A stretch of 64,000 bases of DNA from Chitinophagaceae bacterium IBVUCB2 (lineage in GTDB: Bacteria; Bacteroidota; Bacteroidia; Chitinophagales; Chitinophagaceae), in the NCBI GenBank assembly GCA_002127295.1, contig NFUV01000001.1, positions 2,056,538 through 2,120,537 on the forward strand. The letters are read 5' to 3'. Below, piece after piece: positions 1-64,000 of this stretch. The position numbers and the translations under genes were made by a program. The notes beneath the pieces were generated by a model. The model was not told the DNA's origin, did no database searches, and worked only from the letters and a program-made list of their open reading frames with translations. How positions within the stretch are numbered: the stretch's first letter is position 1; the number at the start of each line of letters is the position of its first letter.

Positions 1-323
1 TTCAGCTCCTTCTCTGCAATGTTAATCATCGTGTCGAGGGCATCGGCTCTCATTTTTTCCCAGGCCAGTTGTTTTTCAAGCAAAGCGATTTTTTGTTCTG
101 CATCAGAAATGGCAACTTGTTTTTGTTTAGATTTTTTGCCTTGTTTCATTTGCTGAAGGTCGTAAGAATTTTGTCGTTTGCTGCGTGGCAAATCATGAAT
201 ACCCTGATGAACGAGAACCCAGGTGTTGATGGTAGAACGGCTGACACCGTACTTGCTGGCCAACTGCCGGTAAGTGAATCCTTGCGTCAAATATTCGTTG
301 ACGGCTTGTTGTTTAATGTCCAT
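1..323 (-). CDS. IS3-type transposase OrfA (partial)
   Basis: This is the N-terminal 107 residues of a small DNA-binding transposase subunit; the 3' end lies outside the window. The protein starts MDIKQQAVNEYLTQGFTYRQ, and residues ~12-37 form a helix-turn-helix (TYRQLASKYGVSRSTINTW). A basic, glutamine- and lysine-rich linker follows, then a heptad-like helix (EQKIALLEKQLAWEKMRADA) like the leucine-zipper segment of IS3 OrfA proteins. An in-frame TGA ten codons upstream supports the ATG at 323. In IS3 elements OrfA binds the terminal repeats and can fuse to OrfB by frameshifting; OrfB is not in view. Confidence 0.8.
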   Translation of the reverse strand, partial: MDIKQQAVNEYLTQGFTYRQLASKYGVSRSTINTWVLVHQGIHDLPRSKRQNSYDLQQMKQGKKSKQKQVAISDAEQKIALLEKQLAWEKMRADALDTMINIAEKEL

Positions 324-365
324 AAGTTTACTTTTTTGTGTAAACCTATTTCAGGACGAGACACA
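1..365 (-). mobile_element. IS3-like insertion sequence, one end only
   Basis: The window opens inside an insertion sequence whose first gene runs leftward off the edge. Read on the minus strand, the element end is probably near 365 (TGTGTCTCGTCCTGAAATAG), followed about 40 bases later by the orfA start. That kind of terminus and the small HTH protein fit the IS3/IS150 type. The second ORF and other end lie outside the window, so the family and completeness are inferred. The element ends about 40 bases from the inverted repeat bordering the next accessory gene. Confidence 0.6.
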
Positions 366-412
366 CTGCGGATGATTGCTTCAACGTCAAGCCCCAATTG
401 CACAAAACCTTT

Positions 413-1474
413 TGTTGGCAGCAGTACTTCTCACTTAGGTTGTCTATAAATTATCAAGTAGTAAAACTTGTGTACGTCCATAGTTATTTTATGCTGCTCC
501 TGCCATCGAGTAAAACCGTCAAAATCAAATTTTATGTCATCTGATACAATCATAACCATATTGTATTGCTTCATCAAAAATTCAGGGAGATAGTTTGCTT
601 TTATGACTTTGTTTATATCACTGATAAATTTTGCTATGTCATTGTCTGATGTGTAACTTTCATCTTTGCATTCCGCAAACTCTTTAAATGCGTCAATGTG
701 CATATTGAGATATAAATCAGGGAAACCAGAAGCTCTTTCATTTTCAGGCACATTCTTATTAGCCCATTCCAATTTTTTTAAACCACTTTTAAGAACATAC
801 TTTGCTCTCACTCTGTCTTTACCCAGTTCTGGTGCAACAATAAAATCTGATTTTAGATTTAATGGCTTTAGTTCTGTGAACTTAGTCGGGTCATATTTAA
901 TCAGAATTTTCTCCTCTAATGCTTGGATATGGTTGCTGTCTAATCCCTTCGAAGTAATTTTTATTCTTAGAAACCATGCTCCACACTCGTATAGAGCTAA
1001 TAGAGCGACTTTATCTTTGGTTTTTAGCTTTGATACTGCTTGGAAACCATTACATATATATTTAGCGCCCACTCTACGGATTGGGCCTTGATCAAATCCT
1101 ATCGTCTTGTTTGCTGCGTTTGAAATCGTTTGAAGTGTCTTTAAATACTCATTTCGTAATCTGCCTTCGGTTCCATCACCTGCTGGGTAAATTTTGATTG
1201 CTATAGAAGTTTCCTCCGAGCTTTCATAAGTCACTTCAATATTATCGTCTTGTTTGGTAAATGAATAAATGCTTTTCCTGGGATAGCCTTCTATTTGTTC
1301 TGGAAAAATTGTTCCTGTTGCATTGTGAGTGAAATCACCTTTCGATTTAGCCAGCTTAGGAGAGCTCCTTTCTTGTCCAAAAGCATATGCACCAATAAAT
1401 GTCAACAGGAAAACAAGATAATATCTTATAAACTTACTTGTGTTAATCATGGTCTTTGCGTATTGCTGCCAACA
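413..1474 (-). repeat. Inverted-repeat-bounded accessory gene unit 1
   Basis: The left arm TGTTGGCAGCAGTAC (413-427) is the inverse of the right arm GTATTGCTGCCAACA (1460-1474), 14 of 15 bases. The arms lie 3 bases beyond the stop and 9 bases before the start of the single enclosed gene. The core YGTTG-N3-GCAR recurs around two other accessory genes in the window (9958-10974 and 21997-22587). No integrase or transposase lies inside the unit. Confidence 0.6.
431..1450 (-). CDS. Secreted protein of unknown function, 339 aa
   Basis: I do not recognise a family. The first ~25 residues are a clear signal peptide (basic start, hydrophobic core, AYAFGQ cleavage region), so the product is periplasmic or surface-exposed. 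The rest is lysine-rich mixed alpha/beta sequence, with no lipobox, metal-binding cluster or transmembrane segment. It stands alone and is framed by a 15-bp inverted repeat (413-427 and 1460-1474), the arrangement seen around two other accessory genes here. That suggests lateral acquisition, though this is inference. The ATG at 1450 is the only start that keeps the signal peptide. Confidence 0.8.
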   Translation of the reverse strand: MINTSKFIRYYLVFLLTFIGAYAFGQERSSPKLAKSKGDFTHNATGTIFPEQIEGYPRKSIYSFTKQDDNIEVTYESSEETSIAIKIYPAGDGTEGRLRNEYLKTLQTISNAANKTIGFDQGPIRRVGAKYICNGFQAVSKLKTKDKVALLALYECGAWFLRIKITSKGLDSNHIQALEEKILIKYDPTKFTELKPLNLKSDFIVAPELGKDRVRAKYVLKSGLKKLEWANKNVPENERASGFPDLYLNMHIDAFKEFAECKDESYTSDNDIAKFISDINKVIKANYLPEFLMKQYNMVMIVSDDIKFDFDGFTRWQEQHKITMDVHKFYYLIIYRQPK

Positions 1475-1576
1475 AGTAAATTTATGATATAAGACGTATT
1501 AGCCCAAGAAAAGTAGGCACTGAAAATCAATGCTTTGATGTTATACATTTTGTATTGTCGTTAGGACAATCCGCTT

Positions 1577-2602
1577 TTACAACCCCGCCTTCGCACTAAT
1601 CTCCAGCATCCTGTCAATTGGTTTCTTTGCAGCAAGGCGCAGCGATTCTTCCATCTCTATTGCCGGTGTTTCATATTCCATACAGAGATATAACTTTTCG
1701 AGAGAGTTCAACTTCATATGCGGGCAATCATTACAGGCACAACTATTATTCGGTGGCGCCGGTATAAAAGTTTTTTCAGGAGATGCCTTCATCATCTGGT
1801 GCAGTATACCCGTCTCTGTTGCCACGATGTATTCCTGGGAGGAATCTGTTTGTGTGTATTTTAATAATCCCGTAGTAGAGCCGATATAATCTGCAATGCG
1901 AAGAATGGGGTCTTCACATTCAGGATGTGCAATCATTTTTGCATTCGGGTGACGAACTTTTAACTTGGTAATTTTTTCTAAACTAAAAATTTCATGCACC
2001 ATACAGGCTCCATTCCACAGCAACATATCCCGCCCTGTTACTTTGTTGATATAAGCTCCTAAATTTTTATCGGGGGCAAAAATTATTTTTTGATCCTTTG
2101 GAAAACTTTCAACAATGATCTTTGCATTACTGCTCGTAACGATCACATCACTCAATGCTTTTATACCGGCACTGCAGTTGATATAGCTCACCACCACATG
2201 GTCAGGATGCTGCTCTTTGAATCTTTTGAATAATGGGGGAGGGCAACTATCACTCAACGAACAACCCGCTTTCAGATCAGGTATCACTACTTTTTTGCTG
2301 GGGTTAAGGATCTTTGCTGTTTCAGCCATGAAGTGTACTCCGGCAAAAACGATCATATCCGCTGTTGTCTTTTCCGCTTGCTGGGCTAAACCAAGACTGT
2401 CACCGATATAATCCGCCACATCCTGGATATCCGGCTCCTGGTAGTAGTGCGCCAGCACCACCGCATTTTTTTCTTTCTTCAACCTTTCGATGGCCGCAAA
2501 AAGATCCAATGTCGGGTCAAGATCAATATCGAGAAAACCTCGTTTCTCCACATTGGCTTTTGCCGTTTCCAGTACTGAGTTGTTTGAAGTGTTGTCGTTC
2601 AT
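1577..2602 (-). CDS. nadA: Quinolinate synthase NadA
   Basis: NadA condenses iminoaspartate with dihydroxyacetone phosphate to quinolinate in de novo NAD synthesis, in the cytosol, using a [4Fe-4S] cluster. The 341-residue length is normal. Family motifs are present: [20 protein letters not shown] near residue 51, GCSLSDSC with candidate ligand Cys114, NGACMVHE with Cys200, and a [18 protein letters not shown] block whose Cys293 is the likely third ligand. nadB and nadC are not adjacent, so it appears monocistronic. Its 5' side faces the DnaA-box-rich gap. Start ATG 2602. Confidence 0.97.
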
Positions 2603-3201
2603 CGCAATTTCTTTTTCGATTCAGCAATATTCCACCAAGCCAACCAATTTTTCAAAACAAAATTTTTCAAACCCTGTATTAATACAATAATAGTAATAAT
2701 ATATTTTTATAAAAAAGAGTATATTATTATTACAGCTGTGGATTAGTGGATAACCCGCAACACAAATTTACTTGTTTAAAGTAATACACATTCAAAACCC
2801 GGTAATCCACATATTGTTTTGTGGCTGCTGCTGTATTTGAGCATAGCTATCCACATAGTTGTTAATTGTAAAAACTGAATAAAAAGAATTTTAAATTTTA
2901 AATGACAGTGTGGATTAAGTAAGGACAAACCATAAAATACATACAGCACTATTTCAAATTGTACGCCGTTCACATTTTAAGTTCCAATCATTCAGTTTCA
3001 TATCCACGTTTCACAAAGAGCTATCCACATTAAATATGCGGTATCCACATATTGTTGTGAGGAAAAAAGTTGGCAAAGAACCGGTTTGGTTGAGTTACAT
3101 ATTTATTAAAATCAATAATTGAAACGATCCGGACGACGAAACGCTTAAAATAATCACTCCCGTCAGAAAATATTACTTTTAACTCCTTAAAAACTTGTTG
3201 T
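2603..3201. other. Candidate replication origin or DnaA-binding locus
   Basis: This is the longest gene-free stretch in the window. A very AT-rich tract (2641-2735) is followed within ~310 bases by at least seven nonamers one mismatch from the DnaA box TTATCCACA: 2737-2745(-), 2745-2753(-), 2803-2811(+), 2847-2855(+), 2909-2917(-), 3021-3029(+) and 3041-3049(+). A weaker one lies at 3000-3008. Boxes occur on both strands. An AT-rich unwinding-like tract beside a DnaA-box cluster in a divergent intergenic region is the usual bacterial oriC layout. dnaA is not in the window; dnaN is about 14 kb away. A DnaA-titrating locus is the main alternative. Confidence 0.55.
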
Positions 3202-5367
3202 ATGAAGTATTGTAAGCAGCTTATTATTATTATATCGCTATTTATAACCACCCTGGCCAAAGCAGACGAAGGAATGTGGTTACCCCAATTGTTAGCCCAG
3301 CTGAATGAGAAGCAAATGAAAAGCATGGGGATGAAGATCAGTGCCAAAGACATATATAGTATAAACTCCGGAAGTTTAAAAGATGCGATCGTAAGCTTTG
3401 GCGGTTTCTGCACCGGCGAAGTAATTTCCTCCAAAGGCCTGGTGTTAACGAACCACCACTGCGGCTTTGATAATATTCAAAATCACTCTACGCTTGAACG
3501 TAATTATATAAGAGATGGTTTTTGGGCAAAAAATTATGCTGAAGAAATTCCAAACCCGGGATTGTTTGTGACGTTTATCGTGCGAATAGATGATGTAAGT
3601 AAACAGGTGCTGGAAGGAGTTACAACAGCTATGAAAGAAAACGAAAGGCAATCAACCATCGATAAAAACATTGCCACGTTGCGCAGCAACTCTAAAAAAG
3701 AAACTTATCAGAATAATTTTGTTCGCCCCTTTTTTGAGGGCAACCAGTACTTTTTATTTACTACAGAAACCTATAATGATGTACGCTTAGTAGGAGCTCC
3801 GCCATCTGCCATCGGCAATTTTGGAAAAGACACCGACAACTGGGTATGGCCACGCCACACCGGCGATTTTTCTATGTTCCGCATTTATGCAGGCAAGGAC
3901 AATAAACCTGCGAATTACTCAGCAGATAATATTCCTTACACTCCAAAAAAATCATTGGCCATTTCATTAGATGGTGTAGCAGAAAATGATTTTACGATGG
4001 TGTTTGGTTTTCCCGGCAGAACTACACAATACTTACCATCACCTGCAGTGGAGCAAATAATGACAGTGAACGATCCGGCAAAAATTGCTATCCGTGATAA
4101 AGCCCTGATGGTGATTGATGGTTATATGCGGAAAGATGAATCAATAAAAATTCAATACGCATCAAAATATGCCGGTATTCAAAACTCTCATAAAAAATGG
4201 CAGGGAGAAGTGTTGGGCTTAACCAGCACCAATGCCGTAGGAAAAAAGAAAACATACGAGGCAGAATTTCAAAAAAGAGTAAACGCCAACCCCACCTGGA
4301 AAAATAGTTATGGAACATTACTGAGTGACCTGGAACTATTGTATGCAGAACTAAAACCCTATGGGTATGCAAGAGATTATTATACTGAGATAGTAAGTAA
4401 GGTTGAATTATTTACCATCGCCGCTCAGTTAAATGCATTGATAACAGCCTATGAAAAAGATGGTGAAAAGGGATTTAACCAACGGCTACCGATAACCAAA
4501 AACGCATTAAATAGTTTATATGGAGAATACAGTCCTGTGGTGGATCAAAAACTATTTGAAGTGATGATGGAAATGTATGTAAAAGACCAGGAAGCAAAAT
4601 ATGTTTCTCCCATGTTGAAAGAATGGATGAACGGCTCAGGAGACTATGCAAAACTTGCGGCAAAAACATACGGCGCAACAACGCTGGATGATAGCAAGGA
4701 AACAATGAAACTATTGGAAAAACCAGCGGCAGAATTAATAACAACTTTGAAGCAACAACAGGTAATATTATTATACCAGGATCTTTTAAAGACCTACCAA
4801 ACACAGGTTCAAACAAAGTTGGGCGACCTTACCAGCAACATCAATAAACTACAGCGAACGTACATGCAGGCGCAGATGGATGTGTTTAAAGAAAAAAAGT
4901 TTTATCCTGATGCCAACAGCACACTGCGGGTTACTTATGGAAATGTAAAAGGGTATGAACCACGGGATGCTGTTAAATATGATTTTTATACGTACCTGGA
5001 TGGACTGATCGATAAATATAAACCGGGAGATTATGAGTTTGATGTGCCGGAAAAAATAAGAGAACTGTATAAAAACAAAGATTACGGCCAGTACGGCGAC
5101 AAAGGAAAAATGCCGGTATGTTTTATCGCAAAGAATCACACAACCGGCGGCAACTCAGGCAGCCCGGCTTTAGATGCATATGGAAACCTGGTGGGCCTCA
5201 ACTTTGACCGGGCCTGGGAAGGAACCATGAGTGATATCAATTACGACCCCTCTATTTGCCGCAACATTATGGTGGATATCCGCTATGTGTTATTTGTAGT
5301 TGATAAATACGCCGGGGCCACCCATTTGATAAAAGAAATGAAACTGGTTCACCCAAAGAAGAAATAA
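3202..5367 (+). CDS. S46 dipeptidyl peptidase, DPP11-like
   Basis: This is a periplasmic serine exopeptidase that removes dipeptides from peptide N-termini, supporting peptide use. The 721-residue length fits family S46. Residues 1-20 are a signal peptide and the mature protein would begin ADEGMW, as is typical. The triad is visible: His86 in NHHCGFD, Asp222 in HTGDFSMF, Ser652 in GGNSGSP. Eighteen residues after the Ser, Arg670 sits where DPP11 has the Arg that selects Asp/Glu at P1 (DPP7 has Gly), so acidic specificity is predicted. It is followed by a terminator and is probably monocistronic. Confidence 0.95.
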   Translation: MKYCKQLIIIISLFITTLAKADEGMWLPQLLAQLNEKQMKSMGMKISAKDIYSINSGSLKDAIVSFGGFCTGEVISSKGLVLTNHHCGFDNIQNHSTLERNYIRDGFWAKNYAEEIPNPGLFVTFIVRIDDVSKQVLEGVTTAMKENERQSTIDKNIATLRSNSKKETYQNNFVRPFFEGNQYFLFTTETYNDVRLVGAPPSAIGNFGKDTDNWVWPRHTGDFSMFRIYAGKDNKPANYSADNIPYTPKKSLAISLDGVAENDFTMVFGFPGRTTQYLPSPAVEQIMTVNDPAKIAIRDKALMVIDGYMRKDESIKIQYASKYAGIQNSHKKWQGEVLGLTSTNAVGKKKTYEAEFQKRVNANPTWKNSYGTLLSDLELLYAELKPYGYARDYYTEIVSKVELFTIAAQLNALITAYEKDGEKGFNQRLPITKNALNSLYGEYSPVVDQKLFEVMMEMYVKDQEAKYVSPMLKEWMNGSGDYAKLAAKTYGATTLDDSKETMKLLEKPAAELITTLKQQQVILLYQDLLKTYQTQVQTKLGDLTSNINKLQRTYMQAQMDVFKEKKFYPDANSTLRVTYGNVKGYEPRDAVKYDFYTYLDGLIDKYKPGDYEFDVPEKIRELYKNKDYGQYGDKGKMPVCFIAKNHTTGGNSGSPALDAYGNLVGLNFDRAWEGTMSDINYDPSICRNIMVDIRYVLFVVDKYAGATHLIKEMKLVHPKKK

Positions 5368-5415
5368 GGGCAGCCGCTTATAAATACAGGTTTCCAGCCC
5401 ACATTTTAACCGCTT

Positions 5416-5446
5416 AAAATGCCCCTGAACAGGGCATTTTTTGTGG
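5416..5446 (+). terminator. Rho-independent terminator after the S46 gene
   Basis: A perfect 9-bp stem AAAATGCCC (5416-5424) / GGGCATTTT (5432-5440) with a 7-base loop runs into TTTTTT. It lies about 50 bases after the S46 stop codon, so it probably ends that transcript. Confidence 0.85.
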
Positions 5447-5474
5447 ATTTTCCACAGTTTTTCCCCTATTTTTG
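5440..5474 (+). promoter_or_regulatory. Putative Bacteroidota-type promoter for the PpiD-like gene
   Basis: TATTTTTG (5467-5474) matches the TAnnTTTG -7 element of Bacteroidota sigma factor promoters. A TTTG (5440-5443) lies 23 bases upstream as a possible -33 element, slightly wider than usual. The position, ~28 bases before the ATG at 5503, fits. A short inverted repeat, TGTGGATTTTCCACA, lies between the elements. Confidence 0.5.
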
Positions 5475-5502
5475 CCATCCTTTTTAAACAGGGTATATTA
5501 TT

Positions 5503-7650
5503 ATGTCTATTATTCAAACTATAAGGGACAAAGGCGCAAAAGTTTCCGTTGTATTGATTGCTTTAGCCCTCATTGGATTTATTCTAACTGATTATTTTGC
5601 TGGTAAGGGTCGTGGTGTTACAGGTGGCGGACCCAATTCCGTTGGTACCGTAAACGGCACTAAAATTTCTGCCGATGAATTTCAGCAATATGTTGACCGT
5701 GTAGAAAGTAACATGCAGCAACAAGGTTATCCAGCCGGTGGTGCAACAACACAACAGGCCATCGAACAAGCCTGGAACCAGGAAGTGGGAAGAGTTTTGT
5801 TTACCGATGAGTTTGATAAACTGGGAATGAAGATTGGTAAAAAAGAGTTAGGCGATATTTTATATGGTCCTAACGCACCGCAAGATTTAAAACAACAGTT
5901 TACAGATTCTGCAACTGGTCAATATAATGCGGTACTTGCAAAGCAACAGATCGACCAAATGTTGAAGAAAGGAACACCTGAACAAAAAGAGCAATTCAGC
6001 ACTTATATCAGAGACCTGGAGCAACAACGCAAAAGCGAAAAGCTGGTTGCTATGTTAGCTAATACTGTAAACTATCCAAAATGGATGGTAGAGAAACAAA
6101 ATGCCGACAACAGCCAGCTGGCAAAAATTTCTTTTGTAAGAGAACCTTACACCAGTATTCCGGATAGTGCAGTAAAGATCACAGATAAAGAAATCCAGGA
6201 TTATATCAATAAGAACAAAAACGATTTTAAGCAGCAGGAAAGCCGCAGCATCAGCTATGTAAAATTTAGTGCAGCACCCACTGCAGCAGACAGCGCAGAA
6301 GCAAGAACTAAGCTGATGGCATTAAAAGCAGAGTTTGACACCACACAAAATATTGAGCAGTTTCTTGCTTACCAGGGAACAGGAAATTTTTATAATGGAT
6401 ATATCAGCGGCAAAGCTATACAGATCGCTGCTAAAGATTCAATTTTCAGAACACCCGTTGGCAGCACTTATGGACCTTATCTTGATGGCGGAACTTATAC
6501 ATTAGCAAAAATGATGGGTGTACGACAAATGCCGGATACGGTAAAAGTGCGCCACATTCTTATTGCCACCTCACAAAGAGATCCGCAAAGCGGCCAGATG
6601 TATCCTGTAAGAAGCGATGAAGATGCAAAAAGAATAATTGATAGTGTAGAGATAGCAATACGCAACGGCTCCAACTTTGATACCGTTCTTGCAAAGCTTT
6701 CAGAAGATCCGGGAAGTAAAGACAAAAAAGGGGAGTATGAAATAACACCGGGACAAATGGTATCACCCTTCAATGATTTTGCTTTCCTGAATCCGGTGGG
6801 TACCAAAGGAGTTGTAAAAACAGAATTTGGTTATCACTACATGGAAGTGCTTTCACAAAAAGGAAGCGGTGCCGGATATAAGATTGCTTACCTGCCAAAA
6901 GAAATCATCATCAGCCAGGAAACAGATAACAACGCTTTAAACAAAGCCAACCAGTTTGCTGGTGATAGCAGAGATTTAAAATCATTTGATGCGACGTTTG
7001 AAAAAACATTAAAACCCCAGGGTCTTGTAAAAGGGATTGGTTCTAATATTAAACCAGCAGATTCTCAAATCCCCGGCCTTGGTGATTCAAGAACCTTTGT
7101 ACGGGCTATATATGATGCAAAGAAAGGAGAGGTATTAAAGACAGAGAAAATCGGTACTGATTATGTGGTAGCTGTAGTAACAGAAATATTTGAAGAAGGA
7201 ACACAAAGTGTAGCAACAGCAAGAACAACCGCAGAACCGGCGTTGCGCAATAAAAAGAAAGCAGAAATGCTGAAGCAAAAAATTGGCAAGATAACAGCCC
7301 TTGAAGCAGCCGCTACTGCATTGGGCAAACCAATCGAAACAGCGGATAGTATCAGAATGTCTTCCCAGGCAACATCTCCTGCATTAGGTTATGAGCCAAG
7401 AGTAATTGGTGCCGCTTTTAATCCTGCTAATAAAGGAAAGGTGATTCCGGAAGCATTGGAAGGACAGAACGGTGTATATGTTGTAAGAGTAGAGAACGTT
7501 TCGGCAACGGCCGTAACAAGTGGCGATATTGCAGAGCAGCGCAAATCATTATATGAGCAGGCAAAACAACGGGCAGCAAACCCGCAGTTGATCTTGATGG
7601 CTTTGCGTGAAGCGGCAACCATAAAAGATAAAAGAGCAGAAAAATATTAA
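5503..7650 (+). CDS. Peptidylprolyl isomerase, PpiD/SurA type
   Basis: This is an inner-membrane-anchored periplasmic foldase that isomerises prolyl bonds and chaperones envelope proteins. The 715 residues contain one N-terminal membrane helix (~14-31, VSVVLIALALIGFILTDYF), a SurA-like helical chaperone region, a parvulin rotamase domain from ~348 (KVRHILIATSQRD, through PGSKDKKGEYEI and EFGYHYMEV), and a long C-terminal SurA_N-like/helical part. The first residues, MSIIQTIRDKGAKVSVVLI, are typical of Bacteroidota PpiD homologs. It has its own promoter-like element and a terminator about 25 bases downstream, so it is probably monocistronic. Confidence 0.93.
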   Translation: MSIIQTIRDKGAKVSVVLIALALIGFILTDYFAGKGRGVTGGGPNSVGTVNGTKISADEFQQYVDRVESNMQQQGYPAGGATTQQAIEQAWNQEVGRVLFTDEFDKLGMKIGKKELGDILYGPNAPQDLKQQFTDSATGQYNAVLAKQQIDQMLKKGTPEQKEQFSTYIRDLEQQRKSEKLVAMLANTVNYPKWMVEKQNADNSQLAKISFVREPYTSIPDSAVKITDKEIQDYINKNKNDFKQQESRSISYVKFSAAPTAADSAEARTKLMALKAEFDTTQNIEQFLAYQGTGNFYNGYISGKAIQIAAKDSIFRTPVGSTYGPYLDGGTYTLAKMMGVRQMPDTVKVRHILIATSQRDPQSGQMYPVRSDEDAKRIIDSVEIAIRNGSNFDTVLAKLSEDPGSKDKKGEYEITPGQMVSPFNDFAFLNPVGTKGVVKTEFGYHYMEVLSQKGSGAGYKIAYLPKEIIISQETDNNALNKANQFAGDSRDLKSFDATFEKTLKPQGLVKGIGSNIKPADSQIPGLGDSRTFVRAIYDAKKGEVLKTEKIGTDYVVAVVTEIFEEGTQSVATARTTAEPALRNKKKAEMLKQKIGKITALEAAATALGKPIETADSIRMSSQATSPALGYEPRVIGAAFNPANKGKVIPEALEGQNGVYVVRVENVSATAVTSGDIAEQRKSLYEQAKQRAANPQLILMALREAATIKDKRAEKY

Positions 7651-7676
7651 AGAAAATAGCAACCACAATTAACAGG

Positions 7677-7701
7677 CAGCTCCGTGAGAACGGGGCTGTT
7701 T
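7677..7701 (+). terminator. Rho-independent terminator after ppiD-like gene
   Basis: The stem CAGCTCCGT (7677-7685) pairs with ACGGGGCTG (7690-7698), one G-T wobble and a GAGA loop, followed by TTTTG. It lies about 27 bases after the stop codon. Confidence 0.75.
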
Positions 7702-7795
7702 TGTTTTACGGATGTCGCAAACAATAGCTCCGCATTAATTGTAACTTTATGCATCCGTAAAACCTAAGCGGAGGCGGACATACAAACGATCTAAA

Positions 7796-8320
7796 ATGAG
7801 TGAGCCGATAATAAATAAAGTAGCGGAAAGTGGATTGGTAACAATCGATTTGGAAACCTGGTATCCGAAAGGAGAAACAGCCGTTTTCGATATGAAAGAT
7901 TATTTATTCATGGGCCTGATATTAAAAGAAAAGGATTTTAGAGAAGCACTAAAAAAGGTGGATTGGTCTGTTTTCGCTAACAAAAATATGGCACTTACCT
8001 GTACTGCCGATGCAATTATTCCTGTATGGGCCTATATGCTGGTAGCTGCCTACCTGCAACCAGTAGCAGCAGAAATAGTAATGGGCGATGAAAAAGAATT
8101 GCACAAAACACTTTTTCTAAAAAACCTTTCTGTCATTAATGTAAATGATTATACTGATAAGCGAATTGTAATTAAGGGTTGTGGTGAAACACCCATTGCT
8201 GATTATGTGTACATGGAAATAACTAAATTATTACGACCTGTTGTAAAAAGTATCATGTATGGAGAGCCGTGCAGCACAGTGCCGGTTTATAAAAAGCCAC
8301 TGCCTCCAAAGAGTAACTAG
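7796..8320 (+). CDS. DUF2480 family protein
   Basis: This is a 174-residue cytosolic protein with no signal peptide or membrane segment. It matches the DUF2480 family as I know it from Bacteroidota: an N-terminal VAESGLVTIDLETWYPKG block, a central DWSVFANKNMALTCTADAII segment and a C-terminal IKGCGETPIADYVYMEITKL segment. Conserved cysteines occur in the latter two blocks. No biochemical role is known to me and I do not propose one. A TAACTTTA -7-like element lies about 55 bases upstream. It is a stand-alone gene convergent with corA. Confidence 0.88.
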   Translation: MSEPIINKVAESGLVTIDLETWYPKGETAVFDMKDYLFMGLILKEKDFREALKKVDWSVFANKNMALTCTADAIIPVWAYMLVAAYLQPVAAEIVMGDEKELHKTLFLKNLSVINVNDYTDKRIVIKGCGETPIADYVYMEITKLLRPVVKSIMYGEPCSTVPVYKKPLPPKSN

Positions 8321-8387
8321 GTGTTCAGCTGCAGTAATTAATTTTCCAATTAAATGAATAAGTATAAGTCCCTTTTCGGTTTGGAAA

Positions 8388-9503
8388 TTAAAACCACCCC
8401 CGCCTTCTAAACATCCACAGCATAACGATAGGGATCAGCAACATTAAACCCACGGCGGTATAAAATCCCCAGCGTTGGTGAAAGAAATTTACGTTGGCAT
8501 CGAAGTTCATTCCAAAAATACCGCCGATGACTGTAGCGGGTGCCAGCAAGCAGGTAACGATCGCCATTACCTTCATCACTTCGTTCATTTTCAGGTTTAC
8601 ATTATTTACATGCAGGTCCTGTAAGCTCACCATAATATCACGGTAGTTTTCACTAAGGTCAGTAGCCTGGATGATGTGATCATAAACGTCTTTATAATAT
8701 TTGGTATGACGATCTTCGAGTAATTCACTTTCACTTCTCAAAAAACCATTTACCACTTCCCGTACCGGAGAAAAATTTCGTTTTAAGATGATCAGTTCCT
8801 TTCTCAATCTCGTAATATGGGAAAGGGCTCTTGGGTTATTGCCGCGGGATACTTCTTCTTCCACTTCTTCAATACGATTACCGAGTTTTTCCATTACAAT
8901 AAAATAATGGTCAACGATCATATCGAGCAATGTGTAGCAGAGATAATCGGCCGTACGCTGACGAACTTTACTACCCGGGCTTTTTAATTTTTCCCGCAGG
9001 GAAGTAAATACATCTCTGTGTGCATCTTCCTGGAAACTGATAACTGCATCTTTGGCCAATATGATACTGATCTGTTCCTGTTCTACGGCAAATGTTTCTT
9101 CATTAAAGTAGAGCATGTTGAGCAGGCAAAAAATACTGTTCTCGGCTTCATCAAGTTTTGGACGCTGGTTGATACTCAATATGTCTTCAACGATCAATGG
9201 GTGAATATCAAAATGAGCACAAATCGATTCTACATCCGATTTACGCAGCCCGTCAATATTTATCCAGGTAATGCGACCGCTGGATTTATAATTGAAACAA
9301 CTATCAATAGAGGAAAATTTCTTTTCTTCCATTGTTTCTGTATCATAATCATATACAGTAACAACAACATCTTTCGCTTCTTCCCGGTGCGGAATAACGG
9401 TTGGGTTAACGGATAAAATCTCTTTTGTCCGGTTTGACCCAAACAGGTTCGGCAGGTAAAGGTATTTGAGGTATTTATCGGGCCTCAGTTTATCGAGATT
9501 CAT
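8388..9503 (-). CDS. corA: Magnesium/cobalt transporter CorA
   Basis: CorA is a pentameric inner-membrane channel for Mg2+ (also Co2+ and Ni2+). The 371 residues show a long N-terminal cytosolic alpha/beta domain, a charged helical stalk (RIEEVEEEVSRGNNPRALSH...), then two C-terminal membrane helices (~310-332 and ~345-366). The signature GMN occurs in IGGIFGMNF at the end of the first helix, and the protein ends with the basic RRRGWF tail. Start ATG 9503. It is divergent from the small secreted gene at 9585 and appears to be transcribed alone. Confidence 0.95.
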   Translation of the reverse strand: MNLDKLRPDKYLKYLYLPNLFGSNRTKEILSVNPTVIPHREEAKDVVVTVYDYDTETMEEKKFSSIDSCFNYKSSGRITWINIDGLRKSDVESICAHFDIHPLIVEDILSINQRPKLDEAENSIFCLLNMLYFNEETFAVEQEQISIILAKDAVISFQEDAHRDVFTSLREKLKSPGSKVRQRTADYLCYTLLDMIVDHYFIVMEKLGNRIEEVEEEVSRGNNPRALSHITRLRKELIILKRNFSPVREVVNGFLRSESELLEDRHTKYYKDVYDHIIQATDLSENYRDIMVSLQDLHVNNVNLKMNEVMKVMAIVTCLLAPATVIGGIFGMNFDANVNFFHQRWGFYTAVGLMLLIPIVMLWMFRRRGWF

Positions 9504-9546
9504 AACAGGAAAGTTAGTAAAAGAATCGCTGCCAATAAACCCTGAA

Positions 9547-9554
9547 TATCTTTC
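9547..9554 (+). promoter_or_regulatory. -7-like element before the WXXGXXY-repeat gene
   Basis: TATCTTTC matches the Bacteroidota TAnnTTTG/C -7 pattern and lies 31 bases before the ATG at 9585. No convincing -33 TTTG is visible. The same octamer lies just before nagA at 29015. Confidence 0.35.
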
Positions 9555-9584
9555 CCGGTCATATAGTCCTTAAACAAAATAGCT

Positions 9585-9878
9585 ATGAAAATTAAAGCAG
9601 TAGTAATAATGTGTTTGTTGGTAGCGGGATTGCAACTGCAGGCACAGCATGTAAGAGTCCGGTTAAATTTTCCGGTTGCTGTTCGCATGGGAGCACCCGG
9701 TCCTTCTCCCCGGCATGGTGCCATTTGGATAGGGCCAGAATGGCGTTGGAAACGGGGACAATATGTAGCAGTACCCGGCTATTGGTCAAGCCCCAGATAT
9801 GACAGGGCTGTGTGGGTTCCCGGTCATTGGCAATATACCCGCAGAGGATATAAATGGGTGCCGGGTCGCTGGCGATAA
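9585..9878 (+). CDS. Small secreted WXXGXXY/YXWGXW-repeat protein
   Basis: The 97-residue product has a signal peptide (1-20, ending LQLQAQ) and a tryptophan/proline-rich repeat body: WIGPEWRWKRGQYVAVPGYW, AVWVPGHWQYTRRGYKWVPG. Regularly spaced W-V-P-G-x-W units are typical of the YXWGXW/WXXGXXY-repeat family of envelope proteins in Gram-negative bacteria. The function is not established, and a structural or surface-associated role is only a guess. A strong bidirectional terminator follows. Confidence 0.85.
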   Translation: MKIKAVVIMCLLVAGLQLQAQHVRVRLNFPVAVRMGAPGPSPRHGAIWIGPEWRWKRGQYVAVPGYWSSPRYDRAVWVPGHWQYTRRGYKWVPGRWR

Positions 9879-9910
9879 AAATGTTTCTCACTTCTATGTC
9901 GGGTCCATAC

Positions 9911-9947
9911 AAAAAACCCTGTTCCGTTTTCGGATACAGGGTTTTTA
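9911..9947. terminator. Bidirectional terminator
   Basis: AAAAACCCTGT (9912-9922) pairs with ACAGGGTTTTT (9936-9946), extended by inner TCCG/CGGA around a TTTT loop. A- and T-tracts flank both sides, so it can terminate the + gene ending at 9878 and the - gene ending at 9971. Confidence 0.85.
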
Positions 9948-9957
9948 CATAGTTCAT

Positions 9958-10974
9958 GTTGTGTGCAGTTTTAGTTGTGCTTGGCAAGTTTAAATTCTTT
10001 GTTGTCAAGAATTAAAATAGCGTCCCCGCCAATATGGGTCAGTCCGCCTCTTATCTCACCTTCTTCGTAAGTCAGTACAATTGGGTCAATGAAGGTGTAT
10101 GAAATGGCGTTATAGTTGTCATTATAGAGACCGTCTTTGCTAACTGGGTAATTATTAAATAGCTCTTTGTTGTAAGATGGTTGCATGGCTTTGATTAAAG
10201 CCTTTTCAGCGTCAAGAAATACTTTTTCTTGGTCTGGATAATTTTCACCAAGCAATGATGCAACCATGTCTTTTGTGTCTGCTCCATCTCCAAATGATTG
10301 GATTTGCAAATTTTCTTGGAACTCAAAAGGAAGAATTACAATTTCATTTGCTGGTAATTGCTTTTCAGTTACTGGAGCTTCCAAAGATAAAATGTCTTGG
10401 AATGTCGCATGTCCTGTTAGTCGTTTCAATATACTTTGCTTTGTTGCTTTACCAACATAATGAACCTTGTAATTTGTGAATGATTTCCAGTCCCCTTCAA
10501 CCTCGCAATCAATAAATCCTTTCCACCAATTTTGGAGAAGCTTTTCTGGAGAAAACCAAATAATAAACTCCTTTCCTTTTTCCGTATGTCTAACTAATGA
10601 GAAACCAAGAATATTTTGAAAAGGAGGCTTTTCTTGCTTAATAGATTTGTCAAGGTAATTAAATGCTACATCAACAACATTATCCTTTATTAACCCAAAT
10701 ATTTCTTGGTCAAATGGTAGTTGGCATTTCAATACATTCGGATTGCCTTTTTGATGGATTTCAAAGTTCAATTGATATACTGTCGTGTCAGGGATTACAT
10801 TTTCAAAGGTTATAACGGGTCTTTGCCCAATCAGATAAAGGCTTGCTTTCTCAAGTGCTCTGTCAATTAACTTGTCATCTTTGACAACAGCAAATTCGTA
10901 AGCTGTCAATGGAGCATAAGCTAATTCAAGTTGATTTAATAAGCTCTTTCGGTTCATAAAAAATTGCACACAAC
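9958..10974 (-). repeat. Inverted-repeat-bounded accessory gene unit 2
   Basis: GTTGTGTGCAGTTTT (9958-9972) is the inverse of AAAATTGCACACAAC (10960-10974), 14 of 15 bases. The left arm overlaps the stop codon of the enclosed gene and the right arm overlaps its first codons. The YGTTG-N3-GCAR core is shared with the units at 413-1474 and 21997-22587. Confidence 0.6.
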
Positions 10975-10990
10975 TCATAAATATACGCAA
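9971..10990 (-). CDS. GIY-YIG-like nuclease-fold protein
   Basis: I recognise no named family, but residues ~175-285 carry the ordered GIY-YIG landmarks: HYVGKATKQSILKRLTGH (Tyr178, Arg190, His194), then AEKALIKAMQPSYN with Glu262 and Asn274. That is the pattern Y-R-H-E-N of the nuclease fold. Residues 1-170 are a separate alpha/beta region without a known motif. No signal peptide is present, so it is probably cytosolic. Translation may begin at ATG 10990 (MRIFMSCVQFF) or at 10957 (MNRKSLLNQ). The gene ends are embedded in the arms of a 15-bp inverted repeat, which suggests a mobile or exchanged unit. Confidence 0.7.
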   Translation of the reverse strand: MRIFMSCVQFFMNRKSLLNQLELAYAPLTAYEFAVVKDDKLIDRALEKASLYLIGQRPVITFENVIPDTTVYQLNFEIHQKGNPNVLKCQLPFDQEIFGLIKDNVVDVAFNYLDKSIKQEKPPFQNILGFSLVRHTEKGKEFIIWFSPEKLLQNWWKGFIDCEVEGDWKSFTNYKVHYVGKATKQSILKRLTGHATFQDILSLEAPVTEKQLPANEIVILPFEFQENLQIQSFGDGADTKDMVASLLGENYPDQEKVFLDAEKALIKAMQPSYNKELFNNYPVSKDGLYNDNYNAISYTFIDPIVLTYEEGEIRGGLTHIGGDAILILDNKEFKLAKHN

Positions 10991-11035
10991 CTCCTTGTAT
11001 AAATTTCAATTGAAAATCAATGTATTTTTATACAA

Positions 11036-11263
11036 ATGATTAAACTAAAATACTGGAACGAGGCTTTGCAAATTGCCATGGCAGATTGGAAAACAGTGTA
11101 CCAGTTTCCCGAACGAGAACTAATGATAAAAGAAATTCATCAGGGAAATCTTTATTATCGTCGTTGTGGCAGCAATCAACGCATCAGCTACCGGCAACTA
11201 AAAAAGGGGTTGCAGAAAAAGGAAATTATTATTTATGAAGAATTAAACCTCCTGCCATTTTGA
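11036..11263 (+). CDS. Small hypothetical protein, 75 aa
   Basis: A 75-residue basic, aromatic-rich protein (MIKLKYWNEALQIAMADWKT...) with no signal peptide or recognised domain. Its stop codon is directly adjacent to the convergent stop of kdnB (11264), which argues that both ends are real. The ATG at 11036 is close to the upstream accessory unit. A coding function is likely from the compact spacing but not proven by any motif. Confidence 0.6.
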   Translation: MIKLKYWNEALQIAMADWKTVYQFPERELMIKEIHQGNLYYRRCGSNQRISYRQLKKGLQKKEIIIYEELNLLPF

Positions 11264-12337
11264 TTACAACTTATCATACAAAGCTCTCAACCTCTCTCTC
11301 GTCATTATTTTTTCCCAGTCTTTTCCCAATGCATTTTCCCAAAGCGGCTTCATGCCCATGGATACGCCAATCATCTTGTCAAAATCATCTTCGCTTAATC
11401 CTTTGCAAATGCCCGTTGGTATATCGATCTTATTTTTTTCAACCATGTATTTAAATTCTTTTACACCGGCCGGATAATATTCTTCGAGGTGATTCATCAC
11501 AATACAATTACCAATACCATGTTTGGTACCGAGTAAATAACTCAAACCATAACTTACGGCATGTGCCACACCTACCTGTGAGTAGGCGATGCTCATTCCA
11601 CCGGCATAAGAGGCCATCATTAATTTATCATCACAATCATCATTCCACCCATCAGTCTTTACAAAAACATCACGGCAAAGCTCCAAAGCTTTTTCTCCAT
11701 AGCTTTTGCTGAACTCATTTAAAAAAGTTCCTTCCAAACTTTCAATGCAATGGATATAACAATCCATGCCTGTATAAAAACGCTGATTGGCTGGTGCGTT
11801 GGCTGTTAATTCCGGGTCCAATACTATTTGGTCAAATGGTGTGAAGTCGGAATTCATTCCCAGTTTTTTTGTTGGTCCTGTTAATACAGTTGTTCTTGAA
11901 ACTTCTGCACCTGTACCACTGAGCGTAGGAATACCAACTTTATAAACACCGGGTTTTTTTACCAAATCCCATCCCTGGTAATCGGCAGAAGAGCCGGGGT
12001 TGTTCATCATTAATGAAACAGCTTTTGCTAAATCCATCGCTGAGCCACCGCCGATACCGATAATACCGCTTACAGTTCCAAACTCATCTTTTATTTGTTG
12101 TGCAAGTGTATCAACATATGTTGTTTTGGGTTCGTAAGTAACGTCAACAAAAATTACTTTATCATTTCCACGAACAGGAATTCTGGTGACCAGCGGCTTG
12201 CCCTCAAAAAAATGATCGACTAAAAAAACCATAGGCTTATCATCTTTACGATGCGGTGCTATGATCTCATCTAATTGATTAAAAGAACCACGGCCATACA
12301 CTACATAGCCAACGAGTTTAAAGTTTCTGAATTTCAT
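11264..12337 (-). CDS. kdnB: 3-deoxy-manno-octulosonate 8-oxidase KdnB (iron-type alcohol dehydrogenase fold)
   Basis: This is an iron-containing alcohol dehydrogenase family enzyme. Landmarks are IGIGGGSAMDLAKAV (NAD-binding, ~93-107) and metal ligands Asp192, His196, His259 and His273 in MDCYIHCIESLEG and HAVSYGL...TKHGIGN. The text closely resembles KdnB of Shewanella as I remember it (GRGSF, FLVD, GKPL, RIPV, YQGWDLVKKP, SGTGAE). KdnB oxidises the C8 hydroxyl of Kdo before KdnA aminates it to 8-amino-Kdo for lipopolysaccharide. The nearby kdsB supports this. kdnA is not in the window. The 357-residue length is normal. Confidence 0.82.
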   Translation of the reverse strand: MKFRNFKLVGYVVYGRGSFNQLDEIIAPHRKDDKPMVFLVDHFFEGKPLVTRIPVRGNDKVIFVDVTYEPKTTYVDTLAQQIKDEFGTVSGIIGIGGGSAMDLAKAVSLMMNNPGSSADYQGWDLVKKPGVYKVGIPTLSGTGAEVSRTTVLTGPTKKLGMNSDFTPFDQIVLDPELTANAPANQRFYTGMDCYIHCIESLEGTFLNEFSKSYGEKALELCRDVFVKTDGWNDDCDDKLMMASYAGGMSIAYSQVGVAHAVSYGLSYLLGTKHGIGNCIVMNHLEEYYPAGVKEFKYMVEKNKIDIPTGICKGLSEDDFDKMIGVSMGMKPLWENALGKDWEKIMTRERLRALYDKL

Positions 12338-12349
12338 GAGTTATTTTTT

Positions 12350-12815
12350 ACCACAGAATGCACAGATTAATACACAGAAAACACAGATATTAATGTATTA
12401 GACGTTTTATCCCTTTCTTTAAGTCTGCTACATTAAAATTTATAAGCAAACCTACTTTAGATTGGGTTAATTTCAAATAAGTCAATACTTGTGCGGTGTG
12501 TACATCTGTTAGTGCCTCAACAGACTTTATTTCTACTATAACTTTTCTTTCTACAAATAGGTCTAACCGATATCCAATATCAAGCTTTACTTCTTCGTAA
12601 AGGAGTGGCAACGCTTTTTCTTTTTCAACGAATAACCCCTCTTTTGTTAAAACATAATAAAGACATTCTTTATAAGAACTTTCTAACAAACCAGGCCCAA
12701 GCTCCGAGTGTACTTTAAAAGAAGCGCCGATAATCTTTCCCGTTATTTCATTTATTTCTTCTAAACTGTGCAATCTGTGCAATCTGTGCTATATTAAATC
12801 TGAGTAATCCGTGGT
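12350..12815 (-). mobile_element. GxxExxY cassette A with terminal inverted repeats
   Basis: The left terminus ACCACAGAATGCACAGATTA (12350-12369, + strand) and right terminus ACCACGGATTACTCAGATTT (12796-12815, - strand) are inverted, 15 of 20 bases identical. Both match the termini of cassette B. Extra CACAGA(TT) units fill the inner flanks. The unit occupies the whole gap between kdsB (stop 12823) and kdnB (start 12337), in the same direction. No transposase is encoded, and no target duplication is obvious. Confidence 0.65.
12390..12782 (-). CDS. GxxExxY family protein, PD-(D/E)XK-like
   Basis: A 130-residue protein with the family signature GLLESSY (residues 31-37) and a restriction-endonuclease-like core: RLDLFVERKVIVEIK, with Asp74 and Glu84-x-Lys86, then Gln98 in AQVLTYLKL. 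The nuclease fold is known for the family; activity and substrate are not. No ATG is available: a TAG precedes, and the only starts are TTG at 12782 or 12773, inside the CACAGATTG repeats of the cassette terminus. It lies co-directionally between kdsB and kdnB and is unrelated to Kdo metabolism. Confidence 0.85.
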   Translation of the reverse strand: MHRLHSLEEINEITGKIIGASFKVHSELGPGLLESSYKECLYYVLTKEGLFVEKEKALPLLYEEVKLDIGYRLDLFVERKVIVEIKSVEALTDVHTAQVLTYLKLTQSKVGLLINFNVADLKKGIKRLIH

Positions 12816-12822
12816 TAAACTA

Positions 12823-13539
12823 TTAAAGAAGCTTCGCTGCTTTTTCCAAATCCTCCGGCGTATCAATTTCAACTCCCATATAGTCTACGATGATCATGCG
12901 AAGCGGGATACCATTTTCCAAATAGCGGAGACATTCAACTTTTTCAGCGGCTTCCAGCGGCGTTACCGGCCATTGCGTAAAACTCATTAATGCCTGCTTG
13001 CGGAAAGCATATACGCCAATGTGTTCGTAATAGGTAGTAGGAAAATTATTATCTCTGGGGTAAGGAATCACCGAACGACTGAAGAATAAGGAATTCATAT
13101 TCTTATCCACCGCCACTTTTACAAAATTAGGATCCATGATGTCGTTATGGTCAGTTAATACCTGCATCATGGAAGCCACTTGTACAGCATTATCATTAAA
13201 CTGAGCTAACAATTTTTGCAAAGGCTCTCTTTTTACAAAAGGAGTATCGCCCTGTACGTTCACAATTATATCAACATCCATATCAGCTGCTGCTTCTGCT
13301 ATTCTATCACTACCACTTTCATGTTCGTTCTTACTCATAAGGGCCCTACCCCCGGCATTTGTGATCTCCGAATAAATAATATCGCTGTCGGTAACTACTA
13401 CCACCTCATCAAAAAGACCGGTGGCTATTGTTGCATCGTAAGTATGGCGAATTACAGTTTTGTCTCCCAATAACTGCATCAGTTTGGCAGGAAATCTTGT
13501 AGCAGCGAACCGTGCCGGTATCATGGCGATCTTCTTCAT
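12823..13539 (-). CDS. kdsB: 3-deoxy-manno-octulosonate cytidylyltransferase
   Basis: KdsB activates Kdo (or 8-amino-Kdo) to its CMP sugar for lipid A core assembly, in the cytosol. The 238-residue protein shows the nucleotide-binding start MIPARFAATRFPAKLMQLL, the VNVQGDTPFV metal/CMP motif near residue 95, EHIGVYAFRKQAL, and the terminal VEIDTPEDLEKA. The natural downstream partner is kdnB on the same strand, now separated by a GxxExxY cassette. That neighbour raises the possibility that the substrate is the 8-amino sugar, but residues deciding this cannot be judged here. Confidence 0.95.
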   Translation of the reverse strand: MKKIAMIPARFAATRFPAKLMQLLGDKTVIRHTYDATIATGLFDEVVVVTDSDIIYSEITNAGGRALMSKNEHESGSDRIAEAAADMDVDIIVNVQGDTPFVKREPLQKLLAQFNDNAVQVASMMQVLTDHNDIMDPNFVKVAVDKNMNSLFFSRSVIPYPRDNNFPTTYYEHIGVYAFRKQALMSFTQWPVTPLEAAEKVECLRYLENGIPLRMIIVDYMGVEIDTPEDLEKAAKLL

Positions 13540-13548
13540 GCGGTAAAA

Positions 13549-14325
13549 TTACACCCCAGCACTGATAGAAATGACTAACTGGTTTTCCAATATATACATT
13601 TCAAATTCATAATAGGCGCCATCTTCATAACCTATTCTTATCTTTTCAATAGAAAAAGGGCCCGCATAATCTGCTTCCTCAACTCGTTTGCGCAATTCTA
13701 TTTCATATTCTCTCTCTCCCTTTTTAAACTTTTTACTGGTCGTTGGAAATTCATCTTTTTCACCAAACACTTCCTGAAACTGGGTGATAAGCCGGCAGAG
13801 CAGAAAACCCTGCTGCAAACCAAAACCGGGTAAAAAATAAGTATCGGAACCATATTCATAACCGTTGAATTCCTGGTGTTCCGCCCCGTTTTTATAAAGT
13901 TGTTTCTTTAACTCCCATCCGCTTTCAGTCATCTCGGCTGTTTTTCCGGAACGGATTATTAGTTGCTGGCCAAAAGGTGCAGCTACCTGGGCCAGGTATT
14001 GTTTCATATCTTTTACCGTGGCGAGTTTTGGCGGAGGCCAGGGGAATAAATAACTGTCAACGATATAACCAGTCTTGTTATTAAACTTCACTTTTCTCCA
14101 ATAACCTGTCAAGCCCTCGGTAATAATTTCCTTCCAACCGCCATCTTCATCTATTAAGCTAATTTTTGTTCCATAAGGAATTTTATCAAGCACCTTAGCA
14201 TTAGCATCAGCGGTTTCACGAATGCTTAAGCCGGATTTTGCTGCTACATACATTATGCGGTCAAAAACCTGTGACCAACTGTTGATTGAAACAAGAACAA
14301 GAACGAGTAAAAAGAATTTCCTCAT
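13549..14325 (-). CDS. Secreted bacterial SH3-domain protein
   Basis: A 258-residue protein with a signal peptide (1-18, cleavage near SWSQ). Residues ~22-95 resemble a bacterial SH3 (SH3b) domain: YVAAKSGLSIRETADANAKV, IPYGTKISLID, a GYWRKVKF turn and KTGYIVDSYLF. Such domains usually bind cell-wall peptides. The C-terminal ~150 residues are not recognised. The stop lies just 9 bases before kdsB, so the genes could share a transcript, but a functional link is not evident. Confidence 0.75.
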   Translation of the reverse strand: MRKFFLLVLVLVSINSWSQVFDRIMYVAAKSGLSIRETADANAKVLDKIPYGTKISLIDEDGGWKEIITEGLTGYWRKVKFNNKTGYIVDSYLFPWPPPKLATVKDMKQYLAQVAAPFGQQLIIRSGKTAEMTESGWELKKQLYKNGAEHQEFNGYEYGSDTYFLPGFGLQQGFLLCRLITQFQEVFGEKDEFPTTSKKFKKGEREYEIELRKRVEEADYAGPFSIEKIRIGYEDGAYYEFEMYILENQLVISISAGV

Positions 14326-14347
14326 ATTGTGTGATTGTAAAGATTGA

Positions 14348-15172
14348 TCAGCTATCCAACTTTTGAAAAGGTTTTTTAAGAAGACTCAGTACATCTTCAT
14401 CTTTTTCGGCGGGATAATAACGGTCGAGACCGTAGCGGATTTCTTTGGTATCCAGTTTTCCAAAAGTTCCTAATAATCTATCCCAGATAGAAAACACAGC
14501 ACCATAATTAGTATCTGTATAAGGCTGCTTCCAGTGGTGATGTACTTTATGCATATTGGGAGAAATAAGAACGTAGCTCAACGCAGCATCTAATTTTTTT
14601 GGCAGACTGATATTTGCATGGGTAAAGGCAGTGGCAATTACTACCAGTGTCTGGTAAATCATTACACTATACATAGGAGCACCAGAGATAAAAATAAAAA
14701 TGATAAAGAAAATACCTCTTAATAAACTATCACCGGGATGATGACGCAAACCTGTTGTTACATCAACATTGGTATCGCTATGATGAACAAGATGAAAACG
14801 CCAAAGTAACGGCACTTTATGCATTACCAAATGCACCAGCCAGCTGCTGAAATCCAATGCCAGCACACCAATGATCACCGTGAGCAATACATTGGCATTA
14901 AACCAATACACCAAACCAAAGCCGTTATGCAAACACCAATCGGAAAGCAGTATAATTAATACTGCCAGCCCCGTATGAACGATAAGATGGATAACCGTGA
15001 AAACAAAATTTACTCCTGCATGGCGAAGCTTATTTTTTTTGTAGCGGAGTGAAATCAGCGGTATAGCCCCTTCAATAATCCAGAAGAATAATAAACCACC
15101 AACAAGAATGGCCATTCTCTCCAGGGGTCGTTGTTCAAGGGTTTGGAAATGTTCAATAATGCTATCCCACAT
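14348..15172 (-). CDS. Sterol desaturase / fatty acid hydroxylase family membrane protein
   Basis: A 274-residue integral membrane protein of the di-iron hydroxylase superfamily. Histidine boxes are visible: HLVMH (114-118), HLVHH (127-131), HH at 144-145 and MHKVHHH near residue 205. Several hydrophobic helices occur at ~22-42, 55-78, 95-112 and 152-185. Bacterial members hydroxylate or desaturate sterol-like, carotenoid or lipid substrates; the substrate here is unknown. It starts with ATG at 15172. The 13549 gene follows on the same strand after 22 bases, so both may be cotranscribed. Confidence 0.88.
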   Translation of the reverse strand: MWDSIIEHFQTLEQRPLERMAILVGGLLFFWIIEGAIPLISLRYKKNKLRHAGVNFVFTVIHLIVHTGLAVLIILLSDWCLHNGFGLVYWFNANVLLTVIIGVLALDFSSWLVHLVMHKVPLLWRFHLVHHSDTNVDVTTGLRHHPGDSLLRGIFFIIFIFISGAPMYSVMIYQTLVVIATAFTHANISLPKKLDAALSYVLISPNMHKVHHHWKQPYTDTNYGAVFSIWDRLLGTFGKLDTKEIRYGLDRYYPAEKDEDVLSLLKKPFQKLDS

Positions 15173-15227
15173 CGTTAGCTATTTTCAGTTAAAAGGTACG
15201 AAGGAAAACAATAGAATTATGTCCTGT

Positions 15228-15635
15228 TCAATTTTCTAACATTTCTTCAGCAAATTCGTTTCCACAATCAAAACAATGATTAACAGTTTCCACAGCCATA
15301 GCAAAATTGGTAAAGGAAAAAGTAAGTAAAGCACTAAGCCAGTTAGCAGCCTTGCGAGGGGTACTGACCACTTCAATATTATGAGAACCGCATGCCGGGC
15401 AAGTAATTTTTGCTTTATGGTCTAGTTGCAATTGTTTTAATATATCAAAAGCTTTCTTTGCCTCCGCTTCTTCCACCATTAGCTTAATTCCACCAACAGC
15501 ATTGGTAAGGATAGGGTCGATGGTAACCGTATTTTCATCCTTCAACCAGCATTTAAAACCATCTTCTTCCAGCCGGCCCATTGCAATATGTGCCGATACA
15601 TAATTATCATAGATCCAAACGGGTACAAATTTCAT
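15228..15635 (-). CDS. DUF2007-type protein with C-terminal zinc ribbon
   Basis: A 135-residue cytosolic protein. Residues 1-70 (VPVWIYDNYVSAHIAMGRLE, then GGIKLMVEEAEAKKAFDIL) match the DUF2007 putative signal-transducing fold. This is followed by a zinc ribbon with two pairs, CPACGSHN and CFDCGNEF. The hydrophobic segment WLSALLTFSFTNFAMAVE between the cysteine pairs is unusual and might contact membrane. The ligand and partners are unknown. It ends 55 bases upstream of the desaturase-like gene on the same strand. Confidence 0.8.
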   Translation of the reverse strand: MKFVPVWIYDNYVSAHIAMGRLEEDGFKCWLKDENTVTIDPILTNAVGGIKLMVEEAEAKKAFDILKQLQLDHKAKITCPACGSHNIEVVSTPRKAANWLSALLTFSFTNFAMAVETVNHCFDCGNEFAEEMLEN

Positions 15636-15646
15636 AATAGTTTTTA

Positions 15647-16402
15647 TTAACGGCCATATTCATCACCATACTCCTCTGCATATTTCTCATATCGTTTTAT
15701 CATGGTAATGTTTTTCTTTTCAATATCAGTAAGAAAACCTTTAATGTTGACCGTGTTGGGAACATACCAATCTTCATTCTCAAATTGCTGGCGCAAATGT
15801 TTTCGGTTAAAACAATAACCATGACGGGCAAAAATCTCATTGCGCATAAATTCCAGGTCTTCTTTCATTTCATTCTCTACATCTTCGGGTTTTAATAAGC
15901 GTTGCGAAGCCTGGGGGTAAGAGCCAACAGCAGGATTATACGTAAATTTTTTACGTTCCAAAGCAAAGGTCTTGGCGGGTTTTTTTGCATCGTTTGGTTT
16001 CCATGTACCACTCACTGCAACAGCATTCGATTCAGCGATTTCAAAATTAAAAACACCATCATCTTTATGATCGCCGGGTTCTTTAGCAGTTATAGAAAAG
16101 ATATTGCCATTTTTTACAATTGTTCCGGCAAAAGGCCTGTCATTACCACCAACAATAGAGCGGCCCACAACAGAATCCTTATCAGCACGGGTTATCAATA
16201 ATGTAATTTTATTATCACCAAAAGCACCTACAAAAGAGCCCAATAATGCTTCATAAATTGAAGGAGCAGGCGGTACTGTTGTAGCAGTAGTTGCAATAGC
16301 CGTATCATCTTTTACTTCTTTCTCTGAAGTACCGGCAGTTTTTTCATTATTACAGGCCAGCAAAAAAGAAACAGCCAGCAGCGAAAGCAAAAATTTTCTC
16401 AT
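15647..16402 (-). CDS. YARHG-domain lipoprotein
   Basis: The start is taken as ATG 16402, giving MRKFLLSLLAVSFLLACNNE with lipobox LLAC; a longer reading to 16537 would destroy the signal and collide with the divergent gene. The middle is a beta-rich lipoprotein body of unknown fold. The C-terminus has a YARHG domain (MRNEIFARHGYCFNRKHLRQ, with conserved aromatic residues through NEDWYVP), which is extracellular in known proteins. It is probably an outer-membrane or periplasmic lipoprotein. It ends 11 bases upstream of the DUF2007 gene start, suggesting an operon. Confidence 0.85.
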   Translation of the reverse strand: MRKFLLSLLAVSFLLACNNEKTAGTSEKEVKDDTAIATTATTVPPAPSIYEALLGSFVGAFGDNKITLLITRADKDSVVGRSIVGGNDRPFAGTIVKNGNIFSITAKEPGDHKDDGVFNFEIAESNAVAVSGTWKPNDAKKPAKTFALERKKFTYNPAVGSYPQASQRLLKPEDVENEMKEDLEFMRNEIFARHGYCFNRKHLRQQFENEDWYVPNTVNIKGFLTDIEKKNITMIKRYEKYAEEYGDEYGR

Positions 16403-16493
16403 GGTGAAAGGTTTAAATTTGTAAGAGGAGTTAATTAATGGTCTTTTAAAATTAGGACAAATAATCAGTCGCACAAACACCATAAATGCCGGC

Positions 16494-17123
16494 TTGCTAA
16501 TATTGCTGGCTTTCTTTTGCTGGCTAATGGCATCCATTACGATGGCCTATATCCCCTACAATACGGATGTTGGCTTTTTACGCATCAAACAACAATATAT
16601 CAGCATCGGTCACTGGCGAACGGCCTTCTTTATTCATGTATATGCAAGTATGTGGGTATTGTTTGCCGGGTTCACCCAGTTTTCAAAAGCCATACAAAGA
16701 AACCAACCCAAACTTCACCGCACACTCGGCTACATTTATGTAGCAGATGTTTTATTAATTACCGGCCCGGCAGGATTGTTAATGGGTTTTTATGCTAACG
16801 GCGGCTTATGGTCAAGAATTGCATTTGTTTTATTGGCGATACTGTGGATCTATTTCACTGCTATGGCATTGGTAAAAGCAAAACAAAAAAACTTCAAGGC
16901 GCATCGTAATTATATGATAAGAAGCTATGCACTTACCTTGTCCGCTATTACATTAAGAGCATGGAAATATGCAATCACTAATACGGTCACCCTTCCGCCG
17001 ATGGATGTATACCGTGTAGTAGCATGGGTAGGCTGGGTTGGAAATTTAGCATTTGCCGAGTGGCTCATCTTCCGCCATAAACAAAAACAAGCGTATAAAA
17101 AAAGAAGCCCACAAATATTGTGA
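16494..17123 (+). CDS. DUF2306-like integral membrane protein
   Basis: A membrane protein with about five helices, a GHWRTAFFIHVYASMWVLFA segment and HRTLGYIYVADVLL, resembling the DUF2306 family of predicted membrane proteins, whose conserved histidines could bind heme. The role is not established. The start is uncertain: TTG at 16494 is the first conventional start, but the frame stays open upstream (…QIISRTNTINAGLLILLAFF) and the natural N-terminus may be about 15 residues longer with a non-standard codon. The 3' end carries the dnaN terminator on the opposite strand. Confidence 0.75.
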   Translation: MLILLAFFCWLMASITMAYIPYNTDVGFLRIKQQYISIGHWRTAFFIHVYASMWVLFAGFTQFSKAIQRNQPKLHRTLGYIYVADVLLITGPAGLLMGFYANGGLWSRIAFVLLAILWIYFTAMALVKAKQKNFKAHRNYMIRSYALTLSAITLRAWKYAITNTVTLPPMDVYRVVAWVGWVGNLAFAEWLIFRHKQKQAYKKRSPQIL

Positions 17124-17128
17124 GCTTC
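17096..17128 (-). terminator. dnaN terminator on the minus strand
   Basis: Read on the minus strand, GAAGCTCACAA / TTGTGGGCTTC (17118-17128 and 17104-17114, 10 of 11 paired) is followed by TTTTTTT. It serves the minus-strand dnaN transcript and overlaps the last codons of the + strand DUF2306-like gene. Confidence 0.7.
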
Positions 17129-17171
17129 CAAATTCATTTCAAATCTTATTGATCAATTAAATCAGTGGTCT

Positions 17172-18287
17172 TTATTGATTCAGCATCAATGGCATCACCA
17201 GCATCAACAACTCTTCATTATCATCCAGGTCAGTTGGTTTAATGATACCAGCTTTAGTTGGAGTAGATAATTCCATATTAATATCATCGCTGTCAGCCGC
17301 ATTCAGCATTTCAATTAAGAAACGGGCATTGAAGGCGATCATCAGGTCTTCTCCGTTGTACTGGCACTTCATTCTTTCGTTTCCTTCAAAGCTAAAGTCT
17401 ACATCTTGTGCTGCTAATTGTAATTCGCTGCCGCTAATGCTCAATGCAACCTGGTTAGTACTCTTATTACTAAATACACTTACACGACGCAGTGCACTTT
17501 GAAAATCATTTTTATTCACCGTTAAGCGATAAGGATTGTCCGCAGGAATCACCACTTTATAATCCGGGAAACGGGCATCTATCAGGCGACAACTCATTTG
17601 AGTAGTGCCATGTTTTATAAAAAGATGATTGCTGTTGTAGCTGATTGTGATCTCATCTTCGGAAGAAGGGATCGCTGTTTTTACAAGATTCAGTGGCTTG
17701 CGGGGAACGATGAATGAATCCGCTTTCGGACATTTTACATCAGTTCTTTTATAACGAACCAGGCGATGAGCATCTGTAGCCACACATTGAAAACCTTTTT
17801 TATCCAGCTCAAAGAAAACACCCGTCATGGCCGGACGCAGATCATCGTTACTGGTAGCAAACAATGTTTTGCTGATAGCCGTTACCAATGCCGAAGCTGT
17901 CATGGTAAACGAAGTAGTGTCATCAGCAGCCGGTTCTTTTGGAAAGTTGTCCGGGTTTTCGCCCATCACTTTATACTTACCATTGTCGCTGGTAATTTCC
18001 ACGCCAAAATTTTTATCTATGTTGAAGGTCAGGGGCTGATCAGCAATATTCTTTAATGAATCCATCAGGATCTTTGCCGGAATACAAACCTTACCGCTGT
18101 CTTTAGCTTCAATATCCAACTGCACCCGCATCACAGTTTCCAGGTCGGTAGCAACTACGGTCAGCTTGTTTTTTTCTACTTCAAACAAAAAATCTTCAAG
18201 GATAGGGAGCACCGTGTTAGCATTAATAACACCGGAGATATGCTGCAGTTGTTTCAGCAAAGAAGAAGAGGATGCTATGAACTTCAT
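17172..18287 (-). CDS. dnaN: DNA polymerase III sliding clamp (beta subunit)
   Basis: DnaN forms the ring clamp that tethers DNA polymerase III to DNA. Start ATG 18287 (MKFIASSSSLLKQLQHISGV) is chosen over an in-frame start at 18338, because all beta clamps begin with the MKF.. strand; the result is 371 residues, normal length. Typical blocks are VLPILEDFLFEV, AKILMDSLKNI, FVVPRKPLNL-like FIVPRKPLNL, and the C-terminal MLVMPLMLN (family usually MPMRL). dnaA and recF are not adjacent, which is common in Bacteroidota. It is monocistronic, with its own promoter and terminator. Confidence 0.96.
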   Translation of the reverse strand: MKFIASSSSLLKQLQHISGVINANTVLPILEDFLFEVEKNKLTVVATDLETVMRVQLDIEAKDSGKVCIPAKILMDSLKNIADQPLTFNIDKNFGVEITSDNGKYKVMGENPDNFPKEPAADDTTSFTMTASALVTAISKTLFATSNDDLRPAMTGVFFELDKKGFQCVATDAHRLVRYKRTDVKCPKADSFIVPRKPLNLVKTAIPSSEDEITISYNSNHLFIKHGTTQMSCRLIDARFPDYKVVIPADNPYRLTVNKNDFQSALRRVSVFSNKSTNQVALSISGSELQLAAQDVDFSFEGNERMKCQYNGEDLMIAFNARFLIEMLNAADSDDINMELSTPTKAGIIKPTDLDDNEELLMLVMPLMLNQ

Positions 18288-18305
18288 ATTAATAATTGAA
18301 TGTGG

Positions 18306-18335
18306 CGAAACTACTGATTTTTGCCATACAGCCAA
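18306..18335 (-). promoter_or_regulatory. Putative dnaN promoter
   Basis: On the minus strand TTGG (18332-18335) is followed after 18 bases by TAGTTTCG (18306-18313), close to the Bacteroidota -33 TTTG / -7 TAnnTTTG pattern. It lies about 20 bases before the dnaN ATG, giving a very short leader. Confidence 0.4.
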
Positions 18336-18566
18336 CACTTAAAACGGGCTGAAAACGGGTTAAATATTTTGTTTTCCAGCGTTCTGTTCCCTGCGCATCG
18401 TTCCTTGCGTCGCACTCTTCAAGGTTCTGTCCGCTGCTCAGCAATTACGAACACCCCGAACAAAATTGAAAAACCCGAAACTTCAGGAATCTACCGATTA
18501 CCGACTCCTTACTCTCCACTCTTCAAAGAACCTTTTTAGTATCTTGCCTATTCACAAAATCCAACT

Positions 18567-19886
18567 ATGCTCGATAAATTGTTTGGCTGGGGAAAGAAGA
18601 AAGAAGTACCGAAAGCAGGACCGGAAATACCATTTGGCCGTTACTCAGATAATAATAAGCCCCTGGCAAAAGTAAACCGCTGGACGGATGCGGATAATCT
18701 ATACAAAGAGAAAAAATATCCTGAAAGCATTGATGCTTTTTTTGAATATCTCCGGGACGATACTATACAAAACGTAGTGTATGAAAGAAATGGCGCCGAA
18801 GGCCGGTTTGAAGTATTCCAGGGTTCTAAAATTGTACGGGGCAGTATTGCTAACGGCAGAATAAATGCGGAAGTGACATTAGCTAAAATGCCACAAGCAT
18901 CCGTGCCGGTTATGCGCCGCCTGCTCGAAATGAATTTTAATTTATACTACAGCCGTTTTGCATTGGATAACGACCGGCTTTGCATGCGGTTTGATAGCGG
19001 AATAGATGCAGCAAGCCCAAGTAAACTATACTACGGACTAAAAGAGCTGGCCATTAAAGCCGACAAACAGGATGATCTGTTAGTGCAGGATTTTACCACA
19101 CTGCAAACAGCCGATAATGAGCATGTCACTATTTCTCCCGTAGAGGAAAAAGAAATAAAATATGAGTACCTGCAAAAATGGATTCAACAGGTGCTGGATA
19201 CGGCATCTGCAATGGATGCAGATAAATTTTCCGGCGGTATTGCATATATGTTGCTGGCTTTGATTTACCGGATCGATTATTTAATAACTCCCGAAGGAAA
19301 ATTATTGCATGAGCTGGAAAAAATAACCGGTATCTATTTTAAAAAAGATGAAAGGCCTGTTACCGAAAAGAACAGGGATATGATCGAAGAGTTTAAAAAA
19401 TTAAAAGAACGGCCCAAAGAAGATATTTTTAATTATCTCTTTCACTCCAAATATACATTTGCCATTGTAGCACCGCAGGCTTACAAAGCGATCAGCGATT
19501 CTATTCATGTGGCCAACCAGAATATGGTCTGGTACCGGGATAATAATTATCCTTTTATCGCATCACAGATCGCAGAGTATGGAATTTCATATTGCCAGTA
19601 CTCCTACAGTTTGCCTAAAGTAATAACCGAGTTATTTCATTTATATATGAAAATTAATTACTCGGAATATTTTACAGCTTTAGGCTACACCAACATTCCA
19701 TACGATGCAGCCCGCAATAAATTTTATTCGGAAGAAATAACAGATAGAATAAAAGAGATACAATCAAAGTGGAGAGACAAATATCCAAACATGGATTTCA
19801 AAACCCAGAACCTACGTTTTGATACATTAGTGAATTTTGATTTGACATTTACCAATGAAATAGAATTTTTAAATATGGAAAGCTAA
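18567..19886 (+). CDS. YbjN-like domain protein, 439 aa
   Basis: A cytosolic protein without signal peptide or membrane helix. Residues ~55-165 (GRFEVFQGSKIVRGSIANGR, VPVMRRLLEMNFNLYYSRFA, YYGLKELAIKADKQDDLL) resemble the YbjN/type III-chaperone-like fold. The remaining ~270 residues are helical and unrecognised. The next functional gene is a protease that also ends in a YbjN-like domain, so the two may act together; this is inference from context and shared fold. A GxxExxY cassette now lies between them, its left terminus overlapping the last base of this stop codon. The start ATG at 18567 follows TATCTTGCC, a weak -7-like element. Confidence 0.65.
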   Translation: MLDKLFGWGKKKEVPKAGPEIPFGRYSDNNKPLAKVNRWTDADNLYKEKKYPESIDAFFEYLRDDTIQNVVYERNGAEGRFEVFQGSKIVRGSIANGRINAEVTLAKMPQASVPVMRRLLEMNFNLYYSRFALDNDRLCMRFDSGIDAASPSKLYYGLKELAIKADKQDDLLVQDFTTLQTADNEHVTISPVEEKEIKYEYLQKWIQQVLDTASAMDADKFSGGIAYMLLALIYRIDYLITPEGKLLHELEKITGIYFKKDERPVTEKNRDMIEEFKKLKERPKEDIFNYLFHSKYTFAIVAPQAYKAISDSIHVANQNMVWYRDNNYPFIASQIAEYGISYCQYSYSLPKVITELFHLYMKINYSEYFTALGYTNIPYDAARNKFYSEEITDRIKEIQSKWRDKYPNMDFKTQNLRFDTLVNFDLTFTNEIEFLNMES

Positions 19887-20341
19887 CCGCTGATTGCACT
19901 GATTTAAATGAGTGGAATGATAAATGAGGCCTATAAATATTCAGACATAACTGCTAAAGTAATCGGCTGTGCAATGAAAGTGCATCAAAAAATGCGCAAT
20001 GGCTATCAAGAACTGATTTATCAGCGTTGTCTTATAATTGAATTAAATAAAGAGGGCATAGGATTTAAACAAGAAATGGAATTACCTATATTTTATGACG
20101 GAATCGAGGTCGGTAAGCGACGAGTGGACTTTTTAATAGAGAATAAAGTAGTGGTAGAAATAAAAGCCGTTACAGAACTAACAGATGCCTATTTAGCGCA
20201 GGCATTAAATTATTTAGAAGCCCTGAATCTTGAAATAGGTTTATTAATAAACTTCGGGTCAAAAAGCGTAGAGATAAAAAGGATAATTAATAACAAGTAT
20301 ACACCATCATTCAAATCAAACTAATCAAAGCAATCAGTGGT
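19886..20341 (+). mobile_element. GxxExxY cassette B with terminal inverted repeats
   Basis: The left terminus ACCGCTGATTGCACTGATTT (19886-19905) and the inverted right terminus ACCACTGATTGCTTTGATTA (20322-20341, minus strand) match at 16 of 20 bases. They match cassette A termini at 15 of 20. The left arm shares one base with the upstream stop codon. The right arm contains the GxxExxY stop codon and ends one base before the protease ATG. The unit exactly fills the gap between two genes on the same strand. Confidence 0.68.
19908..20324 (+). CDS. GxxExxY family protein, PD-(D/E)XK-like
   Basis: A 138-residue protein with the signature GYQELIY (residues 32-38) and the same nuclease-like core as cassette A at the same positions: RRVDFLIENKVVVEIK, Asp74 and Glu84-x-Lys86, then Gln98 in AQALNYLEAL. 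By eye it is only about 40% identical to the 12390-12782 protein, so the two are not a recent duplication. Alternative starts are ATG 19908 or 19917. It is bounded by the cassette inverted repeats and interrupts a YbjN-like/protease gene pair. Nuclease activity is plausible from the fold but undemonstrated. Confidence 0.87.
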   Translation: MSGMINEAYKYSDITAKVIGCAMKVHQKMRNGYQELIYQRCLIIELNKEGIGFKQEMELPIFYDGIEVGKRRVDFLIENKVVVEIKAVTELTDAYLAQALNYLEALNLEIGLLINFGSKSVEIKRIINNKYTPSFKSN

Positions 20342-20342
20342 A

Positions 20343-21446
20343 ATGGATTCACAACAAATAATAGAACAATATCAAAAAGCAATTATCCAAATTGCAACAG
20401 CCGGTGGAACCGGTACAGGATTTTATGTAAAAGAGTTTGACCTGATTGTTACCAATGACCATGTAGTAGCGGACAATGCGGAGGTAACTATTGCCGGAAA
20501 AGCTTTTGATAAAGCCTTATCGAGAGTTTGGTACACCGATAGAAAACATGACCTTGCCTTTCTACAGGCACCTAAGAATATAGAACTTCCAGAAATACGG
20601 TTAGGACGTTATGAAGAAATGAAAGACGGAGATGCCGTTGTGGCTATCGGCCATCCATATGGATTAAATTATACTGCCACCCAAGGCGTAATTTCTAAAG
20701 TAGACAGAATAAGAGAGGGCCTGAAGTTTATACAAATTGATGCAGCCATTAACCCCGGTAATAGCGGCGGACCCTTAGTAAATAATAAAGGCGAAGTGAT
20801 AGGTGTAAACTCGTTCATCATTCGGGGTGGTGATAACCTCGGTTTTGCATTGCCGGTTAGTTACCTGCGGGATGCTTTACAAATGTATTTGCCCAACCGG
20901 GGTCATGCATCTACCCGTTGTTTTAGTTGCGGCTATTTGGTTACCACAGAAAATATTGACTCCAAAAAATATTGTCCCAGCTGCGGCACCGAAGTAAAAC
21001 TGCCGGAGATACCTGAAAAAGAAGTAGAGGCCGTGGGTGCAGCCAAAAAAATTGAAGAAATTTTAAAAGAGCTTGGAAAAGATGTGCGGCTTGCAAGAGA
21101 CGGTGTAAATACCTGGAGTGTAAAGGAAGGGTCTGCAAAAATTAAAATAACATACAACGTAGAAAACTTTTTTATAGCGGGGGATGCCTATCTCTGTCAA
21201 ATGCCGGCGGATGCCACAAGAATAAAACCTCTTTACCAATTTTTGCTGCAGGAAAACTATCGCACCAATGGTCTTGTACTGAGTTGTGTAAAACAGAACA
21301 TCGTACTCAGCCGTATCATTTATGACCTGGATATGAGTAAAGAAGGTGGGGCCGAAACCTTTCGCCACCTTTTTCAGCAGGCAGACTATTACGATGATTT
21401 TTTAAAAACGGAGTATAGCTGTACCGACCGGCTTGAAGAATTGTGA
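20343..21446 (+). CDS. Cytosolic trypsin-like protease with zinc ribbon and YbjN-like tail
   Basis: A 367-residue S1C-type serine protease (start ATG 20343). The catalytic residues are His40 (TNDHVV), Asp70 (RKHDLAFL) and Ser141 (NPGNSGGPL). Unlike HtrA/DegP it has no signal peptide, no membrane anchor and no PDZ. It continues instead into a zinc ribbon (Cys193, 196, 211, 214 in CFSCGYLV and CPSCGTEV) and a C-terminal YbjN-like domain (~235-345). This predicts a cytosolic regulatory or quality-control protease. recX overlaps its stop. The sequence just before its ATG is the terminal repeat of cassette B, so its original leader may have been displaced. Confidence 0.88.
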   Translation: MDSQQIIEQYQKAIIQIATAGGTGTGFYVKEFDLIVTNDHVVADNAEVTIAGKAFDKALSRVWYTDRKHDLAFLQAPKNIELPEIRLGRYEEMKDGDAVVAIGHPYGLNYTATQGVISKVDRIREGLKFIQIDAAINPGNSGGPLVNNKGEVIGVNSFIIRGGDNLGFALPVSYLRDALQMYLPNRGHASTRCFSCGYLVTTENIDSKKYCPSCGTEVKLPEIPEKEVEAVGAAKKIEEILKELGKDVRLARDGVNTWSVKEGSAKIKITYNVENFFIAGDAYLCQMPADATRIKPLYQFLLQENYRTNGLVLSCVKQNIVLSRIIYDLDMSKEGGAETFRHLFQQADYYDDFLKTEYSCTDRLEEL

Positions 21447-21910
21447 TGTATAAAAAATACCTTACTAAAGAACAGGCGCTGCAAAAATTAAAGCATTATT
21501 GTGCGTACCAGGAACGTTGTCATAATGAGGTGAAAGAGAAATTATACAACCTCGGTGTTTGGAAAAAAGAGCATGATGAAATTATTGCCACATTGATTGA
21601 AGAAAATTACCTGAATGAAGAACGGTTTGCCATTGCCTATGCCGGCGGAAGGTTTCGCATCAAACAATGGGGCCGGGTAAAAATAAAATATGAACTAAAA
21701 CAAAAGCAGGTAAGCGAATACTGTATTAAAAAAGCATTGAAGCAAATAGAAGAAGAAGACTATTTAAAAACATTACAAAAACTGGCCAACCAAAAATATG
21801 CTTCACTTAAAAATGAACAGCACCTGCTTCGAAAAAAGAAAACGATGGATTATTTGATGGCAAAGGGTTTTGAGATGGATTTAGTGAGAGGAGTGATGGA
21901 GAAAAAATAA
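21446..21910 (+). CDS. recX: Regulatory protein RecX
   Basis: RecX modulates RecA filament growth in homologous recombination. The 154-residue product has the triple three-helix RecX pattern: ALQKLKHYCAYQERCHNEVK, EENYLNEERFAIAYAGGRFR with KQWGRVKIKYELKQK, and LRKKKTMDYLMAKGFEMDLV. The ATG at 21446 overlaps the last base of the protease TGA, indicating translational coupling. recA is not in the window. Coupling to a protease is unusual, since recX more often follows recA. Confidence 0.93.
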   Translation: MYKKYLTKEQALQKLKHYCAYQERCHNEVKEKLYNLGVWKKEHDEIIATLIEENYLNEERFAIAYAGGRFRIKQWGRVKIKYELKQKQVSEYCIKKALKQIEEEDYLKTLQKLANQKYASLKNEQHLLRKKKTMDYLMAKGFEMDLVRGVMEKK

Positions 21911-21996
21911 CGGGCAGGGCTTTGTGCAGGTGTGGCATTAGTATTCCGTCCGCCCTCAGCCGCTGCTGATTGAAAATATAAAGTTGAAATTAAGAA

Positions 21997-22587
21997 GTAG
22001 GCAGGCGTTCTCAACGTCACTCTGATTTTAAATTAAATCTATTTACGATTTGCCACTGTCCTCCGTCAATCTGTTCAATAAGTGAAACTGTGTCAAACTT
22101 TAAACTTGTCGGTAAGTTAACTGATTTTATTTCTTCGAAAGTTTCGTCAGTACAATTTGAATTTCTTGGGTGCATCAATGTGATGTGTGGTTCATGGCGG
22201 CGCACCGGCATATTTAATGCTGTCAAGATTTTTTTACGTAGCTGTTGAAATTGTTCGTTGTCACCAGATGCAGGTAATAAAACACCTTTATTATTGTCAA
22301 ACCTGGTTGCTTGTCCAAACTGAATTGTTATTGTCGATGTGTCAAGATTTTGTAAGTTATCCCGTACTTTGTCAATATTTGCAATTTCATCTTCCCTGCA
22401 AAGCGTAACATGACAGTCAATTAACTGCTGCTGTTTTGGGTTGAATTTTTCACGAATGCTTTCAATCTCACTTGCATCTTTTTTGTCGACAAAAAGAGTA
22501 AGTTGTTGCCTAATGTTTTTGTCCATTTAATAAAGTAAAATTTGTCTGTTAAATAAACGGAAGGTTGCAATACGCTTGCCTACAACG
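21997..22587 (-). repeat. Inverted-repeat-bounded accessory gene unit 3
   Basis: GTAGGCAGGCGT (21997-22008) is the inverse of ACGCTTGCCTAC (22572-22583), 11 of 12 bases. The right arm extends as CAACG to 22587, giving the minus-strand core CGTTG-TAG-GCAA. The enclosed gene is the 2H phosphoesterase at 22017-22526. This is the third unit with the YGTTG-N3-GCAR core and is less perfect on its left side. Confidence 0.5.
22017..22526 (-). CDS. 2'-5' RNA ligase-like 2H phosphoesterase
   Basis: A 169-residue cytosolic protein of the 2H phosphoesterase superfamily. Two HxT motifs are placed as expected, His39-Val-Thr41 (DCHVTL) and His114-Ile-Thr116 (EPHITLMHP), about 75 residues apart. Related enzymes act on 2'-5' or cyclic RNA phosphates; the real substrate here is unknown. 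It is a single gene in an inverted-repeat-bounded unit, convergent with recX across a ~100-base gap. It is likely accessory. Confidence 0.85.
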   Translation of the reverse strand: MDKNIRQQLTLFVDKKDASEIESIREKFNPKQQQLIDCHVTLCREDEIANIDKVRDNLQNLDTSTITIQFGQATRFDNNKGVLLPASGDNEQFQQLRKKILTALNMPVRRHEPHITLMHPRNSNCTDETFEEIKSVNLPTSLKFDTVSLIEQIDGGQWQIVNRFNLKSE

Positions 22588-22751
22588 TATGTATTAGCGA
22601 AACTACGAAGTGTTTTATTCCAAGCCATTACAAAATTGTCGACTTGATCTCCAATTGTTTTTATGCTAGTTTATGCAAGATTTTAAAAAGAAATAATGAG
22701 TTACGACAATAAACCCATTTTTCGTTTTGTATAAAGCAATATTTACAAAAC

Positions 22752-23351
22752 CTAAATTCTTAACGAGCCCCGGAATGCTCTTGCCGCATAGTAAGAATCT
22801 GCCCCGTTGTGATAGGTAAAAACAGTATCATAACGGCGATCACAAAAAATGGCACCGCCCAGCTTTCTGATAGCAGCAGGTGTTTCCACCCAACTCGAAG
22901 TTTTCAGATCGAACTTACCCAGCTTTTGTAAGTCACGGTATTGTTCTTCCGTTAAAATATCAATGCCCATATCATTGGCCATTTGTATAGCACTGTTTCC
23001 CGGCTTATTTTCTTTTCTTTTTTCTAATGCCTCATGGTCGTAACAAATACTGCGGCGTCCTTTGGGGCTCTCCGCGGCGCAGTCATAAAAAATATATTCA
23101 CCGGACTTTTTATCATAACCCACAACGTCCGGCTCTCCTTCCGTATTTTCCATTTCGTACAACGACCAAAGTTTTTTAGTATTCGACTTCAGCTTCTTTT
23201 CTACGTCGGCCCATTCAATGCCTTTATGACGGGCATTGTTCTTTTCAAAACGGGCTTTCAATGTTTGAAGCAGCTCTTCCTGCTGTTTTGATGGTAACGA
23301 CATTTTATTTGCTGTGGCCATAAACTGGTATTTTGAATTATCAAATGACAA
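22752..23351 (-). CDS. DUF4256 family protein
   Basis: A 199-residue cytosolic protein matching DUF4256 as I know it: HKGIEWADVEKKL, TGGEPDVVGYDKKSGEYIFYDC-like segment at ~75-95, SPKGRRSICYDHEALEKRK, GIDILTEEQYRDLQKLG and the terminal GADSYYAARAFRGSLRI. The function is unknown to me. The start may be ATG 23351 (MSFDNSKYQF) or 23321 (MATANKMSLP); the family usually begins close to the second. The ~200-base gap to 22526 holds part of accessory unit 3 and no other gene. Confidence 0.88.
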   Translation of the reverse strand: MSFDNSKYQFMATANKMSLPSKQQEELLQTLKARFEKNNARHKGIEWADVEKKLKSNTKKLWSLYEMENTEGEPDVVGYDKKSGEYIFYDCAAESPKGRRSICYDHEALEKRKENKPGNSAIQMANDMGIDILTEEQYRDLQKLGKFDLKTSSWVETPAAIRKLGGAIFCDRRYDTVFTYHNGADSYYAARAFRGSLRI

Positions 23352-23364
23352 GGAAAGAATAAAA

Positions 23365-24246
23365 CTAGTACGTCCTTTTCAAATCCGGGTTCGTCAGAAT
23401 AATATAATCACCCAAATTACTAAACTGCTGCCAGTCGGGATTTGCAAAACTCTTATCAGAGAAGCAACTGATATTTAAGATCTTCAATTTTTTGTTATAG
23501 GATTGAAGCTGCGCAGCGGTGCCTAATTTTTCATCGCTATGAAATTTACCTACACAATGGAAAATCTTCATGCCCTTATTCTTTTTTAAGAATGCATACA
23601 TACTGTAAGCCATTCCCGCATCCCATAAACTCTGGCTGTAATAAATATTCTTACTGGCGGATTCAGGTGCGCCTTTCATAAGGGTCAAAAACTTATCCCG
23701 GTAGCGGCCACCTAATGTATCATACGGTAATGGCGGTAAAAATTTCTTCGCTTCTTTTGATAAACTGTCTAATGATCTCATTCCCCGGCGGCTTACCATA
23801 TTTACATAGCGGCGGGGAGGGTTTGCGGCAATAACGGATAATTTATTTTGCTTGGCATATTCGATCATCGGCCGATAGTCCCTGTAATTACTCCACAACC
23901 GCACATTTGTTGAAAAACGGGGTTCATCAATTTTACCTTGCAGGTATTCATTTAGCACTAATTGATTATCGGTCTCGAACATTTCCAGGCTCAATGCAAG
24001 TTGATCAGCATACCGGGCATGTAAGGCTCGAAAGATCTTATTTTCTAAATAATGCCCGGCACTATCGTTATGTTCTTCACCAAAAAATAATACATCAGCC
24101 GTTCCCAGGTCGGCTACAATTTTATCAATAGAAATAATTTGTTGTGTACGGGTGTCGTATATTTTGTAATGCACACTCATGCTGTCTTGTGCAGTGGCCG
24201 ATAAAAGTAAAAAGCAGAAGATTAAAGCCGATAGTATTTTCATCAA
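23365..24246 (-). CDS. ChaN-family secreted protein
   Basis: A 293-residue protein of the ChaN/TraB-Tiki superfamily. Residues 1-20 are a signal peptide (LLLSATAQ). Family features are DVLFFGEEHNDSAGHYLENK (~50-70), LSLEMFETDNQ (~85) and HCVGKFHSDEKLG near the end, including GEEH and GxxH residues that align with heme- or metal-binding and catalytic positions in the superfamily. ChaN of Campylobacter binds heme; whether this one does is not known. No lipobox is seen. It is followed by DUF4256 on the same strand after 13 bases, likely one transcript. Confidence 0.85.
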   Translation of the reverse strand: MMKILSALIFCFLLLSATAQDSMSVHYKIYDTRTQQIISIDKIVADLGTADVLFFGEEHNDSAGHYLENKIFRALHARYADQLALSLEMFETDNQLVLNEYLQGKIDEPRFSTNVRLWSNYRDYRPMIEYAKQNKLSVIAANPPRRYVNMVSRRGMRSLDSLSKEAKKFLPPLPYDTLGGRYRDKFLTLMKGAPESASKNIYYSQSLWDAGMAYSMYAFLKKNKGMKIFHCVGKFHSDEKLGTAAQLQSYNKKLKILNISCFSDKSFANPDWQQFSNLGDYIILTNPDLKRTY

Positions 24247-24283
24247 TAAAATATTTTGGTGAAAGTAACTCTTGTTTTTTGTT

Positions 24284-25072
24284 TCATTTGACCGACAGTT
24301 TTATCTTTTTAAAATACTCCAAACTTTTTTTCTCTGCTTTTGTCTGTAGTTCAATAGCATCGGGGTATAGTTTCCGTCGCAACGATTTATAGATACTTAT
24401 GGAGTTGTCCAATGCTTTAATGATCGACTCCCGGTTGTATTGTGCAATTGTTATTTTCAGATTTTCCAGGTCAGAAAGGCTTAATTGTGTTTCTACTCTC
24501 CGTAATCCCCGGGCCTGTTTATTATTTTTTACTTGCAACAATGGCGAAAGAACCGTCGTCCGCAGGAAAGAAAGAAAATCAAACGCTTCCATTAATTCGC
24601 CCCGTCCAATTTTTAAACAGGCATAGTGTACCCAGGTCCAGAAGCGGTCTTCTATCCATTGATAATTGAGTTGCGGCCATTCTGCTTTGGTGGAATTTAT
24701 AATATCGCTTAGCTGGTTATTTCTTTCAAACAATACAACCGGATTTTCTACCCTCTCGTAAAACTCAGGCAGGGTAAGAAATTTAATATCAACATGGAGT
24801 AAAGGACCATCGTACAAGCAAATCAATACTCTTGGCTCGCCTACATGCTCACCGGTAAAGCCGGAAATAAAATCGCCAAAGCTTTTTGCGTAGGCAATCA
24901 TTTTGTCTTTATCACCTGCAATATTTTCCTTGCTGATAAGAATAAGATCAAGATCAGAATATTCATCCATCTCATCATTGATCCAGGAGCCGGCTGCTGC
25001 CAGGCCGATTATACTTTCATCTTTTTCAATAATCTTTACTGCTTTGTCAGCAAAATCCTTTTGAATCTTCAT
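24284..25072 (-). CDS. Nucleotidyltransferase, aminoglycoside 6-adenylyltransferase-like
   Basis: A 262-residue cytosolic protein with the pol-beta-type nucleotidyltransferase motif GSW...DEMDEYSDLDLILI (~28-46), having the G-S and D-x-D pair, then a helical C-terminal region. The ~260-aa length and LHVDIKFLTL third-acidic segment resemble AadE/AAC-like nucleotidyltransferases. Resistance cannot be inferred from sequence; many chromosomal homologs have no known substrate. It is separated from chaN-like by 37 bases on the same strand. Confidence 0.75.
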   Translation of the reverse strand: MKIQKDFADKAVKIIEKDESIIGLAAAGSWINDEMDEYSDLDLILISKENIAGDKDKMIAYAKSFGDFISGFTGEHVGEPRVLICLYDGPLLHVDIKFLTLPEFYERVENPVVLFERNNQLSDIINSTKAEWPQLNYQWIEDRFWTWVHYACLKIGRGELMEAFDFLSFLRTTVLSPLLQVKNNKQARGLRRVETQLSLSDLENLKITIAQYNRESIIKALDNSISIYKSLRRKLYPDAIELQTKAEKKSLEYFKKIKLSVK

Positions 25073-25108
25073 TACTTAAAGATAAAAATTGCTGCATGTA
25101 TAGCAATA

Positions 25109-25140
25109 AAAAAACCCTTGTTATACAACAAAGGTTCTTT
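25109..25140 (-). terminator. Terminator after the GLPGLI gene
   Basis: On the minus strand AACCTTTGTT pairs with AACAAGGGTT (25127-25136 with 25113-25122, G-T wobble tolerated) across a short loop, followed by TTTTTTTATT. It lies about 20 bases after the GLPGLI stop. Confidence 0.75.
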
Positions 25141-25159
25141 TATTGATTATAAGGAAGGT

Positions 25160-25972
25160 TTAATTAATTCTTATCTGCCTGTTGCCGCCACCATTATTCT
25201 TATTCATCTCTGCCATCATTTTCTCCCTTTCTTTTTTAAATTCCTCTTGTGTATAGCGTTTTTTACCTGTAGGTTCTTTAATAGCAGCGATATCTACTTT
25301 TTCAGAAATGCTAAGGGCTTTAAAAACTTGCGTTCCGTCTTTTATATCCATTTCCAATATCAATCCCGGTAATTGTCCCTGGTATTCTGCTGGACCTGCC
25401 GATACAGGAATGCTGGTAGTAAACCAGGCAATGATAGCAACAGTGTCGGTAATTTCTTTACGTTCCAATTTACCGTTGTCCATATTCGTCATTGTTCTGG
25501 TACGGATGTTCGATGTTGTAGCTTTCATACAGGGCAAATTCAAAATGGTTTTTGTTTCACCGGTCATTTTCCATTTTAAAGATTTGATACTATCATCAAT
25601 GATAAACGACTTATCCATCACTTCTCTTTTCTCTACCCGTTTACCGGTTTCAAAATCATTGAACAGTACATCGTTGGAGCCTGCCATCACCATACGTATT
25701 TGCATACCACCACCTTCACCGCCACTGATATCGGTTGTTTCATTCGTCTCTTCTTCAGCAGCTTTCCATACGGATTTATTGTTGCCGAAGCTTAGTTCAA
25801 AATTATCTTTCCGGCTCTTTGGTATTTGACTTTCCATACCAGCCGGCATATTGCCACCGAAACTAATCTGCACCTGGGAAACTCTTTCATAGGTAACCGT
25901 CCCTTGTTTTTGTTGCGCCTCCAACACACCAGCTAATAAAACGGCACAACCGGCAATCAGAAATTTTTTCAT
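25160..25972 (-). CDS. GLPGLI family secreted protein
   Basis: A 270-residue protein with a signal peptide (1-19, GVLEAQ). It carries the family's hallmark near residue 205 as GQLPGLILEMD (variant of GLPGLI) and the preceding AWFTTSIPVSAGPAEYQ segment. A lysine/asparagine-rich tail follows. The GLPGLI family is abundant in Bacteroidota and is secreted, of unknown function. It forms its own transcript, ending in a clear terminator. Confidence 0.9.
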   Translation of the reverse strand: MKKFLIAGCAVLLAGVLEAQQKQGTVTYERVSQVQISFGGNMPAGMESQIPKSRKDNFELSFGNNKSVWKAAEEETNETTDISGGEGGGMQIRMVMAGSNDVLFNDFETGKRVEKREVMDKSFIIDDSIKSLKWKMTGETKTILNLPCMKATTSNIRTRTMTNMDNGKLERKEITDTVAIIAWFTTSIPVSAGPAEYQGQLPGLILEMDIKDGTQVFKALSISEKVDIAAIKEPTGKKRYTQEEFKKEREKMMAEMNKNNGGGNRQIRIN

Positions 25973-26135
25973 CGTTATAGTTTTATTTTAAACAGTTGAA
26001 TAATAATTTAATGAATTACGGACAGAGCCACCTCTTGCAGTTTCTGAACATTACTCAGCAATTGCGAAGCTCACACCCGTCATCCGTTCTTTCTTTCCAG
26101 GAGTCAAATCTATACAACCCTTTCTTCTCTATAAG

Positions 26136-26170
26136 TTAACCTACCTATCATTAAGGTTAATAAAGGTTAA
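26136..26170 (+). promoter_or_regulatory. Putative response-regulator operator of the sensor kinase operon
   Basis: Direct repeats AAGGTTAA (26153-26160) and AAGGTTAA (26163-26170) are spaced exactly 10 bp, with an inverted TTAACCT (26136-26142) upstream. OmpR-type regulators bind tandem repeats one helical turn apart. The site lies about 30 bases before a TACATTTG -7 element, an activator-like position, so autoregulation by the neighbouring RprY-like regulator is plausible. Confidence 0.45.
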
Positions 26171-26199
26171 AACCGCTGAAATACCAGCCAGCATTGATT

Positions 26200-26207
26200 T
26201 ACATTTG
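26200..26207 (+). promoter_or_regulatory. -7 element TACATTTG of the kinase operon
   Basis: TACATTTG is a full match to TAnnTTTG and sits 18 bases before the ATG at 26225. No -33 TTTG is present at normal spacing, which fits dependence on an activator bound at the upstream repeats. Confidence 0.5.
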
Positions 26208-26224
26208 TTCCGGAATTTATTTAT

Positions 26225-27718
26225 ATGAACAGACTCCGCTGGTTAGCATTATTAATGGGGGTGGCCATTCTCGGTATCACCGGCTTCCAGCTATACTGGT
26301 TAAACCAAAACTATGACCGGGAGAAAAGGTCGCTGGCAATAAAATCAGAAGCAACATTTCGTGACGCCATTTTACAATTACAAACTGCAAAGTTGAAATT
26401 GGATGGAATAGTTTGGGATAGCTCTGATAAGGTTGGTAGCAAAGGAGGGAAAGTAAAAATTATAATGGCGGATGGAGGCGAAAAAAGAACGAATGCAAAC
26501 TTTCGGCCCCGTGGAGAAATAGTCTCCACTATCAATGTTATCCGCAACAAATTAAAAGACTCATTGAAAACAATAACAAAGGGCCGACCCGGAGTTGTTA
26601 TTTCTATGAACCAGTCAAACAGTGTAACTCACAATGGCGAACCTGTGCACTTTGAACAACAAATCACCGGCACATCGGATAGAGGGGATTTTATTTTCAA
26701 CATGTTATATGGTGTAGATTCCTTACAAGATTCCTTGCGGATAGCTGAGGTAGATTCTGCCTACAGTGTGGCGTTAAAGAAACAAAAACTAAACGTTCCA
26801 TTTTCGATTATCAAAAACGATAATCCCGATCTCGACAACCCACAACCATTAAATGAAGTAGTAGTAGGGTTTGCTAAACCGGTCTCGTACCAGATGAACC
26901 TGGGAAACACTTTTCCGTATCTTTTTAAGCAGCTAACACAACCTCTTCTTTTTTCCATTCTTTTACTAGGGATTACTATTCTCTCATTTGTACTGTTGTA
27001 CCGGAACTTATTAAAGCAGCAACGACTAGCCGCTTTAAAAAATGAATTCATCAGCAATATTACCCATGAATTAAAAACACCGATTGCTACCGTAGGAGTT
27101 GCGATAGAGGCACTAAAAAATTTTAATGCGATTGAAGACCCGAAGCGTACGAAGGAATATCTTGATATTTCTCAGAATGAATTACAACGACTGAGCTTAC
27201 TGGTAGACAAAGTACTGAAGTTATCCATGTTTGAGAAAAAAGAAGTGGAGCTGAAATATGAAACGGTTGATCTCAAAGAAGTGGTGGATGAAGTAGTAGG
27301 GTCACTAAAATTACAATTCGAAAAAAATAATGCAAGAGTAACTGTTGCTACGGAAGGTAACCTTGTTTTACAGGCAGACAGGCTGCACCTGTTGAGTGTA
27401 GTGTTCAACCTGCTCGATAATGCACTTAAATACAGCAAAGAAAATCTTTCAGTACAAATAAGCCTGGCAGAAAAAGACAATACAATTGCGATGACAGTTA
27501 CGGATAATGGCATTGGTATTGAAGCGGAGTACAAAGAAAAAATATTTGAAAAATTCTTCCGGGTGCCACATGGCGATACACACAATGCAAAAGGCTATGG
27601 ACTGGGATTAAGCTATGTGTCGAGGGTGATCGAACAACATAAGGGAACTATTGCAGTAGAAAGTCAACCGGGTATCGGAACATCTTTCATCATCACACTA
27701 CCAAAAAATTCAGCATGA
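26225..27718 (+). CDS. Sensor histidine kinase (RprX-like)
   Basis: A 497-residue membrane sensor kinase. Helix 1 is at ~6-26, a ~210-residue periplasmic sensor region of unknown fold follows, and helix 2 is at ~236-258. HisKA has phospho-acceptor His281 in ISNITHELKTP. The HATPase_c domain shows the N box (LLDNALKYSK), G1 (VTDNGIG), F box (KFFRVPHGD) and G2 (GYGLGLSYV). The stop overlaps the regulator start by four bases. The layout resembles Bacteroides RprX; the signal is unknown. Upstream repeats may be its own operator. Confidence 0.93.
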   Translation: MNRLRWLALLMGVAILGITGFQLYWLNQNYDREKRSLAIKSEATFRDAILQLQTAKLKLDGIVWDSSDKVGSKGGKVKIIMADGGEKRTNANFRPRGEIVSTINVIRNKLKDSLKTITKGRPGVVISMNQSNSVTHNGEPVHFEQQITGTSDRGDFIFNMLYGVDSLQDSLRIAEVDSAYSVALKKQKLNVPFSIIKNDNPDLDNPQPLNEVVVGFAKPVSYQMNLGNTFPYLFKQLTQPLLFSILLLGITILSFVLLYRNLLKQQRLAALKNEFISNITHELKTPIATVGVAIEALKNFNAIEDPKRTKEYLDISQNELQRLSLLVDKVLKLSMFEKKEVELKYETVDLKEVVDEVVGSLKLQFEKNNARVTVATEGNLVLQADRLHLLSVVFNLLDNALKYSKENLSVQISLAEKDNTIAMTVTDNGIGIEAEYKEKIFEKFFRVPHGDTHNAKGYGLGLSYVSRVIEQHKGTIAVESQPGIGTSFIITLPKNSA

Positions 27719-28404
27719 GCAGGATCAAAGTTTTATATGTAGAGGATGAACTCTTTCTTGGAAAGATCGTAAAAGAAAGCCTCGAAAGCCGCAACTATGA
27801 AGTTGTAATGGAAAGTGATGGTGCCAAGGCAACCGATCTATTTAAAAAATCAAAACCGGATATCTGTGTGCTGGATGTAATGCTGCCGAATAAGGATGGA
27901 TTTACAATTGCGGATGAGATAAGAGAACTGGATGAGGAAGTCCCCATTATTTTTTTGACAGCCAAAGTACAAACAGAAGATGTGGTAAAAGGTTTTTCAG
28001 CAGGTGGCAATGATTATATCCGGAAACCATTCAGCATGGAAGAATTGATTGTGCGGATTCAAAACTTATTGCGGAATAAGCAAGAAGGATTACCCAGATC
28101 AAATGACGGAACAGCCATAATGGGCAGGTATAATTTTCAAATGAACAGGCAGATACTGAGTAATGGCAAAGAAGATAAGAAGCTTTCTTACCGGGAAAGT
28201 GAGTTATTGAAATTGCTCTATGAAAACCGGGAGAAAATTATTGACCGAAAAGACATTCTCAACTTGCTTTGGGGAAATGATTCGTTCTTTAATAGCCGTA
28301 ACCTTGATGTATATATCACCAAACTCCGGGGTTATTTAAAAGAAGATCCTTCGCTGGAAATAATCACTATTAAAGGAATTGGTTATCGCTTTGTAGCCGG
28401 GTAA
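27715..28404 (+). CDS. OmpR-family response regulator (RprY-like)
   Basis: A 229-residue two-domain regulator. The receiver (1-120) has phospho-acceptor Asp54 in CVLDVML, acidic Glu10-Asp11 and Lys in IRKPFS. The C-terminal winged helix (~135-229) ends DVYITKLRGYLKEDPSLEII...GIGYRFVAG, the usual OmpR-family ending. ATG 27715 overlaps the kinase stop codon (ATGA), showing translational coupling. It likely binds the AAGGTTAA tandem repeats before the kinase; other targets are not in view. Confidence 0.95.
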   Translation: MSRIKVLYVEDELFLGKIVKESLESRNYEVVMESDGAKATDLFKKSKPDICVLDVMLPNKDGFTIADEIRELDEEVPIIFLTAKVQTEDVVKGFSAGGNDYIRKPFSMEELIVRIQNLLRNKQEGLPRSNDGTAIMGRYNFQMNRQILSNGKEDKKLSYRESELLKLLYENREKIIDRKDILNLLWGNDSFFNSRNLDVYITKLRGYLKEDPSLEIITIKGIGYRFVAG

Positions 28405-28460
28405 AATACCCGAAACACGGTAGGCATTACTCTGAAAATGGTATTAATTTTAGTACAGCT

Positions 28461-29000
28461 ATGCGTTACTTCCTTTTACTTTCATTGCTACTAACCACTA
28501 TTACCACAGCGGCACAACATTGTCCCTGGGATTGCTCCGGTTTGCTGATGCTTAAAACGGATGCGACCCATGAAGAAATGAAACGATTAGACCCTATACT
28601 GGTAGATATAAATAAAGATCCAATAGATCAGAAACAATATGGAGCCGGTGGCGACAGCACTAATCTCTGTCGTTTTTTATTTTATGATGATTTTTTAAAA
28701 TTTCGGATATCCCGTATTAAAATAAATAATTGGAATTCCTACGACACTTTGTATCATTTTGCAAAAGATCACTACGTAGTCCGCATTAATTATTGTGGTA
28801 ATAGTACCAGTGATTTATTTGTACGATATAATGATCCCGCTGCTGCAACTGGCTATAACTATATAGAAATTCCGGCCTCCCGCCGTATACACCTGCATGA
28901 CTACAGCAGGGAGATAAATAGAAGAGAAACCGAAAAAATTCTTCAATCCATTCAACCTTTTATTCTTACTATCAGCAGGAAAGAGTTTGGCTTACTATAA
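28461..29000 (+). CDS. Secreted protein of unknown function, 179 aa
   Basis: The protein has a signal peptide (1-18, TTITTAAQ), then a beta-rich domain with four cysteines (HCPWDCSG, NLCRF, INYCGN) that might form disulfides in the periplasm. No family is recognised. It follows the regulator gene on the same strand after 56 bases, so it could be an RprXY-associated gene, although no operator is visible before it. Confidence 0.7.
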   Translation: MRYFLLLSLLLTTITTAAQHCPWDCSGLLMLKTDATHEEMKRLDPILVDINKDPIDQKQYGAGGDSTNLCRFLFYDDFLKFRISRIKINNWNSYDTLYHFAKDHYVVRINYCGNSTSDLFVRYNDPAAATGYNYIEIPASRRIHLHDYSREINRRETEKILQSIQPFILTISRKEFGLL

Positions 29001-29014
29001 AAGCTAAAATCATT

Positions 29015-29022
29015 TATCTTTC
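29015..29022 (+). promoter_or_regulatory. -7-like element at the nagA start
   Basis: TATCTTTC fits TAnnTTTG/C and lies 8 bases before the TTG at 29030, so transcription would begin almost on the start codon. This would give a nearly leaderless mRNA, or the real start is different. Confidence 0.35.
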
Positions 29023-29029
29023 CGCCCCG

Positions 29030-30127
29030 TTGGCAACTACTAAAATATATATAGCAGATAAAATTTTTACAGGAGAAACCTGGCTGCAAAATCACGCAGT
29101 AATAGTAGAGAAACATATCATAAAGGAAGTCCTTCCTGTTTCATCCTTATCGGCAGACCAGCAAGCAGAAAAGTTTTCCAATTGTTTTCTTACTCCATCC
29201 TTTATCGACTTACAGATCTACGGTGCCGGAGGGAAACTATTATCAGCCCATCCGAAACCCGCCTCTCTGCAACTATTACAAGAGCACAATGCGAAAGGGG
29301 GAACCATTTTTTGTTTACCCACAGCAGCTACTAACACTTACGAGGTATTTTTTAAATGTATTGATGCCGTTAGAGAATATTGGAAAAATAATGGTTCCGG
29401 CATTCTTGGGTTGCATTTAGAAGGTCCGTGGATAAATGCCGGTAAACGGGGAGCACATATTGAGTCGCTGGTTCATTCTCCTTCTGTACAACAAGTACAG
29501 GACCTGTTGAATTATGGGAAGGATGTGATTAAAATGATAACACTTGCACCAGAAATTGTGAGCAAAGAAATTATTGACATTATTAAATCATCCGGCATTA
29601 TTATTTCTGCCGGTCATAGTAATGCAACTTATAGTGAAGCAAAAGAAAGTTTTACAAATGGCATTACAGCGGTAACTCATTTATACAATGCTATGAGTCC
29701 ATTGCAGCATCGGCAACCGGGCCTGGTAGGCGCTGCCATGAATGATGCTACAGTAATGGCAAGCATTATCCCCGATGGGTATCATGTGGACTATGCTGCA
29801 ATGCGGATAGCAAAACAAGTAATGAAAGAAAGACTATTTGTAATTACCGATGCCGTTACAGATACAATCGAAGGAGAATATCAGCACCAGGCAGCGGGAG
29901 ATAAATATGAAGCGAATAATATTTTAAGCGGCTCTGCATTAACCATGGCAAAAGCTGTACAAAACCTGGTTAATTTCGCCGGCATTGAGTTAGGAGAGGC
30001 GTTAAGAATGTGCAGTCTTTATCCTGCGAGATTAGTTGGGTTAAGTGACTATGGAAAAATTGAAAAAGGATACAGCAGTAGTATATTAGTAATGAATGAA
30101 AAAATGGAAGTGATTCGACTACTTTGA
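29030..30127 (+). CDS. nagA: N-acetylglucosamine-6-phosphate deacetylase
   Basis: NagA removes acetate from GlcNAc-6-phosphate in amino sugar and cell-wall recycling, a cytosolic metal-dependent amidohydrolase. Markers are GLHLEGPWIN (~125), SAGHSNATYSEA with metal His near 195, AVTHLYNAMSPLQHRQPG with His near 217, and ITDAVTD with the catalytic Asp near 280. The 365-residue length is normal. The N-terminus aligns with the family only if TTG 29030 is used (no ATG is available). nagB is not in the window. It ends 14 bases before the PagL-like gene start. Confidence 0.92.
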   Translation: MATTKIYIADKIFTGETWLQNHAVIVEKHIIKEVLPVSSLSADQQAEKFSNCFLTPSFIDLQIYGAGGKLLSAHPKPASLQLLQEHNAKGGTIFCLPTAATNTYEVFFKCIDAVREYWKNNGSGILGLHLEGPWINAGKRGAHIESLVHSPSVQQVQDLLNYGKDVIKMITLAPEIVSKEIIDIIKSSGIIISAGHSNATYSEAKESFTNGITAVTHLYNAMSPLQHRQPGLVGAAMNDATVMASIIPDGYHVDYAAMRIAKQVMKERLFVITDAVTDTIEGEYQHQAAGDKYEANNILSGSALTMAKAVQNLVNFAGIELGEALRMCSLYPARLVGLSDYGKIEKGYSSSILVMNEKMEVIRLL

Positions 30128-30141
30128 ATTAATTGACATCT

Positions 30142-31347
30142 ATGAAGGCGAAACAAGTTTGGGGTTTTATTATTACAGCATTTATTCTTTTCAATTCTTC
30201 AGCTATAGCACAACCCGATGCAAAAAGAATTCAATATCCTGCCGGTTTAAAGAATGCTTATTTCGGAGTTAGCCTCGGATATATCAACTATCCTTTTTCA
30301 TTTGCACAATTGGAACCGGGCTTTACGGCTGAGTCAGTAACTGTTCCGCATATTGCGCCACGGCTTGTTTTGTATGGTTATGAATTCAATAAATATCTTG
30401 CCGCACAAATAACTTATATGCGCCCTGTTGATTGGGTAGGATATAAAAATATTAATGGTGATCAGCAACTTCGTACCGTGTGGATGAATGTAGGCGGACT
30501 CACATTGGTTGGAAACATTCCATTGCACAAGAAACTTTCTTTGTATGCAGAAGCCGGCCTAGGAGTAATAACCCGAAAAGGTATTTATATAAATGATGTA
30601 CCAGCCGTAAAGAGTGCCGTATACGCTACAGGTTTATTTGGCGCAGGCCTGCAATATCATCTGAATCATAAATGGGATTTACTATTGGGTGCAACCTTAT
30701 CTCCTGCACATGCAAAAGTCAAACAACCACAAACAACTTTTTTCTCTGCCGGGTTTAATTATCACTTAAGAGAATTATCCAACGAAAAAGTTGAGAGTGT
30801 TATTAAGAGTGGTTATCATTTCCCCAAACACTTTATTAATGTGGCTTATACCAGTAATGCATTGGGCTATGGAGTAAACGATCTTTTTTCTAAAACACTC
30901 CCTTTCTTTTGGGGTGGTGATGCTCATGTGCGGTCGGGTGTTTCTGTAAACTACCAACGCAATATTTTTCATGCCCGTAAAGTATTCGCTTTAGATATTG
31001 GTACCACCGCAGGTTACTGGAAAAGCGAAGACAATAAAGAGGATTTTTATACTTTCTCTATCTACCCGGTGTTGAAGTTCGCTGCCTTCCGCTCTAAAAA
31101 AACAGATGTGTATTTTGAATATTCTGTAGCTGGCCCAACGTACATTTCAAGAACATTGATTGATGATGAAAAGACAGGAAGACATTTTACTTTTCATGAC
31201 CAGATGGGCTTGAATGTATTTAGCGGCAAAAACAAAAACCTGCAAACAGGTCTTCGTATCGGCCATTTCTCCAATGGAAATATTTTTCCGGATAATAATG
31301 GGGTAAAAGTTCCGCTGACGCTTAGCGTTGGCTATGTACTTAAATAA
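30142..31347 (+). CDS. PagL-like acyloxyacyl hydrolase fused to an N-terminal beta-barrel
   Basis: An outer-membrane protein of 401 residues from ATG 30142 with a signal peptide (1-22). Residues ~35-210 look like an OmpA/OmpW-type 8-strand barrel (alternating YFGVSLGYINYPF, ...GAGLQYHLNHKWDLLLGATL). Residues ~225-401 resemble lipid A 3-O-deacylase PagL, with the motif RIGHFSNGNIFPDNNG near the end placing the catalytic His-x-Ser. PagL proteins are usually ~170 residues, so two barrels in one chain is unusual. Deacylation of lipid A is the predicted role. It is probably cotranscribed with nagA. Confidence 0.75.
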   Translation: MKAKQVWGFIITAFILFNSSAIAQPDAKRIQYPAGLKNAYFGVSLGYINYPFSFAQLEPGFTAESVTVPHIAPRLVLYGYEFNKYLAAQITYMRPVDWVGYKNINGDQQLRTVWMNVGGLTLVGNIPLHKKLSLYAEAGLGVITRKGIYINDVPAVKSAVYATGLFGAGLQYHLNHKWDLLLGATLSPAHAKVKQPQTTFFSAGFNYHLRELSNEKVESVIKSGYHFPKHFINVAYTSNALGYGVNDLFSKTLPFFWGGDAHVRSGVSVNYQRNIFHARKVFALDIGTTAGYWKSEDNKEDFYTFSIYPVLKFAAFRSKKTDVYFEYSVAGPTYISRTLIDDEKTGRHFTFHDQMGLNVFSGKNKNLQTGLRIGHFSNGNIFPDNNGVKVPLTLSVGYVLK

Positions 31348-31452
31348 ATGATTTTCATTTCTATATTTTCTGCCTATATTTTTTTACCGGGTTACGGAAA
31401 ACTTTTTTACCTTTTACAGACCAACCATTAACCATCTAAACTGCAAACCAAC

Positions 31453-32406
31453 ATGAGAAAGCTTCTTGTATTGGCAGTGTTGTTTTCTATAACAATTGCT
31501 GCTGTATATTTCTCTGCTTGTAATAACAACCAATCTGACAAGCAGGTAACCACCGAAACAGATTCACTTAAACAATTAGTAGACAGAGGCCATTACCTGG
31601 CGCATTATGTTACGCAATGTATGGACTGCCATAGTGTAAGAGATACGGGCAAATTTTCCATGCCTATAGTACCAGGCACGGAAGGCGGCGGATCTGCGTT
31701 TCCATTTGGTAAAAACGAAGGAGTTCCCGGTGAGGTAACACCACCGAATATCACTCCATTTGCATTAAAAGATTGGACAGATGCGGAATTGATAAGAGCT
31801 ATTACAGAAGGAGTAAATAAAAAAGGCGATACACTGTTTCCAATAATGCCGTATCAGCATTTTAGCAAGATGGCAAAAAATGATATACTGTCGATTGTGG
31901 CTTATATCCGTTCCTTAAAACCGATCGAACGAACTACTCCTCCACGGAGATTAGAAATTCCAATGAGTATGCTGGGTCCATTACCGGCTGTTAATCTTGA
32001 CAATAATAGCATACCTGATAAAACGGATAAAGTAAAGTATGGCGAATACATTGTAAATGCAGCGGTGTGTTCGGAATGCCATACGCCGATGGGACCGCAG
32101 GGACCAGACTTTTCAAAAATGTTTGCCGGAGGCTTTGTATTTGAATTGCCCATGTTTAAAGTGGCGGTAGGGAATATCACATCCGATTCTGCTACGGGTA
32201 TTGGCAGCTGGACCGAAGAAATGTTTTTAGCAAGATTTAAAAACAATGGTGCTGATGAAATGGTGAACAAATATCCCGGCAGGCAGAACACTATAATGCC
32301 CTGGTCTATGTATGCGAAAATGGGTGAAGAAGAATTAAAAGCTGTTTATGCATACCTGCGTACAGTGAAACCAATCGTTAATAAAGTAGAGAAGTATCCG
32401 AAGTAA
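31453..32406 (+). CDS. Diheme c-type cytochrome lipoprotein
   Basis: A 317-residue lipoprotein: lipobox FSAC with Cys23. Two heme-binding CxxCH sites lie in QCMDCH (Cys56-His60) and CSECH (near residue 207), each followed by a Met-containing distal-ligand segment (MPYQHF, MPWSMYAKM). Each half resembles cytochrome c domains of alcohol or sugar dehydrogenase complexes and isolated electron carriers. It acts in the periplasmic or outer-membrane face. Partners are not adjacent. A strong bidirectional terminator follows. Confidence 0.9.
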   Translation: MRKLLVLAVLFSITIAAVYFSACNNNQSDKQVTTETDSLKQLVDRGHYLAHYVTQCMDCHSVRDTGKFSMPIVPGTEGGGSAFPFGKNEGVPGEVTPPNITPFALKDWTDAELIRAITEGVNKKGDTLFPIMPYQHFSKMAKNDILSIVAYIRSLKPIERTTPPRRLEIPMSMLGPLPAVNLDNNSIPDKTDKVKYGEYIVNAAVCSECHTPMGPQGPDFSKMFAGGFVFELPMFKVAVGNITSDSATGIGSWTEEMFLARFKNNGADEMVNKYPGRQNTIMPWSMYAKMGEEELKAVYAYLRTVKPIVNKVEKYPK

Positions 32407-32411
32407 ATTTT

Positions 32412-32459
32412 TTCCGCAACCCTGCCGATCGTTTGACCCGGAGGGTTGCGGAATTTTTT
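32412..32459. terminator. Bidirectional terminator
   Basis: TTCCGCAACCCT (32412-32423) pairs perfectly with AGGGTTGCGGAA (32442-32453) around an 18-base loop, with A-rich and T-rich flanks. It serves both the cytochrome gene and the convergent lipoprotein gene at 32460. Confidence 0.9.
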
Positions 32460-32924
32460 CTATTGATCTTTAAAACTTTCTCTTGTAAAAGTTCCTGGTT
32501 GCGCATGGTCACCTTCTTCAAAATCAAAATTCGCAAAGCGTATACCCGGAATTTCAGTAAGATTATAAACGGCAGAAGCAAAGTACATACTTGGCCCTGT
32601 AGAGCCCATCTGCTGTGTTAGATAAGTAGCATCCGTTATTTTTATAAAGATAGTATCGCCGGAAGTTTTAATAAGTGTAAGTGCAATGTTGGGATTACTG
32701 CTGTTCAAAAAATCAACTACCGCTTGTGGTGATAAGCTGTCTGGTCCTATCATTTCTTGTTTCGTTAATTCCAGCTTACCGGTTGAATCATTTAAAACCG
32801 CCTGCCAGCTAAAAGTATATTCGGAAATAGAAGTTGAATCCTCCTCTGCATCGGGTTGATCAGCTTTATTGTTACAGGCAATGAATACGGAACAAGCAAA
32901 AACAATTAATAAATAATTTTTCAT
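32460..32924 (-). CDS. Lipoprotein of unknown function, 154 aa
   Basis: The protein starts MKNYLLIVFACSVFIACNNK with lipobox FIAC (Cys17), so it is exported and lipidated. The mature body is acidic and rich in serine and threonine, with no recognised domain and mostly beta-strand propensity. It lies 47 bases after the DUF3817 gene on the same strand. Confidence 0.75.
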   Translation of the reverse strand: MKNYLLIVFACSVFIACNNKADQPDAEEDSTSISEYTFSWQAVLNDSTGKLELTKQEMIGPDSLSPQAVVDFLNSSNPNIALTLIKTSGDTIFIKITDATYLTQQMGSTGPSMYFASAVYNLTEIPGIRFANFDFEEGDHAQPGTFTRESFKDQ

Positions 32925-32971
32925 AGCGGGATGATTTGGAGTGGTGAAGGTAGGAATTTATTAGGGAGGTG

Positions 32972-33268
32972 TTATCCTGCTGCTTCCTCCCTCTTCCACT
33001 CCTTATCCATATAAAAAGTTCCAAAAGGAATTATAGAAGCAATAAACACTTTTAATCCCCATCCAAAAGATTTATTATACTGATCTTTTACCAGGTAGGC
33101 AGCAACTGCTAAAGCAACAAATAAAACACCATGCAATCCTCCAATAAGAGTAACCGCCATCGGCATATTCGCAAAATATTTTAATGGCATGGCTATTAAT
33201 AACAATACTAAAAAAGAAATCCCTTCTATAAATGCAATTTTTCTAAACCAGCTATATGTTTTTTTCAT
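32972..33268 (-). CDS. DUF3817 membrane protein
   Basis: A 98-residue protein with three hydrophobic helices (EGISFLVLLLIAMPLKYF, GGLHGVLFVALAVAAYLVKD, FGWGLKVFIASIIPFGTFYMD) and the family's conserved EG(I/V)S and GGLHG-type turns. DUF3817 proteins are small inner-membrane proteins of unknown role. The ATG at 33268 abuts one arm of the 33269-33413 inverted-repeat element, so the promoter or ribosome-binding site region lies within that element. Confidence 0.88.
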   Translation of the reverse strand: MKKTYSWFRKIAFIEGISFLVLLLIAMPLKYFANMPMAVTLIGGLHGVLFVALAVAAYLVKDQYNKSFGWGLKVFIASIIPFGTFYMDKEWKREEAAG

Positions 33269-33413
33269 AAACCCCTACCCCTACAGGGGCTTTTAAACTC
33301 CGAGTTATTAAAATGCTTTACTGCATTTAAAAATTTTAGCTCGGCATCGGTTAAAAAATATTTTCTCAAACTATAATGAATTTCCCATAAAGCCCCTTTA
33401 GGGGTTGGGGTTT
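33269..33413. repeat. REPIN-like element with 25-bp inverted arms
   Basis: The left arm (33269-33293) is the inverse of the right arm (33389-33413), 23 of 25 bases. Each arm itself contains the palindromic core CCCCT(A/N)AAGGGG followed by a GGGG-rich tail. The ~95-base interior also has nested inverted segments (CCGAG near 33300 and CTCGG near 33340). The arms touch the DUF3817 start codon and overlap the mqnC stop. No ORF is inside. The arrangement resembles paired REP sequences mobilised by a REP-associated transposase, which is not in the window. Confidence 0.65.
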
Positions 33414-34536
33414 AATAGTCTATAACCTGCTCTTCAATCGTCTGCGGTATCTCTCTCCATTCATATTGCTGGTTCCGCAGTTGTGGCTCAAAGCCGGCTT
33501 CCACAATTGCTTCCTGTATCGACTTATAGGTAAAACGGTGCGGAGCTCCGGCAGCACTCACTACATTTTCTTCCAGCATAATGCTTCCAAAATCATTAGC
33601 ACCTGCATGCAAACAGATAGAAGCCGTTTGTTTACCAACCGTTAACCAGCTGGCCTGTATGTTTTTTACATTCGGCAACATAATACGGCTGAGTGCTATC
33701 ATACGAATGTATTCTTCTGGTGTAGTTAAATTTTGTACGCCTCTTATTCTTGCCAATAATGTATCTACATCCTGGAATGTCCACGGAATAAATGCTAAAA
33801 ATCCTTTGGCATCTTCTGGTTTGCGGCTTTGAACTTCTCTTATTTTTACTAAATGGTCAAACCGTTCCTCAATAGTTTCCACATGACCAAACATCATTGT
33901 TGCAGATGTTGTGATATTTAATTTATGTGCTTCATGCATTACATCCAGCCATTCCTGTGCGCCACATTTCCCCTTGGAAATTAAACGCCGAACCCTGTCC
34001 GTTAATATTTCCGCACCGGCTCCGGGCAATGAGTCCATACCGGCCTCTTTCAATGCCATCAATACTTCACGATGTGTTGATTTTTCAAGTTTGGTAATAT
34101 GAGCAACTTCAGGTGGTCCGAGTGTATGTAACTTAATGTTCGGGTATTCTTTTTTTATCTGGCTAAAAGTGTCAACATAATATTGCAAACCAAGCTCAGG
34201 ATGATGCCCACCCTGCAATAACAACTGGTCACCACCCCATTTCAATGTCTCTTCAATTTTTTTCCGGTAGGTGGGCATATCCGTTATATAAGCTTCTGCA
34301 TGACCCGGTATGCGGTAGAAATTACAAAACTTGCAATTGGCTATGCACACATTCGTGGTATTTACATTCCGGTCTATCTGCCAGGTTACTTTTCCGTGTG
34401 GCACCTGTTTTTTCCGAAGTTCATCGGCAATAAACATCAGGTCGGCCAACGGCGCATGGTGATATAGGTATACTCCTTCTTCTATAGACAAAAAACCAAA
34501 GGCAGAGGCTTTTTCGTATAAATCATTTAGCTGCAT
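33412..34536 (-). CDS. mqnC: Cyclic dehypoxanthinyl futalosine synthase MqnC
   Basis: MqnC is a radical SAM enzyme of the futalosine route to menaquinone, closing the ring of dehypoxanthine futalosine. The start ATG 34536 (MQLNDLYEKA) is chosen over 34563. The radical SAM cluster is NVCIANCKFCNFYR with Cys-x3-Cys-x2-Cys, followed by PGHAEAYITDM, which is typical of MqnC rather than MqnE. HTLGPPEVAHI and GAGAEILTDRVR are conserved. The stop codon lies within the REPIN-like arm. mqnA, B and E are not in the window. Confidence 0.9.
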   Translation of the reverse strand: MQLNDLYEKASAFGFLSIEEGVYLYHHAPLADLMFIADELRKKQVPHGKVTWQIDRNVNTTNVCIANCKFCNFYRIPGHAEAYITDMPTYRKKIEETLKWGGDQLLLQGGHHPELGLQYYVDTFSQIKKEYPNIKLHTLGPPEVAHITKLEKSTHREVLMALKEAGMDSLPGAGAEILTDRVRRLISKGKCGAQEWLDVMHEAHKLNITTSATMMFGHVETIEERFDHLVKIREVQSRKPEDAKGFLAFIPWTFQDVDTLLARIRGVQNLTTPEEYIRMIALSRIMLPNVKNIQASWLTVGKQTASICLHAGANDFGSIMLEENVVSAAGAPHRFTYKSIQEAIVEAGFEPQLRNQQYEWREIPQTIEEQVIDY

Positions 34537-34748
34537 GGGCGCAAAGTTACACCGCAATAACATACAGCTACCCCTCTTTGTTGCAGAAATGGTTATTGTT
34601 TAAAAGCGTTGCCCTGCTTGTAAAAAAGGTTGAACGGTTTTGATTAGCTGAAGCATTATAGTAAATTTAAATAAATAGACACCTGTATTGCATCATTTTG
34701 AGCAGAAGATTTGTCTTGTACAGGAAACTACCACAGCGTTTAAGCTAT

Positions 34749-35945
34749 ATGAAAAAAGCGATTCATTGCATGGTCATGCTGAGTTTGCTGTTGTGGCAAC
34801 AACCCGTTGCTGCGCAGGAAGAGTTTATTGAACCTCCGTCCCGCCATATTGTAACTATTCCTTTTATACAATTAACCGGTGGCATTATTATACTACAGGC
34901 CAGGTTTGCCGATTTTCCCGATACATTGAATTTTGTACTCGATACTGGCAGTAGTGGTATTTCGCTGGATTCAACTACAGCAGACTATTTCGGTATAAAA
35001 CCAACACCAACCGATAAAACTATCCGTGGTATTGCAGGCATCCGCAACGTAAGTTTTTTTTACAACCAAAAATTACATTTTCCGGGCCTTACCATTGACA
35101 GTCTCAATTTTCATACAAATGATTACGGAATTCTAACGGCTGTATATGGCGAACGTATTGATGGTATTATCGGTTATTCCATATTGAGCCGTTATATAAT
35201 GAAAGTAGATTATGATAGTATGAAGATCTCTTTTTGGACTCCGGGAAGTATCCGCTATCCAAAAGGGGGCTACATGCTCAGGCCGACAATAAGTTTATTG
35301 GTATCGCAAGACATACGGGTAAAAGATGACAGGGCAATCAATGCAAGATTTTTATATGATATGGGTGCGGGGCTGTGTATGCTATTGAACAGGGAATTTG
35401 TAGAAGACAGTTTGTTCTATAAGAAAAAGAAAAAACATTTTGTAAAAGAAGGAGAGGGGTTGGGCGGAAAAATTGATATGGATCTTACAGTGATACGGGA
35501 AGTAAAAGTAGGCCCTTATAAATTTAAGAATGTACCTGTTTATACATTTGAAGATGAAAATAATGTCACTTCCTATCCTTATATGGGAGGGTTAATTGGC
35601 AATGATATATTGCGGCGATTTAATGTAACGCTGAACTATAAAAAATCAGAAATATACTTAGTGCCGAACAGCCATTTTACTGAGCCGTTTGATTATTCTT
35701 ACTCGGGAATAGAGCTATATCTTATTAGCGGAGTAATTTTTATTGGCGATGTAGCCAAAGGCTCACCGGGAGAAGCCGCCGGCCTTAAAGAAGGAGATAT
35801 TGTAATAGCTGTCAATAAAGTTTTTTCTCAAAACCTCAATCAGTATAAAGTGGCACTGCAAAAGCCCAATGAAAAAGTAATGTTGCTTATCCGCCGTGAT
35901 GGTGTTTTACAGGAGGTTGAGTTTAAAGTGAAAAGTATCTTATAG
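34749..35945 (+). CDS. Secreted retropepsin-like aspartyl protease with PDZ domain
   Basis: Start ATG 34749 gives MKKAIHCMVMLSLLLWQQPV with a signal peptide (cleavage near VAAQ). A pepsin/retropepsin-type domain follows, with DTGSSG (~66) and the second lobe LYDMGAG (~205) in a doubled fold, plus IIGYSIL and LIGNDIL hydrophobic-glycine motifs. A C-terminal PDZ domain (~320-398) contains GSPGEAAGLKEGDIVIAVN. PDZ coupling suggests substrate or peptide-tail recognition in the periplasm. It is preceded by a divergent MqnC gene and stands alone. Confidence 0.85.
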   Translation: MKKAIHCMVMLSLLLWQQPVAAQEEFIEPPSRHIVTIPFIQLTGGIIILQARFADFPDTLNFVLDTGSSGISLDSTTADYFGIKPTPTDKTIRGIAGIRNVSFFYNQKLHFPGLTIDSLNFHTNDYGILTAVYGERIDGIIGYSILSRYIMKVDYDSMKISFWTPGSIRYPKGGYMLRPTISLLVSQDIRVKDDRAINARFLYDMGAGLCMLLNREFVEDSLFYKKKKKHFVKEGEGLGGKIDMDLTVIREVKVGPYKFKNVPVYTFEDENNVTSYPYMGGLIGNDILRRFNVTLNYKKSEIYLVPNSHFTEPFDYSYSGIELYLISGVIFIGDVAKGSPGEAAGLKEGDIVIAVNKVFSQNLNQYKVALQKPNEKVMLLIRRDGVLQEVEFKVKSIL

Positions 35946-36094
35946 TTTTTACTTTCAGGAATTGTTAGTAAGCCGCCCCAAAATTTTCGATACTTTTACA
36001 CCCCGCCCGGCACAGTTTTGGGCGGTACAGGCACTGGCTCTTATTACCAGTAGCTTTCAGCAATCAACTTTATTCAACGGAATGTTATTTACGT

Positions 36095-37333
36095 ATGATA
36101 CAATTTGAAAAATTTACATTGGATAATGGCCTTAAAGTAATTGTGCACCAGGATCTGTCCACACCAATGGCCGTGATGAATATTATGTATGATGTGGGGG
36201 CAAGAGATGAAGATCCTGAACGAACAGGCTTTGCTCATTTGTTTGAACACCTGATGTTTGGTGGCTCCATCAACATTCCAAGTTATGACGAGCCATTGCA
36301 AATGGCCGGCGGCGAAAACAATGCTTACACCACTAACGATCTTACTAATTATTATATACAACTACCGGCAGAAAATTTAGAAACGGCTTTTTGGCTGGAA
36401 AGTGATCGTATGCTATCCTTAGCTTTCGGTGAAAAAAGTTTAGAAACGCAACGGAAAGTAGTGTGTGAAGAATTTAAGGAACATTACTTAACCAAACCAT
36501 ACGGCGATGTACAGCATAAGCTAAGAGAGCTGGCCTATAAAAAGCATCCCTACCGTTGGATGACCATTGGTAAAGAATTATCTCATATAGAGAATGCACA
36601 GTTGAATGATGTGCAGCATTTTTTCTTTAAACATTATCGCCCTGTCAATGCAGTATTGGTAGTGGCGGGCAACGTAACAACTGAAAAAGTAAAAGCATTG
36701 GCGCAAAAATGGTTTGGTGATATTCCGGCCGGAGAAAAATATGTAAGGAACTTACCACAGGAACCTGAACAAACTGAAGAAAGAAGACAAGTTATAAAAG
36801 CAAATGTTCCATTAGATGCCCTGTACAAATGCTGGCATATGGCGGGGCGGTTAGATAAAGAATATCATAGCATTGACTTGTTGACAGATGTTCTTAGCGG
36901 CGGCGGTTCCTCAAGATTATACCAGGCGTTGGTTAAAGAAAAACAATTGTTCAGCAATATTGATTGCCATCATTATGGCAGTACCGATAATGGATTAGTG
37001 ATGATAGAAGGAAAATTAGTAAAAGGGGTAAAGATTGAGGATGCAGAAAAAGCAGTGGAAGAGGAATTGGAAAAAATGAAAAACCAATTAGTGAGTGTAG
37101 AAGAATTGCAAAAAGTAAAAAACAAAACAGAAAGCATGATTGCTTTCGAAGATATGAGTGTAATGAGCAGGGCTACCAGTCTTGCATATTATGAAATATT
37201 AGGTGATGCAGCCTGGATGAATACGGAGCTGGAAAAGTATGCTGCAGTTACTGCAGCAGATATTTTAAAGGAAAGCAACAATATATTCCGTACTACCAAT
37301 TGCAGTACGATTTATTATCTCTCAAACAACTAA
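36095..37333 (+). CDS. M16 zinc peptidase, active subunit
   Basis: A 412-residue M16B-type metallopeptidase without a signal peptide. The zinc site is HLFEH (His48-Glu51-His52) with the downstream Glu region LETQRKVVCEEFKE. The C-terminal M16 core follows (SGGGSSRLYQALVKEKQLF, typical R/Y pair at the substrate gate). The next gene encodes a partner lacking HxxEH, so the product is likely a heterodimer that degrades peptides in the cytosol. A GC-rich hairpin lies in its leader (35973-36025). Confidence 0.92.
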   Translation: MIQFEKFTLDNGLKVIVHQDLSTPMAVMNIMYDVGARDEDPERTGFAHLFEHLMFGGSINIPSYDEPLQMAGGENNAYTTNDLTNYYIQLPAENLETAFWLESDRMLSLAFGEKSLETQRKVVCEEFKEHYLTKPYGDVQHKLRELAYKKHPYRWMTIGKELSHIENAQLNDVQHFFFKHYRPVNAVLVVAGNVTTEKVKALAQKWFGDIPAGEKYVRNLPQEPEQTEERRQVIKANVPLDALYKCWHMAGRLDKEYHSIDLLTDVLSGGGSSRLYQALVKEKQLFSNIDCHHYGSTDNGLVMIEGKLVKGVKIEDAEKAVEEELEKMKNQLVSVEELQKVKNKTESMIAFEDMSVMSRATSLAYYEILGDAAWMNTELEKYAAVTAADILKESNNIFRTTNCSTIYYLSNN

Positions 37334-37353
37334 GCAGAAAAGAAAGGACTATT

Positions 37354-38628
37354 ATGCCAGACCGGAAACAATCACCCGAAATAGTAGATGCAGTTAATTT
37401 TAATCTTCAATTAAAACCTGCCGATAAATTTACCTTACGCAACGGTGTGGAAGTATATGCCGTTAATGCCGGTGCTGAAGATGTGATGTCATTAGAGTGG
37501 GTATTCTTTGCCGGTAACTGGCAGGAAGAAAAAAATTTGGTTGCAGCTACTACTAATTTCTTGTTGAGAAACGGAACTTCTACAAAATCAGCCTTTCAAA
37601 TCAATGAGCATTTTGAGTATTACGGTTCTTACCTGAATAGAGCCTGTTATAATGAAACTTCAACTATTACGCTGCATTGCCTGACCAAGCATATAAAGGA
37701 ATTATTACCTGCGGTAAAGGAGCTGATCACAGATTCAACGATGCCACAAAATGAGCTGGATGTGTATAAACAGAACATGAAGCAGCGGTTGAAAGTGAAT
37801 TTAAAGAAAAGTGATTTTGTAGCCAGCCGCTTAATTGATGTTTATTTATACGGAGAAGATCATCCATATGGTAAGTACAGTAAAGAAGAAGATTTTGATG
37901 CACTCAACAGGGAAGAGTTGTTACAACATTATAAAAAATATTACCAGGAAGGAAAATTGATCTTGTTTGTGGCAGGTAAACTTCCTCGGGATCTCGATAA
38001 ATTATTAGATGAACATTTTGGAGATCTTCCCAATAAAACAAACGGTTCTTCTTCTATTATTTCAACACCTTCGGTGGAAAGAAAATTTAGGGTAACAAAT
38101 GATCCTAACGGAGTGCAAGGCTCTATACGTATAGCAAGGCCATTTCCAAATCGTCATCATCCAGACTTTTTAAAAGTACAGGTGCTGAATGCATTATTCG
38201 GCGGATTCTTCGGATCGAGGCTGATGAGTAATATCAGGGAGGACAAAGGATATACCTATGGCATTCATAGCTACTTGCTCAATCATGTTCATGAATCGGG
38301 ATGGTTAATAAGTACCGAAGCAGGTAAAGATGTTAGCGAAGCTACCATTGCAGAAGTATATAAAGAAATGAAAGACTTGCGGGAGGAACTGGTAGATGAT
38401 GAAGAATTGTTATTGGTAAGAAATTATATGATGGGTAGCCTGCTGGGTGACTTAGATGGCCCTTTCCAGATAATTGCCCGCTGGAAAAATATTGTATTGA
38501 ACAAACTGACAGAAAAATATTTCTACGACTCTATCAATACCATCAAAACAATTTCAGCAGAAGAATTGCAGGCACTTTCACAGAAGTACCTGCAACCCGA
38601 AGACTTTTATGAATTGATTGTTGTATAA
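37354..38628 (+). CDS. M16 peptidase-like protein, inactive partner
   Basis: Start ATG 37354 (MPDRKQSPEI) follows an AGAAAGGAC ribosome site. The 424-residue protein has the M16 fold but no HxxEH; at that place it reads NFLLRNGTS. The C-terminal gate block is intact (LFGGFFGSRLMSNIREDKGYTYGIHS). Pairs of one active and one inactive M16 protein form working heterodimers in bacteria. It begins 20 bases after the active subunit's stop, so cotranscription and joint assembly are expected. Confidence 0.9.
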   Translation: MPDRKQSPEIVDAVNFNLQLKPADKFTLRNGVEVYAVNAGAEDVMSLEWVFFAGNWQEEKNLVAATTNFLLRNGTSTKSAFQINEHFEYYGSYLNRACYNETSTITLHCLTKHIKELLPAVKELITDSTMPQNELDVYKQNMKQRLKVNLKKSDFVASRLIDVYLYGEDHPYGKYSKEEDFDALNREELLQHYKKYYQEGKLILFVAGKLPRDLDKLLDEHFGDLPNKTNGSSSIISTPSVERKFRVTNDPNGVQGSIRIARPFPNRHHPDFLKVQVLNALFGGFFGSRLMSNIREDKGYTYGIHSYLLNHVHESGWLISTEAGKDVSEATIAEVYKEMKDLREELVDDEELLLVRNYMMGSLLGDLDGPFQIIARWKNIVLNKLTEKYFYDSINTIKTISAEELQALSQKYLQPEDFYELIVV

Positions 38629-38635
38629 ACCGCTA

Positions 38636-39175
38636 TCAATTTTCTTCTTTATCTGCTTTACTGTTTAATGCAGTATCAGCAATAGAAGATAGCAGCGTAT
38701 CAGCTTTCTTTTCTTCAGCCAGGTTTGCCCGTAGCAATTGAATTGCTTTTCTATTACCTAACACTTTTGCAAAAGCGGCTAATGTGCCATAACTGGCTAT
38801 TTCATAATGTTCACTTTTTTGGGCTGCCGCAATAATCGCTGCATCCCGGACAGATCCCATTTGGGTTTCTTCAATTATTCCATCACCTTCTCTTAGAAGC
38901 CCGGCCATTGCTTCGCATTTTTTGCCTTGTGGTTTTATATCTATCGTAGCAAAAACCTGGTTTAATCTTTTTACCTGTCCCCTGGTTTGCTTTAGATGAT
39001 CTCGTAAAGCTTTCTTTAATTTAGGAGAGGTAGCATTGATCGCCATTTTTGGTAAGGCTTTGATCATGGCACTTTCTGCCCAATACATATCTTTAATTCC
39101 ATCTTTAAAAAGATCCATTAAGTTGCCGGCGGCATCTTTTTTTGCACTTACTTTTTTTGCTTTCCTGGTTGCCAT
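38636..39175 (-). CDS. YciE/DUF892 ferritin-like protein
   Basis: A 179-residue cytosolic protein of the YciE/YciF-like DUF892 group. It has a lysine-rich N-terminal tail (RKAKKVSAKKD) and four-helix blocks with carboxylate/His residues, DLFKDGIKDMYWAESAMIKA, LRDHLKQTRGQVKRLNQVF, AAQKSEHYEIASYGTLAAFA and NLAEEKKADTLLSSI. Related proteins are stress-induced with a di-metal site. The lysine-rich tail may bind DNA, which is a guess. It is convergent with the M16 pair, 7 bases between the stops. Confidence 0.88.
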   Translation of the reverse strand: MATRKAKKVSAKKDAAGNLMDLFKDGIKDMYWAESAMIKALPKMAINATSPKLKKALRDHLKQTRGQVKRLNQVFATIDIKPQGKKCEAMAGLLREGDGIIEETQMGSVRDAAIIAAAQKSEHYEIASYGTLAAFAKVLGNRKAIQLLRANLAEEKKADTLLSSIADTALNSKADKEEN

Positions 39176-39199
39176 AATTGTTGGTTTATAGATTAATAG

Positions 39200-40402
39200 T
39201 TACCTCTTAAATCTATAATACTGTGCCAACTTATTTTTTTTACCGGCCAGCAAATCGGTGATGATTGACCGGCCTTGTACAGAAAAAGTAATTCCATTGC
39301 CACCGAACCCCAATACAAAAAGGGCATTTGCAAACTCTGGCGAAGCACCGATATACGGCAATCCATCTTTAGTAGATCCAAAAGTACCCGCCCAGCTAAA
39401 GTCCTCTACAAAGTGAAGGCCGGGTATTAATTTTCCCAACTTGGTTATTAAAGTGGTTGATTTCTTTTCCTTTTTCTGCTGTTGAAAAAGCGAAATATTG
39501 TTGCTGCTATCTTCTCCACCAATTAATAACCGGCCATCATCCGTTGTACGCAGGTACAGATAAGGATCCTGGGTATCCCAGATAAGTGTGTCCTTTATAT
39601 TTTTATTGATAGCAATGTTTTGTTCACTTACACATGCATAGGTATAAAATAGTTTGGCAATTTTTTCTTTTAAGAGACTGGTACTTTCAAAGCCGGAACA
39701 AAAAATAATTTTTTTACCGTCAACCCGGCTCCCATTTTTTGTAATAACGGTTACACCATCATCCCTGCAATCAAATTCGCTGATATCAGTTTGATCAAAA
39801 ACCTGCATCCCCTTTTTTACATTTAAGCGTATCAACTCATGTGTTAGTTTATAAGCATCTACACTGGCAGCGGTCCCGGAAAGAATAGCTCCTTCACTTA
39901 CTATATCATACTGCTTCTTAACGATTGCTGGTGTTAACCATTTTACACCCAGCTTATATTTATTTCTGATCTCAAACTCTTTGTATAAATCTTCAGCAGC
40001 TTTTTTATTATGTGCACAATACAGCGATCTTTTCTTTTGAAATCCACAATCAATTTTTTTTAATCCAACCAGTTTTCCCAGATCCTGAATAGCTTTTATA
40101 CCAGCTTTATAACATTCAGCGGCACTTTCTTCACCCATAATATCAGCCAGCTTATGTAATGGGGTATCAATCTCATATTGCAACATGCTGGTAGTGGCAC
40201 TGGTGCTGCCCTGCCCGATGTCCCGTTTATCAAGCAGTGTAACTTTATAATTTTTGCTTATTAGTGCATCGCTGATTAAGGCGCCGGTAATACCTCCACC
40301 AATTACAATGATTTCGGTAGAAATATTTTTCTCTAACGAAGGATAGCTATTGAGCAACCCATTCTTTAGTAACCAAAAACTCTCAAAAGTACGCAGACGC
40401 AT
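39200..40402 (-). CDS. FAD-dependent oxidoreductase (DAO superfamily)
   Basis: A 400-residue flavoprotein with the FAD-binding motif VIGGGITGALISDALISKNY (~33-52) and GSTSATTSMLQYEID at ~65-80. The DAO-type C-terminus reads SWAGTFGSTKDGLPYIGAS and LGFGGNGITFS. It lacks the covalent flavin Cys motif of sarcosine oxidases in plain view and lacks a signal peptide, so the substrate is an unidentified amine or hydroxyacid in the cytosol. It precedes the ferritin-like gene on the same strand (24 bases apart). Confidence 0.88.
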   Translation of the reverse strand: MRLRTFESFWLLKNGLLNSYPSLEKNISTEIIVIGGGITGALISDALISKNYKVTLLDKRDIGQGSTSATTSMLQYEIDTPLHKLADIMGEESAAECYKAGIKAIQDLGKLVGLKKIDCGFQKKRSLYCAHNKKAAEDLYKEFEIRNKYKLGVKWLTPAIVKKQYDIVSEGAILSGTAASVDAYKLTHELIRLNVKKGMQVFDQTDISEFDCRDDGVTVITKNGSRVDGKKIIFCSGFESTSLLKEKIAKLFYTYACVSEQNIAINKNIKDTLIWDTQDPYLYLRTTDDGRLLIGGEDSSNNISLFQQQKKEKKSTTLITKLGKLIPGLHFVEDFSWAGTFGSTKDGLPYIGASPEFANALFVLGFGGNGITFSVQGRSIITDLLAGKKNKLAQYYRFKR

Positions 40403-40688
40403 AGTATAAGTTGTGAAATGAATGACTACAGGGTATATAAATAGGTCATTACAAGGTAGAGCAATTTAATAGTAACCGGATGACCTGATTTTATTTTACG
40501 CTGTATTCATAGTAGATGAGGTATGATAAAAACAAAAAGGATACCGAAGAAAAAATAATGTACCATAGTCCATGAAACTAGTAAAGGGTTCAGCCCTTAT
40601 AGCTGGCCACGACGATTTTAAAGTATATAAATCTTTCGCTAAATATATAAGGTAGCTTTTTTATGTTCTTATTCTACCCGACCTTCGC

Positions 40689-42707
40689 ATGGATATGAAA
40701 TTCAACCGGAAAGATTTATCCAACGACGAGCTTGTTCATTTTTACAAATCCCTGCTTTGGCCCCGCATGATTGAAGAAAAAATGCTGGTGCTGCTGCGGC
40801 AGGGGAAAATCTCCAAATGGTTTAGTGGAATCGGGCAGGAAGCAATTGCTGTAGGTGCCACATTAGCGTTGCAGGATGATGAATGGATAATGCCTTTGCA
40901 TAGAAATCTTGGTGTATTCACTACCCGAAATATGCCATTGAGTAAATTATTCATGCAATGGCAGGGAGCACAGGAAGGATATAGTAAAGGAAGGGAAAGA
41001 AGTTTTCATTTTGGAAACAAGGAACATCATATCTGTGGAATGATCTCACACCTGGGTCCGCAACTCGCCATTGCAGATGGTGTAGCATTGGCTCATAAAC
41101 TTCGTAAAGAGAAGAAAGTATCCATTGCGTTTACAGGAGATGGGGGTACCAGTGAGGGAGATTTTCATGAAGCATTGAACACGGCAGCCGTTTGGGACTT
41201 ACCAGTAATATTCATCATTGAGAATAATGGGTATGGATTAAGCACACCAACCAACGAACAGTATCGCTGCATCAGTTTAATTGACAAAGCGAAAGGCTAT
41301 GGAATGGAAGGAGTGCAGATCGATGGCAATAATTTATTGACCGTATATGAAACAATAAAAGGAGTAAGAGAATACTGTATCAACAATCAGAAACCATATT
41401 TGATAGAGTGTCTTACTTTTAGAATGAGAGGTCATGAAGAAGCCAGCGGAACAAAATATGTACCGCAGGACCTATTCAAACTATGGGAAATGAAAGACCC
41501 GATTAAAAACTACGAACAGTTTTTATCAGACGAAGAGGTATTGGACGAAACAAAAATTACCGCTATAAGAAATGAATTCAAAGAAAAAATTGAAAGTGAA
41601 TTAGCCATTGGTTTTACTACAAAACCAATTGTAGCAGATACGGAAGCAGAATTAGAAGATGTGTATGCAAAGGTAAACAGCACAAGCAACCATGTTCAGG
41701 TAGTTGATAATTCAAAACTCTATTCAAACCCCGGATTACCTGCCAAAGAGTCCCGGCTTATCGACGCTATAAAAGAAGGTCTTTATCAATCCATGCAACA
41801 ACATCCCAACCTTATTTTAATGGGACAGGATATTGCAGAATATGGTGGTGCATTTAAAATAACGGAAGGATTTGTAAATGATTTTGGCAAAGAAAGAGTC
41901 CGCAATACTCCGCTTTGTGAAAGTGCAATTGTGGGTGCTGCATTAGGCTTATCATTGGAAGGATATAAGAGCATGATGGAAATGCAATTTGCCGATTTTG
42001 TAACGGTAGGTTTCAACCAGATCATTAATAATCTTGCAAAAATTCATTACCGCTGGGGACAAAATGCCGATGTGGTAATTCGAATGCCAACAGGTGGAGG
42101 TGTGGGAGCCGGTCCTTTTCATAGCCAAAGTAATGAAGCATGGTTTGTAAAAACACCTGGATTGAAAGTCGTTTATCCATCATCACCCATGGATGCAAAA
42201 GGACTATTAATTGCTGCTATTAATGATCCCAATCCTGTTTTGTTTTTTGAACACAAAGCATTGTACCGGTCCGTAAGTGGCGAAGTACCTGCAGAATATT
42301 ATGAAATAGAAATTGGTAAAGCAAGACATATGAGAGAGGGAGATGAAATTTCCATCATCACATATGGTGCAGGAGTACTTTGGGCAGAAGATTATGCTGC
42401 TGAGCATCCGGAAATTTCTATTGATATCCTGGACCTCCGTACATTATTACCATTGGATTATTTAGCCATCCGGGCTGCAGTACAAAGAACAGGAAGAGTT
42501 TTATTATTGCATGAGGATACACTAACCGGCGGTATAGGTGGTGAAATAGCCGCCTGGATCGCTGAAAATTGTTTTGGTTTATTAGATGCGCCGGTCATGC
42601 GTTGTGCAAGTTTAGATACACCTATCCCCTTTAATATTGAGTTGGAAAATAATTTTATGGCGAAAGCAAGACTGGATGAAACCATCCAGAAGCTGTTGCG
42701 TTATTAA
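40689..42707 (+). CDS. 2-oxoacid dehydrogenase E1, fused alpha and beta subunits
   Basis: A 672-residue thiamine-diphosphate enzyme whose alpha part (~1-340) and beta part (~350-672) are fused. The alpha part has the TPP motif GDGGTSEGDFHEALNTAAVW ending in IENN. The beta part has MGQDIAEYGGAFKITEG, RVRNTPLCESAIVGAALGLS and RMPTGGGVGAGPFHSQ. Such fused E1 proteins in Bacteroidota belong to branched-chain or other 2-oxoacid dehydrogenase complexes. E2 and E3 are not adjacent. The 286-base gap before it holds only an AT-rich leader with a small hairpin (AAGGG/CCCTT near 40590). Confidence 0.93.
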   Translation: MDMKFNRKDLSNDELVHFYKSLLWPRMIEEKMLVLLRQGKISKWFSGIGQEAIAVGATLALQDDEWIMPLHRNLGVFTTRNMPLSKLFMQWQGAQEGYSKGRERSFHFGNKEHHICGMISHLGPQLAIADGVALAHKLRKEKKVSIAFTGDGGTSEGDFHEALNTAAVWDLPVIFIIENNGYGLSTPTNEQYRCISLIDKAKGYGMEGVQIDGNNLLTVYETIKGVREYCINNQKPYLIECLTFRMRGHEEASGTKYVPQDLFKLWEMKDPIKNYEQFLSDEEVLDETKITAIRNEFKEKIESELAIGFTTKPIVADTEAELEDVYAKVNSTSNHVQVVDNSKLYSNPGLPAKESRLIDAIKEGLYQSMQQHPNLILMGQDIAEYGGAFKITEGFVNDFGKERVRNTPLCESAIVGAALGLSLEGYKSMMEMQFADFVTVGFNQIINNLAKIHYRWGQNADVVIRMPTGGGVGAGPFHSQSNEAWFVKTPGLKVVYPSSPMDAKGLLIAAINDPNPVLFFEHKALYRSVSGEVPAEYYEIEIGKARHMREGDEISIITYGAGVLWAEDYAAEHPEISIDILDLRTLLPLDYLAIRAAVQRTGRVLLLHEDTLTGGIGGEIAAWIAENCFGLLDAPVMRCASLDTPIPFNIELENNFMAKARLDETIQKLLRY

Positions 42708-42780
42708 AACAAATTCCAAATTATAAATACGATCAGTATAATCCCAGGCATAAAGTGTAAGAGACTGTTTCGTAACTAAT

Positions 42781-42987
42781 TTATACCAGTCCGGCTCTTA
42801 CCGCCCAACCTACCAGCTGCTGTGTATTGCTGATACCTGTTTTTCGCAACATATTGCGCCGGTGTGTTTGTACTGTTGTTTTTGCAATACCCAGCGCCCC
42901 GCCTATTTTTTCGCTGGTATATCCTTTAGCCACTAATTCAAGCACTTTTATTTCAGATTTACTAAGCATTATTTTATCAATGGGCAT
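42781..42987 (-). CDS. Stand-alone LuxR-type DNA-binding protein, 68 aa
   Basis: The protein is a complete LuxR/NarL-type HTH without any receiver or sensor domain: LSKSEIKVLELVAKGYTSEK, LGIAKTTVQTHRRNMLRKTG, SNTQQLVGWAVRAGLV. It mirrors the output domain of the neighbouring response regulator (LTKREVEII...TINTHRRNILRK). It is divergent from the sensor kinase gene, and the shared intergenic region holds a 7-2-7 palindrome. It might modulate the regulator's binding to that site. The short ATG start at 42987 is followed by a clear coding frame. Confidence 0.82.
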   Translation of the reverse strand: MPIDKIMLSKSEIKVLELVAKGYTSEKIGGALGIAKTTVQTHRRNMLRKTGISNTQQLVGWAVRAGLV

Positions 42988-43054
42988 ATTTAAATAATAA
43001 ATTTTTTGTTTCTATCGGCACAGCAAAGGTTAATACTTGAGCAGGAATATGAAA

Positions 43055-43070
43055 TACCTACTTATAGGTA
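43055..43070. promoter_or_regulatory. 7-2-7 NarL-type palindrome before the sensor kinase
   Basis: TACCTACTTATAGGTA consists of TACCTAC-TT-ATAGGTA, two inverted NarL-like heptamers (TACYYMT) separated by two bases. It lies ~54 bases before the kinase ATG in the shared control region with the divergent LuxR gene. A second copy of the same TACCTA-N4-TAGGTA palindrome lies at 45617-45632. Confidence 0.6.
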
Positions 43071-43123
43071 ATTTTTTATCACCAGCTGTTTAACTAAAAG
43101 CTTTTCTGGCTAACTTGGCTTGT

Positions 43124-44986
43124 ATGGTTAGTAACAGGTATCTGTGCCTTCTTATAATTCTTTTTGCGGGGGTTATTCAACCATCCTATGCTCAACCCGC
43201 TTCTCAACCTGAATTTTATTTATATGAAGACAGCAGCAAATCGCTGACTACTGCTGATGCAACAAGATTGTTTCAACAAGGAAAGTTTAGCAAAACAAAT
43301 AACCAGTCATACAATCCGGGATTTACCAAATCAATTTTTTGGCTGGCTTACTCCAATGCTATCGACCGGCCGGCAGATTCTTTACTGCTTGCTATCGGGC
43401 ATCATCATATCAACCGTATTCACTTCTATTATGTAAATGATAGCAGTGCAGCACTGCAATTTATCACCGGGGACTATTTTCCTTTTTCTCAACGCCCCGT
43501 AAATGCCACTGGTTTTTATTTCCCGATAAATAAAAAAGGATTGTACCTGGCGCAAATTGATAAATCAAACGAATCACTTCAATTATCATTTTATCCTGTT
43601 TCAAAAACAGAAGCTCTTGCTGCGGAAACAAAGCAGAAAACTATCATGGCAATATTTACCGGTATGATATTATTACTGGTAATTTTTGGAATTTATCTAT
43701 TATGTATTTCAAGGTCCATCATATATCTCTGGTATATTTTATACATTGGTACCGGCTGGCTTTGGGTATTGTCCAATGCAGGTTTGGGATTTGAATATAT
43801 ATGGCCCAACCAACCCTGGTTTGCCAGCAAGGCAAGACCGGTATTCGCTATTGCACCACTTATTTTTTCTGTATTATTTCTTATAAAGTATATCGGCACA
43901 GTAAAAAGTAAAAGATTACTGTTCGTATTTAAAACAACAAATATCATTTTACTCGCCTGCATCCTTGCCATATTATTATTCAACGAGAATGGTTATCAAA
44001 GTTCCTGGTGGTTATATATCCAGTATTTTATTCCTCTTATCTCTCTTTTATATGTCATAATAATAGTGACTGTACTTATCATTTCCTCCATCCGGGGAAA
44101 CAGGCCGGCCATGTTTTACCTCGCAGGAATTCTTACGTTGATCATCATGGCCCTGATGCAGATCTCTTTTTCATTAGGAAGCCTGGGAAGTTTAAGCAAC
44201 TTTTTCAGTAGTTATGGCTTGGGTTTAGGTTATGTAATGGAAGCCATTATTTTAACGGCAGGTTTGGTGTATCGTTTTAATCAATACCGGTTAGAGAAAG
44301 AAAAATTGCTGATAGAAATGAACAAGCGGCAGGAAGAAAACACACAGATACTGATAGAAGTCCAGCAGTCAGAACGCAGCCAGGTCGCTAATCAATTACA
44401 TGATGTGGCGGGTTCTTTATTATCGGCAGCCAAACTCAACCTCTCTTCCCTTCGGGAAAAAGGGATCATTAATGAAACAGCCAATTTACATGTTGCAAAA
44501 GCAGAAGAAGCCGTTGGCCTTGTTTCAGATATGGTGAGGAATTTAAGCCACGCATTGAGTCCTGTAATGCTGGAAAAAGTAGGGTTTAAAACTTCGTTGG
44601 AAAAAGTGGTAGCCATTGTAAATGCTTCCGGCAAAGTAAACATCCAGTTGTTAACCATAGGATTTGAGCAATATGAAACAGGTCTTGGTAAATATTATAC
44701 GGCATTGTATGGCATAGTATATGAATTACTGAATAATATAGTAAAACACTCCGGTGCCAGGAATGTGCTGGTACAGGTAACAGAAGATGCCGACTGTTTT
44801 TCGTTAATGGTGGAAGATGATGGCATGGGGATCGTACCGGAGATGATGGACGAGAAAAAAACATTGGGAATTAGCGGCATCCGGTCAAAAGTAGATTCGC
44901 TGAAAGGATTAATAGCATTTGATGCAAACAAACCACAGGGCCTGATTGTAACTATTGAAATTCCTATCATTAATAATGAAAACTAA
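43124..44986 (+). CDS. 7TMR-DISM sensor histidine kinase
   Basis: A 620-residue sensor kinase from ATG 43124. It has a signal peptide (~1-25), a periplasmic DISM sensor domain with FYLYEDSSKSLTTADATRLF, and FTKSIFWLAYSNAI. A 7TM region spans ~175-385, a linker follows, then HisKA_3 with His426 in NQLHDVAGSLLSAAKLNLSS and HATPase with N box (LLNNIVKHSGA) and G2 LGISGIRSK. The regulator gene overlaps its end by 11 bases. A 7-2-7 palindrome upstream suggests autoregulation. Confidence 0.92.
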   Translation: MVSNRYLCLLIILFAGVIQPSYAQPASQPEFYLYEDSSKSLTTADATRLFQQGKFSKTNNQSYNPGFTKSIFWLAYSNAIDRPADSLLLAIGHHHINRIHFYYVNDSSAALQFITGDYFPFSQRPVNATGFYFPINKKGLYLAQIDKSNESLQLSFYPVSKTEALAAETKQKTIMAIFTGMILLLVIFGIYLLCISRSIIYLWYILYIGTGWLWVLSNAGLGFEYIWPNQPWFASKARPVFAIAPLIFSVLFLIKYIGTVKSKRLLFVFKTTNIILLACILAILLFNENGYQSSWWLYIQYFIPLISLLYVIIIVTVLIISSIRGNRPAMFYLAGILTLIIMALMQISFSLGSLGSLSNFFSSYGLGLGYVMEAIILTAGLVYRFNQYRLEKEKLLIEMNKRQEENTQILIEVQQSERSQVANQLHDVAGSLLSAAKLNLSSLREKGIINETANLHVAKAEEAVGLVSDMVRNLSHALSPVMLEKVGFKTSLEKVVAIVNASGKVNIQLLTIGFEQYETGLGKYYTALYGIVYELLNNIVKHSGARNVLVQVTEDADCFSLMVEDDGMGIVPEMMDEKKTLGISGIRSKVDSLKGLIAFDANKPQGLIVTIEIPIINNEN

Positions 44987-45611
44987 AATAATACTTGCAG
45001 ATGATCACCAGTATTTGCTGGAAGGGATCAGGGTTATTTTACAGGAGATGCCATCAGTAGAAATTGTGGCAACTGCTCAAAACGGATTTGAGCTGATGGA
45101 TGCTGTTGCCCAACAACAGCCATCCCTTGTATTATTAGATCTGAATATGCCGGGCTATGATGGTTTGCAATGCTTACAAAAAATTAAAACCAATTATCCT
45201 GCTGTGAAGGTATTGGTACTAACCAATTATAACCAGCCCGAACTGGTAGAAGAGGTAAAGAGAATGCAGGCCGACGGCTACCTTGTAAAGAATTCTTCAG
45301 CCACACAATTAAAAGATGCGATCGCTACGATTGTTGACGGTAAAAAACATTTTCCTGCTGCCGTTGAACTTATACCCCTTGCTGATGATTCTTTTTTCTT
45401 TGATGATTTTTTAAAGAAGTACCAGCTTACCAAGCGGGAAGTAGAGATCATTCGGATGATCTGCAAGGAAATGACCACCAAAGAAATTGCCGTACAGCTT
45501 TACTTAAGCGAACTAACGATAAACACCCACCGCAGAAATATTCTCCGCAAACTGGAAGTAAAGAGTGTAGCCGGGTTAATGAATTTTGCCAGGCAGAACC
45601 AGTTGCTGTAA
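44976..45611 (+). CDS. NarL/FixJ-family response regulator
   Basis: Start ATG 44976 gives a 211-residue regulator with a receiver (phospho-acceptor Asp55 in LVLLDLNMPG; acidic Asp9-Asp10) and a C-terminal LuxR HTH (LTKREVEIIRMICKEMTTKE, TINTHRRNILRKLEVKS). It overlaps the kinase by 11 bases, so they are translated together. The matching palindromes at 43055-43070 and 45617-45632 are the best candidates for its operator. Confidence 0.95.
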   Translation: MKTKIILADDHQYLLEGIRVILQEMPSVEIVATAQNGFELMDAVAQQQPSLVLLDLNMPGYDGLQCLQKIKTNYPAVKVLVLTNYNQPELVEEVKRMQADGYLVKNSSATQLKDAIATIVDGKKHFPAAVELIPLADDSFFFDDFLKKYQLTKREVEIIRMICKEMTTKEIAVQLYLSELTINTHRRNILRKLEVKSVAGLMNFARQNQLL

Positions 45612-45616
45612 GTAAA

Positions 45617-45632
45617 TACCTATTAGTAGGTA
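45617..45632. promoter_or_regulatory. 7-2-7 NarL-type palindrome before the 45698 gene
   Basis: TACCTATTAGTAGGTA consists of TACCTAT-TA-GTAGGTA. It has the same outer hexamers and spacing as the site at 43055-43070 and is a good match to inverted NarL heptamers. It lies 5 bases after the regulator stop codon and 66 bases before the next ATG. Confidence 0.6.
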
Positions 45633-45697
45633 TTGTTAACCCCAAGCCAGCCATGTAGCTTAGTACTATCCTTTTATCAAGCAATAAATTTTTAATT

Positions 45698-46150
45698 ATG
45701 AACAAGACATTTCTTGCATTGGTATTTATTAGTATTAGTTGTTTAGCCCAGGCACAACCTGCCGTTGAAAAAATAAACCTTAAAGGCACTGAGTATACTG
45801 TAACCAAACAAATACCAGAGGCACAAAAAGTAATACTGGGTCGTTATGTATATGAGTGGGGGAAGCAAAAAGAAGAACCGATTGTACTACTAAATCCAGA
45901 TGGCACCGGTCTATTTCAACCGCATGATGTACCTGCTATACCAATAGAGTTTTGGCTGGATTGTGATGAGACGGGAAAAGTTCGTAAGCAGGAAGGTGTT
46001 AATGGCCGCTACCAGGTTACTTTATTAATTAAGTACGGTGCCGGCTCCCGCATTTATCCTGCCGGTACTTACGATTTGATGGGTGTAATTGTGGTGCCCG
46101 ATGAAAACTATGCAGTTATTTATGGCGAGAGATTTAAGAAACTAAAATAA
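45698..46150 (+). CDS. Secreted protein of unknown function, 150 aa
   Basis: A signal peptide (1-19, SCLAQAQ) is followed by a single beta-rich domain with no recognised family (GRYVYEWGKQKEEPIVLLNP, QVTLLIKYGAGSRIYPAGTY). It is exported to the periplasm or beyond. Position and the 7-2-7 palindrome in its leader imply control by the adjacent 7TMR kinase and regulator. A clear terminator follows. Confidence 0.8.
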   Translation: MNKTFLALVFISISCLAQAQPAVEKINLKGTEYTVTKQIPEAQKVILGRYVYEWGKQKEEPIVLLNPDGTGLFQPHDVPAIPIEFWLDCDETGKVRKQEGVNGRYQVTLLIKYGAGSRIYPAGTYDLMGVIVVPDENYAVIYGERFKKLK

Positions 46151-46170
46151 ATAAGCGACATCTTGTTGCA

Positions 46171-46196
46171 AAGCAGGCGAGAGCCTGCTTTTTTTA
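46171..46196 (+). terminator. Rho-independent terminator
   Basis: AAGCAGGC (46171-46178) pairs perfectly with GCCTGCTT (46183-46190) around GAGA and runs into TTTTT. It ends the transcript of the 45698 gene. Confidence 0.9.
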
Positions 46197-46278
46197 TGTA
46201 ATTAAATGAATATCTTGTAGTAAGTCCCTGTGCAAGCATTTTACTCCTGCCTTCTACCACTACCAAAACCAACCAACT

Positions 46279-47619
46279 ATGTCAAGCACACAGGCAGCTC
46301 CTGTCAACCAATCGGAAAGAATTATTATTCTCGATTCCTTAAGAGGCATCGCCATCCTGGGAATTTTATTAATGAATATTCCGGGATTTGCATTGCCCGA
46401 AGCAGTATACGACGACCCTTCTGTACTCAACGAATGGGGAACCATCAATTTCAAGACCTGGTATTTTATTAGTTGGTTTATGGAAGGCAGTCAACGGGCC
46501 TTGTTCTCCATGTTATTTGGTGCCGGTATTATTTTATTTATTACCGGCAAAGAAAAAAAGACAGAAGGTCTGTGGCCTGCGGATTATTTTTTTCGCCGCC
46601 AGTTATGGTTACTGGTCTTTGGGTTATTCAATGCATTTATTCTTTTATGGTTCTGGGATATTTTATTTCATTATGCCTGTATCGGTATGATAGCTTTTAC
46701 TTTTCGACGTCTATCGCCAAAAGCCTTGATCATTGGTGCGGTGATTTGTATGTTGCTGCAAACTGCAAGAGAAAATGTGGATGCATACAGGGATCGGAAA
46801 ATGATTTACAAGGGTGAGATGATCGCAAAAATGGACACCACGGTAACGAAACTGACCGACAACCAAAAAGCAGACCTCGGTGCTATGACGGAGTTTAAAG
46901 AAAAAGCAAGCCAGGAAGGAAAGATCAAAAAAATGAATAAGAGCCTGCAGAGTGTACAAGGAAATTATGGTGGGTTTTATGAATACCAGAGTGAAAGGAG
47001 CTTGAGAGGAGAGTTCTTTTACACCTATTTCGGTATCTGGGATATTTTATTATTTATGTTTTTAGGAATGGCTTTTTATAAATCAGGTATTTTAACCGGT
47101 AAAGCCTCTTCTAAAGTTTATTGGGGTTTATTTATCGGCGGACTTGGTCTGGGACTAGTACTTTCCTATTTCCGCCTGCAACCATTGATCGATTATAAGT
47201 TCAATTATTTTGAGTATACAAAAAATGTATCCTTTGAGTTTTATGAAATATCCCGCACTTTCAGGGCCATCGGAATTTTTGGATTGATCATGTTGTTATA
47301 CAAATCAGGTTGGTTCAATTGGTTTTTTGCATTAATGCGGCCCGTGGGTCAAATGGCTTTTACCCACTACCTGATGCAATCTTTATTAGTGGGATTATTT
47401 TTTTATGGAATTGGGTTTGGTTATTTCGGCAAACTTCAACGCCATGAAATATATTATGTAGTGGCAGCCACATGGGCACTGCAAATTATATGGAGTCATA
47501 TCTGGTTAAGGTATTTTCGGTTTGGTCCGTTAGAGTGGGCATGGCGGAGTTTAACCTATTGGAAGCGGCAGCCTTTTAGAAAAGAGAAACAAAATCTAAA
47601 TACAGAAACAATAGTTTAA
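46279..47619 (+). CDS. DUF418-type membrane protein
   Basis: A 446-residue integral membrane protein with an N-terminal RIIILDSLRGIAILGILLMN motif and a C-terminal DUF418-like segment (AFTHYLMQSLLVGLFFYGIG, then RYFRFGPLEWAWRSLTYWKR). About ten hydrophobic helices are seen, plus a soluble helical loop at ~175-235. DUF418 proteins are of unknown activity, with an acyltransferase-like overall architecture. A second, shorter member is at 60718-61971. It begins after a terminator and has its own leader. Confidence 0.9.
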   Translation: MSSTQAAPVNQSERIIILDSLRGIAILGILLMNIPGFALPEAVYDDPSVLNEWGTINFKTWYFISWFMEGSQRALFSMLFGAGIILFITGKEKKTEGLWPADYFFRRQLWLLVFGLFNAFILLWFWDILFHYACIGMIAFTFRRLSPKALIIGAVICMLLQTARENVDAYRDRKMIYKGEMIAKMDTTVTKLTDNQKADLGAMTEFKEKASQEGKIKKMNKSLQSVQGNYGGFYEYQSERSLRGEFFYTYFGIWDILLFMFLGMAFYKSGILTGKASSKVYWGLFIGGLGLGLVLSYFRLQPLIDYKFNYFEYTKNVSFEFYEISRTFRAIGIFGLIMLLYKSGWFNWFFALMRPVGQMAFTHYLMQSLLVGLFFYGIGFGYFGKLQRHEIYYVVAATWALQIIWSHIWLRYFRFGPLEWAWRSLTYWKRQPFRKEKQNLNTETIV

Positions 47620-47673
47620 ATTAGTTGACCCATTGTTTCCACGTAACCAATTCCTCACTTTAAAACGGCTGAA

Positions 47674-49665
47674 ATGAAAAAATTATTGATCATTATTATC
47701 ACTGTGCTATTTGCAATTAACATAACAGCACAAAAAAACTGGAGCCCGGAACAGTTGCTTAAAATAAAAAACATTACGGCTGTAATTCCGTCACCAGATG
47801 CAAGTAAAGTGCTTTATACGGTTCGTGAAGCAGTAATGACAGACGATCGGAGTGAATACGTAAACCAGGTATGGCTATGTAATAGCGACGGAAGCAATTC
47901 AATTCAGCTAACAAAAGGAGATAAAAATTCTTCTAATCCGAAATGGAGTCCTGATGGTAAGTGGATCGCTTTTACTTCTTCCCGAGATACTAAAACAAAT
48001 TTATACATACTGCCTGTTGGTGGAGGTGAAGCGGAAAAATTAACGGATGTAAAATCTGCAGTGGGGAATTATGATTGGAGCCAGGATGGAACAATGATCG
48101 CTTTTACCATGATAGATGCAGCAGATAGCAAAGAAGAGAAAAACAAAAAAGCAAAAGACGATGCGTATTTTATGGACGAAGAGATAAAGCAAAACCGTCT
48201 TTTTGTTGTATGGCTTAATCAAAAAGATACCGCCGGAAAATATGTACAGAAGAAACTAACGAAAGAATATTATAATGTTATTTCTTTTGACTGGAGTCCC
48301 GATGGAAAAACCATTGCCTATAGTCATGGAAAATCGCCGGAGGCAAATGATAATGTGTACAGCGATATTTCTTTGATTGATGTTGAAACGGGCCATATAA
48401 AATCAATCGCAAATACCGGCGCCGGTGAAGCAACTCCATTGTTTAGTCCGGATGGAAAATATATCGCTTATTTTTCCAGTACTTATCCTGTTGATTGGTC
48501 GGGCCCACGCCATGCTAAAATTTATAACATGGCGGATGGCAAAAGCTGGCGGCTAAAAGCAACTCCCGATGAAAATGGCGGATTGCTTGGCTGGACACCC
48601 GATGGAAAAAATGTTTTATGGTCGGAGGCTAACAAAACATTGAACAGTGTGTACCAACTTAGTGTGGATGGAAAATCAATAAGTGAATGGAATAAAGGCT
48701 CAAAAGATTTTTTAGCCGCTTTTACATTAAATACCAGCGCAACTCATATTGCATTTACATTACAAAATCCATCACAGCTACCTGAAGCATATATCAGCCC
48801 ACTTAATAATTTTGCCCCGGTAAAAATTACCAGTCTTAATGCTGCACATCTTGGAAAAGCATTACCAAAAACAGAAGTAATAAAATGGAAAGGAGCGGAC
48901 GGAAAAGAAATTGAAGGATTGCTTACTTACCCAATCAATTATAAAGCCGGTGATAAAGTGCCGTTTATTTTAAATGTACATGGGGGACCTGCCGGAGTAT
49001 TTACACAAACCTGTGTTGCCGCTAACCAGGGCACTTATCCTATTGCGGCTTTTTCAGAAGCAGGCTATGCAGTACTGCGACCGAATCCAAGAGGTTCAAC
49101 CGGCTATGGTGCAGAATTTAGAATGGCCAACCGGGAAGATTGGGGTGGAAAAGATTTTCAAGACCTGATGGCGGGAGTGGATCATGTAATAAAAATGGGA
49201 GTGGCCGATGAAAATAAAATGGGAGTGATGGGATGGAGCTATGGTGGTTTTATGAGTAGCTGGATCGTTGGTCATACCAACCGGTTTAAAGTAGCCTCCA
49301 TTGGTGCGCCGGTAGTTGACCTGTCGCATCAAAATCTGACCGATGATATTGAAGGATTTTTACCTTCTTATTTCAAATCCAATCCCTGGGATGATTGGAG
49401 CAAGTATGATGCGCATTCACCACTACGCTTTGTACAAAATGTAAAAACACCGGTGATGTTGCAGCATGGCGAAGCGGATGCAAGAGTACCATTTAGTAAT
49501 GCCGTAATGTTTTATAATGCATTGCGCAGAAGAGAGGTTCCCGTTAGATTGCTGGCACTACCAAGACAACCACATGGTCCTACCGAGCCAAGAATGGTAT
49601 TAAAGACGATGCAGACCAATTTAGAATGGATGGATAAATATATTGGAGAGAAGAAAGGATTTTAA
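47674..49665 (+). CDS. S9 prolyl-oligopeptidase-family peptidase
   Basis: A 663-residue secreted serine peptidase with a signal peptide (1-20, AINITA). Residues ~25-390 form a TolB/DPP-type beta-propeller with repeated SPDGKWIAFTS motifs. The C-terminal alpha/beta hydrolase contains the catalytic triad Ser522 (GWSYGGFM), Asp602 (GEADARVPF) and His634 (PRQPHGP). It likely removes dipeptides or cleaves small peptides in the periplasm. A beta-lactamase-fold lipoprotein gene follows after 27 bases, likely cotranscribed. Confidence 0.95.
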   Translation: MKKLLIIIITVLFAINITAQKNWSPEQLLKIKNITAVIPSPDASKVLYTVREAVMTDDRSEYVNQVWLCNSDGSNSIQLTKGDKNSSNPKWSPDGKWIAFTSSRDTKTNLYILPVGGGEAEKLTDVKSAVGNYDWSQDGTMIAFTMIDAADSKEEKNKKAKDDAYFMDEEIKQNRLFVVWLNQKDTAGKYVQKKLTKEYYNVISFDWSPDGKTIAYSHGKSPEANDNVYSDISLIDVETGHIKSIANTGAGEATPLFSPDGKYIAYFSSTYPVDWSGPRHAKIYNMADGKSWRLKATPDENGGLLGWTPDGKNVLWSEANKTLNSVYQLSVDGKSISEWNKGSKDFLAAFTLNTSATHIAFTLQNPSQLPEAYISPLNNFAPVKITSLNAAHLGKALPKTEVIKWKGADGKEIEGLLTYPINYKAGDKVPFILNVHGGPAGVFTQTCVAANQGTYPIAAFSEAGYAVLRPNPRGSTGYGAEFRMANREDWGGKDFQDLMAGVDHVIKMGVADENKMGVMGWSYGGFMSSWIVGHTNRFKVASIGAPVVDLSHQNLTDDIEGFLPSYFKSNPWDDWSKYDAHSPLRFVQNVKTPVMLQHGEADARVPFSNAVMFYNALRRREVPVRLLALPRQPHGPTEPRMVLKTMQTNLEWMDKYIGEKKGF

Positions 49666-49692
49666 TTTTATCAGCTGCTGTAATTCATACAT

Positions 49693-51288
49693 ATGAAAAA
49701 AATTTTGTGGTTAGTTTGTGCAGGAAGTTTTCTTGTTTCCTGTGATCAACAGAAGAGACCGGAAAAAGCTATTTCAGTAACATACGATTCATCGTATCAA
49801 TCCGCTGTATTTACAGATGGTGCAAGAGAAGAAAAAATAAAACAGACGTTTGATGTTGTCGATAAAATTTTCCGGGACTATGCAGATTCAAATCATTTGC
49901 CGGGAGTAGCTTACGGTATAGTAGTAGATGGAAAACTTATTTACAAAGGAAATATTGGCTACACGGATATTGAGAAAAAAATTCCCGTTACTTCATCTTC
50001 CCTTTTTCGCATCGCCAGCATGAGTAAAAGTTTTACTTCCATGGCAATATTGAAACTGCGGGATGAAGGCCAATTGAACCTGGACGACCCTGCTTATTTA
50101 TATATTCCCGAATTAAAGAATCTAAAGTATCCAACGGTAGATGCGCCACATATTACCATCCGCCATTTAATGACGCATGGTGCAGGTTTCCCGGAAGACA
50201 ATCCCTGGGGCGACCGGCAATTAGCAGATACAGATAAAGACCTGCTTGAATTAATTGCAAAACAATTGTCATTCTCCAATGCTCCGGGTATTTCGTTTGA
50301 GTATAGCAACTTAGGTTTTGCCCTGCAGGGGATGATCATTACGAATGTGACTGGTATGCCTTACCAGGACTATATCAGGAAAAATATTTTTGAGCCACTG
50401 GGTATGAAAACAACTACCTATGAGTATGGCGAAGTAGCCCCAGATAAATTGGCGCATGGTTACCGCTGGTTAAATAATACATGGAATGAAGAAGAGTTGT
50501 TGCATGATACCAAAGAAGGAAGCTGGGGTGCTATGGGTGCTATGATCTCTTCTATTGATGAATTTGCAAATTACATGGCCTTACATTTATCTGCCTGGCC
50601 GGCAAATAATGCGGCGGATAATGGTCCTGTCAAAAGAAGTTCCGTACGGGAAATGCATCACCCATGGAGATGGAATGGATTTAACCCCAATTATAAATTT
50701 CCGAATGGAAGAACTTGTGCAGTTACAGCGGCGTATTGCTATGGCCTGGGCTGGCTGAAAGATTGCGAGGGCAAAACATATATTGCTCATAGCGGTGGAT
50801 TACCCGGCTTTGGAAGCCAGTGGCGCATTATGCCTGATTATGGAATTGGTATTGTTTCTTTTGCAAACCGAACTTATTCTCCTATGGGATTTGTGAATTT
50901 GCAAGTGTTGGATACAATAATAAAATTAGCGGGACTGAAACCCATGGAATTGCCGGCATCTGGCATTTTAGAGAAGCGGAAAAATGATTTAGTAAAAATT
51001 TTACCGGCTTGGAGCAATGCTCAACAATCTGGCATTTTTGCAGAAAACTTTTTTCCTGACTACCCGATAGATACATTGAAAAAGTATGCAAAGGAAGTAT
51101 ATGATAGAGCCGGAAAAATAATTTCGGTAGGCCCGGTAAAACCAGAGAACCAACTGCGGGGTTCTTTTATTCTTACCGGGGAAAAATCGGATATAGAAAT
51201 ATATTTCACACTCTCCCCTGAAAATCCGCCATTGATCCAGGAATATCGTATCAGGGAATTGTCAAAAGAAAAGAAGACTGTTCAGTAA
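49693..51288 (+). CDS. Beta-lactamase-fold serine hydrolase lipoprotein
   Basis: A 531-residue lipoprotein (lipobox FLVSC, Cys17). It has the active site SMSK (Ser109-Met-Ser-Lys112) and a YSN motif near residue 199 (FEYSNLGFALQG), with a later HSGGLPGFGSQW box. The fold is that of penicillin-binding protein/beta-lactamase family VIII-type hydrolases, which include D-aminopeptidases and esterases; the substrate is unknown. A ~150-residue C-terminal extension is unassigned. It follows the S9 peptidase closely, so a joint role in peptide use is possible. Confidence 0.9.
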   Translation: MKKILWLVCAGSFLVSCDQQKRPEKAISVTYDSSYQSAVFTDGAREEKIKQTFDVVDKIFRDYADSNHLPGVAYGIVVDGKLIYKGNIGYTDIEKKIPVTSSSLFRIASMSKSFTSMAILKLRDEGQLNLDDPAYLYIPELKNLKYPTVDAPHITIRHLMTHGAGFPEDNPWGDRQLADTDKDLLELIAKQLSFSNAPGISFEYSNLGFALQGMIITNVTGMPYQDYIRKNIFEPLGMKTTTYEYGEVAPDKLAHGYRWLNNTWNEEELLHDTKEGSWGAMGAMISSIDEFANYMALHLSAWPANNAADNGPVKRSSVREMHHPWRWNGFNPNYKFPNGRTCAVTAAYCYGLGWLKDCEGKTYIAHSGGLPGFGSQWRIMPDYGIGIVSFANRTYSPMGFVNLQVLDTIIKLAGLKPMELPASGILEKRKNDLVKILPAWSNAQQSGIFAENFFPDYPIDTLKKYAKEVYDRAGKIISVGPVKPENQLRGSFILTGEKSDIEIYFTLSPENPPLIQEYRIRELSKEKKTVQ

Positions 51289-51348
51289 AATAAAAAAGGG
51301 GTAAGAGGCGTTGTAACTTCCATAGTTACTATAGATTAAATTTTATTA

Positions 51349-52413
51349 ATGAAACCTACCCTTCTTCCTGCTGTATTCTTTTTTATAGCCACTACCAGTT
51401 TTTCACAGAAAGAGTTTTTTAGGTCAACACAAAAATTTTCAGCCAGTGAGATGGGGAGTTTTTATTCCTCCGTTACTGTTGACGGAAACTTGCTGCTTTT
51501 TATCGGCGTCGATTATAAGCTCTATGCGTATGATAAAACTAGTGGCGGGCAAAAATGGGTTACACCAATAGGCTATAAAGCAAATACGCAATGTTTTGTA
51601 GCAGATGGAATTGTTTATGCTCCTTATTATAACGACAAATATGAATCAACAGCCACGTTTGAAGCAGCTACCGGAAAATTTATTAAAGTATTACCGTTTG
51701 GCCCATTGCGTACAATACCTGTACTGAAAAACGATGTTTTGTATGGAACGGCTTTATATGAGGCCGGTAGTTTATTCGGATACGATATAAAAAAAGACAG
51801 TGTGCTTTGGTGGAAATTTATTGCACATGGCGTTTCTACACAACCTTATTTTTTTGATAAATACATTATGGCAAATGCAGAAGCAAACAACTGGTTTAAG
51901 ATAAATTATAATGGACAGCTAATCGATACATCCTGCAAGGAGAAGGCAGATATTTTTGTTCAGGATATTCCCTGTATAAAAAAATTCTGTGCATTGACAC
52001 ATGACGGGCTTGAACTTGATGCTGCTTTCTCCAAAAAGATGTTTGATAATGACGAAGAAGCTATCACATCAGAAAATGTATTACGAACGGCCCAACATAG
52101 TTTTGTACTGTACGAAAAAAAATTAACTGTAATTGCTAATAAGCGAAAGCTTTTAACACTGGTAGATCTGTCTTTATTGATCGAAGATTCTATCAAGGAA
52201 AATAATATTGGAATGAGCAAGTTGCTGGCGGCAAGCGATGAAACTGTAACTTTTGTTTACCTCAACCAATTTATAGTATACAACTTCAGGCAAAATAAGG
52301 TTGAAAAAAGGGTTGATCTTTCCTCCCGGGAACCCTACCAATTATTATTGGACAATGATAAGCTTTGGGTGATCTCAAGAAAGGATGGCCTACTTTATGG
52401 ACTCTCTTTCTGA
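51349..52413 (+). CDS. Secreted PQQ-like beta-propeller protein
   Basis: A 354-residue protein with a signal peptide (1-17, ATTSFSQ). The body has propeller-like blades (DGNLLLFIGVDYKLYAYDKT, SGGQKWVTPIGYK, RTIPVLKNDVLYGTAL, ...VLWWKFIAHGV) similar to PQQ/WD-type repeats. No catalytic residues are evident. It might be a periplasmic scaffold. It is preceded by a short leader and no terminator, so it may be read with the 49693 gene. Confidence 0.75.
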   Translation: MKPTLLPAVFFFIATTSFSQKEFFRSTQKFSASEMGSFYSSVTVDGNLLLFIGVDYKLYAYDKTSGGQKWVTPIGYKANTQCFVADGIVYAPYYNDKYESTATFEAATGKFIKVLPFGPLRTIPVLKNDVLYGTALYEAGSLFGYDIKKDSVLWWKFIAHGVSTQPYFFDKYIMANAEANNWFKINYNGQLIDTSCKEKADIFVQDIPCIKKFCALTHDGLELDAAFSKKMFDNDEEAITSENVLRTAQHSFVLYEKKLTVIANKRKLLTLVDLSLLIEDSIKENNIGMSKLLAASDETVTFVYLNQFIVYNFRQNKVEKRVDLSSREPYQLLLDNDKLWVISRKDGLLYGLSF

Positions 52414-52454
52414 TCTGAAGCAAGTGGCGTAACTTTATTTGCACAACTTCCGCT

Positions 52455-53360
52455 ATGTCTAAAAAAGACATACTGATTATTGAGAACCTTGCTGACTTTG
52501 AAAAGAAAGTCAATAGGGACAGCCGTTCTTACGACATCAACCTGATGGTGATGCCGGGTACTCTGGAGGACAAGCACAAAGATGTAGATCCGGAAAAAGG
52601 TATTCAAGCTCTCCGGCGGCAGTTCAATCTTATCTATATTCTGCTGGGTGGGGTACATGATGTGTACCTCGGCGCCGATTATCGCTGGTTAAAACCCAAT
52701 GACCTTGTTATTGTGCCGGAGAATGTTGTGTATGCTTCAAAAAATGTAAGAAACTGCGTCGGCTATTGCATGCATTTCAAAACAGAGTTTATTCAACCAT
52801 TATTGAATAAACCATTGGCTGAAGAATTTTCTTACCTCAGTATGGAAGCGGAACACATCATTAATGTTACGGAAGAAGAGAGTCAACTCATTCGACAATC
52901 TTTCAAAGATATAATACAGGAATACGAAAGATTTTCTCCGGAAAAAGATTACCTGCTGCGCAACTATATTCATATCCTTTTATTACGGGTAAGAGAAATT
53001 TACCGGCCACATGCAAAAAAATTGTATGACGCTTCCACCCGTTCCATGAAGATCGCCGGTGAATTTAAAAGACTGGTTGAAAAGAATTTTGTTTCTATAA
53101 GAGAAGTAAGCCAGTACGCAGCTATGCTGCACATCACTCCCAAACATCTTGCGGAAGTGGTAAAAGAGCACACCGGCAAATCCCCCAAGGAGCTGATCAA
53201 TGATATGTTGTTGCTGGAAGCAAAAGTTTTGCTTGGTTCTACTGACCAAAGTATCACTGAAATTGCTCATCGTCTTCAGTTTGGTGACCAATCACATTTC
53301 TGCCATTTCATAAAACAACATACAGGCCTTTCCCCGCAGGCACTACGAAAAAAATGCTGA
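52455..53360 (+). CDS. AraC-family transcriptional regulator
   Basis: A 301-residue regulator. The N-terminal ~190 residues are a ligand-binding, cupin-like domain (QFNLIYILLGGVHDVYLGAD, FVIVPENVV-like block). The C-terminal AraC HTH is clear: REVSQYAAMLHITPKHLAEV, GKSPKELINDMLLLEAKVLL, QSITEIAHRLQFGDQSHFCH and TGLSPQALRK. The ligand is unknown. It lies upstream of the cupin gene on the same strand, which may be its target. A TAACTTTA -7-like box lies about 25 bases before the ATG. Confidence 0.93.
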   Translation: MSKKDILIIENLADFEKKVNRDSRSYDINLMVMPGTLEDKHKDVDPEKGIQALRRQFNLIYILLGGVHDVYLGADYRWLKPNDLVIVPENVVYASKNVRNCVGYCMHFKTEFIQPLLNKPLAEEFSYLSMEAEHIINVTEEESQLIRQSFKDIIQEYERFSPEKDYLLRNYIHILLLRVREIYRPHAKKLYDASTRSMKIAGEFKRLVEKNFVSIREVSQYAAMLHITPKHLAEVVKEHTGKSPKELINDMLLLEAKVLLGSTDQSITEIAHRLQFGDQSHFCHFIKQHTGLSPQALRKKC

Positions 53361-53495
53361 TTTATACAAGAACTGCCGACATCCTTACAAGGAACCTGCT
53401 TCGTAATAATCACATCTTTGTTGTATTGAATTATTCTTAGGCGGCGCCGCTAAAGAATAAACGGGTAAAAAATTAATTCACTAAAAATAATTGTA

Positions 53496-53948
53496 ATGAA
53501 AACAACAATCATAGTGGCAATAATGATTGCCAGCACTCTTTTGTTATCACACAAGCCACTTGTTTCCCTACCTACAATAACAGCAGAGAAAGCAGAAATA
53601 AAAAGTTTCGGAAAACCTGATGAAGTAAGAGAATTTCCAAAGGGAAGAGTTGAGGTAATAAAAGTGGGAGGGGCAACGATCGGCCGGGCTACATTTCAAC
53701 CCGGTTGGAAATGGTCAGAATCAGTACAGCCGCTCGTCAAAACAAAAAGCTGCGAAGCGCCACATTACCAGTATCATATTTCAGGAGAAGTAGTAGTACT
53801 GATGGATGATGGAACTAAAATTCATTGCAAGCCCGGGGATGTTTCTTTATTACCAATGGGCCATGATGCATGGGTGGTGGGTACGGAGCCTGCCGTTGTG
53901 GTGGATTTCCAGGGCATGGTTGATTATGCAAAAATGAAAAAGAACTGA
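53496..53948 (+). CDS. Secreted cupin-domain protein
   Basis: A 150-residue protein with a hydrophobic N-terminal signal-like segment (1-25, no clear lipobox). A cupin fold follows (ATFQPGWKWSESVQPLVKTK, HYQYHISGEVVVLMDDGTKI, CKPGDVSLLPMGHDAWVVG). The H/E/H metal pattern is partly present in HYQYHISGE, but the metal is not certain. The function is unknown. Its position after the AraC gene suggests control by that regulator. Confidence 0.85.
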   Translation: MKTTIIVAIMIASTLLLSHKPLVSLPTITAEKAEIKSFGKPDEVREFPKGRVEVIKVGGATIGRATFQPGWKWSESVQPLVKTKSCEAPHYQYHISGEVVVLMDDGTKIHCKPGDVSLLPMGHDAWVVGTEPAVVVDFQGMVDYAKMKKN

Positions 53949-53972
53949 TTCGTTCATACTAAATAAAAGTAT

Positions 53973-54269
53973 ATGTACATCGTTCGTGATATTTTTCAAC
54001 TTCGCTTTGGCGCCTTTAAAGACGCCAAAGCTTTACTGGATGAAGCGTATAGCAAAGGTCTTTTGCCCGATGCAAAATCTGCGAGAGTATTATCAGATTT
54101 TACCGGGGACTCTTACCGGCTGATCTTTGAAGAAGGATATGACTCACTGGCGGATTATGAAAAATCATTGACCGGAAGTATGAAGAAAGCAGATTGGAAA
54201 AAATGGTACGAAAAATTCAAACAACATATTGAATCCTCACAACGGGAGATAGTAAAACTATTGATGTGA
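53973..54269 (+). CDS. Small protein, NIPSNAP/ABM-like dimeric fold (tentative)
   Basis: A 98-residue cytosolic protein. The pattern MYIVRDIFQLRFGAFKDAKA, RVLSDFTGDSYRLIFEEGYD, SLADYEKSLTGSMKKADWKK resembles dimeric alpha/beta-barrel proteins of the NIPSNAP or antibiotic-monooxygenase type: a beta strand, a helix, an FE-rich strand, then a W-x-x-W-Y-x-K-F helix. No enzymatic role can be assigned. It follows the cupin gene by 24 bases on the same strand, so cotranscription is likely. Confidence 0.65.
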   Translation: MYIVRDIFQLRFGAFKDAKALLDEAYSKGLLPDAKSARVLSDFTGDSYRLIFEEGYDSLADYEKSLTGSMKKADWKKWYEKFKQHIESSQREIVKLLM

Positions 54270-54283
54270 GGATTCTCTAAAAT

Positions 54284-56071
54284 TTATTCATCCACATCGT
54301 CCTCTTCATCAATAATGGCTTTTTGCAAAGGAACTCTTTCTCCGATCTGCTGCCGCCACATGGCGTAATACAATCCTTTTTTGTTGACGAGTTCATCATG
54401 TGTGCCTTGTTCGGTTATTCGTCCTTTTTCTAATACATATATCGTATCGGCATGCATGATGGTGGAGAGGCGATGGGCGATAAGAATGGTTATCTGTTGT
54501 TTTAACGCAGAAATTTCTTTTACTGTTGCTGTTATTTGTTCTTCGGTTAACGAATCGAGTGCAGATGTTGCTTCATCAAAAATTAGCAAACGGGGTTTGC
54601 GTAGCAAGGCTCTTGCAATAGATAAACGCTGTTTTTCTCCACCGGAAACTTTTCTTCCCCCCTCGCCAAGTATTGAATCCAATCCTCGGCCATTGCTATA
54701 AACAATATTAGTTGCGGAGGCTTGTTCCAGGGCAGCATTAATTTCTTCATCGGTGGCATCTGGTTTTACAAACTTCATATTATCCCGGATGGTTCCGGAA
54801 AAAAGCTGGGTGTCTTGTGTTACGAATCCTAATTGTCTTCGCATCCTGTTGTATCGAATGTCTTTGGATGAAATATTATCATATAAAATTTCACCGCTAA
54901 CAGGAGCGTAAAGCCCCACTAATAGTTTTACTAACGTTGATTTACCGGAGCCAGATGGACCAACAAATGCAATCGTATCACCAATACCTGCTTCAAACGA
55001 AATATTTTCTATTGCATTTACGGTAGCATTGCGATGCCGGAATACAACATTATTAAATTCAAGATGCTCTACCTCGCCAACATCAATTGGTTCTTCGGGG
55101 CGGTACTCCGGTTCTTTTTTCATCAACTCATTAAATAGTTGCAAAGAAGCCTCCGCTTCCCGATAGGAGAGTATGATACCTCCTAAATCTTGCAAAGGGC
55201 CAATGATACCTGTTGAAATAAATTGCATGGCAATCAACTCTCCGGGAGATAATACTTTCCGAAAAATGAGCCAGAGTAAAATAAACAGAATGGATTGTTT
55301 TAAAACTGTAAGTATGGCTCCCTGGAAAAAAGTAAGTGTCCGTACCTTTTTTACTTTTTTCATTTCAAGATCGTAGATGTCTTGTGTGTGCTGACGCAAG
55401 CGTCGAATTTCAGGATAGGTAAGTCCTAAACTTTTTACCAACTCGATATTTCGTAATGATTCCGTTATGGTGCCACTCATTTGCCGGTTTTGACGTATGA
55501 GTGAACGCTGCAATGTTTTGATAGATCGACTAAGGATACTTGTAAGGCCCCCAAGTAATACGACACCAATTAAGAAAACCGGTATCAATGCCCAATGTTT
55601 GGTAATCGCATACCAAACTAAAAAGCCAATACCTACTAAGGAAGAGAATAGGATATTGATAAAACTGGTAATGAATCGTTCGGTATCGTTCCTTACTTTT
55701 TGCAGAATGGATAGGATCTCACCGCTGCTCTGGTCTTCAAAATCCTGGTACGGTAGCCGGAGTGTTTGCCGCAATCCATCATTAAAGATTTGCATGCCGA
55801 ATTTCTGTACCACCATCCGCATTACATAATCTTTGAATGCCATTACCAATCTTGCTGCCAGTGCAATGGCCACGGCTATGCCCATCCAGAACGAAACACC
55901 TCTTATCAATTCTGCTTCTGTTTTATTACCGGGCTTTAAGGCGTAGTCATCAATGATTCTTCCAAAAATTACGGGATCATATAGTGCCAATATTTGTGCA
56001 ACGCCGGCAAGAACTAATGCAAGAAAGATCCACCAGCGATAGGGTTGAAGATATGTCCAAAGAATTTTCAT
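54284..56071 (-). CDS. ABC exporter, fused permease and ATPase
   Basis: A 595-residue homodimeric-type ABC transporter half. Residues ~1-320 are a six-helix permease domain. The ATPase domain has Walker A (GPSGSGKST), Q loop (GFVTQDTQLF), signature VSGGEKQRLSIARALL, Walker B (RLLIFDEATSALD) and the H loop (LIAHRLST). Such exporters move lipids, peptides or drugs across the inner membrane; the substrate is unknown. It is a stand-alone transcript, convergent with the 53973 gene. Confidence 0.95.
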   Translation of the reverse strand: MKILWTYLQPYRWWIFLALVLAGVAQILALYDPVIFGRIIDDYALKPGNKTEAELIRGVSFWMGIAVAIALAARLVMAFKDYVMRMVVQKFGMQIFNDGLRQTLRLPYQDFEDQSSGEILSILQKVRNDTERFITSFINILFSSLVGIGFLVWYAITKHWALIPVFLIGVVLLGGLTSILSRSIKTLQRSLIRQNRQMSGTITESLRNIELVKSLGLTYPEIRRLRQHTQDIYDLEMKKVKKVRTLTFFQGAILTVLKQSILFILLWLIFRKVLSPGELIAMQFISTGIIGPLQDLGGIILSYREAEASLQLFNELMKKEPEYRPEEPIDVGEVEHLEFNNVVFRHRNATVNAIENISFEAGIGDTIAFVGPSGSGKSTLVKLLVGLYAPVSGEILYDNISSKDIRYNRMRRQLGFVTQDTQLFSGTIRDNMKFVKPDATDEEINAALEQASATNIVYSNGRGLDSILGEGGRKVSGGEKQRLSIARALLRKPRLLIFDEATSALDSLTEEQITATVKEISALKQQITILIAHRLSTIMHADTIYVLEKGRITEQGTHDELVNKKGLYYAMWRQQIGERVPLQKAIIDEEDDVDE

Positions 56072-56118
56072 GTATGTGTGGATTCAGATGAAAAGGTACA
56101 TCATTCGGTTGTAAGCAA

Positions 56119-56152
56119 TAAAAAAGCATCCCAGTATATATAGGATGCTTTT
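56119..56152 (-). terminator. Terminator of the ricin-fold lectin gene
   Basis: AAAAGCATCC (56122-56131) pairs with GGATGCTTTT (56143-56152), followed on the minus strand by a T-tract. It lies just after the stop of the gene at 56172. Confidence 0.8.
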
Positions 56153-56171
56153 GATATAGTTATTTTTCTGC

Positions 56172-57284
56172 TTAGTTTATTTTACAACTAAATTTTACCC
56201 ATAGTTTATGTGTATCATCTGCCCGGGTAAAATTGCTAAATGGAATGATGAGGTTTATCAGGTTCATATTTTTATTAGTAGTAGCAAGATCAGTAATAGC
56301 TTCAATGGTTTCTGTGCGGTTTGTCCTGTAATCAAGAATATAAGTGCTTCGTTGCTCTTCACCCATTTTTAAGGCATCGTAAGAAGCAAAATCATTGTCT
56401 TTATGACGGGTTCCGAGAAAAGTTTTTACAACCAGCATGAGTTTTTTTTCTTTCAGTAGACTTTCAGGAATATTATACGTTACTTTTCCCATCTGGCTAT
56501 TGTTGGATGCAGTCCGATTATCCTGGTGATAACTTAAACCTGCCGTAGGTGGACCTTGAAAATTGGTTTGATTGTAAACCAGCTCCGACATATTATTATA
56601 CGAACGCAGTCTTATTTTCATTTCATTGTTTTCGTCCAACTCCCAAAGTTCGGTGCTTACCTGTCCAAATACCCTTCTGCAATCACCATTATCAATTTGA
56701 TTGCGGGTGGCTTCCGACACGGCGATATAGTTCAGTACAATATCAAACAATACTTTTTTACCAGTTGCGGTGGAGTTATTGGTACCAACCGTTTCAAACT
56801 GCCATTCAATGTCTGCTTGTCCATTGTCTGCCCACTGAATAAGTACTGCATTATTTTCTTTGCTGCCACCTTCCACAGCTATGAACAGGTTAGAGTTTTT
56901 ATTTTTTAGTTTATAGCCTTTTGTTGTTTTTTCAAGTTTCCACTGCAGGTCGGCCTGGTTACCAGTAGATTTCTGAGTAACAAAACCATACTGCTCTTTA
57001 GACCGGCCTAATACACCCAAAAACAAATTGGTATGCATATTTTGAAATTTATAATACCCCCCGGGCACCGCTGTTGCTTTCCAGGTAAACCAGGCATCGT
57101 TACGACCTGTCATAATAATGATATTAGCATCCACAGCAGTGCTAACATCTTTTGGTATGGCATACTTGCCGCTGTTTAGATTTTTAATTTTTACAATTTC
57201 GCCGTCTTTAAGTTGGGCTTGTGCAATAAAGCTTATTGATAATAAGAACAGTGTTGCGAACAGAGAGACATTAAGTCGGTTCAT
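56172..57284 (-). CDS. Secreted ricin-type beta-trefoil lectin-like protein
   Basis: A 370-residue protein with a signal peptide (1-23, SFIAQAQ). Residues ~27-165 carry beta-trefoil repeats (IVKIKNLNSGKYAIP, YYKFQNMHTNLFLGV, GYKLKNKNSNLFIAVEGGSK, with Q-x-W-type ends such as DLQWKLE and IEWQFE), typical of RicinB-lectin_2 sugar-binding domains. The C-terminal ~200 residues are not recognised. It is predicted to bind carbohydrate outside the cytoplasm. The 236-base gap upstream has a palindrome (57450-57467). Confidence 0.85.
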   Translation of the reverse strand: MNRLNVSLFATLFLLSISFIAQAQLKDGEIVKIKNLNSGKYAIPKDVSTAVDANIIIMTGRNDAWFTWKATAVPGGYYKFQNMHTNLFLGVLGRSKEQYGFVTQKSTGNQADLQWKLEKTTKGYKLKNKNSNLFIAVEGGSKENNAVLIQWADNGQADIEWQFETVGTNNSTATGKKVLFDIVLNYIAVSEATRNQIDNGDCRRVFGQVSTELWELDENNEMKIRLRSYNNMSELVYNQTNFQGPPTAGLSYHQDNRTASNNSQMGKVTYNIPESLLKEKKLMLVVKTFLGTRHKDNDFASYDALKMGEEQRSTYILDYRTNRTETIEAITDLATTNKNMNLINLIIPFSNFTRADDTHKLWVKFSCKIN

Positions 57285-57449
57285 GTGTTGAATTTTAGCT
57301 TTAGGAATTTAAACCAGTAATTAGCCAAAAAGATTATTAAAGCTTCTTAATATCGGCGCTTAATAATTTTTTAAAGCCAGTACATAGTTGATAAGGTTTA
57401 GGTCAAATGTTTAATGACATAAAAGTAAAAAATGGCACAAACCTAAACA

Positions 57450-57467
57450 ATTACATTTTTATGTAAT
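57450..57467. promoter_or_regulatory. Perfect palindrome in the 57285-57520 gap
   Basis: ATTACAT (57450-57456) and ATGTAAT (57461-57467) form a perfect inverted repeat around TTTT. It is in the intergenic region between the lectin gene start and the amidohydrolase stop, so it could be an operator or a small hairpin. Function is unproven. Confidence 0.3.
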
Positions 57468-57520
57468 GGGATGTTACTGGTAATAATACGCAGTTAAACC
57501 TGGGGAGAGTAGAAATTGTA

Positions 57521-59083
57521 TTACAGAGTTTTACGATAAATTGCCTGACCACCCCTTGCAGTAGTATGGGTGCCATTATCTACTGTCAACACACCATTTA
57601 CCAATACAAATTGAAAACCTGTAGAATAAGCATGTGGTTTTTCAAAAGTTGAAATATCTTTTACAGTAGCTTCATTGAATATAACGATGTCGGCAGCATA
57701 CCCTTCTCTTACTAATCCACGATTAGTTAATTGAAATTTTTGTGCCGGTAAAGAAGTCATTCTGCGAATAGCTTCTTCCAATGAAATAACTTTTTCTTCC
57801 CGCACATATTTACCCAATACTCTTGCATTGGTTCCGTAGCCCCTGGGATGTGGCATGCCTGCGTTCATTATGCGAATTGTAGCATCACTGGCAAACATGT
57901 TGAACGGATATTTCATGATGTATTTTACATCATCTTCACCCAGGCCATGAAAAACGGCACTGGCCCCGCCATTCATCATTATGTCGATAACAGTTAATGC
58001 TTCTTCCCTGGCTTTATGCTTGCGGCCTTTCATCAGGTTGATCTGCTCAATGCTTTTTCCGTTGTACGTTGTATCAGGAGAATAATAGGCTACCACTGCA
58101 TAACTAAAATGTTTCAGTTTTCTTTTCTTCAATCGTTCCAGCATCGAATTGATCACCTTTTTTCTAACGTCCGGTCGTTGCAATCTTGCTTTAATAGAAT
58201 CCTGTCCATCTGCCAACACATCATCCGGTATTAATGTACTGATAGAAGTACTGCTGGCGGTATAAGGATATTGGTCAATTGTAACATCAATGCCTTCTTT
58301 TCTTGCTGCTTCAATCATGGGCACCGTTACTTTGCTTCTGCCCCAATTGTGTTGACCGCTTAATTTGAAATGCGAGATCTGCACCGGTAGTTTCGCTTCT
58401 CTTCCGATGGTTAACGCTTCTTCAATGGCCTGGGTTACACTATCGCCTTCATCCCGCATATGACTTGCATATACACCATTATATTTTGCTGTCACTTTCG
58501 CCAGCGAAACAATCTCTGGTGTTTTAGTATAAGTGCCCGGTATATAAATAAGTCCTGTTGACATACCAACAGCACCATCCGCCATTGCTTTATCAACAAT
58601 ATCTTCCATTCGCTTCATTTCATCTGCTGTAGCATCCCGGTTGGCTCTTCCCATTACTGCTTTTCTTACATCGTTATGTCCTATAAGAGAGGCTACATTA
58701 ATAGAAAGCTTTAAGGAGTCCACCCAACGCAAATATTTTCCCACATCGGTATTGGAAGAACCGCAGTTACCCGTTACGCAGGTGGTCACACCATCGTAGA
58801 TAAAACTTTTTGCTTCGGGGTCTCTTATTTCATCTCCTTCCAAATGTGTATGCACATCTATAAAACCGGGGGCAACAATTAATCCTTTTGCATCAATTGT
58901 TTTTTTTGCAGATAATTTTATATCCCTTCCGGTTTTGATGATCTTACCATCTTTTATCGCCACACTGCCATAGTACCAACTGTTGCCGGTGCCATCAATA
59001 ATTTTACCGTTGGTGATGAGAATATCACAATCCTGTGAAAAAATAATAGTAGGAAATAATAAAAGAAGGAGTAAACATTTCAT
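57521..59083 (-). CDS. Secreted D-aminoacylase-type amidohydrolase
   Basis: A 520-residue amidohydrolase with a signal peptide (1-16, TIIFSQ). The metal-binding HTHLEGD (near residue 77), TTCVTGNCGSSNTDVG, SHMRDEGDSVTQAIEEAL and QISHFKLSG (~237) place it with N-acyl-D-amino-acid deacylases. The C-terminal FASDATIRIM segment supplies the catalytic Asp. It likely releases free D-amino acids from acylated forms outside the cytoplasm. It runs in the same direction as the cytochrome gene upstream. Confidence 0.9.
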   Translation of the reverse strand: MKCLLLLLLFPTIIFSQDCDILITNGKIIDGTGNSWYYGSVAIKDGKIIKTGRDIKLSAKKTIDAKGLIVAPGFIDVHTHLEGDEIRDPEAKSFIYDGVTTCVTGNCGSSNTDVGKYLRWVDSLKLSINVASLIGHNDVRKAVMGRANRDATADEMKRMEDIVDKAMADGAVGMSTGLIYIPGTYTKTPEIVSLAKVTAKYNGVYASHMRDEGDSVTQAIEEALTIGREAKLPVQISHFKLSGQHNWGRSKVTVPMIEAARKEGIDVTIDQYPYTASSTSISTLIPDDVLADGQDSIKARLQRPDVRKKVINSMLERLKKRKLKHFSYAVVAYYSPDTTYNGKSIEQINLMKGRKHKAREEALTVIDIMMNGGASAVFHGLGEDDVKYIMKYPFNMFASDATIRIMNAGMPHPRGYGTNARVLGKYVREEKVISLEEAIRRMTSLPAQKFQLTNRGLVREGYAADIVIFNEATVKDISTFEKPHAYSTGFQFVLVNGVLTVDNGTHTTARGGQAIYRKTL

Positions 59084-59150
59084 GCTGTTAAGTTACTAAA
59101 ACTTATTTATGCAGGCTATTGAAAGCTCATAACGAAGTGTTATACAAAGC

Positions 59151-60698
59151 CTATAATGATCGCAGGAAAGCAAGCAATGCATTTTTATCTTCTGCATTCA
59201 GATACAAACCAAACGTATGGCCTTGTACCGGAAATGGTTTGTCAATATTGGGATTGAAACCTGAAGGTAAAAAATCACTTTTTAGTCTTGCCGGGTTAAA
59301 CATTTCTTCCAGGCTTGTAACATAACCGCTGTGCATTAATGCTGTACGGTTCCATACGCCCATTAAAGAAGGAACTTTATAATAACCGGTACCACGTCTA
59401 CTGTACAGTGCAAGGCCCGGGTCTGTTTTTACGCTGAAGTCAATTACATCATATTTTATCATCTCTTCTTTGGTGGGTTTAAAACCATCTGCCAACGTAA
59501 GTTTATTGCTGGAGTAAAATGGCGGTGTGTGGCAATCCACACAAGTTTCTTCTATAAAAATTGCTTTCCCTTTTGCAATCAGTTCTGGCGAAGCCTTTTC
59601 CGGATTAGGCAACGGCTTTAATGAATAAAGATAGTTGGCCAATGCATAGGCTTGTGCATCAGAAAAACGGGTATACTGTTGGATGATGATGCTATCCGGT
59701 GAATCATCCGGCTTAAAGCCGCCGTACGAATTTGTAAAATCTAATTCCTGGTTTAGGGCTGCGTACCGCATCACATCGCCGATATCACGATGCAACAGCA
59801 TACCAGTACGATCAAGATATTTTCTTTCTTTTAAATTAAAAAGATCCGGAATAGCAGTAGGTGAGCCAAAAGCACTACTGTGCCGGTGCATTACCCCCGG
59901 AACGGTTGCCATCAAAACCCCGGTTGCATGTTTCCAGTCAGGATTTTTTATGTATGACTGGCTTTGGTGTTTGATCCAGGGCGCACCAAATAAACCAAGA
60001 AATGAACCACCAACCATTGCGTTAGCTGCACTGTCTGGCATTTTCATTCCTTCGGCCCGATTTTTCAATCCAGCACCAAATAAATCATCGAATGGAAAAT
60101 TACCTTGCCCGCCTTTAAGAACAGAACCATCATTCATTACCCGGTTATGACAACTGCCACACGAAAAAGAACCGATTTCAATTCTCCCCTTTTCACGGAT
60201 TACAAGGCTGAAAAATGGAATAATGCCTTCTTTGGTAACAGGAACATGCATTGCACTATAAAAATTACCCATCGCTTCCAGGGTTGATTTGTTTAAGGAG
60301 CTGTCCATAAAAAAATCGATATTCTGAGGCATATCATAAATGAGCTCTCCGGCTTTTACCCAATCATCCGCTGATTTTATTTTTGATGCATCAAAAACTA
60401 TTTCGGGGTTTTGACTTAGCAGCCATTCGTAATATCCTTTTGGCTCACGACCGGGCATATACACCGGGTAGGTTTTATAAGCAACTCTTTCTGGTATTTT
60501 ATTATATAAGTTTTCAGCAATAGGTTCTACATGAATGGATTTATCTACCAGTGGTAAATGGGCGGATTTTAGTTTTTCCATATCCCATAGCTTAGGGATA
60601 TCGGTTAGCTTATTTAAACCAAAACTTAGCAGGAAGGTGCTGATGATTATTGTACAGATTACCAGGCTGATTTTTTTGTATTGCATAAAATTTTGCAT
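59151..60698 (-). CDS. Diheme cytochrome c peroxidase-like protein
   Basis: A 515-residue protein with a hydrophobic N-terminal anchor (~10-28) and two heme-binding sites, CGSCH (Cys180-His184) and CVDCH (near residue 395). The arrangement resembles di-haem cytochrome c peroxidases or MauG-type proteins, but the chain is longer than the usual ~330 residues, with a long N-terminal region. It is predicted to work in the periplasm. The start could be ATG 60698 or 60686. The DUF418 gene upstream is on the same strand, 19 bases away. Confidence 0.8.
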   Translation of the reverse strand: MQNFMQYKKISLVICTIIISTFLLSFGLNKLTDIPKLWDMEKLKSAHLPLVDKSIHVEPIAENLYNKIPERVAYKTYPVYMPGREPKGYYEWLLSQNPEIVFDASKIKSADDWVKAGELIYDMPQNIDFFMDSSLNKSTLEAMGNFYSAMHVPVTKEGIIPFFSLVIREKGRIEIGSFSCGSCHNRVMNDGSVLKGGQGNFPFDDLFGAGLKNRAEGMKMPDSAANAMVGGSFLGLFGAPWIKHQSQSYIKNPDWKHATGVLMATVPGVMHRHSSAFGSPTAIPDLFNLKERKYLDRTGMLLHRDIGDVMRYAALNQELDFTNSYGGFKPDDSPDSIIIQQYTRFSDAQAYALANYLYSLKPLPNPEKASPELIAKGKAIFIEETCVDCHTPPFYSSNKLTLADGFKPTKEEMIKYDVIDFSVKTDPGLALYSRRGTGYYKVPSLMGVWNRTALMHSGYVTSLEEMFNPARLKSDFLPSGFNPNIDKPFPVQGHTFGLYLNAEDKNALLAFLRSL

Positions 60699-60717
60699 TG
60701 GTTATCGATGAGTTGGC

Positions 60718-61971
60718 TTATGCCGAATTTTTTTTTCGCATTGGCTGCCATTTTTTATACGTAGCACTTCGCCACAGCCATTCTATGGGACCGTAATTAA
60801 AGAATTTCAACCAGATAGTACTTAGGATTATTTGACATATAAAAACAAGTAAGCCAAATATGGTATAATAAACCGGGCCTATTTCTCCAAAATAGCCCAG
60901 TCCCGGCCCCAGAAAAACATAACTGCCGATCAATGATTGCAATATATAATTACTAAAAGCCATTTTACCAACGGGTGCCAATACGCCTAATATTTTTTTA
61001 CCGGCGGCTGATTGGAAGGCCAGCATAAAAAGTCCCACATAGGCCATAGCCAACGGTGCTACACCAAGTGCATAAAAAATTGTTTGATACCAGCCTTTCA
61101 TTTTTAATTGCCAGTATTCTCCCATGTGATTGCTCATATAATAGGCTAAAAAATAATTAGCGGTTAAGCCGATCGTTAATCCAACACCAATAATCCAGTA
61201 TAATATTTTTTTATGCTGGAGCAGGTTTTTATAAAAATCAGAACGACCTACTACGTAGCCTATCAGAAATATACCCAGCACTTTTGGAATACGGCTTACA
61301 AAAAATAAATATTGATAGCGGTAAAAGAAGCCAACGATATTCATTTTTACCTGCTCTAACCAACTATCACCATGTTTCATAATATTTACAAAATCCTTTT
61401 CACTTTTAATGGTAAACATGGTGTTTTCAACCCTTGTCGCCGTTTTTATCGTTATGTCAGCAGGGTAATTCAGCACCGGGAATGTCATTTTCAACCAATA
61501 CAATAGTATGGGGGAAAGGACAAGCAGGCAACCTGTTATTAATAAGGCCGTATTAGAAAATTTGCGAAGAGGCAGTAAAATAAAACCAAGCATCGCATAA
61601 AAAAATACAATATCACCAGGCCATATCAGCAAATGAACAGCGCCTAGTAAGAGCATAAAGAGCAATCTTCTCCTTACAACAGGCAATGCATTCATCCCTT
61701 TTTCTTCTGCTCTTTTAAATTGCAGGGCAATGCCCCATCCAAATAATAAACTGAAGATGGTATAAAATTTTCCTTCGATCAGCATATGATGAATAAAACT
61801 CATCGTATGATCTGCTTTAGGAATTATGTAGGGACTTTCAATTTTTGCTGATTCATTGTACCAGCTAAATCCATTCAGGTTGGCAATAAAAATTCCGAGG
61901 ATAGCAAATCCACGGAGAACATCCATGAAAATTTCACGTTGATTCGTTTGTACAGGGGCTAAAGATTGCAT
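60718..61971 (-). CDS. DUF418-type membrane protein
   Basis: A 417-residue integral membrane protein of the same family as 46279-47619: IFMDVLRGFAILGIFIANLN at the start and a C-terminal FSNYILQSLIGSYVFLGPGL with WLKFFNYGPIEWLWRSATYK. About ten hydrophobic helices are seen. The soluble loop of the first copy is shorter here. The role is unknown. The next gene on the strand is the cytochrome peroxidase-like protein. Confidence 0.9.
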   Translation of the reverse strand: MQSLAPVQTNQREIFMDVLRGFAILGIFIANLNGFSWYNESAKIESPYIIPKADHTMSFIHHMLIEGKFYTIFSLLFGWGIALQFKRAEEKGMNALPVVRRRLLFMLLLGAVHLLIWPGDIVFFYAMLGFILLPLRKFSNTALLITGCLLVLSPILLYWLKMTFPVLNYPADITIKTATRVENTMFTIKSEKDFVNIMKHGDSWLEQVKMNIVGFFYRYQYLFFVSRIPKVLGIFLIGYVVGRSDFYKNLLQHKKILYWIIGVGLTIGLTANYFLAYYMSNHMGEYWQLKMKGWYQTIFYALGVAPLAMAYVGLFMLAFQSAAGKKILGVLAPVGKMAFSNYILQSLIGSYVFLGPGLGYFGEIGPVYYTIFGLLVFICQIILSTIWLKFFNYGPIEWLWRSATYKKWQPMRKKNSA

Positions 61972-62203
61972 AAGCAGAAAGGTTAAGGTTTTGGTGGGCA
62001 GAACTTAGTACACAAGTAATGTGTATTAAGAAGGCTATAAGATACAATGAAATGGAATATCTGCATCAAATGGGTATTTAAATGTAGAAAATAATCCACG
62101 AAAACCTGGTGTTAGTAATAAAAATAGCTTTCTGAATGCAATGGCATGGTTTTTTGAATAGTGTAGATGAAAACAAATTATTACTTCATTAAAACAAACG
62201 ATT

Positions 62204-62395
62204 ATGGGCAGAAAGAATATAGGATTGTTGTTGGCTGCGGCCGCAGCATATGGAATTTTCAGGTATTCCAAAATGACACCTGAACAAAAGAACAGCCTTA
62301 TGACAAAAGGTAAAGATCTTCTTAATAAAAATCTGGGCAGTTTAAAGAATACAGTCAACAAGGCAAATTCAGCAGTATCTGAAAGAGGTTATTAA
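62204..62395 (+). CDS. Small membrane-associated protein, 63 aa
   Basis: A 63-residue protein with one hydrophobic segment (GLLLAAAAAYGIFRY) and a basic amphipathic helix (EQKNSLMTKGKDLLNKNLGS). It resembles small YtxH-like or stress-associated proteins, but similarity is too short for naming. The ATG 62204 follows a plausible leader and a terminator follows the stop, supporting that it is real. Confidence 0.6.
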   Translation: MGRKNIGLLLAAAAAYGIFRYSKMTPEQKNSLMTKGKDLLNKNLGSLKNTVNKANSAVSERGY

Positions 62396-62415
62396 TTAAC
62401 AACTTTCGTTCTGCG

Positions 62416-62446
62416 AAAAAGAGTTGCTCAGCAACTCTTTTTTTTA
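62416..62446. terminator. Bidirectional terminator
   Basis: AAAGAGTTGC (62418-62427) and GCAACTCTTT (62431-62440) pair perfectly around a three-base loop, with an A-tract on the left and a T-tract on the right. It serves both the 62204 gene and the convergent 62452 gene. Confidence 0.88.
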
Positions 62447-62451
62447 TTTAC

Positions 62452-62997
62452 TTACTCATCCTTGCTTCCTTTCTCTCCTACAAACCACTGTTCTTTATTT
62501 TTAAACAGCACATTAAAAGTGGTAAGCGATCCATAACAACGGGTAATATATTGTTGAATATTTACTTTCTCCTCATCACTCAAGGTTTTGCTGCTGTTGA
62601 TGTTTTGTTCCAGTACCCGAAGCCTGTCCCGCAGCATAACTATTTTATGAAAGAAATCTTCAACAGGAATTTCTTTCGGCTTTAAACTTTTATCTGCCGG
62701 CTGGAGCAGCATCATTCCTTTTATCCATTTATCGCCCAACGGTACATTTTCGGTGATGCCACCCCAGAGACGTAAAATTTTAAGTAAAGATTTCTCTGCT
62801 TCAGAATGAGTTTCAATTTCTGCCGTTACATTCTCCGGAATTATTTCATCCAACTTATCATCTGTTTTATCAATTTCTTTAATACCGGTATTGATAAAAG
62901 AAATAATGTACGTAGCATATTTAATTCCTACAATAACGCCGGGCCCATGTTGGGTATGTTGTAATCTTGTTCCTATGCCAAGAGTTGTTTGTTCCAT
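62452..62997 (-). CDS. Conserved hypothetical protein, 181 aa
   Basis: A 181-residue cytosolic protein. Residues 1-45 (LGIGTRLQHTQHGPGVIVGI, YIISFINTGIKEI) resemble a small barrel of the KOW/Tudor type seen at the start of some nucleic-acid-linked proteins. The C-terminal ~130 residues are helical (FFHKIVMLRDRLRVLEQNIN) and unrecognised. The function is unknown. It has its own terminator and lies upstream of the acylase gene on the minus strand only by gene order. Confidence 0.65.
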   Translation of the reverse strand: MEQTTLGIGTRLQHTQHGPGVIVGIKYATYIISFINTGIKEIDKTDDKLDEIIPENVTAEIETHSEAEKSLLKILRLWGGITENVPLGDKWIKGMMLLQPADKSLKPKEIPVEDFFHKIVMLRDRLRVLEQNINSSKTLSDEEKVNIQQYITRCYGSLTTFNVLFKNKEQWFVGEKGSKDE

Positions 62998-63030
62998 AGT
63001 AGAAAATAATTTCAGTTCGTAACGATCAAT

Positions 63031-64000
63031 TTATTGTCCGGGATGATAAGTTCTCTCTGCATTTTTTAATACATCTTCTTTGTAAAATAGCACCTCTTTA
63101 AATTGTCCCTTAGTGTACATTTCTAATTGATCAGTAAAATGTTTGGAGTTGGGATCACCACTATTGCCACCGGCAAGTAACGATTTTGCTTTTATTTTTT
63201 TACCAAACTCCACTGCACAAACAAAGCTGTTTCCAGCAACACCGTATCGTTTATTTGTACCTGGATAATAACGGCTATTATAAGAAGGCAACTGCCCCCA
63301 GGATGCCGAAGCAAAACCAACCGGTAAACTTGGCTGGTCATCTTTATATTTCTGTACAATATCACTGGAGATACGTTGGTAGCGATTGATATCTCCCCAT
63401 GGCATTTTCCAGGTGCCAAACTTTTTAGTCAGTTCTTTTAGTACAGCTGCTAATGGTGGTAATAACTCCTTGGCAGATGCAGTAGCAGCGAATTTTTTTA
63501 CCAGGGTTACCTGGTCATCCCAACCCTCATCAATATATATTCGTTGTATAGAAGCGGTAAGTTTTTGCGCCCATTCAATAGCCAATGTAGTAGCTATCGA
63601 ACTTTCGGAAGAATTGTAATCCCAGTTTTTTAACAATTGAATGGGTTCGGCTAAAACAGTATATAAAGAATCAGTAGAAGCAATATTTTTTTCAAAGGAG
63701 CTCACAACTGCAGGAACCAAAATTTCAAAGGCGGTTAACTTTCTATCATAACCTGCTGCAATTGTTTTTTCGATAGTGAATTTGTTTTCAGCAGCTAAAA
63801 CTCTTGCTGCATTAACTCCCCGAAAATTTTCACCATCCGGCGCCATGTACGCCGGGTAATTTTCTTTTTTAGGACTGCTGCTGCCGGAAACTGTAAAAGG
63901 AGTGGAGTTGCAATTTTGTATCCAGCCGGTTGCAGGGTTGTAAACATGTACTGTTTCATTTAATGGGTGCAAGCCTTTCCACTCAGTGGCAGAAGTTGTA
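63031..64000 (-). CDS. Penicillin acylase family protein, C-terminal part
   Basis: The reading frame runs off the right edge of the window; 323 residues are seen. They match the C-terminal region of Ntn-hydrolase penicillin/AHL acylases: GWIQNCNSTPFTVSGSSSPK, WGDINRYQRISSDI, FASASWGQLPSYNSRYYPGT, and GGNSGDPNSKHFTDQLEMYT. The catalytic Ser at the beta-chain start lies outside the window. It probably cleaves acyl amides in the periplasm; the natural substrate is unknown. Confidence 0.88.
   Translation of the reverse strand, partial: TTSATEWKGLHPLNETVHVYNPATGWIQNCNSTPFTVSGSSSPKKENYPAYMAPDGENFRGVNAARVLAAENKFTIEKTIAAGYDRKLTAFEILVPAVVSSFEKNIASTDSLYTVLAEPIQLLKNWDYNSSESSIATTLAIEWAQKLTASIQRIYIDEGWDDQVTLVKKFAATASAKELLPPLAAVLKELTKKFGTWKMPWGDINRYQRISSDIVQKYKDDQPSLPVGFASASWGQLPSYNSRYYPGTNKRYGVAGNSFVCAVEFGKKIKAKSLLAGGNSGDPNSKHFTDQLEMYTKGQFKEVLFYKEDVLKNAERTYHPGQ

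Follow-up and report, generated by a model that had tools for sequence, protein, structure and literature searches.

The closest described systems to the elements reported here are REPtrons, which combine a RAYT with REP sequences, and TIRtrons, both as presented in the portions of PMC3733652 used for comparison. A known 23S rRNA intervening sequence is a one-ORF element of 428 nt with terminal inverted repeats, according to the sections of PMC4990558 consulted. The window analyzed in this work, a 64,000-nucleotide stretch of DNA from Chitinophagaceae bacterium IBVUCB2, contains two GxxExxY genes, each enclosed by inverted ends (Table 1). No description of the ends of GxxExxY genes was found in the literature searched, outside which lie most subscription journals and the NCBI model notes. 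The repeats are not the subject of the literature naming GxxExxY, as far as the available text of those papers extends, and no paper on PDDEXK_3 was found in the literature searched. GxxExxY together with its inverted unit arrays is apparently an undescribed transposase-free insertion element.

Each window element is ~0.46 kb, carries a single gene, and lies between protein-coding ORFs. A sequence-only reading of the window had proposed four 20-bp inverted ends. All four are present with no mismatch to the consensus derived from them, and their pairwise identity is 15/20 in five pairs and 16/20 in one, as had been reported. The window contains 8 matches to this consensus at ≤3 mismatches, versus 2.00 (sd 1.53) in shuffles, a count that is not an independent test because the consensus was built from these ends. 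Alignment of the end pair of element 1 gives 35 identical positions over 47 (p 0.01). The end pair of element 2 is not significant by itself (p 0.19), and the support for its ends comes from orthologous sites, both occupied and empty. The inner units of the upstream end of element 1 run into the 5′ part of the ORF as listed, and the left end of element 2 and the YbjN-like gene's stop codon overlap. The only ORF inside each element is GxxExxY, in agreement with the earlier claim that a transposase is absent.

Table 1. Coordinates of the two GxxExxY elements and their parts in the window.
Feature	Position	Strand	Remarks
Element 1 (GxxExxY gene and inverted ends)	12350..12815	(-)	kdsB-like and kdnB-like genes on either side
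Element 1 end, downstream of gene	12350..12369	(+)	outer sequence TTTTTTACCAC...; 0 mismatches to the earlier consensus
Element 1 end, upstream of gene	12796..12815	(-)	outer sequence TTTAACCACGG...; 0 mismatches to the consensus
Element 1 inner repeat units, upstream end	12762..12790	(-)	two overlapping consensus matches, 3 and 2 mismatches
GxxExxY protein 1 (TIGR04256, PF13366)	12390..12782	(-)	130 aa, TTG start as listed; true start uncertain
Element 2 (GxxExxY gene and inverted ends)	19884..20341	(+)	YbjN-like and protease-like genes on either side
Element 2 end, upstream of gene	19886..19905	(+)	0 mismatches to the consensus; occupied/empty site comparison
Element 2 end, downstream of gene	20322..20341	(-)	0 mismatches to the consensus; occupied/empty site comparison
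GxxExxY protein 2 (TIGR04256, PF13366)	19908..20324	(+)	138 aa

The window proteins score 147.1 bits (protein 1) and 140.9 bits (protein 2) against TIGR04256 (cutoff 35) and 142.2 and 131.5 bits against PF13366 (PDDEXK_3; cutoff 22). The only NCBIfam and Pfam matches of these proteins are to GxxExxY/PDDEXK_3, with no HUH/Y1 tyrosine transposase. Their identity, judged by eye to be about 40%, is indeed 40%, and the PD-(D/E)XK core assigned to them (Asp74, Glu84, Lys86) is invariant in an alignment of 34 sequences. Within the host's family, D, E, and K are present in 74/74 genes and Q in 73/74, in the order E..D..ExK..Q. The AF2 model of protein 1 has a mean pLDDT of 95.2. The first three PDB matches in Foldseek are SSO0001 (two chains) and lambda exonuclease, at rmsd values of 9–16; none of the 213 matches reaches E 0.001, the best being 0.0057. 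The PADLOC Cas4/Cas4b models give best E values of 2.1e-4 for protein 1 and 4.3e-4 for protein 2, and a search by sequence found no solved relative, its one match having an E value of 0.3. The GxxExxY protein is predicted to be a PD-(D/E)XK nuclease that weakly resembles Cas4 and lambda exonuclease. Purifying selection on the genes is supported by sequence comparison, with dN/dS values of 0.044, 0.086, and 0.142 in three pairs with differences (dS up to 0.63).

A GxxExxY gene occurs in 75 of the 117 genomes of the host's family. To score inverted ends, 150-bp flanks were taken on both sides of each gene, and the upstream flank was aligned with the reverse-complemented downstream one, with dinucleotide shuffles as the reference. 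In the host's family, the ends are significant at 42 of 71 genes (p ≤ 0.01) and 49 of 71 (p ≤ 0.05); this set remained after 3 of 74 genes were dropped for short flanks, and it includes both window genes and L059/L068. A scan of many species gives 44/76 and 52/76 at the same thresholds, from the best 80 of 573 confirmed stretches, 4 of which were dropped. Of 168 control ORFs from the scan loci, 5 and 16 pass, which shows the shuffle test to be somewhat liberal; the control for the host-family test comprises only 27 ORFs. Gene numbers are slightly inflated because a single gene is entered as both L059 and L068, the L063 and L160 genes are identical, and those of L176 and L195 are nearly so. At p 0.05, significant ends are lacking in about a third of the genes (22/71 in the host's family, 24/76 in the best-80-of-573 set). 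The collection of GxxExxY genes with 150-bp flanks that had been suggested as a check thus indicates that inverted ends are a general property of these genes. The gene of G118 is read only in parts, on two contigs of a 520-contig draft, which may reflect assembly rather than decay.

The ends are inverted arrays of short direct units with spacings of 9–10 and 21 bp. Relative to shuffles, 5-mers recur 5.7-fold at 9 bp, 4.0-fold at 10 bp, and 4.6-fold at 21 bp, spacings that correspond roughly to one and two turns of DNA. The end sequence agrees within a locus and differs between loci. The Mantel statistic for ends versus protein is 0.23, whereas the highest value among 1000 permutations is 0.12. 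Eight author-made regular expressions typed 136 of 154 rows, 80 rows being the best of 573, and the end type requires 39 changes on the protein tree versus a shuffled mean of 70.1 and a minimum of 61 in 200 shuffles. Joint inheritance of gene and ends would alone yield much of this coupling signal. The main end types start with TTAACC or TTTTACC; among 147 genes, 46 upstream and 55 downstream ends fit the expression. The single consensus end that the sequence-only reading had proposed is rejected, as the end sequence changes with the protein clade. Window proteins 1 and 2 fall in the two deepest clades, and homogenization of ends in one genome was not seen, the ends of dissimilar copies with the same genus code (25 pairs) being no more alike than those with different codes (p 0.42). 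Because ends are clade-specific and unhomogenized, the resemblance among the four window ends is put down to a common grammar or to coincidence, and not to a single nuclease acting on both elements. Each element is very probably one unit in which ends and nuclease evolve together.

Comparison of orthologous sites indicates that both window elements are insertions relative to most relatives examined. Empty sites, which had been named as a check, exist at the kdsB–kdnB and YbjN-like/protease junctions (11/16 and 18/20). At the former (site 1), the gap between the flanking genes is 485 bp in the host and 17–157 bp in those 11 of the 16 relatives, which were chosen from 117 genomes for having both neighbors matched on one contig. 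A GxxExxY HMM match is found in 0/16, the five long spacers (943–2635 bp) being tested for the gene only. At site 2, compared across 20 relatives from the 117 genomes (loci L360–L379), the empty sites have −4 to 160 bp between the flanking genes. Two other genera are occupied there, G086 (461 bp) and G038 (452 bp), with the gene confirmed by HMM. At a third site, seven of ten species of one genus have neither gene nor repeats. No repeats were seen by eye in the printed empty spacers of both window sites and a 3HCDH-like site. In G109, the empty site 1 spacer includes a possible degenerate pair of units. No target-site duplication was seen, the empty sites coming from other species or genera with spacers too diverged to define one. 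Occupancy in several genera, found at the 3HCDH-like, nuoF–nuoG-like, metH-like halves, and YbjN–protease sites, fits an old insertion followed by losses and also repeated insertion.

Solo termini, the search for which had been suggested as a check, are dispersed in genomes. In G055, the sequences of both ends of one element are found again in about 30 regions (counted from 72 match rows). Of 26 inspected rows, 24 lie outside the element and show no similarity to GxxExxY for about 600 bp around them; 11 rows (8 distinct sites) are paired inverted arms, or hairpins, spanning 91–189 bp. Genomes with the gene hold 457 pattern copies (47 of 75 positive), whereas those without it hold 40 (9 of 42 positive; Mann–Whitney p 6e-6, uncorrected for phylogeny). 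The nine positive gene-less genomes contain 1–13 copies each (13 in G016, 12 in G075, 6 in G050), and a reversed-pattern control gives 10 copies in all. The strict pattern has 0 matches in the window's own genome. With a single end as query, matches occur in 9 of 117 genomes, all 9 with the gene; copy numbers from this query are lower bounds because up to 7 candidates were scored per genome. Repeat copies correlate with gene number (Spearman 0.51), and both numbers differ widely from genus to genus. In the HMM analysis, 21 genomes entered the lower bound; G047 (7 copies, 5 genes), which is not among them, would contribute nothing. By these sequence counts, dispersed gene-less copies and hairpins are concentrated in gene-carrying genomes.

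The window elements had been read as non-autonomous or self-mobilizing. The insertions, the inverted ends, the solo termini, and the lack of a transposase support this in part; the occupation of site 2 in two other genera and the lack of recent duplicates do not point to current movement. No recent gene-bearing duplicates are found in G086 or G038, where separate copies reach at most 60% identity (40 aligned residues) or 59% (116 residues). As judged by these comparisons, the GxxExxY element is old, strongly selected, and slowly turning over, with no indication of present-day movement. Spread on plasmids or phages was considered and rejected, since protein 1 has matches in 8 records among 72,556 from plasmids and in none among 50,697 from phages. 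Of 132 scored genes, 100 lie between two codirectional neighbors (crude ORF calls, 22/154 unscored, no control). Because they are mostly sense-oriented between codirectional genes, the elements are probably host-transcribed.

These data can be weighed against several alternatives. The gene could be a resident whose repeats are autoregulatory sites, serving as operators for GxxExxY or a host factor, with the dispersed copies acting as regulon or chromosome-organizing sites. Purifying selection, retention of the same sites in several genera, and the uncontrolled count of codirectional neighbors suit this model. However, empty sites lack the gene and, by eye, the repeats together, the insertion reaches into a host gene's stop codon, some solo copies are paired inverted hairpins, and gene and repeat numbers vary widely between genera; we consider autoregulation unlikely. 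The likeness of the gene-less copies to MITEs and the lack of a transposase in the element itself would also be expected of a non-autonomous element moved by an unlinked host transposase, with the nuclease as cargo. Some PD-(D/E)XK proteins, TnsA among them, work together with a partner, which favors such an arrangement. It is nevertheless a distinctly unlikely one, as an unlinked transposase is not expected to yield end types that track the nuclease clade.

The dependence of end type on the protein tree also weighs against pre-existing REP-like repeats as landing sites, into which the gene recombined and whose sequence is not the element's own. Gene-less repeats abound in some genomes, a few of which lack the gene altogether, but the empty spacers at the window sites and the 3HCDH-like site are repeat-free by eye, save for the possible degenerate pair in G109, and we find this origin improbable. 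An RNA-level element, with ends that base-pair in the RNA and are cleaved by RNase III, has a precedent in a known 23S rRNA intervening sequence, whose terminal inverted repeats form a stem in the account excerpted from PMC4990558. The mostly sense orientation between codirectional genes is consistent with it. Differences between ends show no excess of G–U-compatible changes, however (107 vs 107 at 101 loci; 163 vs 168 with looser scoring), and the pattern of conserved units and free spacers is more in keeping with protein sites on DNA than with a stem, which makes this explanation very improbable.

We favor, as a reasonably probable reading, a REPtron-like, transposase-less element whose nuclease recognizes its own ends. 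The nuclease would bind double-stranded DNA at both ends of an element or at a solo hairpin, contacting several units that lie on one face of the helix, and may cut at the bound units. Host repair would then copy the ends, now and then with the gene, into new intergenic sites. The life cycle would resemble that of a REPtron or MITE, with the nuclease replacing the transposase, and gene-bearing copies would move rarely and then persist or be lost. Binding, cutting, and repair-copying are steps that we infer, whereas the architecture, coupling, insertion, and gene-less copies are supported by sequence comparison. That the element is mobile by its own agency is probable; that the nuclease cuts its own ends has a little less than an even chance.

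TIGR02436 is a second family of the same design with 7-bp units, examined at 31 loci, one of which was dropped for a short flank. The two families might belong to one large class of bacterial elements, undescribed and lacking a transposase, a tentative proposal that we hold to be somewhat doubtful. In this class, a small single-domain protein, either a Cas4-like nuclease (GxxExxY) or a four-helix protein (TIGR02436), would use inverted arrays of short phased units (9–10/21 bp or 7 bp) to mobilize both itself and gene-less hairpins, with protein and units coevolving. The 23S rRNA intervening sequences would be the one branch of the TIGR02436 group noticed before, and these results suggest how they may have arisen. 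GxxExxY, a common family of unknown function, gains a likely setting, and the short intergenic repeats of these genomes gain a possible origin. If a lone Cas4-like nuclease does maintain and spread such ends, it would provide an enzymatic route to genome rearrangement unlike known transposases, along with many natural protein/DNA pairs of changed specificity.

Comparison with known systems places the GxxExxY elements near several of them. Cas4 nucleases have conserved cysteines for an iron–sulfur cluster; the invariant and nearly invariant positions of the GxxExxY alignment include no cysteine, and the GxxExxY protein is only about 130 aa. It shares with Cas4 and lambda exonuclease the motif order, weak Cas4 HMM matches, and its first, weak fold neighbors. 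MITEs and insertion sequences likewise have inverted ends and gene-less derivatives, but the GxxExxY element has no transposase, and no target-site duplication could be discerned in the diverged spacers. The 23S intervening sequence, in the sections of PMC4990558 consulted, is also a small one-ORF element with terminal inverted repeats, and it shares tandem heptamers upstream of the ORF with the TIGR02436 elements. It differs in sitting in rRNA, in its excision by RNase III, and in its S23p ORF, GxxExxY being another protein family. REPtrons, as covered by the portions of PMC3733652 compared, differ in that their enzyme is an HUH tyrosine transposase rather than a PD-(D/E)XK nuclease, and the main end types here are short-unit arrays without the GTAG tag. 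In both systems, one gene lies between its own repeats, gene-less palindromes and dimers are dispersed in the genome (here found in detail for one G055 element, whose flanking repeat has such palindromic copies), and repeat families go with the enzyme.

The inverted ends that bound GxxExxY genes are, on the evidence of sequence, both real and widespread. The positions and pairwise identities of the four ends reported in the sequence-only reading held when re-measured on the window sequence. Both window genes, called there as GxxExxY genes, are clear TIGR04256/PF13366 members, and no others occur in the host genome (G000), of which the window is C1:2056538-2120537. Among 117 genomes of the host's family, Chitinophagaceae, 75 contain the gene. 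A family sample of 71 loci with 74 genes, the two window genes included, was examined: 150 bp upstream of each gene was aligned with 150 bp of downstream sequence in reverse complement, with dinucleotide shuffles as the null. Ends of this kind extend beyond the window, with 42 of 71 testable family genes reaching p ≤ 0.01 and 49 reaching p ≤ 0.05. The median end-pair score in the family is 29 for true loci; mismatched loci and 27 other ORFs both have a median of 16. In a wider scan of one genome per species (84,980 species), the best 80 of 573 loci comprise, by record title, 67 from Bacteroidota, one unplaced, and one to three each from Ignavibacteriota, Acidobacteriota, Balneolota, Planctomycetota, Chlorobiota, Verrucomicrobiota, Pseudomonadota, and a candidate division. 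Inverted ends were detected in these best 80 loci for 44 of 76 genes at p ≤ 0.01 and 52 at p ≤ 0.05, as compared to 5 and 16 of 168 other ORFs at the same loci. Loci L065, L072, and L082 each contain two GxxExxY genes only a few kb apart.

Relatives were compared for empty sites, as the earlier reading suggested. At the kdsB-like/kdnB-like junction, the spacer is only 17–157 bp in 11 of 16 relatives inspected and 943–2635 bp in the other five, with no GxxExxY match in any of them. Visual inspection of the short spacers reveals none of the repeats, except possibly in G109, where one stretch may be a degenerate unit pair. The YbjN-like/protease-like junction is likewise empty in 18 of 20 relatives examined (spacer −4 to 160 bp, no GxxExxY match). 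It is occupied in two other genera, where the spacer with the gene is 452–461 bp; there, as in the window, the left end overlaps the YbjN-like gene's stop codon. A third site lies upstream of a gene that reads as 3-hydroxyacyl-CoA dehydrogenase-like (3HCDH-like). Within one genus, 7 of 10 species have neither gene nor repeats there; the gene is open in G010 and G123, and draft G118 has parts of it on two contigs. Two other genera (L054, L061) also carry the element at this site, which makes gain and loss equally likely. In genus g11 (L058, L290–L296, L299), the element sits between the 3HCDH-like gene and an upstream operator-like sequence near TTAGTTAGCTATGCAACTA, which is strongly conserved in the aligned species. 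Other recurrently occupied sites lie between two halves of a metH-reading gene (L037, L038, L046, L090, L134), with an end type that is not the same in all genomes, and between genes reading as nuoF and nuoG (L039, L040, L044, L063, L084).

Coordinates of end-like features and second-family loci
Feature	Location	Observation
Solitary terminus-like sequence	window 17150-17169 (-)	3 mismatches; no partner seen nearby; just past the 3' end of the 388-aa ORF listed below
388-aa ORF	window 17172-18338	dnaN-like by eye
Gene-less end pair	G000:C1:234374-234446	73 bp outer span
Gene-less end pair	G000:C1:235220-235291	72 bp outer span
Repeat at L297	G123:C55:8000-9400	element's end and neighboring sequence in tandem repeat; possibly an amplification or slippage product
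TIGR02436 locus L030	G000:C1:1406318-1406638	
TIGR02436 locus L031	G000:C1:1141938-1142252	

The ends are arrays of a short word with free spacers and no fixed terminal sequence. Example words are CACAGAG, CGCAAAG, CACAGAT, CTGAAC..GATT, and GCAGCG; the word varies from locus to locus and is usually identical at both ends of one locus. Across 294 flanks, 5-mers recur 5.7, 4.0, and 4.6 times as often as in shuffles at 9, 10, and 21 bp. The outer edges, read only from ends fitting one search expression, are TTAACC upstream (46 ends) and TTTT(A/T)ACC downstream (55 ends). Ends kept for RNA pairing should differ from each other in ways that favor G-U pairs. However, 101 loci show 107 compatible and 107 incompatible transitions, and an RNA stem is unlikely. 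This lack of bias favors protein binding to double-stranded DNA, as do the free spacers and the unit intervals close to full helical turns.

Flank similarity tracks protein similarity (Mantel 0.23; maximum over 1000 permutations, 0.12), and mapping word type onto the protein tree (136 of 154 rows typed) takes 39 changes, compared with a mean of 70.1 when shuffled. This coupling may arise because gene and ends descend together as a unit, because they are matched in function, or for both reasons. For dissimilar gene copies sharing a genus code, the ends show no greater likeness than in other pairs. The two window genes lie on opposite sides of the protein tree's deepest split, and the likeness of their ends is therefore no evidence for one recognition system.

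Solo termini, which the sequence-only reading proposed to look for, are present in G000 as two gene-less end pairs, which flank a single gene between them and have no GxxExxY similarity around them. The original consensus, with up to two mismatches, matches 23 sites in this genome, the four ends included, versus two for the reversed pattern. With one element of another genome of the host's family, G055, as query, both ends recur in about 30 regions of G055 (72 match rows, with several rows to a site and with some coding paralogues and the element itself among them). Two of 26 rows inspected are the query element; the remaining 24 show no similarity to GxxExxY within about 600 bp. Paired inverted arms of 91–189 bp occur in 11 inspected rows, representing 8 distinct sites. 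The upstream end matches at least 41 places, itself included, in nine genomes, all with the gene. A strict pattern covering the two most common words, applied to the 117 family genomes, finds 457 copies in the 75 gene-bearing genomes versus 40 in the 42 without the gene. Positive genomes number 47 of 75 versus 9 of 42; copy numbers differ at p 6e-6 (Mann-Whitney, kinship ignored) and correlate with gene number (Spearman 0.51). In 21 copy-rich genomes, at least 246 of 396 copies cannot be attributed to gene-copy ends. Counter to this association, 1–13 copies occur in each of nine genomes in which no gene was detected, with the highest numbers in G016, G075, and G050, and G000 itself has no copies.

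The PD-(D/E)XK core noted earlier is confirmed, with D, E, and K invariant in 74 of 74 genes, as is the E of the GxxExxY motif; a glutamine follows the core in 73. The predicted structure (mean pLDDT 95.2) first matches the solved folds of SSO0001, which we take to be a Cas4, and lambda exonuclease, with no match reaching E 0.001. Cas4 profile models match the proteins weakly by sequence; compared with Cas4, the invariant columns lack cysteine. Three close gene pairs have dN/dS of 0.04–0.14, and the gene lies between two co-directional neighbors in 100 of 132 cases, scored without a control set. Together, these sequence comparisons support insertion, end–protein coupling, gene-less dispersal, and selection on the gene. 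These findings fit best with an element that pairs a Cas4-like nuclease with arrays recognized by that nuclease; the nuclease would bind and might cut at its own arrays, and the element may move by its own agency.

A second family, TIGR02436, of four-helix proteins, was examined for the same design. Its genes occur in 45 of 60 genomes, and 26 of 30 testable loci have inverted ends (p ≤ 0.05). The end units are 7 bp long, with recurrence 13, 19, 12, 6, and 5 times that in shuffles at 7, 14, 21, 28, and 35 bp, and GxxExxY words are few at these loci (0.3 versus 4.4 per locus). At L030, L031, and L330–L358, the unit sequence is locus-specific. S23p and TIGR02436 are presumably the same kind of protein. 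According to PMC4990558, the Coxiella 23S intervening sequence encodes an S23p protein; heptamers in tandem precede its ORF, and a terminal inverted repeat forms a stem. The 7-bp arrays of TIGR02436 elements resemble this arrangement. The GxxExxY element, for its part, would resemble a REPtron in its way of working but differs in that a transposase is absent.
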